DNA of 64,000 nt. It comes from Limnoperna fortunei. Taxonomy: Eukaryota; Mollusca; Bivalvia; Mytilida; Modiolidae. The notes beneath the pieces were generated by a model. The model was not told where the DNA came from and did no database searches. It saw only the letters and a program-made list of their open reading frames with translations. The stretch spans positions 92,951,756-93,015,755 of the forward strand of contig OX104112.1 of assembly GCA_944474755.1 (NCBI GenBank). The letters are read 5' to 3'. Position 1 is the first letter of the stretch; each line of letters begins with the position of its first letter. A program made the position numbers and the translations under genes. This document shows positions 1 to 64,000 of this stretch, in pieces.

Positions 1-983
1 CCCACGACGACAAAAACAAGAAAACAGACATATTCAGAAAGTAACCATTGTATTTCATTTCTGTATATTACTTTATGCTTTAAAGTATGTTGGATTTAAA
101 ATAAAACACATTTATGCAGCCATCATATTAATACGATTGAATCTTATCCACTCAAACTAATTTAATTAAAACGTTTTGATCAAATGAAACACGCAATGTA
201 TTTTTCAGTCAGACATATTCTGCTATCATAAATGGATTTCAGAAAGTCTTCAAAATGTAATGAAAGGCACTTTTTCATTCAGACAAAAGAAATCTTCTAT
301 AATAAATCATTGTTTATACTTTGTTTCAGACGTTTATTAGAAAAATAACACTTGGATTAGAAGTTATTTTCCACTTGAAAATTACGAAGTCAAACATTTA
401 TAATATAAAATTCTGCGAGGATTCAATGTGAACATAAACGAATTATAATAATTTTCATTTTTGGGTTGTCTTCGATGGTTGCATCATACCTTTTAAATCA
501 TACTTATGGCTATAAGATTCCTAAGTCGGTTTAAAGTCCGTTTCCAGCTGTTTGGGGGTAGTATCGGAATGGCCATTTCTATTGACGCAAACTCTGAGGC
601 GAGACAAGCTACCATCAAATGTGGAAGAGATGACTCATTAGATAATAGAAACGAGGTGCCAATTTAAATGATGGTAATAACAAATGTTTAATTCAAGTAA
701 TTTACCTGGAAACAACTCAAATACCAGAAAGAAGATTTTTGTTTTAAAAGAAGAACTGTTTATTTTTGTGAAGAATTTGTTAACATCCCATATAACTTAA
801 AAGGTTAATATTCTACAAGTCCTGACTACTGGGGTTATATAAACAAAATCAAATAACTAATGTTTACATAGATAAAAACGCAATATAGATATATTTCCTT
901 TACAAAAATGAACATTATTTATTATTTTTCAATGTGAAATGCGTCATTTCGTATAGGCTTAAAGTGAACTAATTCAGAGGTAC
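1..983. other. AT-rich DNA without a recognised gene
   Basis: A less AT-rich patch at about 505-666 is open in two overlapping antiparallel frames. The plus-strand frame starts at ATG 506 and gives 54 residues (MAIRFLSRFKVRFQLFGGS...). Neither frame is recognised. The rest is featureless. Confidence 0.5.
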
Positions 984-1019
<36 letters not shown>

Positions 1020-1050
1020 CGTCCATCGAGCAATATTTCAGCTATTTTCA
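984..1050 (+). repeat. (TTGA)n microsatellite joined to a dispersed repeat end
   Basis: About nine TTGA units, followed by gtccatcgagcaatatttca and gctattttcat. The same join (repeat end plus this tetranucleotide) is seen reversed at 42045-42126 and 8655-8720. Confidence 0.7.
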
Positions 1051-1412
1051 TAAGTACAATAAAACAAAGCAACTATAAAATGTGATGAGCCATGGAGTAC
1101 ACACTATTGACGTCCACATGAAATGTAAAAGCGTTGGGTATGCGTCTATCTACAGAAGGGATTTTTATCGTGCCCAGAGCGTGAAACTCTCCCCACACGT
1201 TTGCTACTACGATCAGCGGTCAAGATTTTCCCATTATTACCCGACAACTCCCACCCCAAACAAAAGGGCTTTTTCTGTCAGGGAACATACTGAGTAGTTC
1301 TATTGCCGAGAGTTCGGACCCTTCCCAATGTGGTTTCTGCAAGTCTAAACAACGTCAAAAAATATTATGAGCATTATTTATTGTGATAAAACAATAATGA
1401 CCGACTGTCCTG
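1051..1412. other. No recognised gene
   Basis: Continues from the repeat end at 1050 into a moderately GC-rich stretch with a 71-codon frame (1082-1297) that shows no protein features. It probably belongs to the same dispersed repeat. Confidence 0.5.
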
Positions 1413-2039
1413 TCGTAATCTTCCCCAATAGAATACCCATTTAGCATAGAAACAACAGCAACTTCTGTCACAGAAACTTTTTGTGATAAACAGCATTATC
1501 TGCCTTGATATGAGTCAAGTTAAAACATTTAAATGTATTTAAAAAAGATAGGGCTAATTGTTCAAGAGCAATTAAAAAGGTCTTTCCCGGATATCTTTAA
1601 GAAATTAATTTTTCTTCATCTTTTGTTGTAAACTTGACCACATACAAATGTACGTTACTGGATCATTTTTAAGGCGGAATAGACTTTTTTGTCAAGGCGT
1701 TTTTTGTCGTTGTCGTAATCTTCACCAATAGATACCCATTTTGCATAGAAACAACAGCAACTTCTGTAACAGACACTTTTTGTGATAAACAGCATTATCT
1801 GCCTTGATATGAGTCAAGTAAAAACATTAAAATGTATTTAAAAACGATAGGGCTAATTGCTCAAGAACAATTAAAAAGGTCTTTCCCAGATATCTTTAAG
1901 AAATTAATTTTTCTTCATCTTTTGTTGTAAACTTGACTACATACAAATGTACGTTACTGGATCATTTTTAAGGCGGAATAGACTATTTTTGTGGTCCTAA
2001 GTAAAACAAAACATGGTTGTCAAGGCGTTTTTAGTCGTT
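1413..2039 (+). repeat. Tandem duplication of about 300 bp
   Basis: Copy A (about 1413-1712) and copy B (about 1713-2039) both start tcgtaatcttc and share long blocks such as gataaacagcattatctgcc and aaggcggaatagact. Copy A lacks about 27 bp that copy B has after the aatagact block. Both copies contain scattered base changes, so the duplication is not recent. Confidence 0.85.
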
Positions 2040-3140
2040 GCTAAAGACAAAATACGACTTCCGGTTGTAAAAGGACATATTTCAGTAAAGTACATCATCC
2101 TGATTTAAAAAATGCATGGTTGCTAAGGACTTTTGCAATGGTGACCTTGTTGCTATGGTATGACCTTGACCCATGACCTTTGAAATTGTGCTCAAATTGT
2201 GCAAGGCCTTGACTTGGTGATCATGTTAAACTTATATGTTTAGTATATTATCTCTAACGGTTTTCAAGTTGTATGCCAAAAACTGATTAACCGAAATGAG
2301 TCAAGGGCTCGAACTCGAAAACGGTTCATCGGACCAAATGTATCAAATGAAGGCATAATGGGAGGAGTATTTTTTCTTATTATTGTCTTCTTCTATCTGT
2401 TATAGTTTTTGAGTTGTAATGATAATAAGATAGGAGGCCTACGGTCGAGGTCCCTTCTGAACTTTTACTTTGAGATTTTCTTTAAGGACGTGTCACAGGA
2501 CGACATATAGTGAAGACCTTTCCTGATTTCTACTTATGGTTTGTGAGTTTTTGTCGTAAGCGAAGTCCTTGAAACATTCAAGGGATACCGCTCGCCTTCG
2601 CTACTCAGGATTTTTTTGCCAAAATATGTCATAAAATTGTCCCAAAAGTTCCTTAACATTAGTCACTTTTCAGTTTTCTTGTATCTGTTACATGTATAGT
2701 TCCAGAGATTACGCGATAACAAGGTTTTCTGTGTTTGGGCAGACAACTCCGTAAAAGGAAAAATGTTTCAGTTTCACAGTGTGAATTCTGAATAGACTTT
2801 CAGTACCCAAAACTTGTCGCGAAAGTCAAAAATGATATGTCACGTACTTTCTAAACTGTTTGGTTTTGAAATTTAGGAAAGACCTTAATCAAAGCAAAAA
2901 CATAAAGGTCTTCCCACTGGAAGTAGGAGAGACCTTAAATATTCAATTCATTTCGCGCGAATAATTTCATTTGGTACGAATACGGACGTAAACCTTTTTC
3001 AACAAAAATGTTTTGCTCAGCGTGAAAATTTTGTCAATTACCATGAGAACAGAGGAAATAAAAAAATGGATGAAATTGAGAATACAAAACACTTGGCAAA
3101 GAATGCGTTTATGGCACCCAGTCCGGAAGTACATGACAAA
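2040..3140. repeat. Probable dispersed-element remnant
   Basis: Contains agggataccgctcgccttcg, several short aaggtct/agacctt motifs in both directions, and at 2990-3135 a block shared with 61985-62125 (ttttgctcagc, accatgagaacagagg). No coding frame. The ends are not defined. Confidence 0.4.
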
Positions 3141-6100
3141 ATGATTTTTTTTAAGGAAATAAAATGCTTTGCATAAGTATGTTTACATTTTTATTGTTGT
3201 TAGGTAGGGTTAAGTAACTTGATTGGACAGTAGTCTCATAACACCAGTTAATGCTTAGCAATGACAAAAATAGAAACATTAGCATCGTTAAGTTTCTTTT
3301 ATTGAGATTAATCACCCCATAACCCTGTAACCGAATACGTCATTTGTTGCATTGATCTGTATATTAATATTAATTTAGTAGTGTGAGGCTTGCGTCGGAT
3401 ATAACGCGTTTAGTTTTATAAGAGTAAAGCGAGGTTAAAGTTAAGATGTGTTTGTTATAACACATCTTTGATAATAATGTCTACATGGAGTAAATGGAAC
3501 AAAAACTTATTAATTTAGCTGAAGTTTTGTTTGCTAGATTTTAAGAAAACTTTCGATCAATTTAAAATTAAAATATTAATTTTTTTATTCTTATTTCTAC
3601 TTTCACTAATTCATGGTAAAAAATATAATAGTATACCTATCGATATACAATTTTTTCTTGTACAAACTGATTAGTCTAATCAAATATAGAAAGAAAAACC
3701 TTTACTTTCTATATAAAGTAATTGACGTAAACAGTTATATAAATGGAGACGTACTTAGGATTGTATACCAATTTTGTAGGAACGTCTTTTGTCAGCTTTC
3801 GGCACTATGTTGATTTCCATCTTCCAAAAAAAATTGTTATGACCATGCAGCTGTTATCTCACATACACAATCAGTGGCCAAACGAAAAAAGAATTAAAAA
3901 ACATACTATGAATCACCTGATGGTTATTGCGCTTTAATATTTTGGAAGTAATAAATAACAAATCAGCTTATGGGATAATAACATTCTTATTAAGATTGCG
4001 ACACCTTAAAACGTCCTCTGTAATTAGTTTCAACAATAAAATATAATTATGAAAGCCCAAGCGATGGAATAATCTGATTGTTCATAGAACACAGAACACT
4101 TTGTGACCAATTACCGTTTCTAAGATGCAATTTGAAAGCTGGGAGCAGTGAGTTTATCGCCCGGAAACACAAATATGCTATGTCTGAGGGAAATGAGTTC
4201 TTTAAATAGAATGTTTTGTTTCCGCTTTTAATATATCTATCTTTAAAAGTTTAAAAGTTATTTCATTTAGGGGTAAGGTACATTTAAGATTAATTTTATG
4301 ATACAAAATTAAATTGAATATATGAAAATTTTATTACAAAAGCATCAAATATGTCAATGGTTAGGTTTTGTGTTTAAAGGTTTGGTAATAAGTTTCAAAT
4401 GTTAGTTGATATAGCGATTTGAAGGCAAAAATACAAAGCATTTACGACTGTACAGAAAATTTTCGACAAAATGTTGAAAAAGTTAAAACAATTCCATAAT
4501 ATATGGTGCACAACACTTATATGTGTTAAATCTTTTTATGTGTCAATGTTTCAATGATCTGGGTTAAAAATATATGGGGATTTATTATCACAATAATTAT
4601 ATATTCTTTTGTAAAATTTGTTTTAAAATAAGCAAAATTCAAACTATGTGAAACGGTTAAACAATTCCACGAACAAGATGACAATAGCAGATGCACAACG
4701 GGAGAGCTGTTACAGCGGTTAATAACACAAAATATGTAAACTATGTGTTATTTTAGCTGAAAATGGACCAAGTTCATAAATAAAGCATAAATGAAAAAAA
4801 TGTGGATACTTAAACATTTAAAAGGTCTAATACACATCTCAAGGTCTGGATCTCTTCCCCTATGTTACAGCATACCTCTGAGTCTTTTTTAGAAAAAAAG
4901 AAAACAATTTATGTCTACCACACCTTAACATCAATATCTGGCTGCAAAATACATGTATAATCATAGAAACCCTTCATAATTTTACTGATAGCAAAATCAA
5001 GCATTCATATTAATTAGATATCGACAAACACATTTTCTTTGACTTCAATGCTGCCTTCAAACGACCAATATCCAATTAAACAATAAGAATTTATTTGCGC
5101 TCATTCCATCTTCTGTCAGGGTTAACTTCCAGGTTTTTGGGCTTTTAAACTGGAAAATTGGTGCAATTTGTCACTTTAGAGACAAAGATCTACATCCACT
5201 CACCTTGTCCAATTTCAATTATTTACCCGCTATGTATTAGCATTACGTGTCTCCGTAGAAATCAATTAAATCGGCAGTTTTCTACCAAGGGTTAGCATTT
5301 TAATCAGCTGTTGTAATTTTGGTGAGAAGAAAATGTAATTATAATACCCAAATGATGACATAATCCAATTCTGAACGAAATCTATTATAATACATTTTTA
5401 GGTTTGTAACGGTTAATATATACCAAAATTAAAGTCGACATGATATAAACCTTTACGTAACATCTTGTCTCAAATTGTTTGTTTCAGCAATGGTTACATG
5501 GACTGTTTTTCAGTTAATATACTTGCACCATAAATGAAATTCAAACAGTTTTATTTGGAGTGGCAAAAACGACTGATGTACACAGTTTTTTATCGGATGA
5601 AATTCAAACAGTTTTATTTGGAGTGGCAAAAACGACTGATGTACACAGTTTTTTATCGAATCTGTCAGACAAGCCTTATGAGAATCGTGACAGCTATTCG
5701 TATTTTATATGCAGGTCATATTAGTTTCACAGTGTTTTGCATGGTAGTTGCTGAACTTTGCTTTCTCCTTGGTACTTGGTCTAGAGAATGATATTGAAGG
5801 ATGGCAAATTTAATATAATTATATGGTAAGAAAATGAGGTAAATCTATTTAACTTACGAATAATCTATATTTTTCTTGGTTTGTCAGCTCAGATTACAGA
5901 AAAGAAGAATATTTAATTAATTCTTTGAATTATGCATGTGGATGTTAATATGTCTTGTACTATTGATTTTATTTTATTTTATTGAAGGTGATTCAACAAA
6001 TTTATGCTTATACAACTTAATTAACAACCTCGTACTCCTTCTTCTACTAGTATATTTAAGGTCTGTAAAATGCAACCATCCATAACTTATAATAAGCTGT

Positions 6101-8654
6101 AAATGCTTTGTCAATGTTAGTGTCTTTTAATTTTATGTTCATTTGACACGACTTCGAATGTCCTCAGAAGAATGTACCGAGGCAAACAGTTTATAACCCA
6201 ATTACAATTGCAATTTGAAAAGAAACTTTAGACTTAGTATTAGGTCTAAGTATAAATTGGCAGTGTGTTTTAATCAGTTCTAATATATAGCAATGTGATG
6301 AACTCGAAATAATGATTACTTATTTATCTTACATTTTTGTCATATTCTCATATCGAACTGTTTGCTTTCCATGCTAATCATTTGTCATCATACATTTCAA
6401 TGGTAACAGATGTTCAAGATGAAAAGGTTATAGACAAAACAAAATGCATTCAGTCTAGATTATGTTTGTGTTATAAACATTCTATTCAGCGTATTTCACA
6501 TATCGTAACTATCTGTGGGTGGATACAAAATCTTGTGACCATGTTGAATTTCATTACAGTGAGTTTTATAGTGATTTGTTTAAAAAGTATACTGAATAAT
6601 GCCAACAACTACAAATCTGCAATATCTGCTTCTCGTTGTAGTTTATATATCAATTATGAATCTTGTATCAGAAAAGGAAAACCAACAATTACTATACCCC
6701 CGAGTGAATATTAGGGTATACAGTAATGGGGGAGTTGTCGGTTTGAGTTTGTCACTCTATGACATGGAGAAACGTGGGTATTAACTAATGAGCATCGGTC
6801 ACTTTATCTAGTTTTATTTGTAATCGGGCATACCAGGTAACAACACTGCATCAATCGGTATTAGCAATTTTAAACATTACCAAATTTACTAACTTTGACA
6901 AATCTCAGTTTTTGTTAGGCCATTAAAAAATGTTTGCTTGTTTTCTATTTGTACTAAACTAACTCATAATTGTACTGATAACAAAAAAACAGAATATAAC
7001 ATATATTTTCAATTGATATTTTGCTCGACGCAGAAACGATTCAATAAGTTTCGAACAGTATATGTATCATCTATAGAATGTGATGATACATCATTGGTTT
7101 TTACTATTGATTTATAACTGATAGACCTATATTTAAATGAATGCAATAATGATGTTCACATACACAACCGGGGCTACGTTAATGGTGTGTATGAAGACTC
7201 AAAAACGACACTAGTAAATTTCATTGTATATACAATGTAGTTTAGATGTGAAATATTCGACTTAAATATAATCAGACAAAAAAATACAAGATATTTGATA
7301 TAGTTTACAATAATAATTATTTAATACATTCAATATACAGACTTGTACTATAACCGATAATTATACAGTGATACCAGATACTATTAACTCGCTAGTCAAC
7401 AGCACCTGACGGAACTTTCTTTCCACTGGTTTCTCAGAACAAATTCAGCTCTAAATCCAATGAATAGAGGAAGCCACTGCCTTGAAGGCGATTAAACAGC
7501 GAGTAACAGACGATTTTTATAAATTCATCTTTTTAATGTATTATGTCTACAGTTTTAAAATGCACTGGGGTTTATTAACTATTTTTTCTACACACCAGAG
7601 ATTACTTAATGCTTCCTGTTTAAAAAAAATACATTTATTTTAAACTGCCTTTCAACAGTTGTTTGTGTAATGCGATGATTCTAAGCTAATGCTCCAGTGT
7701 TGCGTTAATGACTTAATTATGGCTTCGTTTTAAATTAACCATGTTCCATGTGTAGTCAGCAATTATTTATTAGCACATAAAAACTGTTAGCTTTCAGTCT
7801 TCAAAGAAAATTGGATTTAAGCCTTTTACACGGTTAGGTGAACTCGAATGAGCCAATTGTTGACTATGACCAATCGATATAAAACACTTCATCGCAGAGT
7901 TTATGTTTTGGTCTACTATTTTATAAAAGCAATGAAACGGGCATCGCATGGTTGCATTTACCTCCATAGCTTTTTGTATTTTTTAATTGGAATGTACCAC
8001 ATTTCATTACCTATAGTTTATCTTTTCCTTGGTAATCTTGCGCTGTGATGGTTTTCAGATATGGACTTTTAGAGCTGCACATCAAGTCACCGGGTTTATT
8101 GATTGATTGAATGTATAGATTTTTGGGGTTAGGAAGGATTAGCCTATTGTAGCAGTTTCAATAGAACATACTCATTTTTGAAATCTGCAAATGTAGGTAT
8201 TATCTTGCACGAAACGTTGCACTCTCGAAATTGTATTACCTGCTGCGGTTCGCGTTCAGGCTTTCCGTAATATAACCTGACGACACTGGATATGTGATGG
8301 ACAGCTTGTGGGTAGATCTCTAATATTCTGCCCTGTTGGTCCCAGCACGAGTCACTGCTTGTCAGATAAATATTCTTTCGGTAGCAGTTGATGGTTTATA
8401 AAACCTGGCTGTGAACCATAGTGCACCTGTTGGTGGAATGCCAGGCTTATTAGCCGATACAAAAGTTAAACCTGTCCTATCCTAATCTTCTTTCTTTAAG
8501 TCAAAACACCATGCAAACTGGCTTTATTTCATTTATCAAACTGATTTTTTGTCTGTTAACTTATTCTAGTTGAAAATTTATCACAAAGTTACTGCTAGCG
8601 AATGGTTAGCCTATCCGCACAACTGGGACCATACTTAAATAGTTCCCAGTTAAC
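3141..8654. other. AT-rich DNA without a recognised gene
   Basis: Apart from the exact 63-bp duplication at 5534-5659, I see no exon, RNA gene or mobile element. A short hairpin (aagatgtg...cacatctt) lies near 3444-3470. The 125-codon frame at 6337-6714 has no protein features. The calbindin exons that should lie left of 18971 were looked for and not found here. Confidence 0.55.
5534..5659 (+). repeat. Exact 63-bp tandem duplication
   Basis: Two copies (5534-5596 and 5597-5659) differ only in the last base. The length is a multiple of three, so an open frame of 85 codons runs through both, but nothing suggests a gene. Confidence 0.95.
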
Positions 8655-8717
8655 TTGTTCTCATCCTGAATATAGCTTAAATACTGCTCGCAGGACGTAA
8701 AGCAAACGTCCAATCAA
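8655..8717 (-). repeat. Dispersed repeat end abutting the 39-bp minisatellite
   Basis: tctcatcctgaatatagctt, then aaagcaaacgtccaatcaac, the same element end as at 42045. Here the tetranucleotide tail is replaced by the minisatellite. Confidence 0.65.
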
Positions 8718-9470
8718 CCAGAGCAGCTCTCTTAAACACTCCAGAACGATTTCTGACCAGAGCAGCCCTCCTAAACACTCCAGAGCGATTTCTGACCAGA
8801 GCAGCTCTCCTAAACACTCCAGAATGATTTCTGACCAGAGCAGCTCTCTTAAACACTCCAGAAGGATTCATGACCAGAGCAGCTCTCATTGACACTCCAG
8901 AAAGATTCCTGATCAAAGCAGCTCTCCTAAACACTCCAGAATGATTTCTGACCAGAGCAGCTCTCATAAACACTCCAGAAAGATTCCTGATCAAAGCAGC
9001 TCTCCTAAACACTCCAGAATGATTTCTGACCAGAGCAGCTTTCTTAAACACTCCAGAAGGATTCATGACCAGAGCAGCTCTCATAAACACTCCAGAAAGA
9101 TTCCTGATCAAAGCAGCTCTCATAAACACTACAGAACTATTCCTGACCAAAGCAGCTCTCCTAAACACTCCAGAAAGATTTCTGACCAAAGCAGCTCTCC
9201 TTATCACTCCAGAAGGATTCATGACCAGAGCAGCTTTCCAAAACACTCCAGAAAGATTTCTGACCAAAGCAGCTCTCCTAAACACTCCAGAATGATTCCT
9301 GATCAGAGAAGCTCTCCTAAACACTCCAGAAGGATTCATGACCAGAGAAGTTTTCCTAAACACTCCAGAAAGATTCCTGACCAAAGCAGCTCTTCTATAC
9401 ACTCCAGAACGATTCCTGACCAAACAGCTCTTTTATACACTACACCGAGATTCCAGACCAGAGCAGCTCT
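8718..9470. repeat. 39-bp minisatellite, about 19 copies
   Basis: The unit is about gaccagagcagctctcctaa followed by acactccagaacgatttct, 39 bp, with scattered base changes. Because 39 is divisible by three, open frames of 184 codons (plus, 8941-9495) and 248 codons (minus, 8677-9423, 13-residue repeats such as VRNRSGVFRRAAL) run through it. Open frames on both strands point to a non-coding repeat rather than a protein. Confidence 0.93.
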
Positions 9471-9495
9471 ATCACTATTCTGGAGAACATTGTAG

Positions 9496-12098
9496 AGCAA
9501 CTTAATAATAAGTGGTCTCAATGTAAAAATTCACTAAAATGAAAAAGTCATCAGAAAAGTAATAGCAATTGAATAAAAATAGAGAAATATTTGCAAAACA
9601 TATTCGTCCAACGACCTTTTGAATGTACATAATGTTTAAAATTTTATTTAAACACAAGACATAGTCAAAGGAGCAAGGTTTAACTATGGCAAGAACTAAT
9701 CAGTCCATGCATGTTGTAATACAGGTAAATGGACAAGATCACTTCTTGACACAATGTCATATAGAGTAACTTATGTAAATAGGGACCACCTGTTCATAGC
9801 AAAAGTGAGGCTCAAACTGGAGACGGAAGAAAATATTCCAAGAATAACAGGAAAATCTGAAACCCTGGCTACGAGGTGAGCTGATTGCTAAGACCTATAG
9901 TAGAACAACTCTTCTCTTTTTTAACTGCAGCGATCGTTACTGCTACAGAGGGATTCTTAAATATAGCACTTTAAGCTGATTTTGTTTAACTGGATACATG
10001 TATTAGCTTATAGTGAGATCGTATCCATTTCCGTGGGCCCCGTCGACCTTTAGGTCATGTTCAATATTCATTTATCATGGTATGCGACATATCGCCTTGA
10101 TATTATTACCCACATCTGAAATACCAAAAGACTACCTCAAAAAATAAAAAAAGATTTAGCCATGGCACGATTAATTTCGGACGGAATGATCAATATAGGA
10201 TCTAATAAAGACACAACAATTGAAAATTATTTTACAAATTTATATAATACAACTTAATGAACCAATCAATCAATAATTTGATAAAAATCAAAGTCACAGC
10301 AGTACTTTGAGCTTCATAAAATACACGGATTCAAAAATGTACAAACAATAATAATTTCTGATAACTCATTTATTGTTTGTCGACTTGGCATGAATTTAAT
10401 TGTCTGTGTTATAAAAGAATATTGCAAGACAACAGCTCTAGACTAACACGCAAATGTCACTTAAAAACGAAGATTTGAACGTATCAATGAAAATTGCATT
10501 AGTTTGTCTTTATTAAAAGTGACAGTATTCCTTAGTCAATCTAAATAAATAATCATAATGTGAAATTAAAACAAGGTGATTGCTCGATGTCCTGCATTTT
10601 GGCGATATCGAGTTGCCTTCTACTGAAGTTGACAGATAAGGCGTCATCCAAAAACAGACATCAATTGATAAGGTCAGACGAAAAGGCAAGAACGACAGAC
10701 ACAGAATCATGACGCTTTTAACGATAAGAATGTATTCGTAATCCGAACATAAATTCCATGTACAAGACAAATGCGCGAGTATTCATTATACTTAGATTAA
10801 AAACATATATGACACATACTACAACCTAAAGTGGGCAGAACTGTTAATATATTCGTATGTATTGCGGTCTAATTTACATCATTTAGGTCAAGAATGCAGT
10901 AGGGTGATCTGTGTACGTTGCTATCAATATATTCTGGTCTAAACTAAAGGAAATTAAAAAAAAACGTATATTCACGCCAAAAGTTTGTCCACGTTTTTCC
11001 ATTGTGAGAGTTTGTAATAATCTGCCTTGTCTTAAGGTGGTTTATACTTAGTCTACTACTTTGTTCTTATTTATTTTTTATTCATATCTGCTGTACTATC
11101 GCAACAAACTTTACCATGATAATACAAGTATGATTATTATTGTAATAGGTAAAATCTATATATTTTGTCTAAACTACATATTTTTATCTGTTAGTGTATA
11201 GTTGTTTTAACTGTAACAGATAACAGAGAGCGGATCTTCAGCAAAAAAACCAAAAATACTGTATTTGTCTTTTTTATATATCTATTGATGATACAACGGC
11301 TTGTATATTTTTCCAATCCCGTTTTTCTTGATGAATATAACTGCATTTCCATAAGCAGAAAGTCTAAGCAAAATATTACTTTTCCATTCTGAATTATCAA
11401 AATCGTGAATTATATTACACTTAATGTTGTGAAATATGTGTATACACACTCAATCAACCAACCAGTAGCTCCACTACAGACTTGAAAATTCTATCATTCA
11501 ATATGTTTGCATCGTCTATCAATTAATATAGTATTTTATACTTGAAAATGAACCCTGACCTGGAAATATATCTTTTAATTCCTGACTATTAACAGTTGAA
11601 ATCCAATACTTTAAGATTATTGGACTTGAATACTTTTAATTTTTACCTATTGTCAGCTTGTATTGAACTTGTTTGATTTTCCTGAATAAATATAAAAACG
11701 TTTATATCCATTTATCTGTCAATGATTTTTTTTAGTTGTGTACATATGTCTTTCCTTTGTTTTATTTGTGTCAACATAAAAAATCCAATGATCTGCTACA
11801 TTTAGAGGAGGAAATATCAATACTGTCTTACCAAAAACAAATCTAGTTTAAAATAAAATACCTGACATTTTAATTACTAACTCTTATTCGGGACCGATTA
11901 ACTTTCTCATGATTCTTATTTAAAAGAAGAACATGGAAAACAATTGCCTCAAAATGTGTATTCTGAAATTTTAACGTTAATTGTACCAGCGAGGAAAATG
12001 AAAGAAGTGAACCTAACGTTCAAGGAACTAAAATAGTTGAAAAATCGGCATCGCGTGACTATAAGTAACAAAAAAAAGTACCCGCAAAATAAATGGGT
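9496..12098. other. AT-rich DNA without a recognised gene
   Basis: No gene, tandem repeat or recognisable element is visible. The minus-strand frames at 10513-10770 and 11191-11400 look random. Confidence 0.55.
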
Positions 12099-12233
12099 TT
12101 AATGCCTTGTTAGTTAACGATGACAGTTTTAATGACTCGATAGTTAGCTATGACAGCTTTAATGCCTCGTTATGTAGCGATGACAGTTTTAATGCCTCGT
12201 TATGTAGCGATGACAGTTTAAATGCCTCGCTAG
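12099..12233 (+). repeat. 30-bp minisatellite, about 4.5 copies
   Basis: The unit is atgacagttttaatgcctcg followed by ttatgtagcg. The outer copies have diverged. The 67-codon frame across it results from the 30-bp period. Confidence 0.85.
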
Positions 12234-12830
12234 CCACCGGTTGCCAGCTTCTGACAATAGTCGGTTTTTATACAAATAAGAACAAAATTGTGGCTTCCGT
12301 AAGTGTTTAAAATCAACGTTTGCATATTTCTCAATAGTCATAAACGAAAGCAAAATATATTTTTGTAAGTTGTGTAAAGATACATACGCATGACGGTATA
12401 TAAAAACTGTTATCGTTTGTTACTTAAGTTTCTATCGTAATAACATTATCTTCAATTTGTGAAATATAGTTTGCAGAACACATGCAGCTTCTGATAAACG
12501 GGGAGATGGGTTCTATTTAATTGACTTTTTATTAATTCGTTAACAACGTTCAATCATCATTGGGCAAATAATTACTTTCATGTTTACGCAGAATACCAAC
12601 TTCATTATAAACACAGATATAGTCGGCATTTTACTGAATAACATAAAATGACAACAAGTTTTCATGGCCAGTAAAATATAATATTGTGCTTAAAATTAAA
12701 TCAAAAGCCAAATTATCAAAGAAATACAATTAAATATAATATGTTCCCAAATGAAATTACGCTATATAATTATCTCTTATGAGTTTTTCCCGTTAAACGC
12801 TCCTAATAAGAAAATCGAGCTATAATATGT

Positions 12831-13495
12831 GAGTTATTCCGGTCTTAGACCGGGTATATATTGTCACTAATATAAAACTTATTCCGGTCTTAGACCGGGT
12901 ATATATTGTCACTAATATAAAACTTATTCCGGTCTTAGACCGGGTATATATTGTCACTAATATAAAACTTATTCCGGTCTTAGACTGGGTATATATTGTC
13001 ACTAATATAAAACTTATTCCGGTCTTATACTGGGTATATATTGTCACTAATATAATACTTATTCCGGTCTTAGACCGGGTATATATTGTCACCTATATAA
13101 TACTTATTCCGGTCTTAGACCGGGTATATATTGTCACTAATATAAAACTTATTCCGGTCTTAGACCGGGTATATATTGTCTCTAATATAAAACTTATTCC
13201 GGTCTTAGACTGGGTATATATTGTCACTAATATAAAACTTATTCCGGTCTTAAACTGGGTATATATTGTCACTAATATAAAACTTATTCCGGTCTTAGAC
13301 TGGGTATATATTGTCACTAATATAAAACTTATTCCGGTCTTAGACTGGGTATATATTGTCACTAATATAAAACTTATTCCGGTCTTAGACCGGGTATATA
13401 TTGTCATTAATATAAAACTTCTTCCGGTCTTAGACCGGGTATATATTGTCACTAATATAATACTTATTCCGGTCTTAGACCGGGTGTATAATGTC
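12831..13495. repeat. 45-bp minisatellite, about 15 copies
   Basis: The unit is ttattccggtcttagaccgg, then gtatatattgtcactaatat, then aaaac. Each unit contains a near-perfect palindrome ccggtct-t-agaccgg. The minus-strand frames (12820-13092 and 13093-13503) exist only because the period is divisible by three. Confidence 0.95.
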
Positions 13496-13684
13496 ACATT
13501 CACAGCTTAGAACTGATATTTCATTCCCCTTCGGCTCCAGTTTTAGACAGAGAATACAAGGTCACATTCACGGCTTAGTATTTATATTCCTTCGGCGCTT
13601 GGAATACAAGTCCTAAACCGTGAATTTGACATTTTATACTCTGTCTAATACCGGACATTATATACCCTGTCTAAGCCCGGAATA
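12831..13684. mobile_element. Inverted-repeat element with one terminus expanded into the 45-bp array
   Basis: To the right of the array, 13650-13684 holds one reversed copy of the unit (attatataccctgtctaagc, ccggaataaaa). Between them are further inverted segments: ttcacggcttag (13567) faces ctaaaccgtgaa (13614). So the array looks like the amplified left terminus of a fold-back or MITE-like element. Confidence 0.5.
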
Positions 13685-14437
13685 AAATATATTGAACAGC
13701 AAACGACGTCATATACCATGTAACTGACTAAATATTGATCACGTGACATTAAGATCATCTATTAATATACATGTTTATTCAGATTGGACATCTAGTTTAA
13801 TATTCCATCAATATTACAATCATATAAAATTCTCGTGCCATGGTAACGGAATAAATCATGATCGTGTGACATATAGAATTATTTAAACATTATTTTATTG
13901 TTTTAACACTCGTTTGCCCCGTTTTGTTCATAACACTAGTTCTGTTCGCTATACAAGTTTGTATTATATTCTGCCAGAGATGGGAGTACTATGACTTAAA
14001 CACGATGCTTCAAACAAAGAATAAGTCTCGCAATTCTTTATAAGAACTATTGACACTTTTAAACATAATTGTATTGCTAGCTGTGATTTAGAGATAAACT
14101 AGTCATTACATCATTATCAAGTATTCCCTAAGAGAATCTATGTAAATGATGGTTTCTGCAGATTATTTCGATGGCATGAAACCGGATTAAGAAAAGTAAA
14201 GCAAGACCTATAGAACTGTAGCAATTACGAAGGAACATGATTTCTGCATAAAAATCAACCATGTGAAATAGTCAACCAATGAATTGTTAAACTAAAAACC
14301 CGATCATAATTGTCCAAATTTACGTTTGACATCAAATCTGAAAATAAAACCGTAAACAATAAATCACAACCACCAGAGGAAGTTGGACTATTGTTGAGGC
14401 TTACACGCTTAAAGTTAGGTTACAGATAATACATGCA

Positions 14438-14681
14438 TTTGTTTGTTTGTTTGAATGGAGTTCAACGCCACTTTGGGCAATTATTTAGCTATATAATGGC
14501 GTCCAAGTTGTATTGGGGTGGAAGCCGGAGTACACTAGGGAAACCCCATCTCTCTATCCACCATAGTGTCGAGCACACCCTGCCGGCTGTAATGCTCGTA
14601 CCCGCACCTGGGGTTGACATGCATGCTATCGAAGGTAGATTACTAACGACCCTAACTACTCATTCACTAAACCCTAGTACA
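14438..14681 (-). mobile_element. SINE, same family, diverged
   Basis: The tail gtttgtttgtttgaatgg and caacgccactttgggc lie at the left, then atggcgtcc, gaagccggagtac, gagcacaccctgccggctg, and a decayed tRNA-like head to the right ending near ccctagt. The open frame across it is not a gene. Confidence 0.7.
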
Positions 14682-15904
14682 AAAAATGTACATAATATTG
14701 TGTTTTTTGTATTGTCTTCTGCTATCAACAGATTAAATAATTCGCGACTTCTACAATGTATAGTTTCTTAGTATTCAACAATTTACCGGTAATTCACTTA
14801 TGAACTAACTTTGGCGATATAATTATTCTACACGGATTTTTCATTTTTATTTCCTTACCAGACAGTTAAATGAACAGTTCGGCAAAAACAACATTAAAAA
14901 TTTAATTATTAATTTCTAAATTGTAAAACATGAATCGCATTGCATCGAATGCAATTCATTGCACTATTGCAAAAAATCTTGCAACAAATTTTTGTCATTA
15001 GCTATCAGTTAAAAAAATCGATTAGATATATTAAGCATGGAATGGAACTCCAGAATGACAAGTCAACGTGATCCTTGTTATATTGAAGCCAAAAGTAAAC
15101 ATCAACGAATACTTTAAGCGCAAGTAATGTCACATGAAAATGTTCTATGAGATATCACGATTAATCATTTCTAATCTTCTAATAAAACAGATATAGAAAT
15201 GTCGGAAATTAAAAAGAATTATGATACTCCCGTTCTTTATCTCTGACTTTCAATGCTTCTGTATTGTAAAAAAATCCTAGCCAAAGGAACTATGTACACC
15301 GATTGTTCTGTTTTAATTAACACATTGTGCAGTTTGCATTTGTCACAATCAAACTTTATAGATAAAAGCCTGTTGGTGTATTTTAATGAAGCAATCATTT
15401 CTCCAACACAGCTGTGACAACATTAATGGTTACATTATCGTCGTGTTTGCTTATATATACATGATTGAGCCAGAAACAATGCTGGTTTAAACAGGAAGCA
15501 TGTAACTTATCTAATATAATGATATTTTTCACCGTAGCTAAATGCCAAACTGGTTTGTTTTTGTTTATTTTTATTACTTTTTATATCTTTTTAGACAGTC
15601 TGTATCCGTTGTAATAGTCTGGTGTATAGTTGATTAAGATGTAACGTTCACACATGTACTTCAATAATATATCAAAAAGCAAATTGTTTTACCTTGAAGA
15701 AGTTACATACAAAATAATAAATTTTAAAGAACATGCACATAATGCTTAGTTTTAATAAGTTATATATTAGAATGCATGGTTCTTGTATAGATCCTACTCG
15801 AGCTAACACGTATTACCTGCTAATATGTACTTAACTGAATATAACACAAATCTAATTGATTTGTCTAATTCTAAATTGTGTGTCCCCTACCCAGAACTGT
15901 AAAT

Positions 15905-16000
15905 CTAAGGAAGTGGTTCTGTTGGCCGATTGATTAAGATCACTAGTCATTAATTGTCAACACTGATGTTACGGGTTCGAGCTTTACTACGACTCCAATT
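15905..16000 (+). repeat. tRNA-like SINE head
   Basis: tggccgattgattaag resembles a type II tRNA A box and acgggttcgagctt a B box, with tgtcaacactgatgtta between them as in the SINE head. There is no acceptor stem pairing, so it is a SINE fragment rather than a tRNA gene. Confidence 0.4.
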
Positions 16001-17249
16001 TTGGGGATTCCTTAATACAAACTTAGCACCTAATTATTGATGCGAGTCTTTAGTCACATACTTATGTACGTTAAAAATATTTGTGTTAGTTTGCCAAGTC
16101 AGTTATTACATCATCCTCTAAAAATAATTAAATTCCAAGTAAAGAGAGATATCAAATGATTGCTGATTGCATGACGTTAACTGGATCGATTTCATAACTA
16201 AAATTGTTTCTCGAGATTTTGCTGTTTTCAACATTCTTCCGTTTCAAGATAAGAGTGCCTATCCAGTATCTAAAAATCAATTTGTGACAATATCCGGAGT
16301 CTCTTACGTGTTTCGTAAGTTAATTTTTTAACTGGAAAAGATAATAAATGTTCGATTTTTAAAACAAATTGTCAATATTTTCTTTGATTGCGAATTTATA
16401 TTTTTTTTTAGATATGCATTTCTGCATTGCCTTTGTGCATTTAGTTACATTCTTGTGACTAAAAGAAAATATTTCAAGCCTTTTAAACAATTAACTTTCT
16501 TTTAGGGTCAGACATCTTGATCTCTTTTCTATACAATACTTCTCTCTAATGTTCACCATTTTCTCTCCACCGAGCAATTATTTACTGGCACGCGAGTTAA
16601 CCCGCAGTCAATCTCAATAGAATTTATTTGCCTACTAATTTAATAGACGCGTTTCTATATGTACGTTATACAGAGTAATGCTTCGGTAATTGTCGTCTAT
16701 CGAAAATGGATCTTTCTGGCCAATTATTGTCCTGTCAATGGTGGCACGAATCAAAACATAATATTGACGTGTTTTCTGTGTGGGAGTTGCCACCTCGACA
16801 AGCTGTGTTTGGTTTGTACAATAAAAACATGATGTTAGAACGTGTTAACCTAATTGCTCTGGTTATGTTGAAAAACTGGTTGTAGAAAACAGTATTAAAA
16901 GCTTAGTCCACAGTAAAGCTAATTAAACCCAAAAGAGAACATAAGCACGCAATGCTACATGTACTGCTTATTGTGTTGCTATTTATATGACCAAGCAAAA
17001 TATGGACACTCTCTGATACATAAATATTTTAGTCAATTTAAGCAATTAATTTGTAATATTTGTACACACTTTAATAGTTAAAATGTTGTTTTTGACCAAA
17101 AAGCTTGTTCTGTCTATGCAATAATGACACTTTAATTTGCTGCATTAAACATACAAAATCATAAAAAGTGCAGGATTTTAGGTTCTACCACGGATCCGCT
17201 CGGGACTTTAATAGGTGCAAAGACCTCTGGCCGTAATTACGCCCCCTCG

Positions 17250-17801
17250 TTTTAAATGATTGGCTGTTAATTCTGCATTGTTGTGTTAGTTATGAGAATA
17301 TTGTTGGGTTTGTTGTTATGGCAACTCACGCAACTTTCAGTTATATCATGACTTCTTTCTTTTATATGTTAAAATGGAAGACGTGTAAAAAATTTAGTGC
17401 TGCAAGTCACTCGTTTGATTGGCTATATACTACATATAAATAGACAATCCAAAACTCGCATTCGTATTCAAATTGGTTTGAGGATATCTAATTTTGACGT
17501 TTTGTGTGTCGACTGTATACTAAAGGATACATTTTTCAAAATCATGATGTTTGATTGGCCAATAGTGTATTTTAATGTAATAGTGTAATTTCCTCATTTC
17601 TATCACTAGTAGGGATATTTGCACAGAGTATTCAGCAAAAAAATTCTTTTTTCCCTGTGGTAATTGATAAAAGTGTTCATCATTCGGGAAATCGGTATCC
17701 AATCAACACGTCGTCCATATTGTGACTAACCATTAGTTGTCCCTGTATAAATGCCACAATCAGACCTCAGTTAATGACGTACCACTGTCGTACAGTTATT
17801 T
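17250..17801 (+). promoter_or_regulatory. Promoter-like region with three CCAAT-type boxes and a TATA box
   Basis: gattggc motifs occur near 17258, 17414 and 17552, and TATAAA lies at 17746-17751. An initiation site about 30 bp downstream (near 17777) would give a very short leader before the ATG at 17802. Motif matches this short also occur by chance. Confidence 0.3.
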
Positions 17802-18116
17802 ATGATATTTATTTCGTGTTTGAATTTTTGCCCTATCGTTCCTTTCCCCAAAGAAATGGTGTCCGACTCTAAACATTCATCGCCAGCAATTTTACAACAA
17901 AAAATAATATGTCCTGAACAAAAATGTGCTATTCTCAAACCGATTACTTTCAAAGTTTCAATCTCTAAACATGGTGATGTTAAATTTTTTAATATTTTTT
18001 GTAGTAATGAACGAAAAATTTCAATTCCTCAATTAACATGTTCTGAGGTTCAACATTTACTTTCAAAATTATGCGACAGGAATATTAAAATTTCAGATTA
18101 TATTAGCAATACGTAA
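17802..18116 (+). CDS. Unrecognised 104-residue open frame
   Basis: An intronless frame of 104 residues, basic and cysteine-containing (for example IICPEQKCAILKP, then FKVSISKHGDVKFFNIFC and SEVQHLLSKLCDRNIKI). A second possible start is the Met at 17859. The amino-acid pattern looks more protein-like than other frames nearby, and the upstream TATA and CCAAT-type motifs are suitably placed. I do not recognise the family, and no clear polyadenylation signal follows. In DNA this AT-rich, a chance frame of this length is possible. Confidence 0.28.
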   Translation: MIFISCLNFCPIVPFPKEMVSDSKHSSPAILQQKIICPEQKCAILKPITFKVSISKHGDVKFFNIFCSNERKISIPQLTCSEVQHLLSKLCDRNIKISDYISNT

Positions 18117-18970
18117 CGGAAAATGAAAAACAAATATTGTAAGTAACTATATATAAGATAGAAATGTACTTTTTCATTATAATATTATTGTTTTTAAACA
18201 AGGGGAAATAAGAGAAATATTGCATCAGAAATCTATTATTGATTTAATAATCTTCATTTTTACCTTTAATTTGTTACAGTGATTGGATCTTGATTCCTCC
18301 GCGATAACAACACAACTAGATATAGACCATTAAATTTGTTGTATTCTGATCCGATTTCGTGTAAAAGCTTTCTATTTTTTTCTAATTAGTGGAAAAATCG
18401 CGGTAATCCTGTTCTTTTATTGCCAAAGGATGGATCGTCATGAAATATAAATCGTAATATAAAACAAAACCAGGTGTAACACGGCAAGTCAATAGAAAAA
18501 TCGACACTATTTGTTAATATCAAATTGTAGGTGTTAATTTCCATGGTTATAAAGGTGCTAACATATGGTGGGGGCAGACTTGTCAGTTGCAGTGTTAAAG
18601 GGTTAAATAATAACTTCGAATATAACCTATAGACAATTCACCATAATAAAGGTATTTCCTGCAAAACATACAATTTCTTTTATATCCAAGGCTGTTTTTG
18701 CTGGTTCTGACCTGTGAATATTAAAGTCTGACGCACATAAATGTAAAATAGCACCATACAATGAACTGCTGGTGTTATCCGGGTGATAGTCCTATATCAG
18801 AATGTCAGTCTGAAAGGCAGGTAAGCTACTGTAGTATGTGAATACCATGTATGAAGGGATGTAAAGACTACTGTGGTAACTATTCCAAAGCCAGTCATCG
18901 TATATCTAAATGAAGTTAAGCAAAATATTTAACACGAATTCATAACTAACTGCAAACAACAGTTACTTAC
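18117..18970. other. Probable start of calbindin intron 2
   Basis: Lies directly downstream (minus strand) of the exon 2 donor. AT-rich, no repeats or exons seen. Confidence 0.6.
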
Positions 18971-19056
18971 CTCTGGTCCCACGTCCTCTTTGTTTATACT
19001 CGTAACCAGTTCCACCAAAAATCCGTCCAGTTCTTTTCCTTCGATGTAACCATTAC
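18971..19056 (-). CDS. Calbindin-32/calretinin-like EF-hand protein, coding exon 2
   Basis: The second coding exon (86 bp) of the gene that starts at 37366. It completes the split glycine and adds 28 codons: GNGYIEGKELDGFL, then VELVTSINKEDVGPE. This is the second half of EF-hand 1 and the linker to EF-hand 2. The loop Asp/Asn/Tyr/Glu coordination pattern D-E-D-G-N-G-Y-I-E-G-K-E is canonical. The acceptor is ttttgcag and the donor after CCAGAG is gtaagtaact, both strong; the exon ends in phase 0. The remaining EF-hands (2 to 6) should follow to the left on the minus strand, but I could not find convincing exons in 1-18970, so intron 2 is long or the exons are short and missed by eye. Confidence 0.92.
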
Positions 19057-19322
19057 CTGCAAAAGCCAAATCGGTGTTACTTACAAAACATAAATATATT
19101 TGTTTGAAATGCCACGAAAGCTAGATTTAATGCTGGATGCATAATTCGAAAGCTTTAGAAAGGAGTATATTAATAATTAACGCAGCACCTGTAAGACTGC
19201 AAATATACAAATAGCATTTTCAAAACTCGTTAAAAGTATAATTGCTATTGGAAATGAATCGTTTTAATACTGAACTTTATAAAAAAAAATACGATAACCG
19301 ATAATGGCTCAAATGTAGCTTT

Positions 19323-19328
<6 letters not shown>

Positions 19329-19394
<66 letters not shown>
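19329..19394. repeat. (AT)n tract at left edge of the ribozyme array
   Basis: A pure AT dinucleotide run of about 66 bp that directly abuts the first 551-bp unit. Similar tracts sit at 30363-30432 and 31604-31638, so each segment of the array ends in (AT)n. Confidence 0.95.
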
Positions 19395-19397
<3 letters not shown>

Positions 19398-22300
19398 AGT
19401 CTAGAAGATTATGCAACGATACAAATGACGGCGTTTCTTGTCATAAATTTAGACACAGACTGACCAACGAATGGCCTTAGTCATTGAGTGTCAATATAAA
19501 TAAATAACGTAAACAATCATAACATATTAATCTTAAACTTTCTCATTTGAAATGAACCCAAAACTTTTTTTTATAGTTGCTTCTCAGTCCGCTAACCGGG
19601 GACGTGCCGTGCTGTTATTTGGCTTTGCTCAAATATTCCAACAAGATGTAATCAAAATTATCAAGGTGACAAATTCATTACGCCAGACGCGCGTTTCGTC
19701 TACTTAAGACTCATCAGTGGCGTTTAACTCTAAATGTTTAAGACATTCTTCATTGGGAGATGGAATAATATTTTTTTTCATTGGCAGATGGAATAATATA
19801 AGTCCACTGGGATCGTGTAAATACACAATACAGGCAGTTCAAAATATTATATAAAGAGTCTAAAAGAATTCTGCTAAACCAGTACACTTATTTTGTATCG
19901 GATCGACAAACATGACGATACAGCATAAACAAAAAATAATAATATACAAGTCTAGAAGATTATGCAACGATACAAATGACGGCGTTTCTTGTCATAAATT
20001 TAGACACAGACTGACCAACGAATGGCCTTAGTCATTGAGTGTCAATATAAATAAATAACGTAAACAATCATAACATATTAATCTTAAACTTTCTCATTTG
20101 AAATGAACCCAAAACTTTTTTTTATAGTTGCTTCTCAGTCCGCTAACCGGGGACGTGCCGTGCTGTTATTTGGCTTTGCTCAAATATTCCAACAAGATGT
20201 AATCAAAATTATCAAGGTGACAAATTCATTACGCCAGACGCGCGTTTCGTCTACTTAAGACTCATCAGTGGCGTTTAACTCTAAATGTTTAAGACATTCT
20301 TCATTGGGAGATGGAATAATATTTTTTTTCATTGGCAGATGGAATAATATAAGTCCACTGGGATCGTGTAAATACACAATACAGGCAGTTCAAAATATTA
20401 TATAAAGAGTCTAAAAGAATTCTGCTAAACCAGTACACTTATTTTGTATCGGATCGACAAACATGACGATACAGCATAAACAAAAAATAATAATATACAA
20501 GTCTAGAAGATTATGCAACGATACAAATGACGGCGTTTCTTGTCATAAATTTAGACACAGACTGACCAACGAATGGCCTTAGTCATTGAGTGTCAATATA
20601 AATAAATAACGTAAACAATCATAACATATTAATCTTAAACTTTCTCATTTGAAATGAACCCAAAACTTTTTTTTATAGTTGCTTCTCAGTCCGCTAACCG
20701 GGGACGTGCCGTGCTGTTATTTGGCTTTGCTCAAATATTCCAACAAGATGTAATCAAAATTATCAAGGTGACAAATTCATTACGCCAGACGCGCGTTTCG
20801 TCTACTTAAGACTCATCAGTGGCGTTTAACTCTAAATGTTTAAGACATTCTTCATTGGGAGATGGAATAATATTTTTTTTCATTGGCAGATGGAATAATA
20901 TAAGTCCACTGGGATCGTGTAAATACACAATACAGGCAGTTCAAAATATTATATAAAGAGTCTAAAAGAATTCTGCTAAACCAGTACACTTATTTTGTAT
21001 CGGATCGACAAACATGACGATACAGCATAAACAAAAAATAATAATATACAAGTCTAGAAGATTATGCAACGATACAAATGACGGCGTTTCTTGTCATAAA
21101 TTTAGACACAGACTGACCAACGAATGGCCTTAGTCATTGAGTGTCAATATAAATAAATAACGTAAACAATCATAACATATTAATCTTAAACTTTCTCATT
21201 TGAAATGAACCCAAAACTTTTTTTTATAGTTGCTTCTCAGTCCGCTAACCGGGGACGTGCCGTGCTGTTATTTGGCTTTGCTCAAATATTCCAATAAGAT
21301 GTAATCAAAATTATCAAGGTGACAAATTCATTACGCCAGACGCGCGTTTCGTCTACTTAAGACTCATCAGTGGCGTTTAACTCTAAATGTTTAAGACATT
21401 CTTCATTGGGAGATGGAATAATATTTTTTTTCATTGGCAGATGGAATAATATAAGTCCACTGGGATCGTGTAAATACACAATACAGGCAGTTCAAAATAT
21501 TATATAAAGAGTCTAAAAGAATTCTGCTAAACCAGTACACTTATTTTGTATCGGATCGACAAACATGACGATACAGCATAAACAAAAAATAATAATATAC
21601 AAGTCTAGAAGATTATGCAACGATACAAATGACGGCGTTTCTTGTCATAAATTTAGACACAGACTGACCAACGAATGGCCTTAGTCATTGAGTGTCAATA
21701 TAAATAAATAACGTAAACAATCATAACATATTAATCTTAAACTTTCTCATTTGAAATGAACCCAAAACTTTTTTTTATAGTTGCTTCTCAGTCCGCTAAC
21801 CGGGGACGTGCCGTGCTGTTATTTGGCTTTGCTCAAATATTCCAACAAGATGTAATCAAAATTATCAAGGTGACAAATTCATTACGCCAGACGCGCGTTT
21901 CGTCTACTTAAGACTCATCAGTGGCGTTTAACTCTAAATGTTTAAGACATTCTTCATTGGGAGATGGAATAATATTTTTTTTCATTGGCAGATGGAATAA
22001 TATAAGTCCACTGGGATCGTGTAAATACACAATACAGGCAGTTCAAAATATTATATAAAGAGTCTAAAAGAATTCTGCTAAACCAGTACACTTATTTTGT
22101 ATCGGATCGACAAACATGACGATACAGCATAAACAAAAAATAATAATATACAAGTCTAGAAGATTATGCAACGATACAAATGACGGCGTTTCTTGTCATA
22201 AATTTAGACACAGACTGACCAACGAATGGCCTTAGTCATTGAGTGTCAATATAAATAAATAACGTAAACAATCATAACATATTAATCTTAAACTTTCTCA

Positions 22301-25300
22301 TTTGAAATGAACCCAAAACTTTTTTTTATAGTTGCTTCTCAGTCCGCTAACCGGGGACGTGCCGTGCTGTTATTTGGCTTTGCTCAAATATTCCAACAAG
22401 ATGTAATCAAAATTATCAAGGTGACAAATTCATTACGCCAGACGCGCGTTTCGTCTACTTAAGACTCATCAGTGGCGTTTAACTCTAAATGTTTAAGACA
22501 TTCTTCATTGGGAGATGGAATAATATTTTTTTTCATTGGCAGATGGAATAATATAAGTCCACTGGGATCGTGTAAATACACAATACAGGCAGTTCAAAAT
22601 ATTATATAAAGAGTCTAAAAGAATTCTGCTAAACCAGTACACTTATTTTGTATCGGATCGACAAACATGACGATACAGCATAAACAAAAAATAATAATAT
22701 ACAAGTCTAGAAGATTATGCAACGATACAAATGACGGCGTTTCTTGTCATAAATTTAGACACAGACTGACCAACGAATGGCCTTAGTCATTGAGTGTCAA
22801 TATAAATAAATAACGTAAACAATCATAACATATTAATCTTAAACTTTCTCATTTGAAATGAACCCAAAACTTTTTTTTATAGTTGCTTCTCAGTCCGCTA
22901 ACCGGGGACGTGCCGTGCTGTTATTTGGCTTTGCTCAAATATTCCAACAAGATGTAATCAAAATTATCAAGGTGACAAATTCATTACGCCAGACGCGCGT
23001 TTCGTCTACTTAAGACTCATCAGTGGCGTTTAACTCTAAATGTTTAAGACATTCTTCATTGGGAGATGGAATAATATTTTTTTTCATTGGCAGATGGAAT
23101 AATATAAGTCCACTGGGATCGTGTAAATACACAATACAGGCAGTTCAAAATATTATATAAAGAGTCTAAAAGAATTCTGCTAAACCAGTACACTTATTTT
23201 GTATCGGATCGACAAACATGACGATACAGCATAAACAAAAAATAATAATATACAAGTCTAGAAGATTATGCAACGATACAAATGACGGCGTTTCTTGTCA
23301 TAAATTTAGACACAGACTGACCAACGAATGGCCTTAGTCATTGAGTGTCAATATAAATAAATAACGTAAACAATCATAACATATTAATCTTAAACTTTCT
23401 CATTTGAAATGAACCCAAAACTTTTTTTTATAGTTGCTTCTCAGTCCGCTAACCGGGGACGTGCCGTGCTGTTATTTGGCTTTGCTCAAATATTCCAACA
23501 AGATGTAATCAAAATTATCAAGGTGACAAATTCATTACGCCAGACGCGCGTTTCGTCTACTTAAGACTCATCAGTGGCGTTTAACTCTAAATGTTTAAGA
23601 CATTCTTCATTGGGAGATGGAATAATATTTTTTTTCATTGGCAGATGGAATAATATAAGTCCACTGGGATCGTGTAAATACACAATACAGGCAGTTCAAA
23701 ATATTATATAAAGAGTCTAAAAGAATTCTGCTAAACCAGTACACTTATTTTGTATCGGATCGACAAACATGACGATACAGCATAAACAAAAAATAATAAT
23801 ATACAAGTCTAGAAGATTATGCAACGATACAAATGACGGCGTTTCTTGTCATAAATTTAGACACAGACTGACCAACGAATGGCCTTAGTCATTGAGTGTC
23901 AATATAAATAAATAACGTAAACAATCATAACATATTAATCTTAAACTTTCTCATTTGAAATGAACCCAAAACTTTTTTTTATAGTTGCTTCTCAGTCCGC
24001 TAACCGGGGACGTGACGTGCTGTTATTTGGCTTTGCTCAAATATTCCAACAAGATGTAATCAAAATTATCAAGGTGACAAATTCATTACGCCAGACGCGC
24101 GTTTCGTCTACTTAAGACTCATCAGTGGCGTTTAACTCTAAATGTTTAAGACATTCTTCATTGGGAGATGGAATAATATTTTTTTTCATTGGCAGATGGA
24201 ATAATATAAGTCCACTGGGATCGTGTAAATACACAATACAGGCAGTTCAAAATATTATATAAAGAGTCTAAAAGAATTCTGCTAAACCAGTACACTTATT
24301 TTGTATCGGATCGACAAACATGACGATACAGCATAAACAAAAAATAATAATATACAAGTCTAGAAGATTATGCAACGATACAAATGACGGCGTTTCTTGT
24401 CATAAATTTAGACACAGACTGACCAACGAATGGCCTTAGTCATTGAGTGTCAATATAAATAAATAACGTAAACAATCATAACATATTAATCTTAAACTTT
24501 CTCATTTGAAATGAACCCAAAACTTTTTTTTATAGTTGCTTCTCAGTCCGCTAACCGGGGACGTGCCGTGCTGTTATTTGGCTTTGCTCAAATATTCCAA
24601 CAAGATGTAATCAAAATTATCAAGGTGACAAATTCATTACGCCAGACGCGCGTTTCGTCTACTTAAGACTCATCAGTGGCGTTTAACTCTAAATGTTTAA
24701 GACATTCTTCATTGGGAGATGGAATAATATTTTTTTTCATTGGCAGATGGAATAATATAAGTCCACTGGGATCGTGTAAATACACAATACAGGCAGTTCA
24801 AAATATTATATAAAGAGTCTAAAAGAATTCTGCTAAACCAGTACACTTATTTTGTATCGGATCGACAAACATGACGATACAGCATAAACAAAAAATAATA
24901 ATATACAAGTCTAGAAGATTATGCAACGATACAAATGACGGCGTTTCTTGTCATAAATTTAGACACAGACTGACCAACGAATGGCCTTAGTCATTGAGTG
25001 TCAATATAAATAAATAACGTAAACAATCATAACATATTAATCTTAAACTTTCTCATTTGAAATGAACCCAAAACTTTTTTTTATAGTTGCTTCTCAGTCC
25101 GCTAACCGGGGACGTGCCGTGCTGTTATTTGGCTTTGCTCAAATATTCCAACAAGATGTAATCAAAATTATCAAGGTGACAAATTCATTACGCCAGACGC
25201 GCGTTTCGTCTACTTAAGACTCATCAGTGGCGTTTAACTCTAAATGTTTAAGACATTCTTCATTGGGAGATGGAATAATATTTTTTTTCATTGGCAGATG

Positions 25301-27930
25301 GAATAATATAAGTCCACTGGGATCGTGTAAATACACAATACAGGCAGTTCAAAATATTATATAAAGAGTCTAAAAGAATTCTGCTAAACCAGTACACTTA
25401 TTTTGTATCGGATCGACAAACATGACGATACAGCATAAACAAAAAATAATAATATACAAGTCTAGAAGATTATGCAACGATACAAATGACGGCGTTTCTT
25501 GTCATAAATTTAGACACAGACTGACCAACGAATGGCCTTAGTCATTGAGTGTCAATATAAATAAATAACGTAAACAATCATAACATATTAATCTTAAACT
25601 TTCTCATTTGAAATGAACCCAAAACTTTTTTTTATAGTTGCTTCTCAGTCCGCTAACCGGGGACGTGCCGTGCTGTTATTTGGCTTTGCTCAAATATTCC
25701 AACAAGATGTAATCAAAATTATCAAGGTGACAAATTCATTACGCCAGACGCGCGTTTCGTCTACTTAAGACTCATCAGTGGCGTTTAACTCTAAATGTTT
25801 AAGACATTCTTCATTGGGAGATGGAATAATATTTTTTTTCATTGGCAGATGGAATAATATAAGTCCACTGGGATCGTGTAAATACACAATACAGGCAGTT
25901 CAAAATATTATATAAAGAGTCTAAAAGAATTCTGCTAAACCAGTACACTTATTTTGTATCGGATCGACAAACATGACGATACAGCATAAACAAAAAATAA
26001 TAATATACAAGTCTAGAAGATTATGCAACGATACAAATGACGGCGTTTCTTGTCATAAATTTAGACACAGACTGACCAACGAATGGCCTTAGTCATTGAG
26101 TGTCAATATAAATAAATAACGTAAACAATCATAACATATTAATCTTAAACTTTCTCATTTGAAATGAACCCAAAACTTTTTTTTATAGTTGCTTCTCAGT
26201 CCGCTAACCGGGGACGTGCCGTGCTGTTATTTGGCTTTGCTCAAATATTCCAACAAGATGTAATCAAAATTATCAAGGTGACAAATTCATTACGCCAGAC
26301 GCGCGTTTCGTCTACTTAAGACTCATCAGTGGCGTTTAACTCTAAATGTTTAAGACATTCTTCATTGGGAGATGGAATAATATTTTTTTTCATTGGCAGA
26401 TGGAATAATATAAGTCCACTGGGATCGTGTAAATACACAATACAGGCAGTTCAAAATATTATATAAAGAGTCTAAAAGAATTCTGCTAAACCAGTACACT
26501 TATTTTGTATCGGATCGACAAACATGACGATACAGCATAAACAAAAAATAATAATATACAAGTCTAGAAGATTATGCAACGATACAAATGACGGCGTTTC
26601 TTGTCATAAATTTAGACACAGACTGACCAACGAATGGCCTTAGTCATTGAGTGTCAATATAAATAAATAACGTAAACAATCATAACATATTAATCTTAAA
26701 CTTTCTCATTTGAAATGAACCCAAAACTTTTTTTTATAGTTGCTTCTCAGTCCGCTAACCGGGGACGTGCCGTGCTGTTATTTGGCTTTGCTCAAATATT
26801 CCAACAAGATGTAATCAAAATTATCAAGGTGACAAATTCATTACGCCAGACGCGCGTTTCGTCTACTTAAGACTCATCAGTGGCGTTTAACTCTAAATGT
26901 TTAAGACATTCTTCATTGGGAGATGGAATAATATTTTTTTTCATTGGCAGATGGAATAATATAAGTCCACTGGGATCGTGTAAATACACAATACAGGCAG
27001 TTCAAAATATTATATAAAGAGTCTAAAAGAATTCTGCTAAACCAGTACACTTATTTTGTATCGGATCGACAAACATGACGATACAGCATAAACAAAAAAT
27101 AATAATATACAAGTCTAGAAGATTATGCAACGATACAAATGACGGCGTTTCTTGTCATAAATTTAGACACAGACTGACCAACGAATGGCCTTAGTCATTG
27201 AGTGTCAATATAAATAAATAACGTAAACCATCATAACATATTAATCTTAAACTTTCTCATTTGAAATGAACCCAAAACTTTTTTTTATAGTTGCTTCTCA
27301 GTCCGCTAACCGGGGACGTGCCGTGCTGTTATTTGGCTTTGCTCAAATATTCCAACAAGATGTAATCAAAATTATCAAGGTGACAAATTCATTACGCCAG
27401 ACGCGCGTTTCGTCTACTTAAGACTCATCAGTGGCGTTTAACTCTAAATGTTTAAGACATTCTTCATTGGGAGATGGAATAATATTTTTTTTCATTGGCA
27501 GATGGAATAATATAAGTCCACTGGGATCGTGTAAATACACAATACAGGCAGTTCAAAATATTATATAAAGAGTCTAAAAGAATTCTGCTAAACCAGTACA
27601 CTTATTTTGTATCGGATCGACAAACATGACGATACAGCATAAACAAAAAATAATAATATACAAGTCTAGAAGATTATGCAACGATACAAATGACGGCGTT
27701 TCTTGTCATAAATTTAGACACAGACTGACCAACGAATGGCCTTAGTCATTGAGTGTCAATATAAATAAATAACGTAAACAATCATAACATATTAATCTTA
27801 AACTTTCTCATTTGAAATGAACCCAAAACTTTTTTTTATAGTTGCTTCTCAGTCCGCTAACCGGGGACGTGCCGTGCTGTTATTTGGCTTTGCTCAAATA
27901 TTCCAACAAGATGTAATCAAAATTATCAAG
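19395..27930 (-). repeat. Tandem array of 551-bp ribozyme-bearing units, direct block (15.5 copies)
   Basis: Units start with the same caagtctagaag block at 19396 and every 551 bp after that up to 27661, giving 15 full copies and a sixteenth cut at 27930. By eye the copies are almost identical; I saw only single-base differences (for example 21295, 24015 and 27229). Each full unit carries one hammerhead ribozyme on the minus strand. Each unit also has an internal near-duplication, with agatggaataatat occurring twice about 31 bp apart, which the 510-bp relatives lack. No long open frame or reverse transcriptase is present, so any mobility would depend on other elements. The array is best described as a retrozyme-like or Penelope-LTR-derived satellite. 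It could be partly an assembly expansion, but the single-base variants show that the copies are not all the same read. Confidence 0.95.
19680..27437 (-). ncRNA. 15 type I hammerhead ribozymes, minus strand
   Basis: Each is 44 nt, starting (plus coordinates) at 19680, 20231, 20782, 21333, 21884, 22435, 22986, 23537, 24088, 24639, 25190, 25741, 26292, 26843 and 27394. Read on the minus strand the order is: stem I 5' arm ACGCCA, core CTGATGA, stem II GTCT/AGAC with loop TAAGT, core GAAA, a tiny stem III (CGCGCG), cleavage triplet GTC, and stem I 3' arm TGGCGT. Stem I is a perfect 6-bp match and stem II a perfect 4-bp match, and all conserved core bases are present. Stems II and III are looped and stem I is open, so this is type I. 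The short stem III is typical of metazoan retrozymes and Penelope-like elements, in which tandem (dimeric) folding helps activity. Predicted cleavage is between 19686 and 19685 in the first copy. Products would carry 2',3'-cyclic phosphate and 5'-OH ends. Confidence 0.9.
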
Positions 27931-30360
27931 ATTAATATGTTATGATTGTTTACGTTATTTATTTATATTGACACTCAATGACTAAGGCCATTCGTTGGTC
28001 AGTCTGTGTCTAAATTTATGACAAGAAACGCCGTCATTTGTATCGTTGCATAATCTTCTAGACTTGTATATTATTATTTTTTGTTTATGCTGTATCGTCA
28101 TGTTTGTCGATCCGATACAAAATAAGTGTACTGGTTTAGCAGAATTCTTTTAGACTCTTTATATAATATTTTGAACTGCCTGTATTGTGTATTTACACGA
28201 TCCCAGTGGACTTATATTATTCCATCTGCCAATGAAAAAAAATATTATTCCATCTCCCAATGAAGAATGTCTTAAACATTTAGAGTTAAACGCCACTGAT
28301 GAGTCTTAAGTAGACGAAACGCGCGTCTGGCGTAATGAATTTGTCACCTTGATAATTTTGATTACATCTTGTTGGAATATTTGAGCAAAGCCAAATAACA
28401 GCACGGCACGTCCCCGGTTAGCGGACTGAGAAGCAACTATAAAAAAAAGTTTTGGGTTCATTTCAAATGAGAAAGTTTAAGATTAATATGTTATGATTGT
28501 TTACGTTATTTATTTATATTGACACTCAATGACTAAGGCCATTCGTTGGTCAGTCTGTGTCTAAATTTATGACAAGAAACGCCGTCATTTGTATCGTTGC
28601 ATAATCTTCTAGACTTCTATATTATTATTTTTTGTTTATGCTGTATCGTCATGTTTGTCGATCCGATACAAAATAAGTGTACTGGTTTAGCAGAATTCTT
28701 TTAGACTCTTTATATAATATTTTGAACTGCCTGTATCGTGTATTTACACGATCCCAGTGGACTTATATTATTCCATCTGCCAATGAAAAAAAATATTATT
28801 CCATCTCCCAATGAAGAATGTCTTAAACATTTAGAGTTAAACGCCACTGATGAGTCTTAAGTAGACGAAACGCGCGTCTGGCGTAATGAATTTGTCACCT
28901 TGATAATTTTGATTACATCTTGTTGGAATATTTGAGCAAAGCCAAATAACAGCACGGCACGTCCCCGGTTAGCGGACTGAGAAGCAACTATAAAAAAAAG
29001 TTTTGGGTTCATTTCAAATGAGAAAGTTTAAGATTAATATGTTATGATTGTTTACGTTATTTATTTATATTGACACTCAATGACTAAGGCCATTCGTTGG
29101 TCAGTCTGTGTCTAAATTTATGACAAGAAACGCCGTCATTTGTATCGTTGCATAATCTTCTAGACTTGTATATTATTATTTTTTGTTTATGCTGTATCGT
29201 CATGTTTGTCGATCCGATACAAAATAAGTGTACTGGTTTAGCAGAATTCTTTTAGACTCTTTATATAATATTTTGAACTGCCTGTATTGTGTATTTACAC
29301 GATCCCAGTGGACTTATATTATTCCATCTGCCAATGAAAAAAAATATTATTCCATCTCCCAATGAAGAATGTCTTAAACATTTAGAGTTAAACGCCACTG
29401 ATGAGTCTTAAGTAGACGAAACGCGCGTCTGGCGTAATGAATTTGTCACCTTGATAATTTTGATTACATCTTGTTGGAATATTTGAGCAAAGCCAAATAA
29501 CAGCACGGCACGTCCCCGGTTAGCGGACTGAGAAGCAACTATAAAAAAAAGTTTTGGGTTCATTTCAAATGAGAAAGTTTAAGATTAATATGTTATGATT
29601 GTTTACGTTATTTATTTATATTGACACTCAATGACTAAGGCCATTCGTTGGTCAGTCTGTGTCTAAATTTATGACAAGAAACGCCGTCATTTGTATCGTT
29701 GCATAATCTTCTAGACTTGTATATTATTATTTTTTGTTTATGCTGTATCGTCATGTTTGTCGATCCGATACAAAATAAGTGTACTGGTTTAGCAGAATTC
29801 TTTTAGACTCTTTATATAATATTTTGAACTGCCTGTATTGTGTATTTACACGATCCCAGTGGACTTATATTATTCCATCTGCCAATGAAAAAAAATATTA
29901 TTCCATCTCCCAATGAAGAATGTCTTAAACATTTAGAGTTAAACGCCACTGATGAGTCTTAAGTAGACGAAACGCGCGTCTGGCGTAATGAATTTGTCAC
30001 CTTGATAATTTTGATTACATCTTGTTGGAATATTTGAGCAAAGCCAAATAACAGCACGGCACGTCCCCGGTTAGCGGACTGAGAAGCAACTATAAAAAAA
30101 AGTTTTGGGTTCATTTCAAATGAGAAAGTTTAAGATTAATATGTTATGATTGTTTACGTTATTTATTTATATTGACACTCAATGACTAAGGCCATTCGTT
30201 GGTCAGTCTGTGTCTAAATTTATGACAAGAAACGCCGTCATTTGTATCGTTGCATAATCTTCTAGACTTGTATATTATTATTTTTTGTTTATGCTGTATC
30301 GTCATGTTTGTCGATCCGATACAAAATAAGTGTACTGGTTTAGCAGAATTCTTTTAGACT

Positions 30361-30364
<4 letters not shown>
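27931..30364 (+). repeat. Inverted block of the 551-bp array (4.4 copies)
   Basis: At 27930/27931 the array switches to the reverse complement of the same unit. Unit landmarks then recur at 28066, 28617, 29168, 29719 and 30270 (551-bp spacing). The block ends in the unit's ctttatat motif, which passes into (AT)n. The junction joins attatcaag of the direct unit to the reversed ttaagattaat, sharing only the bases aag. Singletons seen here are at 28617 and 28737. The block can pair with the neighbouring direct units (27796 leftward), leaving a 134-nt loop. Confidence 0.95.
28290..29986 (+). ncRNA. 4 type I hammerhead ribozymes, plus strand (inverted block)
   Basis: The same 44-nt ribozyme as in the direct block, now on the plus strand, starting at 28290, 28841, 29392 and 29943. 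CTGATGA, the GTCT/AGAC hairpin, GAAA and GTC are all intact in each. Cleavage in the first copy would be between 28327 and 28328. These are antisense to the calbindin-like transcript. Confidence 0.9.

Positions 30365-30432
<68 letters not shown>
30363..30432. repeat. (AT)n tract between inverted block and 510-bp subfamily
   Basis: A run of about 70 bp of AT dinucleotides. It starts within the unit's own ctttatat motif and ends at the ATATACAAG start of the next unit, as if it grew from short AT runs already in the unit. A Tyr-Ile repeat frame across it is an artefact. Confidence 0.95.
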
Positions 30433-30435
<3 letters not shown>

Positions 30436-31601
30436 AGTCTAGAAGATTATGCAACGATACACATGACGGTGTTTCTTGTCAAAAATTTAGACAAAGACTG
30501 ACCAACGAATGGCCTTAGTCATTGAATGTCAATATAAATAATTGACGTAAACAAGTCGTAACATATTGATCTTGAAATTTCTCATTTCCAACTTAACCCA
30601 AAATAGTTGCTTCCCAAGTCCGCCAGCCGGGGACGTGCCGTGCTGTTACTTTGCTTTGCTCAAATATTCCAACAAGATGTAATTAAAATTACCAAGTTGA
30701 CAAATTCTTTACGCCAGACGCGCGTTTCGTCTACTTAAGACTCATCAGTGGCGTTTAACTCTAAATGCTTAAAGTATTTTTTCATTCGGTGATGGAATAA
30801 TATAAGTCCACTGGGATCGTGTAAAAACATAATACAGGTAGTTCAAAATATTATATAAAAGTCTAAAGAGTCTACCAACCAGCAGGCTTATTAAGTATCG
30901 GATCGACAAACATGACGATACAGCATAAACAAAAAATAATATACAAGTCTAGAAGATTATGCAACGATACACATGACGGTGTTTCTTGTCAAAAATTTAG
31001 ACAAAGACTGACCAACGAATGGCCTTAGTCATTGAATGTCAATATAAATAAATGACGTAAACAAGTCGTAACATATTGATCTTGAAATTTCTCATTTCCA
31101 ACTTAACCCAAAATAGTTGCTTCCCAAGTCCGCCAGCCGGGGACGTGCCGTGCTGTTACTTTGCTTTGCTCAAATATTCCAACAAGATGTAATTAAAATT
31201 ACCAAGTTGACAAATTCTTTACGCCAGACGCGCGTTTCGTCTACTTAAGACTCATCAGTGGCGTTTAACTCTAAATGCTTAAAGTATTTTTTCATTCGGT
31301 GATGGAATAATATAAGTCCACTGGGATCGTGTAAAAACATAATACAGGTAGTTCAAAATATTATATAAAAGTCTAAAGAGTCTACCAACCAGCAGGCTTA
31401 TTAAGTATCGGATCGACAAACATGACGATACAGCATAAACAAAAAATAATATACAAGTCTAGAAGATTATGCAACGATACACATGACGGTGTTTCTTGTC
31501 AAAAATTTAGACAAAGACTGACCAACGAATGACCTTAGTCATTGAATGTCAATATAAATAAATGACGTAAACAAGTCGTAACATATTGATCTTGAAATTT
31601 C

Positions 31602-31603
<2 letters not shown>
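30433..31603 (-). repeat. Diverged 510-bp subfamily of the ribozyme array (2.3 copies)
   Basis: Units begin at 30434, 30944 and 31454 (510-bp period). The third is cut at about 31603 by an (AT)n tract. They align with the 551-bp unit along their whole length but differ at many positions (for example acatgacggtgtttc against aaatgacggcgtttc) and carry only one copy of the gatggaataatat block. The two full copies are almost identical to each other, with small differences near 30541 and 31052. They are a separately homogenised subfamily. Confidence 0.93.
30711..31264 (-). ncRNA. 2 type I hammerhead ribozymes, minus strand (510-bp subfamily)
   Basis: Ribozymes at 30711-30754 and 31221-31264 have the same core, stems and GTC cleavage triplet as in the 551-bp units, although the surrounding unit has diverged. 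Retention of the exact 44-nt motif while the flanks changed argues that it is functional, or that it recently came from a functional parent. Confidence 0.88.

Positions 31604-31638
<35 letters not shown>
31604..31638. repeat. (AT)n tract at right edge of the ribozyme array
   Basis: A short AT dinucleotide run that ends the third 510-bp unit and marks the right limit of the array. Confidence 0.9.
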
Positions 31639-31642
<4 letters not shown>

Positions 31643-31665
31643 AATAATGGATTTTAACACCTCTA

Positions 31666-31765
31666 TGTCATTTTTCATGTATATAGTGGCATCCAGTTTT
31701 CATTTGGAGAAGACCTCCGACAGGACAACTGACAATCCTTGTCAACTACCGTATTGTTGGGGTCT
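31666..31765 (-). repeat. Degenerate SINE body fragment
   Basis: agtggcatccagttttcatt and gacaatccttgtcaac resemble the body of the SINE family on the minus strand. The 62-codon frame across it is not a gene. Confidence 0.35.
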
Positions 31766-34700
31766 CCAAAAGGCTTCCGATGATCTTAATGGAATAATTC
31801 CGAATAAGCATAATTACCAACAAATTTGTATTTAAGTAATAGTTGCATTATGTACAAACGAATCATAGAAGGACGATACATATTTGCAATAAAATTCGTC
31901 AAGGAGTCATTCATGTATTTAGTTTCATCACTTTACCCAATAGCCTAGTAATGTAAAGAACACAAACATGGCCGAAATATACAAGGTTAACAGGACTTGT
32001 ATTAAACCAAAACCAATAACCCCCGGCATTGGTAATAAATCATCGATGATTTAATATCTTACTTAGTGGCTTGTTTCATTACTGGTGTGAATTATTACAT
32101 TTAAACAGAATCCATAAACTTATTATTAATATAAATCTAGTCGATATATTGACCGCAGTAGTTTTGGATATTAAATGGTAATATTGCCTTGTGAAGTTCT
32201 ACAGATGCGGCGCATATCTCCATTCTGTCAAGCATTGAAAGGACCAAGAAATGCACCGTGAAATAATTGATTGAATTTAGACAATTCTCTGCTTTACACC
32301 AGGGTACTTTATTAAAAAAAACACCAACAGATCTTAAATTAACGAATCATCATCTGATTGCTGCATTGAAATTGAGGATAGGAAAATATTTAACTGTCTG
32401 ATAAGTTTATTTTTGTAGCCATTTAAATAAACTCTCAATTCGACATTGTAAGTAATATTTGTTTTGGACACAAAATATAGACTGCGACTAGAAAAATATG
32501 CAACTTTGGGTAAGGAAAAGATGTCATCTGCAGCCGATACAATAAGCTGATTTTAAAATCTATAAAATGTGTTTTAGCGTTTAAATAGGATGACACTCTT
32601 CAACCAAGTTACCCACTATGATCTGCGGTCAGTCTGTCGTATTCCGCGAGATGAAATCCCCCTTTTGCGACATAAGGGCGTACTGCAGTCTTAGAAGCGT
32701 CCCCTTACAAAGTATGGTAACGGTGCGATCAAAGATCCTGTGTAATACTTTATTGACAGTGAGTATTTTCATCTTATCAAACAATGTGTTTCTCTAATAA
32801 ATCAATGTTTATTATGTTCAAACGATTATAAATGACAATAAAATATGCTACATAATAAATGACCCGATATGAATTTCTTGTATGTTATTTGAACAACGAG
32901 AGAAAGATTTCATAAGAGAAAATAAAAGAAATCACCTGTTGAAATAATGTCTGGTAATTCCAGACTCAAAGTCATAATATTGACGATAACTGGTACACAG
33001 CCATTGTATGATCGTTACGCAAATAATAGGTGGCAAAAGAAGTTTTTGCAGTTTGTATTTTTCTAGACAATTGTGACAAACAGCAGATATATGCTTTAAA
33101 CAAAAATTACCAAATTTAAATTATAATCATTCATACAATTATTGGATACAACTAAAAACGAAAGCGAAACAAGTGTAAAGGGGCTATTGTAGAACAAATT
33201 TAAACCGATACGATAGGCTTATTTCCCCCCTTATCCAATGCCGTTACATTTTCTAAGCGCGGTAACGTCGGTTCATCCTTTTTCTACATTGGTTTATTAT
33301 TTATAAACTTGTTCTTGTACAGAATACAGTTGCATTTTCTGTTTTCCTTATACTAAATGCCAACCCCACTTGGGAAAATAAGTTTGCTTGCATTTTTTCA
33401 TTATTCTATATTTTACCTTTTTATTACGAAAATTCAGTAGAAAAAATGTAGATACGATAACCTGTCCATGTTTTATAATATGCCTCTGGTATTAATTTGT
33501 TACAAATCGTCCTTGACTTTTACTACGGGAAGTTTACATAATAAGTCAGCCATTTTTGTTTCTACAGGGACATTATGATGTTTACATATGTTCGTCTGCT
33601 TTCGTGACGTTTAATGGTATTCGGACAAACCGCGAGACTTTTCCCGCCTTAACTGCAGACGACATCACCCGAAGGTTTTCGAGTAGACAACAAGCAATTG
33701 TTCCTAAAGTACACTTCCGTTCCAATTGAGGTCAAATTTTAGTATGGGAAAATCGCCATTTCAAAATTTAAAAACTGCCATATTTCAAAACGCTGAATAT
33801 CTCGAGGAAATAATTATTGATTTCAAAAAGTAGTATTCTTGATCTACAAAAGGAGCATAAGCTGAACCGTACGCGGTAAGCAGTTTTCATTTTTCACGCA
33901 AGAAACCCTCTCCGCAATACGTCAACACTTAGTATAGACGTTTAGCAAACATTTAATCTATCAATACACACAAATATTTTTAAAGAAACTATTCACGTAT
34001 CCTCAAATGTTTTGTATAACAAGGTAAAGGTTGGACTAGGATATGTACATTAAAATTACAGTTTAAATAGAGATGTGTGTAATTAACCGTACTTATGCAT
34101 ATAGAGATATAATAGATATAATATAAAATTGATTTGAGCTAATGCTACATACATAATAACCCGTGCGGTAAGCCTATTATATGTACCAGTAAATACTAAA
34201 TTACAGTTTGTAAATTTCTTTCACGCGATCTTCTTAAACAATGTGGTATATATACAGTTAACACAGCTGGGTGTTAAACCGTCATATCTGAATTGTTTCT
34301 GAAAATATGAGCAAGTCGTGATGAAATGATAAATAACCTGATACTGCATAGGTTTTGTGTTAGAAATATATATGCCAATAAAATACAGTATAAAATCGGG
34401 AGAGACGGACATAATAACAACAAGAGCCAAAGGTCAGGGGACATTTACATATCCGGATATTGACAAAGATATGCAACACGAAACAAAAACGCAAAAACAG
34501 AAGATAGTAAACCGAACCCAATAAAATTCATGGGTGCATGCCGGTGCTCTGTACTGCTAATTAGACACCCGTCGAGTTACGCATTATTTATTCAATTCAA
34601 TATTTAATGACAAACACGCGAGAACAATAGTTTGTCAATCAACTCTACTTTTTCGAGACAGCCCTCATCCTACTTCTAGAAACTCCTGATTGCGCATAGT

Positions 34701-34924
34701 ACACAAAATCAACAAAAATTTGTTAATAATTAAATTAGCTTCCTCGATCATAATGACATTACTTTCAGGAGGTCAAGAATTAAATAAGAGTGACTGTTTA
34801 TAAATCTTGCACATCATTATATACATTTGTTTCACTGTTTTTGAATTATCACGGTACTTCCATATGTTTGAGAAATAATTCATAAGTGTATTATGTACTC
34901 ATTTACACAAGAGCTTGGCTTTCA

Positions 34925-35050
34925 TTTTCGATTTTTTAACGAGCGAAAGGGAAGATGTGTCGTACTCATTTACACATCGGATGGGTCTTTATATTCGATT
35001 ATTTTTTACCGAGCGATAGGGAGGTAGAAAATAAGACCCTAAAGGCCCAT
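34925..35050. repeat. Degenerate relative of the fold-back family
   Basis: Contains gggtctttatattcgatt, ttttttaccgagcgatag, then gtagaaaataagacccta, a decayed inverted repeat around the same accgagcgatag centre as 38530-38689. A similar acgagcgaaaggga lies just to its left. Confidence 0.4.
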
Positions 35051-35984
35051 TCCAAGTTACCAAATGTACAACATCATAACCAGAATGCATTATTGTAATT
35101 CGAATATAACAAACTTCAGAGTTTTATACGCCATGAATTTCTACCCGCCATTTGCATGATACAAAATTTTCCGTCTAGAAATTATGCCAAGTATGTATGG
35201 TGAATATAATACAAATCGAAACATTTCTTAAATGTTTTTATCGTAATGTGCAATCGATATGTCTTGTTCTGTTATTTATTGACTTTTATTTCAATCCGAA
35301 CTTCAAAATTTAGCCGTTAACATTGTGAAGTCATTAAATATTTTGTGACATAACGTCGCATTTACAGGTGTGCGAAGTATAGATATATAGTGTAATATAT
35401 TGTTTGACGTTTTAAGGACGTCTTATAAGAATATGTAATTAAAGCGCGATGACTGTTGTTACATGCTGACTTTGTGTTTCATTGCTTATGGCATTGCTAA
35501 CATAAACACAGACAAAATTAAAGCTTCATTTAATAAATTTTGTGTAGATAATTCTCGGGAATTAAACAGCTGCAATTGTCAACTGGTGAGACAACCGCAA
35601 ACAGTTTGACTCACGTAGCGCTATTACAAATATATTTCTCTAAACGAAAATTATGCACAGTGAGATGTTCAATTCAGCCATTTAAAAAATCATTGAAGAT
35701 CTATTTGCTTCTAGTAAAAGTACAATAATAAAAAACTGTATTTTGTTTTTGTTAAAAATTATAGACTTTTTACGTTCCAGATTATATGTAAATTAATAAT
35801 TGATGTTATATCTGTTACATTGTAAACAAAGTGGAATTTATACCCCTTAAATAAACGTGTTTCATTTCCCACTGAAAGATTACACGCTTGAGTTTGCGCT
35901 TTCGAGCCTTACTAAGGAAACAATGTGCTCCATTCCAATCTAACAAGACAAGGATCGGTAGTTTTCATAATGGCCAAGGTTTTT

Positions 35985-36055
35985 CAACAGGTGCTTCGGT
36001 TTCCTCGAATAAAAACTGACGCCAAAAAATAGCTGAAAATGCTAACAGTGAGGCC
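35985..36055 (+). repeat. Degenerate SINE tail fragment
   Basis: cggtttcctcgaataaaaac followed by tagctgaaaatgctaacagt resembles the body-to-tail part of the family in plus orientation. Confidence 0.35.
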
Positions 36056-37242
36056 AGACCGCATTAAAAAAATATTAAAAACGGAATAGGCGTCTCCTTA
36101 GATTGAAAATTGTTGAGCCGCGCATAGTTATATATATACGTTGTAAAATATGAACCCTTGAAACAAGCATGTAGGCAAGGTTCTTGCTTCAAGCGTTCTA
36201 ATTGGATGCCGGATATTAAAAAGTGGAAAGTTTTTTTAAGGTGGTCGTTATGTTAAAGCTATTAGTTGACCGAAGAAATAGGCACTTTCAAGCATGTGTT
36301 ATAAAGCCAGATGTCCTACTCGTGATAGAAATATTTATGTCTTTTCGACATTACATTTTGCTCTACGCGTTAACAAAAAACGTCTTTCACCCATAGAAGA
36401 ATACCCGGTCTTTTGAGTAAAAGTATGTAAGAACATATCAGTCTATGGCTAACGTATTTTTTACGCCATTAATAACTATAAGATATTCATATAGCTTTCA
36501 AAACCCCCAAAACTAATTAATGTTTTAACTTTATCATCTAAATGCAGCATATTTGTACAATAATTTATACCTGTATTTTAATTATGTTTTATAGCAGCAA
36601 CTCGCCATCTTGCAATAAACCAGTTGTGCTGGTCTTCAAGTCGCAATTGTTTGTTACATTTAATACTGATAAAGCTTTAATTAAAATGCATATAAGATTT
36701 TAATATCAAAGGCAAACATTAAAAGACTGCATTCTTATTACAAATTATAATCTCTTATAGGAGTAAACTAATTTATATTTAAAGAGCACATAACATTTTA
36801 CCGTATTTTAGGAATAGTGCCCTTTTTCTCTTTGATAAGTCCAAAATAAATATTTTTAATAGAATTTGCAATTGCATTGCTTCGTAATTCAACAGGCTTT
36901 GAATACATAACGAGGGGTACAGTTTCCAGAAATCATTATTACCTGGCAGACAACAATTCAAAGTCTCTTTTACCCAATTTTATTAAACATTTTGGACTGC
37001 TACTCGCTCTAAAATTACAACTTGTTTTCAAAGGGAAGCTATTTTCACAAGTATAACATTAACACCTCAAGTAATGACACAATTGATTGCTGTTTTAAAT
37101 CATTTGTGCGTTTATTTAAATCAAAATAGTAAAATTACATTTAAACATATGTTATTCACATATATTATTAAGTCAGCGAAAACAAATGCATTGATAAATA
37201 TTTAAAAACTTTAAAAGATTTATAGCTTATTAAAAATCTTAC

Positions 37243-37366
37243 CGTCTTCATCATAGTGGTTCCAAACATCCATAAACTGTCCTGCTGTTATTTGTTTAAA
37301 CTCCCGTGTTTTTAAATCTCGGAATTGTCTTAAAAAGTTCGATGATGTTTTATTTGTACTAGCCAT
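37243..37366 (-). CDS. Calbindin-32/calretinin-like EF-hand protein, coding exon 1
   Basis: The first coding exon of a hexa-EF-hand cytosolic calcium buffer or sensor of the calbindin/calretinin/secretagogin family. Read on the minus strand from the ATG at 37366, it gives 41 codons plus one base. The protein starts MASTNKTSSNFLRQFRD and then enters the first EF-hand helix and loop, ITAGQFMDVWNHYDEDG. The stretch from FLRQFRD through the W-x-H-Y-D-x-D-G loop is the family signature. The exon ends after GAC G at a gtaagatt donor, and the split glycine codon is completed by GT at the start of the exon at 18971-19056. The phase and the resulting Y-D-E-D-G-N-G-Y-I loop are exactly right. The ATG is the only one before the family signature. 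This family is mostly neuronal in animals. Subfamily assignment within it is less sure than the family. Confidence 0.93.
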
Positions 37367-37566
37367 GATTCAACGTACTTGAAAGTGTCACCGTTATGTT
37401 GCAGTCACCAGTTGATCTATCAGAATATTTGACGCATGCGTTCCAAGATTGATACTCCAGTAACAGGTGTCATTTGAAATTGAAACACAAGTAACTTCCG
37501 GCGTGGCAAGAACACAACTTTTTTCTCATATTTTATTGTGTCAATTGACAATGGAGTATTCGGTCG
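37367..37566. promoter_or_regulatory. Probable TATA-less promoter/5' UTR of the calbindin-like gene, possibly bidirectional
   Basis: The 200 bp upstream of the calbindin start codon are less AT-rich than the flanks. They hold an ETS-type site (ACTTCCGG, 37494-37501) and a perfect palindrome acgcatgcgt (37432-37441) resembling an NRF-1 site. No TATA box is seen at a useful distance. ETS plus NRF-1-like sites are typical of TATA-less, often bidirectional, animal promoters. A plus-strand frame opens at 37567 just beyond it. Site identities are from sequence similarity only. Confidence 0.45.
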
Positions 37567-37700
37567 ATGAAAAGCGATAGTAGAAATTACACGTTGTCAT
37601 TAACTTCAAGCCATATTGAGTTGCAGTTGTCGTTCAATGTAGATTTCGCAGAGGATTATACTTTACCTTTGTCCAATCAATGTGAGGTTTTTCGCATCAG
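37567..37700 (+). CDS. Possible first coding exon of a divergent unrecognised gene
   Basis: A plus-strand frame starts at ATG 37567, 200 bp from the calbindin start and pointing away from it. The first 45 residues (MKSDSRNYTLSLTSSHIELQ, then a run ending CEVFRIR) look protein-like. A good splice donor, atcag|gtacaa, falls at 37700/37701; beyond it the frame turns into AT-rich sequence and stops at 37830, which fits an exon end. I do not recognise the protein and could not identify a second exon. Another upstream ATG (37552) leads to an early stop. It may equally be a chance frame. Confidence 0.25.
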
Positions 37701-37830
37701 GTACAAAATTGTAATTTGGCAGCCAAATAATAGTATGGAAAGCAGGCAAATTAATACGCAGTATAGAACTTTAGGACTACATTGCATATTATTGATACTA
37801 TATTCACTTAACTTATTTCCCTACATTTAA

Positions 37831-39022
37831 CATCAAAATATTAATCTTTTTAACTTTATTGATCTATTAACACTAGTTATCTATGTTATATTTCACAAGC
37901 TGTGGGGCTATCGATCTTTATAAATGACGTGTTGCAATTTTACTGTTAAATCGTTGTTCGATACAGCTATGTACCGGCCCTGCAAATTAAATAAAGCTAA
38001 GATCAGGATTTTTTATTTTCTCTGTTTTAACAACTAAATACATGAACAAGTGTGAGCTATACAGCTGCTTGCAACAACAAGACAATAACGAAGGAACAGC
38101 TTTATTCTTTGTTAATGAGCAAAAACATTTAACATATTAAAATATAATCTTTATATAGAGTAATAATTTTACTAAACCGTGTATCTAATGTTTAATTTCT
38201 CATGAAATACTTCAATCTATTGCTGATTAGGATCAGGTTTTCACACTTTTTAATGTAGTCACATTTTTATGTCTCTGATTTATGATGGCAATAACGTTTT
38301 TAATCAATTCTTTTATACCCACACATTTCTGTTTTAATCTTAGGGTTAAATGGCCGTATTTGTTGACCAATAAAACTGTTTAATAAATCCGGTAACAGGT
38401 AGTGTTACAGGTGCTTTGCTTCATTTTATTTCTGTATCCAGTTACTTTGGTAAACAACACTGTTATCCAGTTCCAGCTATGTTAATTAACTTTCCGTGTT
38501 ACCTAAATTGTTTATTTGTTTGAATTAAGAAATAATTCATGGATACCATACTTTATTGTCATTTTAACATGGGTGGGCATTATATTCTTGAATATTTTGC
38601 ACCGAGCGATAGCGAGGGGTAAAATATCATGAATATAATGCCCACCCATGTTTAAACGACAATAAAGTATGGTATCCATGAATTATTTCGATTCTGATTA
38701 TGACAAATACGGTAATCTCTACAGTGGAGCGACATATAAATGTGCGCTAGTGAAAGGCTGTTCCACGTACCTCCCGTATGTCATAATGTAGAGTGTTGGA
38801 AACATAATTTAATGGCTGAATTTTGAATCATGCAAATCTCAGAATTCAGACTTAAAATAACAACTTTATTAGCAGTAACGATGATTATGGTTTAAAAAAA
38901 ATTTAGTTTTTTTATATAAAATTTAAACGACTGCAACCAAAATTAACTTGCGCATGTTCGAACTAAATTTATTGGAATTTTAACACGGCTTTGTTTACAT
39001 AGCGAAAGCAGGACGTCATATT
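37831..39022. other. Intergenic DNA with one fold-back element
   Basis: Only the 38530-38689 palindrome is recognised. Confidence 0.6.
38530..38689. mobile_element. 160-bp fold-back element (near-perfect palindrome)
   Basis: The left arm aaataattcatggataccat, followed by actttattgtc...catgggtgggcattatattc, is mirrored by the right arm ending atggtatccatgaattattt. The centre is accgagcgatagcgagg. Arms are about 70 bp with a few small differences. A related centre (accgagcgatagggaggt) lies near 35010. Confidence 0.85.
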
Positions 39023-39090
39023 AGAATGGTGTTTAATGTCACGTTCAGCATTTTTCTGCCACAGTGTGGCGTCCAATTTTTATCGGGAGT
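39023..39090 (-). repeat. SINE tail fragment
   Basis: gaatggtgtttaatgtcacg, ttcagcatttttctgcc and gtggcgtccaatttttatcg correspond to the tail and adjoining body of the SINE family. Confidence 0.45.
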
Positions 39091-39717
39091 AGGATCTTTA
39101 TCACTCTGGTTTACCTAAATGTTTTATTTTTACAACAATACTCAAATCAATCATATTAAGTTATCAAGTTTTTACTTTATTGCAGTATGCAATTTTTTCC
39201 TTTTCTATTTCAGCATGTAGTTTATTTTGTTGAACAACCTATCACGTTCCATATATTTAATTTACTCTGCCAGGATGCATTCCTTGTTATCAAAGACATT
39301 TCATTATCATATTTGCATATTTTTCTTTTAAAGTTTGTATTTATCTACATTCTGTGATAAACGAGACAGGCAGGTCATAGTTAACCTTCCAGGCACCCTG
39401 CTTATCGAATGCATTTTTTGCAACAATGTCCTCGCTTTGTTTTCAATACATTTTTTAACTCTGCGATGTTTCTTAATTTATGCTTTCACAACAAGAAAAA
39501 AAGTAATTATTAGTAACAACGCCCATGCGGCGCAGAACTAATAATCACAAAGCTGATGTTCATAATTATAGTTAGTACAACTATGTGAATTCTGTTTTTT
39601 CCTAAAGATACAAAGCAAAGAAGTAGTTGAAATTGTGAAGAAATTAGCATCTTACATTTAGAATTATTGAAAGCAAACATTTTTTTCGCATATTTCACAT
39701 ACACTCCATTTCAACCG

Positions 39718-39804
39718 TTAGTATTTATTAGACCCATTAACTAATATATGACCTTTTTGGTTAGTATTTAGTAGACCCATTAACTAATATATGACCTTTT
39801 TGGT
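39718..39804 (+). repeat. Short tandem duplication (two copies of about 45 bp)
   Basis: The block gttagtatttattagaccca, followed by ttaactaatatatgaccttt, occurs twice in a row with one or two differences. Confidence 0.85.
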
Positions 39805-39850
39805 ATTTTCCTGTATTGGTTGGAAATGCAGCTGCTGTCGAAATGATTAT

Positions 39851-41138
39851 TGTAGTGGTCCCAAACTGCAGTAAAGAGACTGTTTTTTTACTGTTATAGT
39901 GGTCTCATCCTGCAGTAAAGGAGACTTTGTTTTTATTGTTATAGTTGTCCCAACCTGCAGTAAAGAGACTGTGTTTTGACTGTTATAGTGGTCCCAACCT
40001 GCAGTAAAGGAGACTTTGTTTTCATTGTTATAGTGGTCCCAACCTGCAGTAAAGGAGACTTTGTTTTCATAGTTATAGTGGTCCCAACCTGCAGTAAGGG
40101 GACCGTGTTTTCAGTGTTATAGTGGTCCCAACCTGCAGTAAAGGAGACTTTGTGTTCATTGTTATAGTGGTCCCAACCTGCAGTAAAGGATACTTTGTTT
40201 ACATTGTTATAGTGGTCCCAACCTGCAGTAAGGGGACCGTGTTTTGACTGTTATAGTGGTCCCAGCCTGCAGTAAAGTGGCTGTGTTTTGACTGTTATAG
40301 TGGTCCCAGCCTGCAGTAAAGTGGCTGTGTTTTGACTGTTATAGTGGTCCCAACCTGCAGTAAAGAGACTGTGTTTTGACTGTTATAGTGGTCCCAGCCT
40401 GCAGTAAAGTGGCTGTGTTTTGACTGTTATAGTGGTCCCAACCTGCAGTAAAGAGACTGTGTTTTGACTGTTATAGTGGTCCCAACCTGCAGTTAAGGAG
40501 ACCGTGTTTTAATTGTTATAGTGGTCCTAACCTGCAGCAAAGTAGACCGTGTTTTAATTGTTATAGTGGTCCCAACCTGCAGCAAAGTAGACCGTGTTTT
40601 AGTTGTTATAGTGGTCCCAACCTGCAGCAAAGTAGACCGTGTTTTAGTTGTTATAGTGGTCCCAACCTGCAGCAAAGTAGACCGTGTTTTAGTTGTTATA
40701 GTGGTCCCAACCTGCAGCAAAGTAGACCGTGTTTTAGTTGTTATAGTGGTCCCAACCTGCAGTAAAGTAGACCGTGTTTTAGTTGTTATAGTGGTCCCAA
40801 CCTGCAGCAAAGTAGACCGTGTTTTAGTTGTTATAGTGGTCCCAACCTGCAGTTACGGAGACCGTGTTTTAATTGTTATAGTGGTCCTAACCTGCAGCAT
40901 AGTAGACCGTGTTTTAGTTGTTATAGTGGTCCTAACCTGCAGCAAAGTAGACCGTGTTTTAGTTGTTATAGTGGTCCTAACCTGCAGCAAAGTAGACCGT
41001 GTTTTAGTTGTTATAGTGGTCCCAACCTGCAGTAAAGTAGACCGTGTTTTCATAGTTATAGTGTCCCTACCTGCAGTAAAGGAGACTTTGTTTACATTGT
41101 TATAGTGGTCCCAACCTGCAGTAAAGGAGACCGTGTGG
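39851..41138. repeat. 44/45-bp minisatellite with PstI site, about 29 copies
   Basis: The unit is ttatagtggtcccaacctgc, then agtaaagagactgtgttttg with a few more bases. Each copy has CTGCAG. The left part is mostly 44 bp and the right part (about 40500-41060) mostly 45 bp; only the 45-bp part shows long frames on both strands, with a 15-residue repeat such as VPTCSKVDRVLVVIV. This is a by-product of period, not a gene. Confidence 0.93.
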
Positions 41139-41379
41139 GGCACCCACTGTTAATCCTTTATGTAAAGTAATAATGCAGATGGTTTCAGTGCAACATCCTT
41201 GGCCAGGACATTGTTTTGTTGCCGGTAAACTTAAAAGCTAAAAACTGTGAGCAATGTTCACTACTTGATACCACCGCTTCCCTTATGTCGGTGACAAAGA
41301 CCGTTTTTTTCTATTGGAAACCCCAAATATCATTCCGATCACAATGTTAAACATCAGGTGAACAACAGCACTATGTGAC

Positions 41380-41470
41380 AGATTTTGTGTAAATTTCATC
41401 AAATTCCATTCAGTAGTGTAGGAGGAGATGCGCATAAGAGAAAGTGTAACGGACAGACACCCCCAAGTGG
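41380..41470. repeat. Fragment of a dispersed repeat
   Basis: gtaaatttcatcaaattcca, cattcagtagtgtaggagga and gtaacggacagac resemble a motif widespread in molluscan non-coding DNA (from memory, not checked). Ends undefined. Confidence 0.35.
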
Positions 41471-42044
41471 TTTTGTTTACTAAACTGTTACTAAACTGTA
41501 CGATCAAAATGCGTACAGATTTCAATCAAACCTTAAGATTTCAAGAGCAGATTGTAAAGTTCCATTGGACGTTAGAATACAGTTATCAATTAGTACTTTG
41601 ACACCGATAAAAAGTATCCAACTGTATACTAGTGTATACAAGTCCCTTTTATGTTCTATAATACAGGTCTAAATTTTATCGGTATAAGTGTTGTTTTATA
41701 AAGAACCCCATATTATTTAGAAGATGCCAACAGATTTACTTTTGCTGATTTTAATTTAAACACAATAAAACCAAATAGCAAAATAATAATAATGTACAAT
41801 AAATATCATTACATTGCAAAGCATGCATTTATTAATATAATATACGAAAAGCCTGGACGCGAACACTAGTGGGTTACGTGTTTGGAAAGTGTCAGGCTTC
41901 TTATACGATAAAGATCCGTTTTGTAAATTTTGGAAAAGGGCAGGTTCATTATAGCCATACATAATAAATAAGGCTAAATTCTCCGCCCCGTACTTACCTG
42001 TGCCCTATCCCATCACTCTCTTCCTTTGATTTAATTGATTCCTT

Positions 42045-42094
42045 TGTTCTCGTCCTGAATATAGCTGAAATATTGCCACTGAAGCAAACGTCCG

Positions 42095-42126
<32 letters not shown>
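42045..42126 (-). repeat. Dispersed repeat end with (CAAT)n tail
   Basis: ctcgtcctgaatatagctga, then gaagcaaacgtccgatc followed by about eight CAAT units. It is the reverse of the arrangement at 984-1050. Confidence 0.7.
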
Positions 42127-42128
<2 letters not shown>

Positions 42129-43139
42129 TAACACCTTAATGCTTTATATAATACTACCAATATATTTTCATCATGACATCATAAAGCCATTACAATATGC
42201 GAGTTTTTAAAAGCGAATTATTACAATGACAAGTTCATGGACACATTTTTGTTTTACTGAGCAAAAGAACGAGAAATTTTTTTATCGCACCGTATCCATA
42301 TCTTAGAACGTTGTTTGCGCTTATTATTCCTAATCCCAAATTCGCAAGACACTTATAGGAGACATTTTTCTTCATTTCAATCAATATACATGTGGTATGA
42401 GTATCTAATAAGAAGCAATTGGACAAACAACAATAAATACCAAACAAAACAACACACAAGGTCAGCGACAAGTTTTCTAAAATTAGATTGAATCCTGGTG
42501 ATCCGGAAGTTTTAGTAGTTCCTGCCTGTTGCGACACACCCGTTGTCTTGTTTGTAGTAAATCAGGGTAAGTCAAGTCCGGTAAGAGAAGATACTACACA
42601 AGCTATACGACAGACTACGTCAGAGAAAGATAAATATATATTTTAATATATTTTAAATTCAAAGCGCAAAACTTATTTATAAGAAAGTATTGACATTGCA
42701 TTATCAACACTATTATTCGTAAACTTAAATACGTACTTCATCAATATATTACATTATGTAATTATTGGCTGACAAACATTATAAAACAAACAAACAAGAC
42801 ATTCATAAAGAGACAAACAAAACAATCAAATAATCAATTCCTATTGTGACTTCGCTGTATCTAAAAAAGTAAGATGTTCACGTTTCAAGCGCTTAATCGA
42901 TAGAAAGGAGATTGTGGTAATATTAAAAACGCTTAGATGATGTGTATTGATTTTGCGCATGGCAAATGATTAATTTAACCAATATTCTGTCATTTCTTAT
43001 GTTTTGTAAACAAAAGTAATGATATGTACTATATTTAAACCATAGCTGAGATAAACAAACACATGCATTTAATAAAACGTGGAAAATGAGACATGCACTT
43101 AACTGTAATTAATCGATCTTTCACTGTCAACGCAACAAC

Positions 43140-43305
43140 CTGAATTATTAAGCCTCACCCTCGACACTATCCGAATGGCGAGGACAGTCAGTTTTTTTGG
43201 CTTAATGTCGGAATATTCCGGCTTCCTCCTTACCTTATAAAAACATGATTTGACGACATGATTCACCTGAAATATTGCTGAAAGTGTCGTAAAAACTCTG
43301 GATGC
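43140..43305 (+). repeat. Degenerate SINE fragment
   Basis: ccggcttcctccttacctta, then gaaatattgctgaaagtgtc, resemble the body and tail of the SINE family in plus orientation. The head is not recognisable. Confidence 0.5.
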
Positions 43306-46300
43306 CTACAATACCCGCGAAAGGGATAACAAGTGAAATTTCAGCTGTACAATACATTTTTACATGTATTTAGGTGTCACGACACTAAAGGGGACCAATC
43401 AAATTTGGAACATATAAGAAAATAGTACCTACAAACAAAATAGTCCTATTTATCTTAGTGTATATTAAAAACTACTAACTGGATTTTAATGAATGAAAGT
43501 TTTTCTGAAAGGTGAATATATTAGAAAAATTTTGAGTCATAACTTGCTCTGTTCTAATGGTGTTTAGTATGTTTTATGTCACACGCACTACATGACATAT
43601 AAACCAAGATTTTCTGAAAAGAAAGAGCTATTTTTAGAGTGGGGTTTACCCGGAAGCTGGTTTTCTCTTGGAAGGTTTTAAAGAGGTCATGAAATTTTGA
43701 GAGAACATAGGCCTGTCATGTACGATTCTGGATATATATGATGTCGGTCAAGTTCCACTTAAGGTAAAAGAGCGCTAATTAAACAAATAACAAATTTAGT
43801 AGAAAATCTTAAAGAATTGGAATAGTGTTTACACACCTTTAACAGGTATGCCAAGACCAAAGCTTAATCCATACTTCAAACTGACCCTTAACACTGGTTA
43901 GTTATATGCGCGCATTGCCTTCGAGAAATTTATATTAAAAAATGTTCAATCTACACACAAAACTATGTAATAAAGTAAATTAGTTACCTGCCAATGACTG
44001 GATGTTTCTTTCTTGATTTCACTGCCGATTAAAACATTCTCCGAAATTGCAATCGTATCGCTGTAAAAGCCCTTTTAATCCAATTATATTTCGTCAATTT
44101 ACCTCATAAATACATTTAAAAATAGGAATGGATTGAAACGTAACAACTGTTAACATTTTATAATGCCCTATATGCTATGTAATTTACACTTTTATTTTTA
44201 AAGAACATGTCAATTTGCCTCGGTTAGCAGATTGACATTTGAATTTCAATAGACATTTGGAAAACCATACTCATTGAACGCTTTTCTTGTGTAAAGCAAC
44301 TGCATCCTATCTATATAAAGAGTCTATACTACAAAATTAAGTAGTTGAAACGGATTTAATTGAAAAAGGACATGTGACGATATTTTGTATTAAGCAAATA
44401 AAACTTTTCGTTAATTAAACCTCGAAATTAAATTTGTTAAAAGTCGACGTCTACATCTCTGTACACAAACTACTTATCATCTCCAAACATAACAAACTAT
44501 GCTCAAACGTTCAAGATGGAGTACTGCCCCGATAATTGGAATAAGTTTTTACCACAGTTTCAATCTTAGTACCGACAGATATCGAATAGAAGACTTCTGT
44601 AATTTTTTATGTTTTATTTTAAATTTAGCCACATTCTATTAGTCGTAGCCATTGACGTTTCTCTGTGAAGAATTTAACAGACTAGTTCAAATGTTTCGTC
44701 TCGCATATATCGATAGACAGTCAAAAAATCAGAAAGCAAAAAAAAAAAGAAGTTTAAGGATTATGTTTATTCCTTTCTTATTTGTTATATTGTAGAAGAC
44801 AATCTGATACACAGCTTAAATTAATATAAGATGAGATACGGCAAAACCATGGCCTTAACTCCGGATTAGGCTCAAATAATCTCCAAACTGCTATATGTAT
44901 ATGTACAAATTGTGCAAAAGAATAGATTAAATGTAATTTGTTTTGATATTCCATATTTCTATCATTATGTGTTTACTTTTGTTCCTTTTTATAGCAGTTG
45001 AATCTTTATTCTCCATTCATCAAGCTATTCCTCTGTATACTTTACACATTATTATAACATTAGCACGGTATGTTATAACACACTAAATGATTTGAATGTC
45101 GCTTTAGGGGTAGTACAAAGTGGATATGTATAGGTTCACAAAACATAACATGCCTTGATTTATTATACATATTATATTATAAATACCCAGCTTAATGTCA
45201 GCAGTAGTAAGTTTGCTTTGTAGAAACATTGACAGATCGCGAGGATGCAATAAAGCTTATTTAATTTATAGCACATTAAAAAATTAAACAAAAAAAAACA
45301 AAACAAAAAAACAAGCGCTTGCGAACAAAACTTTGATAGAAATTATTTGCTTTCAATTTATTTGAAATGCCAAAAAGACCAGGTAAAATAAATAGCATCA
45401 TGCATATAATTTTTTGCACAATTTTGTATTTTTTTTATTGAAACCTTTTCATAAATAATCGTCATTAAAAATATATGTAATATTTACCAACAGTTATACA
45501 TATTGATATTTAACACTTATATTCCGGTGTGTTTAAATTCGGTATGAATAGGTTTTTAAAAAAACGAGTAATTATAAAATACCAAATTGTTTAATGCGAT
45601 TCCTCGTTTGGAAAAGATTGATGGCGGTAAATATTAAGGTTTAACAAATTTACAAATCATTATGTTTTGCCTTGTTTTTGGTTAATAAGATTCGTTAATT
45701 CTACAATCAGCAATAATACAAATTTTGTTGTAAGAGGATACGATCCTCGAGTTCCCCGACCTTCGTTGACAGAAATGCGTTTTGCTCCACATTGATAGAA
45801 ATATCTAACAAAAATAATTCGCTTATACACTTCAACATACCACTATAACCGATAACTATGGTATTAAACAATACAGTTGTGCTTATTTATATTGTTTCTA
45901 AACTAGGCTTTCTCACATGACGACAGCTACAGTGTGAACTCGGATTATGTCCGATACATTGTTACAGGTATAAGTTGGATGTAGCAACGTTGCGTCACTA
46001 ATTTATTCAAACATTAATTTGATGTATAACTGACATTTTCAAAAATTTTGTGCATGCAAAAACAAACAGCACTGATTAACAACTCCCTCACTGACATATT
46101 ACATGCGCACATATAGCTCAGGGCCAGCATTGGTCACTTACTTCAAAGGGTGGGTAAAATTTACGTTTATCTTCATCTTGTCTCTAGGGCTCTGGTTGTG
46201 CACGTTCTGCCATTTTGACGTTGACAAATATATATAATGAAATACCATCAGATAACGTTATCACAAAATCTGCATATTGCAGGGTGTTAGGTGTTTAAAT

Positions 46301-47390
46301 AAATGTATGTTAAGCTTTTGAAATTGGAAGATACGTGTCTTGGTTCGCCAGAAAGTAAGTTTGTTATGCATATTCAGAGTACTTAGTGCTGCATGTCTTT
46401 TTTTCCAACTGCGAAGATTACCGCTTTTGTATTCAAAATATAACGTTTAAAACTTCAAAATCATTGAATTTTGTAATATTTGAACAATTGCAGTACATTT
46501 TGCTGATGTGTAAATAAACAGAATCAATATGACGTTACAAATAAAAATGTCACTAAAATGTCGACAGCGACATTTCCTTTTGCGAACCATAAGCCTTAAT
46601 GATTAAAGTGAGTTTCTATCAAGACTGTCTGAGATTGGCAAAAATAAAATATACATTTTACAAGAAGATTGGTTCTGTCAATACTTCCAATTATTTGTGA
46701 TTATAATCTTTTTTCTGCCTGATTATCTCAGTTGAGGCCTCAATATACTCCGAGCTTTAATTATCTTGATGACATTACACACACATATGAATAATGCTGT
46801 TTTTTGTTTATAATAATGAATGTGAATTCTGATATTAAGGAAAAATGTTTTTTGACTTCTCGTTCGTCTACACAGGCAATGTAAGAGCGTTTTTTAATAT
46901 TCCCTTGACAACGAAACGCCTATGTAGTGTAATTTCTATAATGCCAAACTAGTTTGCTAGAGCTGTGTCTGTTCAATCTCTGTAAACATGAATATTGCCG
47001 CCAATCAAAGCTCCTAATTAAAGAATAATAGATCCTACATCTATTCAAAACAATGTCTCAGAGTGGGTGATATTATGTATTAAACTAAGAATGAAATAAC
47101 CAAAAATATCAAGCATTGAGTAAACTATCTGATATTGAAAACACTGTGTCTGGAACTCCGTAAATAAAGTATAACAATACTCATTGTACACATAATCCTG
47201 TCAAGTGCTTTACATGTGTTCAGGTAATTGAATAAAGTTTTTAAATGTTGTTTATTTTAAGAACACTGCACTGCAACCGTGTGCATTTCCTCATGTACAA
47301 ATGCAATAAATTGTGTTTTATAATGCTGTGCATCCATGAATTTATACACCTGGTCTTTTTCGACTTCATCTTTACTTTTTTACAATTCCT

Positions 47391-47904
47391 AGACGTAAAT
47401 TAAGTGAAGCTGAGAAGTGGCAGATCGTTGGAATGCGTAATAGTGGACAGTGCTTGCGTCAGATAGCACACCATTTTGGCATACACTTTAGTATTGTATC
47501 CAGGCTATTGCATGAAACGTCATCAAGATGATGGAACTATCCATGAACGTCCTAGGTCAGGTCGACCACCAATAACATCTAAAAGGGAGGACAAAGCACT
47601 CGTTCGTGTAATGAAATTGAAGTATGCTTAACGCCAACCGTTTGCCACTGCAAGATATCTTCGTGACGATTGGAATATTGCAACCAGCGTCGCCGTTCGA
47701 ACAGTTAACATGCGACTAAACAATGCTAGGTTGAGAGCTCGTCGTCCCTTGAAACGTCCACTGTTGACATAGAGACATCACCATTCTGCCATTCAAAATG
47801 AATGGCAGAATTTGTCACATGCTACACTTCGTCGTTTAGTCAGCAGCATGAGGAGTACAGTTAATGAACTGTACCGGAAGCTTTGTGGTTACGTGACTTA
47901 CTGA
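47391..47904 (+). pseudogene. Tc1/mariner-type transposase remnant with internal deletion
   Basis: Frame pieces read LSEAEKWQIVGMRNSGQCLR with QIAHHFGIHFSIVSRLL (helix-turn-helix), then after a frameshift ERPRSGRPPITSKRED (GRPR-type linker), then RLRARRPLKRPLLT, and finally NEWQNLSHATLRRLVSSMRS near the C-terminus. The region that should hold the DDE/D catalytic centre, between the KRPLLT and NEWQ blocks, is missing. There are stop codons at 47629 and 47769. It is dead. The 3' flank tttaacacatttcaaagtga belongs to the element, but terminal inverted repeats were not identified. An 18-bp block, aatgaaattgaagtatgc, occurs inside it (47610) and again at 47987. Confidence 0.85.
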
Positions 47905-49708
47905 GTTTTTTTTTGCGTTTAACACATTTCAAAGTGACTTTTCTTTCCCTGAACGTTGACTTATGATGATGTGTTTACTTTAGGTAAATGAAATTGAAGT
48001 ATGCCATCAAATATATTTTTTGACTATGAAAGTTATATTTACAGTTTTTATCTTTGCTTTGAACATCTTTCATCAAATAATAAATAAAGCGACTGTAAAC
48101 ATGTTGTTTGTATGTTTCATTTGTCATTAAGGTCAATTGTCATTTCTTTAAAAAAAAATTAAAAATATATATAATCTTAAATGAATGCCTGGAAAATAAT
48201 AGGGTGTTGCTTAACTTATGACGAGGTGTATATATGCTTTGTATGCTGTGCTAACTTTGGTCTATGTTTTGTACGCCGGTTTGGGATTTAGAATGTGTCC
48301 ACAGTTGGTCAAACAAGTCTTCGGTTTGATTTATATGAACTATAATTTATTTCAGGCAAAAATAAAATTATAATACATGTACTATGTTTATAACTGTTAA
48401 TACCCATTTTGTAACGATTTTGTTCCATCAATGCGGGCACTTCGGTAGTTAAGTGTTCAAGGTTTTTAGTCATCTACTATTGACACAATGTGCATTTTAC
48501 TAAGTGTGACGGCTCGAGACTTACTGCGGGCATGGTTTGCTCGATTGAAAGTTTACTTTACAATGATTGCCAGTTTTACTACCGAAGCGGATTTTTCTCC
48601 GGCTGCCTGCCCCACTATAAAAACTGCCCAATATGGCAGAAAAATTGCTGAAAGTGGCATTAAGCACAATTCAAACAAACAAACACATCAATTAAAACGA
48701 ATAAATTCACTTATTTTTCTACTGAATTAATTTTTTTACTCTAACTGTGACAGATATGGAAATAGTTATAGTTACCAAAATTATACAAAAATTGTGAAGA
48801 TTTCAATGAAATACTGCCTTTAGTGTGGGCGTGAAATAAACAAACAAAAAATACTTGCAAAAGTTAGAAAAGTGATTAATGATTGCTTAATATTTACGTA
48901 TTTAGGTACACAAAGTAAGACAAAACATTTCACTTGTTGTATTCACATTTTTTCAACTTGATATTATTGCTATTAGGGACCTTTTTAATATGTGCCACGC
49001 TTTATTAACCAACAAGACGTAAATAAAATTGTAAATGCAAAGGCTTTTATTAACTTCCGATGAGAAATCGAATACGTTCACGCAATATCTGTCAATTTTT
49101 TTTTTTAATTTATTGCCCTATTTCACTGGGCTGTTTTGCTTCCTGACTGATAACATAGAAAATTATGTTATTAAAAGACTTCATTTAATCATTGTTTGCC
49201 CAGTTCAGGCAATCTGTGCAAACGTACGAATACAATTTAAAAAAGATCTATTTATGAACTGTTTAGGGGCGTGGTTGATAGTTTTAATTATTGGAAGAAA
49301 GGGTTTTTTTTTATTAAAATAAAATCAAAGCAAATAATTTTAATGAATAGCTGGTTAGAAATTTATTCTACGTAGTTAGCCATACCCCGTTACATTTCTC
49401 TAGGACCTATTACTGTTCAGTTTGAAATTTATTGTAGTAGTAATAAGGTTGCATTCGGCTCGCAGCTTGATGTGTAATCAAGTGTACTTGAAATGGCGTA
49501 CTCCGGATTCATGTGGCAATAAAAACTCTTAACACATTGACAAGTACATTGTACACAGAAAAGGTGCTATAAACGTTAGCCCTCGTCTTTCTATTGGTGT
49601 TTGATTTTAAAATAACGCGCCTTTGAGATTTATGCTTTTATTATAGATATTAAAAACAAAATCCAAAACAGATAAAACAATGCAGTGTTCTGTCATTATT
49701 TATTTTAG
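47905..49708. other. Upstream region of the transglutaminase gene
   Basis: Contains the 3' flank of the Tc1-like remnant and a SINE (48428-48690). The first non-coding exon and promoter of the transglutaminase should lie here or in the preceding kilobases, but I could not place them. Confidence 0.5.
48428..48690 (+). mobile_element. SINE, same family, plus orientation
   Basis: A tRNA-like head starts near 48432 (gcgggcacttcggtagttaa). The body has tttctccggctgcctgcc, and the tail is gaaaaattgctgaaagtggc followed by a (CAAA)n run. The 80-codon frame at 48488 is a by-product. Confidence 0.65.
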
Positions 49709-49847
49709 ATGTCATCTCGGTTCTATCGGTTTCCAACATCAGAGTATTCTTCTATCCTAGATCATGCTGTAGACCTTCATAAAAGATCGATTTCTGATCA
49801 CGGAAATGGTGACTGGAACTCCTCAGCAAGGACAGTCAAATTTTCTG
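49709..49847 (+). CDS. Transglutaminase coding exon 1 (N-terminal extension)
   Basis: ATG at 49709 follows directly after a tattttag acceptor, so a 5' UTR exon probably lies upstream. The exon gives 46 codons ([15 protein letters not shown]...) plus one base and ends at gtaattct. That G joins AT at 52755 to make Asp in the correct frame for the conserved N-terminal domain. The protein segment is polar, without a signal peptide, as in other invertebrate transglutaminases with an N-terminal extension. It has no family signature of its own, so the link rests on phase, splice sites and position; an alternative start is the ATG at 52843 in the next exon. Confidence 0.6.
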
Positions 49848-52800
49848 GTAATTCTGATTACTAGTAAGCTGTTTCATTGTTTACAAGCATTACATGTATG
49901 TTTGTGTTAGCATGTCTGCCTTATGTTAAATACAGTTCCAAGCAGACTAATATTAATTCAAACGGACGATTGTTTTCAAAAATAAAATATATAAGTCGTT
50001 ATAATCAGTTCTTTAGGGAGTACCCGGTGACATATTTCAAGAAAACTAGTAATTAATGTTGGATTTGATCACACCCTGCCATCAGTAAGGATCGAACTCG
50101 TAACCTAAGCCTATTATCAATAGTAGGTGACCTTACTCTTTAAAAACTTGCCACAAAGGCCACGGCACTCTAATGATGATGCTCTATTTTGCTGTTGATG
50201 TTAATTCGGAAGCACACGTTCTTTCAAACAGAAATTAAAAAGATTTCTTATTTTAATTTACAGAGTAAATGATGGTAAATACAGGCCGTGTATTTCAATG
50301 TGTGTGTTTTTTTTAACGGATTGTTTTGATATCGACCTTCAATACCAATCAGTGGTTTTCTGAAAAGGCTTTTAAAAAGGCAAATAGAAAAAAACAAAGA
50401 GAATCATACAATGTTCATTCGACCTTAAATACTGATACGAAAGTAGGCCGTAATTTCAGAATAAAAACGGGAATATATTACGCCATTGTTCCTACAGTTT
50501 TGTGTATGTCAATACAATTCGAGATATCATGATGTAGGTTTAATTGTAGGACATATTAACTAACATATTGTTTATGTTGATAAAGCAAGTTAATTCGATT
50601 TAAAAAAAAAGTTTGGTTGTTTGTTTGAATGGGGTTTAACGCCACTTTCAACAATTTTTAATCTATATAATATACTCTAAGTTTTTTGGGGAAGGAAGTG
50701 GAGATCGCGATGCAAACCACCGACGTCCGGCATAGTCTCGATCACCCAGACGCATATATAATAGCGTCTGGGATCACCTTATTTTAATATCGCTACCAAT
50801 AGGTGGAGACAAACAATGATTCTATTTTTAGAGTCCTATTTTTAAACCAGGATAACCATGCACACATATCTATACTTATAATATGACGTCACAGTAAGAT
50901 TCATAACAATAATATTTGTTTAATTAATTGATGAAGTAATATTTTATAAAAATATTCAAATGTAAACTTTGGTACAATTTGTTGTACACTTCTTGATATG
51001 AACGGAAGTAATTTTTTAGATAATAAAAATATCATCCAATCAAAAATTACGCCCAGTTTTGGGCGTAATGGTAACGAGTTCAATATAGAGTTGAATCCAG
51101 ACGCACAAATGTAATTATAAGCGTCTGGATGATCGAGACTACGTCCGGCAGAATAACTTAATCTTTTGTAAGGTTGAAGTGGAGTACACCATGTACACAG
51201 TAAAACTCGAATCTGCAACCCCAGTGTTAACAAAAACGTGCGTGAATAGTAGGTGAGCTTCTTGTGAATATTAGCCCACTAAAGCCCCGAAATAAAGTTC
51301 GTCAAATGTTCGCTAATACAAAAGATACATTTCCAACATATTAAGATTACAATAACTTATACTTATTACGACTTAAAGACAAAAAAATGACTCCTATTTC
51401 AGTGCTTTCCTGTTTACGAACCGACAGTGGTGTCTTAACCGTAAAGAGGGGGGGAATATTTTTTGAATAATATTTCTCATCTCATAGTCACATATTTTTG
51501 AATGGCAAAAAGACAATTGATAGTGCAATCGGAGTACAGATAAAACACATTTCTAGACCTGGGTTCAGTTTAAATGTCATCATGCAGACCTTGTAAGAAG
51601 GGGAGTAATATGTATATTCTCTCCCACGTGTTGATCGTGTATTTCCGTTACTAGTGGTGCAACTGACAAGTAAAATAGATGAAAGAACAATTTGCCAGCA
51701 GCCATGCGTTAGCTATTTACAAGTAATTATCTATAAACATATATCTATATTAGCTCTAGGAAAATGTATTCGCTAGAGTGTATTATTATTATTTTCATGT
51801 GTACTATATAACATCATGGGTTAATAAGTTTATATTATTTTTTAAAGATTTTATCGTAAACTGCAAATTTTAATATTCATACGCTCTTCTGTAAAAAGTA
51901 TAGCAAAATGCCTTTTCACGGATAACGCCAGATGTCATTGTTGAAAATTTGACACATTTATAACTAAACATGTACAAATACTTTTTTAGTTCTCCTGTGT
52001 ATTGAAAATAAGACTAAGTTTAGAATAATTCGTGTCCAGTTCTTTAAAGCTGTCAAAGAGACTTATATTTATCGTTTAATTTGTTTATCTAGTAATAGAT
52101 TTGTTACGATTTAGTTTCAAACACATGTACAGCCAAACAAGTTTTTAAATTATTGTTTAAAAAATAACTACACTTTCTATAAAAAATAAAAACATTTTGG
52201 TGTTAATACTGAAAATAAAATAAACATATAGAAATAATTCAAAGTCAAGAAAAACGCTTAATATATAGTTCAGTAGGCAGAAATGCGTGCAGATAATAGC
52301 TGCCAGAGGTTGTACGCGTAGAAAGCCACCAACATATCTTAATAAGATAACGGGCAAAAATTGAAATCGCAAACATTGTGACTATCACAATTAGACATCG
52401 AAGGAATCAGATGATCATGTAGCAGAAACGACAGCGACTTAAGAACACAGAAAAAATGGTTGTTAACAAGTAGAAAACACAATGCCATCAAAAAGCAGAA
52501 AGCAAAATGACCATAGTTTTAACATTTTCGCACAGCTAACTGTATAGTAGCTCAATTGAAGGCATCGCCCATCAATGAATTTTATATGCATTCATGTGTT
52601 TTGTGATGTAAAGTAACGAACAAAAAAAAAAGAAAAACGCCAAGAACACTAGAGACTTGGGAAGGGAAAACATATTAACTACATCGAATGTAAACATACA
52701 CGTTTAAAACTTAATCAACTGCAGAATTTCACAAATTATTTTGCATATTTTAAGATGAGGAAAACGAAGAAACCCCCATACGACCGGAAAGACGAATTCA

Positions 52801-53390
52801 CAACAAGAGTGGTAAACATGTTAAAGTTGAATTTGTGGATACAATGAGTAAGCAGAATGCCAGAGAACACAACACACACAAGTTTGACCGAGTGTATTCA
52901 GGAGGATTAGTTATAAGACGGGGGCAGGCGTTTGATGTGGTTTTACGTTTTAACAAGAAGTTTGACCCAAATGAAAACACAATTCGTTTTGTGTTTACTA
53001 CGAGTAGGTATTTTGTTATACTTTGTTGATGTGCTCGATAAATAATGCATTTCAATGTTAGCATAGAATGTTTGTTATGTTAGATGGTGTTTAACGCCAC
53101 TTTCAGCAATTTTTCAGCTATATCATGGCGTCCTGTTTTTATTGGGGGAGGAAGCCGGAGTACCCGTAGAAAACCCCCGACCTGCGGTAGGAAAACTCGC
53201 ATTCCTTGTCAATTAAGATCGGAGTCGAGTACACCCTGCCTGCAGTGAGAACCGAACCCGCAATCTCAGTGTTGACAGACCACGTGATCAATAGTAGACA
53301 AACTACCTTCACCACTCCTCCACCAAGGCCCCAGCATAGAATGAACTTAGGTGTATATTAATAAGAATGTTTTTATTACAATAGCAGCAT

Positions 53391-53445
<55 letters not shown>

Positions 53446-56400
53446 CCGCATAAAACTGAAATTTATTTTTCATGGTCAATTTATATACTGTATGTATTAA
53501 ATTATTTGCTTATATTATAAATATGTAGCATTCATATGTAAAGGATAAATTGTGGTATTTGGCCGGACTGATAATGCATGCACCTGCTATAACTGCCGTC
53601 AGGTTTATTCCCAACGATTTGACAACTTCGCCTGTAACTTCCGCCAGGCCCAAACTTTATATAATGTAAAAAATTCATCATCGTTTGCCATCTGATTAAT
53701 TTTAGATTAATAATTCTTATGAATTCTTTAAATGCATAAGCATTTTTCTTTTGGAAGAAGTAAAATCTGAGCGCGACACCTCAACTATGTTTCAACTTCA
53801 TACACAAAGAAAACTGAAAATTGCAGTTTCAATTAATACAGGATGACAAAGCATCCTTATTTTTCCTTTTAGAAATCTAAATCATCGGATATCCGGCTCA
53901 CGACATCAATTTTCATTTTGTTACATGTATAATTAATGAAATTCTATTTTTATGATTTCTAACACAGGTGAAAACCCAAGACCTGGAAATGGCACACATG
54001 TCGATTTCTTACTTTCCAAGGAGGTAAAGAAAAATGATTGGTCTGCAGTGATAGCCGAAAAACAATCGAAGACCGACTTCTTGGTCACGTTAACAACACC
54101 CGCGAACTGCATTGTCTCCAACTGGCAGCTGGTTGTCGAAACTATACTGGCAGTTGAAGGTCAACCAGTGACATCGGTTTACGTACATCCAACTTTGATT
54201 TATATCCTCTTCAATCCATGGTGTAGGGGTTTGTATCTTGAAATTAATGTTTATTCTTCCGTCAAATTTTTAGTCGTACATGTAATTAGTAAAAGAGAAT
54301 TATCTCTGACAAAATGTCTTTCATATGTTGTTAATCGAAAAAGCATGTGTTTACAAAAGGGCACACATTTCGATCGAATTTCTACACTTAAATTGCAAGT
54401 AGTTCTATAATTCTATAATGATTTTTATACATGAAATATTTTACACTGTAAACAGGCAAAGAAAATAAACAAATTCAACTTAAATGTTAGAGGTAATAAG
54501 AACTTAATTATCCAAATGTATATTGTATCTATGTATACAGAAGACGACGTTTTCTTTGACAACACATCCCTTTTGAAAGAGTATGTTCTTAACGACAGTG
54601 GTGTACTCTTTCACGGAAACTACAAGCAAATCGGTGGAAAACCATGGTTCTTTGGTCAGGTAAGAAAGTAACGGATAACTCAAGGGAAAACAACAGTAAC
54701 GTATACAGAATAGACTGGTTAGGGTTATAACAAGGAATTGAAGAAAACAAGGAGTGTAGACATAGACACTTTAAAAGATTTGTCGGTTTAAATCCCATGA
54801 ACAATCCCCGATTTATATACAAAAGAATTAATTTCTAGTTTTCCATATAATATTAATATTGCGAATTTGTTTTATACATTCTACTCATAATCTCTACTTG
54901 TTTTATTTTCATCCAACAATATTTCTTTTTTTTTTCAAGGACGTTTGTGAACATGTTACAAAAAACCAAGTTTACATATATTTTTGCTATTAATTTCCTT
55001 TCATTTCAGTTTGAAGAAGGAATCCTAGAAATTTGTTTATGGTGTGTGCAAAAAGGTTTCAACAACAACATTGCAAAGTCTATGTCAGATCCAGTAAGAG
55101 TTTCCAGGGTCATTTCCAAAATTGTAAGTTTTAAACGAAGTTCCATTTCCAAACAAATCCTAATGTTTTTTATAGACAATGATTAGGTATTATATGACAC
55201 CTTCTGTATGAATATGAGTGTCCGTCAGACCGCGCTCCAGATGTTTACAGATGATAACTTGAAAACACTTCAAGGATTTTTTTTAGACTGTGCACTGCTG
55301 TTCAGTACTATAAAATGAAGATCAAGTTTAATTTTCAGCAGTCAAATTGTAGTTTTTGACTAAGGCCAATTCAATTTTGTTCTGTCAGCAGTTGACGGTT
55401 TCTAAATGATAACTTGAATACACGTCAACAAATGTTGTTAAAACATTCCGTAGCTGTTAAGTACTATAAACATTAAGATAAAGATTAATTTTTAGCACAA
55501 TCCCATTTTTTAAGTAAGGCACATTAAAAAAAATTGTAAAACATTGGCAGTTTTCAAAAGATTACATGACAAACGGATTTTGTTAAAACTTTCCTTTTCA
55601 CAATCCCATTTGTAGTTTTGAAGTTAGGCGAATTTAAAATTATTTTTATAGCAAGCACAGCTCGCAGCGGGGAACGAAGCTGCCCGCGAAGAGCGGTGAG
55701 CTCTACGGCAATTACGTGTCATGTGATCAATGAAATCACGTGATCAAAATCTGCTGAATGCTGATATTGATTTTTTTCGTCCGGAAGTTGATATCGTGAA
55801 AAAACTGGAACAAAGTGAATGAAGAAAAGTACTAAAAATAATTGTAAGAAAGACTTGAAAATAAAGTTGACATCGATAAAAATTAAATGTTATATTTAAA
55901 ATTAACAACAAAAATTTCATTCTATTTTTTGCAATCTCTAAATCGATCTTTAAAAACTGACAAATTACAATTCATGTGACGTCACAGTTACAAACAAAAG
56001 ACGTCACGTGACTACTGGAATTTAGAGGCACTTTTAGGGTGATAGGAAGTAACGTCAATTTATGAAATGCACATTATGTATTGATAAAACAGGGCTATAT
56101 TGTCTGTGCTCTCATTTTGGAAATGCCTACTTCATATTAGGTCCAAGGTCAAGGTAAACATCGTCTTGTAAGATGGACTGTTACCGTGCTCAGCTGTTCT
56201 CATGGGCTAATTTGTAATGCAATAAAATATGTTCGTGAAATAAAAAACAATGCAACGTGGCGGGTATAATTTAATGTGTCCCTTTAGATGTCATATTATT
56301 ATCAAGTGTTTGTAATTCATACTTAAAATTATTACCCCGTTTGTTAATTTAAAAAAAAACAATGTCACGACTCGACTTGAGTTCGTTGTAGGTCTTGAAG

Positions 56401-59400
56401 AAACTAGCATGCAAGCAAAAATGAAACACGTTTTGCTAGAATAATGTAAAAGAGAAAAAGATAAACGCGTATCTAAATTTGTTGTAAGAAAATTTTTAAC
56501 AGACGTTCATTTTTTTCATTGAGGTAAATTCAAACGACGACAACGGAATTTTGACTGGGAAATGGGATTCAGATTACATCGATGGAACAGCGCCACTCAA
56601 ATGGAACGGAAGCGTCCGAATTTTGCGACAACATGCTGAAAACAAGAAAGCAGTCAAGTATGGTCAATGCTTTACTTTTTCAGGTGTCGTTACGACAAGT
56701 AAGTACACAAAACCACCATTGTTTGATTGTTTAATTTTTAATCAATAATACCTCTATTAAGACTCCGTGATGTGGACTCTTTGTCCTTAAAAATAAACCC
56801 CCAGAACCTTATTGTTCTGTACAAGTAGGAAATCAGCTATGCATTAGCATCAAAACCTGTAGTCTCAACAACTTAGTTCTAAGTACCAAATGTTTTAAAT
56901 TTGTCAATTTTATTATAAACATTAATTGTCTTAGAAAAACATATTTTGACAATTTAGACATATATTGTACTTCCTGAAAATGACGATAGTCAAATATACC
57001 TTGGTATTTAAGAAGTCGAAACATTTTTTGAGTAATCGCGGAAAGACATAGATGACGAAAACGATAATAATAAATCTTATCTGATGTCTCAATATTCAGT
57101 AGAATTCGAAACATAACCCAAAGACCTTGGTCTCGGAAAAGATTACATCAATTATAATGTATATCCTTCATAGTTTGTTTTTAAATGCAGTTGAATTTAA
57201 TGTTAACAACTATATGTAAACAGCGCACAGTTTTTTGGTCATAAATCTTTAAAAAAAATTTACTAATTTAAAGCATGTTTCATGTTAAAATGTCATTTTA
57301 AACAATTTAAAACTAAATTGTACTTGACTTGGAAAAGTTTTTTTTTCATTCTTAACATTTTTAACATGTACGTTTTGGTCAGTCAACGAAGTATTGTTTT
57401 TGAAAAATCCCCATAGGAACCGTAAATTGGAGTGTGAATCGATGAATCACGATTTGAAACGGTGAACATTAAAGAAACATAATTTGACTCTATTGATAAA
57501 ACCCTTTTGTGTACTAAATAATGTCACATAACGTAAGTAATTATTAGTTTGTAAATTGTAGAAGTTTTAGATTAATTGGACAACGGATTTCCAACGTTTG
57601 AGAAAAACATTTTCAGGTAACAAAAGTGTTACCTTGTAAGCAAAACGTACAATATAATTGTGATTATATGTAATTGAAACGTGACAGATGCCTCGTGATC
57701 AATGTCTATATCAGAATGAATGACGTTGGTGTTTCTGTTACTAAAGAGAAAATGACAATCCAAATAACTAAAATTTGGCATGTACAATCCATCGATTGTC
57801 TGTTTTAAAAACTGTATTTGATACCAAGAGTGTCACATTTTTTTAAAACGTATTTGTTTGTGTTAACCTAGCTACAGTTTACAACAAAAGAGAATAACAT
57901 TCTGAATTGTAGCTACATGAAAAGTGTACTGGTTAAAAAAGAAATGAAAATAAGCTATATATGAAAGAACGGCTGGTAATTTATCATAGTTTCAGTTTTC
58001 GTGTTAGAAAAGACGGAAATTACTAGATTAATCATGTTTATTTCGTGAGAATGAATCATATGCAAATAATTCTTTATTTGGAGGAAAACAACAAAATAAG
58101 AACAGTACCAATTATAATGATAGATTAAGGCAATGGAAAATATCATATGATTTTGATTTTCGTGTACAACATTCAATCATTATAAGAAGCCTTCGAACAT
58201 AGTCCGATAATGGATATCAACAATGTAATGAATAATACATTTATACAGAGAACCTCGTTCTGACCGAATTCTACATATTATACAAACGACAAAGTTATGT
58301 TGAGTAAATGGATAGAAAAACGACGTACAATTAAAATAATATTGTAATTATTTTATCCAAAATAGATTGTCTGCTTCTATGCACGCCATTGCATCGTCAT
58401 CAAACCAGCCATTTTTTTATACTGCATGCAACGGTCAATTATCTGGAAGAAAGAACATAAAAAATATTTTATATGTCGTGTAACGTTCAAAATGTTTAAC
58501 AATAAAACTAATTATTGTTTTTGGACACATGTTGTGGCCTAATAATATCTATTTTTACTGTAAATAAACACGCGTAAACATTGATCGGAGTAAATTGTCA
58601 ATTGTACTTTAATGATACTTGATGCAAAACAAGGAAATGAACAATCCCAGTGCGATTTGGTTATTCGTAGGCCATTGTAGAATCGCAAATTAACTCTAAT
58701 GGGAATAAAGCGAAATGATGATGTTAGAATTTCTATAAAGCAGGATCACTATTAATTGTGTCTTAATTGACAAATTCTTTCTACGCACAAAATAACATTT
58801 GAGTTTGCATGGTAACTTTATTTTACTTAAGAATGAAGCCTATTTATTTAATTATTTTGCTTGGATGGGTTTAATTTTGTTAAAAGCACAGACATTCTGA
58901 CTGAAATCTCATACAGTTAAGTCAACAATGGTCTTTTAAACCCGCAGAATACTGTTTCATATCCAATATACTCAGTATATAAGTAAAACCTATATTGTTA
59001 AGTGAAATAAACATAAAAGTGTATTTCTGAATAATCGGAAACAACTGTAAGAACGCCACCTGTCCATTTGTATGTAATAGGTAATAAAAAAAGTTGTCTG
59101 CTAGAAAATGTCAACTAGTCTGCTAATATCAGAACAAATGGATAGTATTTCAAACTTAGCTTTTTATCATAGCGCCATTTTGTTTACGCTGATACGTACT
59201 TCACTTACTGCTGAAAAATTTATTACTTGCAATAAATATTTTCTTGATATCGTTTGCTTGTTTACGTTTTTATGTAATGGGAAACGAAATTTTGTTGTTG
59301 TAGGAATAAAATTTTGTTTAATTTATAACAGTCGAAAAAGCCTTAATTTAACAATGTTCGAACACGCGACATTTTTTGAATAAAATTTATCGAATATGAT

Positions 59401-62400
59401 GAAATAAAAAAGCCCAAAACTTCTTTCTGTGCATTTTGACATATTTTTCTGGATTTTTTTTTGCCATTTAAGTAATTGCTCGGATGCATGGGGTATAAGT
59501 AGGCGGTCAAGTTTAAATGTCAGCATTGGACTGGCTAAAGACATGCATAAATTTATAGAAATTCGTTAAATTGTTTAATTGGTAATTAACTAAACAATAC
59601 TTTCTACTTAAAATGTTTATCTTAGTCATTCCTCAACCATTTAGATTTTCATTTAGCAATCGGTTCTACCATTATTAACGTTTTCCAAAATATCGCGATA
59701 TTATAGGAAGCCTGTTTTTATTCATGAGTATCAAGGGATGAGTTGCCATATTTAACATTCTTATGCAGTTTATAACACTGTTTTAAATACTTTTAGTTTA
59801 AAACTTGCGATACAAGAAACCGTAACTACCATGATATCATAGAACGCGAGTATATAAATTTGATTGTTGGTTCTGGAGTTTGCCGGTTTCTCGGACTTTG
59901 ATTTGTGGATTGTCTTTTTTGACAGTGTTATCAGTGTTCGGTATTTTGTTATTACCTTCAGTTAGAATATTAAATTTTGTAACAATGTCATGCATTGAAT
60001 TATATTGCAAACTTTAAAAAAAATTAATATATATCTCACAATTTTAAGTTTGTAGAGCTCTAGGAATTCCATGTCGAAGCGTTACAAATTTCTGTTCTGC
60101 ACATGATTCAGACGGAAGTATAACCATTGATGTCTACTGGGATCTAGAAAGAAGTGAAAACGTGGAAGGAATAGGCAAAGGTGACTCGGTGTGGTAAATA
60201 TGATTTCATTTAGTAGTTTTGTTTAATTAGAATCTGAATATAATTCCAAGCTATTGACAAGGAAACTTTCAAGTAGGAATCATGGATTTGCACAAGCCTC
60301 CATTCAAGTAACCGGTGAATCGCAATTGTCAATAATGCTGTGTGAAACTGCTGTGAATGCCATTGTCTGATGGCAATCCCGAGAAAGATATTTTGCCTCA
60401 TGGGAATATCTGTTTGAAACCTGTACTTTATGTACTGTATAAGAATCGATACCGTCACCATTGTAAAATTCCATGCATTTTAATATTAGACAATGTAATA
60501 TATCTCAGAGATTATATTCAGAACCATAAAACGCTGCTCATGATTCGAGTTATATTGTGCTCTCAAAGCACGATTATGTCATCTTACGAGACATGGATAT
60601 GTCTATGACAGCAATAAGTGATTAAAACCACAAAATATAACTACACGTACAACGTTATGTATAAAGTGTTTTTAATATGCAAAGTGTTTACACTTCACGC
60701 CGTTCCCCAATGGACTATTATACATATTAATCCTACAGAAGCCAACAAAAACTATGAAAATATAGAAAGAGGAATACAACATCGTAGTATCGACTGACAA
60801 AAAAGGTCGGAGAGAATTGGTTGATAGATTGCTTTTACTTCCATCAATTAGTGCTATACATTTAAGGAAGAGAACAAATTATCAAACAATGTATCAGCTG
60901 GATAAATAGGATTAACTATTTGACTGCTTCTCAGGGAACAGTAAGGGGAATTGGGTAGAGACAAAGAATTTCGTCTTTTGTAGCGGTACAATGGTCTGAA
61001 GATAGAACTTCCTTATTGTAGTCTGACAACAAATTCCTTGCATCATGCTCGGACGCAGCATCATGCTTGCAAGCAGTGGGTAGCTCTATGGAGACGCTCA
61101 CAAGACGTTTAATATCACACAGAGCTTTAAGCAAATTTACAATAAAAACGTATATCAGATAGATAAAAAAATACAGCATTGTAGTGTGGTTTGTGTTGGT
61201 CTGGTTAGTTTTTATACCCCACCAAAACGTGGCAGGGTATTATGTTATGCCATCCGTATGGATATGAGTGGCCGTCCGTTTGTCCATCCGTCAGTAGTTT
61301 CCATACAAATACTTGAAAAGGCGTCAACAGATTTTGTTTAAACTTTGCATAGTTATTAAATAATATAAATTAAAGATCAAGTTCAATTTTCAGCACAATC
61401 CAATATGTAGTTTTTTACTTAGGCCAATTTAATGATTTGCTTGTCAACAATATAGCGATTTTGTTTTAACTTTGCAGTCCTTAAGTATTATAAAATGAAT
61501 TTTCAGCACAATCACATTTGTAGTTTTTGAGTTGTGCCAATTTGAAATAATTTTTATAGGTCCAGGGTCAAGGTAAAAATCGTCTTCTGAGATGGACTGT
61601 TATCATGCTCAGCTGTTCTTGTAGACTGATATGTAATTCATTAAAATTTGTTCATGAATATTAAAAACAATGCAACGTAGCGGGGTATCATTTAATGTCC
61701 CATTAAATACCCTATTTATGTGTTTGTGATCCTTTTTCTTTCTGTTTCCTTTTGTTCACCGTTTATCTGTACATATTTTAACATAGTTGTGCAGGAAACA
61801 GTGTTCCTGTTTAAAATAATGTACAGCAGGTTGCTGTACATTATTTTAAACTGTTGTGTGTTGTTTATTCTATTTTATGTGACGAAATGCGACAATCAGT
61901 ACAAGCATTTCTTATACACTGCTTAGTTAATTTAATAGATGCATTACAAAATATTAAGACTGGCCCAGTACCATAAAACTTTCGGAGTAAACATATTTTG
62001 CTCAGCAGCTCAGCATGAATATTTTATCAAAAACCATGACAACAGAGAAAAAAGTTTTGATTGAATAAAATTGAAAATTAAAAAAATTCTCTGCAAATAT
62101 TGTTTATAGCGCCATGTCCAGGTTTCAACTTTAATATTCTAATGTACTTTACTTAGATTAAGAACTTATATGTGTATGTTATAATCAATGACTTTTTAAA
62201 AAGTAGAGATATTAAATGAAACATATAGCTTTGACCTTCATTGATCCATCTTCTTAAATCCTGTATATATCGAAACTAACGTTGTGATGATACGGTTTTG
62301 TTTAGGAATTTCCATTGTTGGAATGATGTTTGGATGAGGAGAAATGACCTACCATTTGGAAATAATGGTTGGCAGGTAATCGATTCTACACCTCAAGAAC

Positions 62401-62409
62401 GGAGTGATG
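49709..62409 (+). CDS. Transglutaminase (annulin/factor XIII-A/TGM family), 8 exons, 3' end outside window
   Basis: A protein-glutamine gamma-glutamyltransferase: a calcium-dependent enzyme that cross-links glutamine to lysine side chains, in invertebrates often in haemolymph clotting, cuticle or epithelial integrity. Coding exons are 49709-49847, 52755-53003, 53968-54228, 54541-54659, 55010-55123, 56524-56698, 60049-60193 and 62306-62409; all join in frame to about 435 residues. The N-terminal domain is roughly residues 68-190 ([12 protein letters not shown]). The core begins near IYILFNPWC. The catalytic triad is complete: Cys343 in YGQCFTFSG, His404 in VWNFHCWND and Asp427 in QVIDSTPQE. 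Cys-His and His-Asp spacings of 61 and 23 match the family. The oxyanion tryptophan in LKWNGSV is present. The residue after the catalytic Cys is Phe where most members have Trp. The C-terminal half of the core and the two beta-barrels lie past 64000. No signal peptide is seen. Confidence 0.93.
50070..50165 (-). repeat. SINE head fragment
   Basis: cacaccctgccatcagtaag, gatcgaactcgtaacc and gccacaaaggcca match the tRNA-like head side of the family on the minus strand. The tail is missing. Confidence 0.5.
50611..51289 (-). mobile_element. SINE of the same family, interrupted by a MITE
   Basis: The tail end (gtttgtttgaatggggttt, caacgcc-type tail) lies at 50611-50732 and the tRNA-like head end at 51151-51289 (gaatctgcaaccccagtgtt, ending in agcccactaaagcccc). 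The two halves are separated by the MITE at 50733-51141. The insertion interrupts the SINE cleanly. Confidence 0.75.
50733..51141. mobile_element. 409-bp MITE with hairpin-bearing TIRs and 9-bp target-site duplication
   Basis: The termini are 21-bp inverted repeats beginning tagtctcgatca, with one mismatch. Each end also has its own palindrome built on ccagacgc...gcgtctgg. The element is flanked by direct repeats cgtccggca (50724-50732 and 51142-51150), 10 bp if the shared terminal a is counted. A further perfect hairpin, attacgccca-gttt-tgggcgtaat, lies at 51045-51068. There is no coding frame of note. A 9-bp duplication would fit a Mutator-like origin, but this is inference. Confidence 0.8.
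52755..53003 (+). CDS. Transglutaminase coding exon 2 (start of N-terminal domain)
   Basis: The frame reads [19 protein letters not shown], then the conserved start of the transglutaminase N-terminal barrel with [10 protein letters not shown] and [12 protein letters not shown], and FVFTTS at the end. The acceptor is tattttaag (weak pyrimidine tract); upstream in this frame is a stop, so the exon cannot extend. The donor is gtaggt after ACG A, chosen because the alternative gtattt two codons later would create a stop with exon 3. Confidence 0.85.
53071..53332 (-). mobile_element. tRNA-derived SINE, complete, with 11-bp target-site duplication
   Basis: On the minus strand: a tRNA-like head with an A-box-like TGGTGGAGGAGTGG and a B-box-like GGGTTCGGTTC, a body including accctgcctgcagtgag (plus strand), and a conserved tail ttgctgaaagtggcgttaaa. 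It is flanked by perfect 11-bp direct repeats agcatagaatg at 53060-53070 and 53333-53343. This defines the family used for the other SINE calls here. Confidence 0.85.
53394..53446 (+). repeat. (GATT)n microsatellite
   Basis: About thirteen GATT units in transglutaminase intron 2, without an obvious attached element. Confidence 0.9.
53968..54228 (+). CDS. Transglutaminase coding exon 3 (rest of N-terminal domain)
   Basis: Starts GT GAA AAC after a taacacag acceptor and runs 86 codons: [14 protein letters not shown], a beta-rich middle, [16 protein letters not shown] and [10 protein letters not shown]. The last block is the well-conserved entry to the catalytic core. The donor is gtttgt after TGT AGG G, which lets G|AA form the Glu before DDVFF of the next exon. 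Confidence 0.92.
54541..54659 (+). CDS. Transglutaminase coding exon 4
   Basis: Thirty-nine codons giving [19 protein letters not shown], then [21 protein letters not shown]. This is the conserved EYVLND-G-x-x-x-x-G segment at the start of the core. The acceptor is gtatacag and the donor is cag|gtaagaaa. Confidence 0.93.
55010..55123 (+). CDS. Transglutaminase coding exon 5
   Basis: Thirty-eight codons: [13 protein letters not shown], then a segment ending [12 protein letters not shown]. The F-E-x-G-I-L and D-P-V-x-V-S-R-V blocks are family landmarks. The acceptor is catttcag and the donor gtaagttt; both ends are phase 0. Confidence 0.94.
55190..56290 (+). mobile_element. Dispersed element copy A, split by a nested insertion
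   Basis: Matches 61210-61700 in order: tatgaatatgagtgtccgtc, a repeated ttttcagcacaatc-type block, aggtcaaggtaaacatcgtc, agatggactgttaccgtgct and caacgtggcgggtata. It is interrupted between 55651 and 56141. No transposase frame is present, so it is non-autonomous or a remnant. Confidence 0.7.
55652..56140. mobile_element. About 490-bp insertion nested in copy A
   Basis: In the relative at 61.2-61.7 kb the sequence runs tttttataggtccagggtca without a break. Here tttttatag and gtccaaggtca are separated by 489 bp that start with a GC-rich block (caagcacagctcgcagcggg) and include paired gtgacgtcac and acgtcacgtgac motifs. No terminal repeats or coding frame were recognised. Confidence 0.6.
56524..56698 (+). 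CDS. Transglutaminase coding exon 6 (catalytic cysteine)
   Basis: Fifty-eight codons plus one base: [14 protein letters not shown], then [12 protein letters not shown] with the oxyanion tryptophan, then [14 protein letters not shown] with the catalytic Cys (residue 343). Most relatives have C-W-V-F at this point; here it is C-F-T-F. The acceptor is ttcattgag and the donor is gtaagt, leaving A to join TT of exon 7. Confidence 0.95.
56699..60048 (+). other. Transglutaminase intron 6
   Basis: 3.35 kb of AT-rich sequence. I see no exon, no tandem repeat and no recognised mobile element. Frames at 56833-57114, 57955-58176 and 59108-59383 have no protein features and look random. Confidence 0.8.
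60049..60193 (+). CDS. Transglutaminase coding exon 7
   Basis: Starts TT TGT AGA after attttaag, giving [15 protein letters not shown], then [16 protein letters not shown] and KGDSVW. Using the later gtttgtag as acceptor would cause a stop, so the upstream AG is right. The R-x-L-G-I-P-x-R-x-V-T-N-F and SAHD blocks are diagnostic, and the SAHDSD segment is a calcium-site region in characterised relatives. The donor is gtaaat within the Trp codon. Confidence 0.95.
61210..61700 (+). mobile_element. Dispersed element copy B
   Basis: Begins taccccaccaaaacgtggca and ends caacgtagcggggtatcatt, with imperfect complementary ends. It has two ttttcagcacaatc blocks inside. Same family as 55190-56290. 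No coding frame. Confidence 0.65.
61985..62125 (+). repeat. Dispersed repeat related to 2990-3135
   Basis: tattttgctcagcagctcag, aaaaccatgacaacagag, and a later ctctgcaaatattgtttata with gcgccatgtcc line up in order with the block at 2990-3135, with many differences. Confidence 0.5.
62306..62409 (+). CDS. Transglutaminase coding exon 8 (catalytic His and Asp)
   Basis: Thirty-four codons: [18 protein letters not shown], then [14 protein letters not shown]. His404 and Asp427 complete the triad. The acceptor is gttttgtttag and the donor gatg|gtatgt, phase 1, as at the SDG boundary in relatives. The next exon was not found before 64000. Confidence 0.95.
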
Positions 62410-64000
62410 GTATGTTTTATCATAGAATGCCATTGGATGTAAAACTTTGAGCATTTTAGATAAGTTAATGGTACATATTCGTATATCCCGTTCCTTATAG
62501 GAGAATTCAGCTTGTTGAAGCGGCAACAATCTGCCTGCTCCGGTCAAATATGCAAAAGGTGTTCTTAATAGTGCAAGGTGCTTAGCAATTTATGAACACC
62601 TTACCTACTATGATCCTCCGCACGGCTTTACGAATTATAATCTAACAACCACAAATAATTCCACGGCATAGAATATATTCCGGCAACCTCTCATATATCA
62701 TAGCCAGCTATTATCGGATTATACTGATTTTGCTGTAATTCAGTGTTAAATGTATGTTTCACAATTATTTTGTTTAAATGTGTTTGAATGGTATTTAACT
62801 ACACTTTCAGATATTTTCAGCTATATGGTGACGTCCAGTTTTTAATATGAGAGGAAAGCCGGAAAACCGTAGAAAACCCTCGACAATTTGTAGTAAAATT
62901 GGCAATTCTTGTCAATTAAAACTGGATACAAGCGCTCTGTCTGCAGTGAGACTCAACCCCCAACCGTGCTGTTGACAGACAGGTGATAGATGACATACTA
63001 CCTTAAGAAAATAATTTGCAGAAACCGTAGAATTCTAAAGCAAGTTAGGAACGACATTGTTCAAGACCTTTCACAATGTTTTTGGAAATATTCTTTCTCT
63101 TTAACATTTCGTTAGTCCTATATGATCACACTGAGGTATCTCAATTTAAGGCATGTCAGAAAAATTGAGATGTAAAACTAATGTGTAAAATTATTTTTAA
63201 TATAATTATATATCATCACTTAATTATCGTTTTGTCAATATAGTTGTGTACTTTAGTTCAACTCCAGTTAAATGATTAATGCTTCTTAAGTTCTTTATGT
63301 ATTAAAAACTGACAACTCCACCACTACGAGTGGAACTGGACAATTTAAAATAAATTATTTCTTTTAACATATAATTGCATTCACGTAACAACCAGCACTG
63401 TAATCTGCAACAAGCAATTATCATGAATTGGCCAGAATTTCCGTTCCGTTTTTGAAATAATCATTACTTAATAAATATGTCGCCAAGTTTCCATATTTAA
63501 ACTAAATGAGATCTAGGATATCAAAGGGTACCTTTCTTTCCGTGCATTTAAATGTGAAGAAGTTATTATTGTGTATAAATGATTGTAATAAAACTAGCAC
63601 TGAAATGTATTCATTGTAACATGTTTTTCCTGTACTATAAATGTAATGCCTTTTTTCAAAGCAATCTAAAATTCCCTAACTTACACGGTGACTAATGTTA
63701 GCTGCTTTGTTGGTCTTTAAATTGAATTACAATTATTGACAACAAACCAGTCAACAATTAAACAACATGATGACAATAAACCTGAAATGGTATCCAAGAC
63801 AGTTAAAGAATTACGGCTGCTGGGCAATTCATACCAGCAATCAAATTCAAATTACATAGTAATTTGTAATGACATCTTAGTTGCTGTGCAATACATTTTA
63901 CTATACATTTTTCATGACATTTCTGTGTTCAATACAAATTCATTTTGTCATTATATTCTACTATAATCTGATATAAGAACAGCTGAAATTTTGTTCCAAG
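62410..64000 (+). other. Transglutaminase intron 8 (partial)
   Basis: A SINE copy lies at 62769-63005. The following kilobase is AT-rich with no exon matching the conserved sequence expected after SDG, so the next exon is outside the window. The 76-codon frame at 63736-63966 has no family features. Confidence 0.7.
62769..63005 (-). mobile_element. SINE, same family, diverged
   Basis: Left tail tgtttgaatggtatttaac, then tttcagctatatggtgacg, aaagccggaaaaccg, ctctgtctgcagtgagac and ttgacagacaggtgatag. The head is truncated near 63005. Confidence 0.7.

Follow-up and report, generated by a model that had tools for sequence, protein, structure and literature searches.

Head-to-head arrays of a retrozyme-like hammerhead repeat in Limnoperna fortunei appear to spread via Penelope copying machinery into TATATA runs

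The window analysed here is a stretch of 64,000 nucleotides on contig C2 of the Limnoperna fortunei genome. An earlier note on its sequence had described one tandem array of 21 type I hammerhead ribozymes in 551-bp and 510-bp units between positions 19395 and 31603. A covariance-model search of both strands (cmscan) bears out this count, yielding 21 matches to RF00163 (Hammerhead_1), 17 on the minus strand and 4 on the plus strand, each with an intact core and a score of 39 bits (E 2.4e-6) against a gathering score of 34. The outer ends were placed correctly to within about 10 bases, their position being ambiguous because the element runs into TA repeats. The single array, however, resolves into two insertions, with two 551-bp arms opposed at 27928-27930 and a separate 510-bp arm on the right; the inversion and the TA tracts, the features that carry the mechanism, had been overlooked. 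In the unit numbering used below, which follows the ribozyme sense and takes the predicted cleavage site as position 1, site 1 lies near 295 and site 2 near 393, 98 nt apart. The locus comprises the following features (window coordinates; PLE, Penelope-like element):

19329..19395, no strand: (AT)33 tract at the left outer end, taken as target DNA (TRF)
19391..27930, minus strand: arm of the 551-bp variant, its putative reverse transcription start at site 1 (unit position 295) forming the left end (BLAST mapping to the unit)
19680..27437, minus strand: 15 hammerheads of the minus arm, period 551 bp (RF00163)
27928..27930, no strand: head-to-head joint of both 551-bp arms, overlap 3 nt (HSP ends)
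27928..30374, plus strand: arm of the 551-bp variant, its putative reverse transcription start at site 2 (unit position 393) forming the right end (BLAST mapping)
28290..29986, plus strand: 4 hammerheads of the plus arm, period 551 bp (RF00163)
29138..29329, plus strand: one copy of the module shared with the PLE (unit 260-451), with site 1 near 29173 and site 2 near 29271 (86% over 194 nt against positions 49-233 of piece L054)
30364..30433, no strand: (TA)35 tract separating the two insertions (TRF)
30429..31603, minus strand: separate single-armed insertion of the 510-bp variant, with its putative site 1 start at the left end (BLAST mapping)
30711..31264, minus strand: 2 hammerheads of the 510-bp variant, 510 bp apart (RF00163)
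31606..31638, no strand: (AT)16 tract at the right outer end (TRF)

TA tracts of at least 12 bp occur in the window only at these three places. The near-identity of the units, the lack of an encoded protein and the resemblance to animal retrozymes, all noted before, stand: 12 of the 15 full minus-strand 551-bp units equal the majority sequence and the remaining 3 carry one substitution each, and no open reading frame of at least 75 aa (stop to stop) lies inside 19391-31595. We consider it very probable that the window holds one two-armed 551-bp event (15 plus 4 hammerheads) next to a single-armed 510-bp insertion in the same TA tract, a grading that applies jointly to this reading and to the whole PLE-mobilised model developed below.

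The family extends across the host genome, of which 1.335 Gb in 285 contigs were scanned. The exact 32-nt hammerhead core occurs 3347 times and its reversed control pattern 0 times, so the hammerhead repeats are not a product of chance; the scanned collections of viral contigs and of genome contigs outside the host genome gave no match to the core. The loci examined comprise 7 pieces found by similarity, L051 as an additional piece from the C8 locus, and 35 pieces covering the first 34 core clusters on C1, this C1 sample being chosen by the hammerhead core alone, regardless of array ends; L052 and L053 were added since they looked like exceptions to the pairing rule described below. Full units measure 508-571 bp, mostly 509-511 and 550-554 bp (88 full units in 29 pieces). 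The median difference is 0.18% between units within one piece (127 comparisons) and 5.67% between units from different pieces (406 comparisons, with the 551 and 510 variants mixed and with L048 and L049 belonging to one array). Units of opposite arms are likewise similar, with mismatches of 0% in L021, 0-0.18% in L051 and 0.39-1.57% in L036, and one array on C1 has 36 core matches spaced exactly 553 bp apart. This uniformity favours one template per insertion, and a circle would fit.

Metazoan non-LTR retrozymes, which are found in a mussel too, share with these repeats a type I hammerhead, non-coding tandem units, low GC and many dispersed copies (PMC7229834, accessible sections). The GC of the arrays here is 0.313-0.340 (2-kb windows covering arrays), below the 45% retrozyme criterion, and by its hammerhead, non-coding tandem units and low GC the element is, on sequence grounds, retrozyme-like. 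It is filed as a variant under that name because its unit size falls outside the published range: as the earlier note had suspected, the 551-bp monomer is unusually long, units here spanning 510-553 bp in contrast to the ~170-400 nt given for animal retrozymes, those of mussels being 350-390 bp (accessible text of PMC7229834, Cervera and de la Pena 2020). Furthermore, retrozymes are typically highly self-paired, whereas the unit here folds no better than its shuffles (z -0.48; 34 of 100 shuffles equally stable). Hammerhead self-cleavage is predicted from the motif and the model match; stem III is very short, and therefore a dimeric hammerhead may be needed. The arrays could then be a source of circular ribozyme RNAs, as previously proposed.

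The arms end in a regular way. Of the 60 arms in the C1 sample, 18 have a 3' end at site 1 and 24 at site 2, and (TA)4 or longer stands next to 38 of these 42; the other 18 end at neither site, at least two of the 60 arms being PLE tails and not retrozymes (L018 3003-3237 and L027 3939-4068). No such regularity is seen at the 5' ends, which are scattered. Across the whole genome, site 1 has 602 exact junctions to (TA)n, some of them PLE copies (9 among the first 100 matches listed), and site 2 has 352, against 0 and 3 for the reversed controls, and a junction to (TA)n at another UAUA of the unit, the one control site tried, was found 0 times. Target-primed reverse transcription is known to leave this pattern, with the 3' end constant, the 5' ends variable and the target AT-rich.

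The two arms of a head-to-head array do not end alike. Among head-to-head pairs of neighbouring junctions at most 12 kb apart (full listing of C1 and of the first 98.9 Mb of C2), 23 of 24 have one arm at site 1 and the other at site 2, a number of mixed-site pairs reached by 0 of 100,000 label shuffles (mean 11.3). When 9 PLE junctions were dropped and the limit was set at 15 kb, the rule was kept in 24 of 25 pairs. The exception is L052, where both arms end at site 1. In the examined loci with both outer ends assigned, a set that overlaps partly with the 24 pairs, the rule is kept in 14 of 15, namely in the window, L051, L011, L012, L014 (its second insertion, which has extra inverted pieces), L021, L023, L029, L031, L034, L036, L046, L050 and the right-hand pair of L053. 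Excluded from this count were L018, L022, L027, L038, L039 and L040, each with an end at neither site, the left-hand pair of L053, in which foreign DNA lies between the arms and the right end has no TA tract, and the hybrid L016. The inner joints are variable: by HSP ends, the 18 readable ones have an overlap of 2-7 nt (9 joints), 1 nt (1) or 26 nt (1), are flush (1) or show a gap of 2-35 nt (6); L021 was omitted owing to an N gap, and alternative chaining moves some joints by a few bases.

Such ends bear on how the arrays arose. An origin by foldback or DNA inversion was dropped, since either would leave identical ends on both arms and the ends observed are fixed and differ between the arms. 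The same feature speaks against an ordinary satellite, in which unequal crossing-over or DNA rolling circles would multiply a hammerhead-bearing monomer locally and rearrangement would invert it. Near-identical tandem units would suit such a satellite, as would the C1 array of 36 evenly spaced core matches; its thousands of dispersed copies, the 3' ends fixed and fused to TA tracts, and opposed arms that end differently where inversion would make them equal would not, and we abandoned this reading as highly improbable. Repeats that were collapsed or wrongly inverted during assembly could also be considered, given that unit number is easily mis-set in identical arrays and that the L021 joint contains an N gap. 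As two different elements both show this layout, with opposite sites and differing joints, at many loci that are unlinked, we regard an artefact of this kind as scarcely credible.

The second of these elements is the PLE. In some of the examined loci, foreign DNA ends in the final ~36 nt before site 1 and is followed by a TA tract. In L015 the foreign DNA comes from the 3' portion of a retroelement and encodes a GIY-YIG domain (PF01541, E 1.5e-6); this copy is truncated, its frame is broken, and RVT_1 was not matched in it. Relatives of the PLE protein numbered 731 in a protein search, and 7 among the 120 matches listed have RVT_1 and GIY-YIG in one protein, which is a Penelope-like architecture; by this domain evidence the partner in L015 and L054 is a PLE. 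The matches listed include proteins of Mytilus edulis, Ruditapes philippinarum, Magallana gigas and Amphiura filiformis, and solved structures gave no match to the PLE fragment. The PLE is abundant in the genome (50 matches from 40 scored of 1664 candidates, mostly 96-98% identical), and some of its copies stand in tandem at 3233-bp spacing and some are opposed. Helitron-type elements with microsatellites occur in bivalves; a reading of that type was set aside, the element ends matching the PLE.

The terminal module of this resident PLE recurs as a copy inside the retrozyme-like unit, which links the two groups of relatives, retrozymes and Penelope-like elements, that the earlier note had named. 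L054 is the piece between two tandem PLE copies, and its alignment with the unit listed above scores 277.8, whereas the best of 300 shuffles reaches 68.1. The common module holds site 1, the intervening 98-nt stretch and site 2, and stops just short of the reading frame that comes next in the PLE. Furthermore, the PLE behaves at its own ends as the repeats do. Site 1 has 212 PLE-specific (TA)n junctions and site 2 has 199, a few places being counted twice owing to a variable gap, with 0 in the reversed controls, and all 31 of 31 PLE head-to-head pairs have one arm at each site (C1 to C6:72.2 Mb, at most 15 kb; 0 of 100,000 shuffles). The outer ends of a PLE cluster on C10 are site 2 on the left and site 1 on the right, each in a TA tract. 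In the hybrid L016, a site-2 retrozyme arm is joined to a site-1 PLE arm between TA tracts, and a single event seems to have copied both RNAs. The 32 exact-pattern pairs on C1 and C2 include no retrozyme/PLE hybrid, and L016 is the only one among the examined loci; both arms therefore usually come from one kind of template.

Outside the module the two elements have little in common. Nothing in the PLE matches the hammerhead segment of the unit, and the PLE pieces searched with Rfam (L054 and L015:8560-8800) yield no hammerhead; a minimal hammerhead in the terminal repeat of PLEs is usual, not universal. The PLE 3' UTR holds a CTGAAGA...GAAA string, whose predicted fold does not make a convincing hammerhead. 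The similarity of unit 1-259 to the PLE 3' UTR is weak, its score being reached by 3 of 300 shuffles for the 551-bp unit and by 0 of 300 for the 510-bp unit.

We hold with good confidence that the repeats are a non-autonomous, retrozyme-like hammerhead element mobilised by the resident PLE. For the enzyme that moves animal retrozymes, PLEs or LINEs have been named as candidates (PMC7229834, PMC7761336, PMC11722881 and PMC8969392, accessible sections). Another enzyme such as that of a LINE might retrotranspose the units here, the PLE module being a separate borrowing or an ancestral remnant. Reviews list LINEs as possible partners (PMC7229834; PMC11722881, in their accessible parts), and the role we give the PLE enzyme is itself deduced; the common module, however, covers exactly both start sites, the PLE shares these targets and keeps to one arm per site in 31 of 31 pairs, and tested LINE enzymes nick and extend one strand, as stated in the accessible text of PMC11167929. 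We judge a LINE-type partner improbable.

The part played by the TA tracts leaves more room. They might be products and not targets, made by repeated, telomerase-like copying of the UAUA start sites, in which case target choice would be looser and the partnership unaffected. One host repeat has a short TA run when empty (L052) and a long run beside a PLE (L056), as such copying would predict, and telomerase is a relative of PLE reverse transcriptases (PMC3846280 and PMC11167929, accessible sections). In the opposite direction, a TA run is also present at the 5' end in 16 of 21 single arms, selected for a 3' end at or near a site, compared with 767 of 14,074 background stretches. The 5'-end runs favour the tracts as targets; the tracts may be targets or partly products, and we think it rather unlikely that they are products throughout.

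On the molecular level, mobilisation by the PLE could proceed as follows. Array transcripts would be cleaved to unit length by the hammerhead and then circularised. The PLE protein would recognise the ~190-nt module common to retrozyme and PLE and would cut both strands inside a TA tract. The two DNA ends would then act as primers for reverse transcription, each at a different one of the two RNA sites. Each primer would be extended for several rounds on the template, tandem units arising if the template is circular, as retrozyme RNAs are (PMC7229834, accessible sections), or multimeric, and the two cDNAs would finally be joined head-to-head. The template RNA is probably circular. We give about even weight to a more specific version, in which both strands of one TA tract, once cut, prime a single small RNA circle at the two fixed sites and each cDNA goes round it several times. 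Two opposed tandem arrays would then stem from one event, and the pairing rule would reflect a dimeric Penelope enzyme gripping one circle.

Known PLEs provide close parallels. The Anolis PLE enzyme acts on both strands, which it cuts and extends, with a preference for AT-rich DNA, and begins copying at two adjacent internal RNA sites, the stretch between them being the genomic "tail" (accessible text of PMC11167929); rotifer PLEs form head-to-head inverted repeats with the tail optional on one (accessible text of PMC3846280). The arrays share with PLEs the head-to-head repeats, the tail on one inverted end, the AT-rich targets and the two internal starts (PMC11167929, PMC3846280, same sections) and would thus show a PLE footprint with ribozyme RNA as the template. 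In contrast to PLEs, the retrozyme here encodes no protein, and its inter-start stretch is 98 nt, the published tail being ~30-40 bp (PMC11167929, PMC3846280, same sections). The pairing rule fits the two-strand, two-site activity of the Anolis enzyme in vitro (PMC11167929, accessible text). It would represent a clean footprint of PLE integration itself, seen in 31 of 31 pairs, and would explain a tail on just one of the inverted PLE ends.

Several observations sit less easily with the PLE model, namely the L052 pair, the 18 of 60 off-site arms, the hybrid L016 standing alone, the lack of a hammerhead match in the PLE pieces searched, the oversized unit and a fold no better than shuffles. A further one concerns the start sites, which in Anolis are not homologous to the cut DNA (PMC11167929, accessible text), whereas here both are UAUA-rich and could pair with a TA target.

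A PLE module with two start sites, TA flanks and head-to-head arrays is described for retrozymes nowhere in the accessible sections of PMC7229834. A literature search, with subscription papers mostly outside it and some sources available in part, found no report of a module common to retrozymes and PLEs or of TA-tract targeting by retrozymes. The common PLE module, the two start sites and the pairing rule are apparently new, and they would provide direct sequence evidence for a retrozyme-PLE partnership that had previously only been proposed. Since partner, recognition module, both start sites and target are all indicated by a single genome, the step can be reconstituted in a tube.

Two better-known processes offer parallels, drawn here from general knowledge. 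In LINE-1 twin priming, two primers make inverted copies, and SINEs share tails with LINEs, a short non-coding element borrowing the recognition end of an autonomous retrotransposon. The arrays differ from both in having two fixed sites, a near-strict rule of one arm per site and a template that is probably a circle.

Nine pairs of neighbouring junctions, the points at which an element sequence is fused to (TA)n, face each other on contigs C1 and C2 of the host assembly (G000), and eight of the nine lie no more than 140 bp apart. Each of these eight close pairs probably spans a single TA tract that has received more than one insertion. The window shows this arrangement at 30364-30433, where (TA)35 lies between the 551-bp and 510-bp retrozyme insertions. 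A host repeat with internal TA runs, whose flanks read ...CAAACGTCTAAGTATTG and ...ACGTCTACAAATTAAG, adjoins several insertions of the retrozyme or of the Penelope-like element (PLE) at loci L012, L014, L052 and L056 and is a recurrent target.

An exact-core scan of the genome identified 36 hammerhead core hits at G000:C1:44128599-44147985, all in one orientation and spaced exactly 553 bp apart. BLAST mapping to the unit placed the end of this array, whose ends are represented by L048 and L049, at site 2 (unit position ~393), within a TA tract.

Slightly upstream of site 1 (unit position ~295), the PLE 3' UTR (L015, L013 and L016) carries a hammerhead-like CTGAAGA...GAAA string enclosing a hairpin, and a similar hairpin is present in the retrozyme unit. 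The string is possibly the relic of a PLE hammerhead. Another, more distant Penelope-type coding stretch (L014, 1724-2657, + strand), which is 41% and 29% identical to the pieces from L015, adjoins a retrozyme array on its left side.

The window also contains the following features:
8717-9470, minisatellite, 39-bp unit, 19 copies
12834-13497, minisatellite, 45-bp unit, 15 copies
38556-38662, + strand, mir-302-like hairpin, sub-threshold (41.4 bits against a gathering threshold of 55)
39846-41136, minisatellite, 45-bp unit, 29 copies
52754-54407, + strand, transglutaminase gene, two exons (Transglut_N, E 7.4e-14 and 2.8e-11)
As the minisatellite units are multiples of three, long open frames remain.
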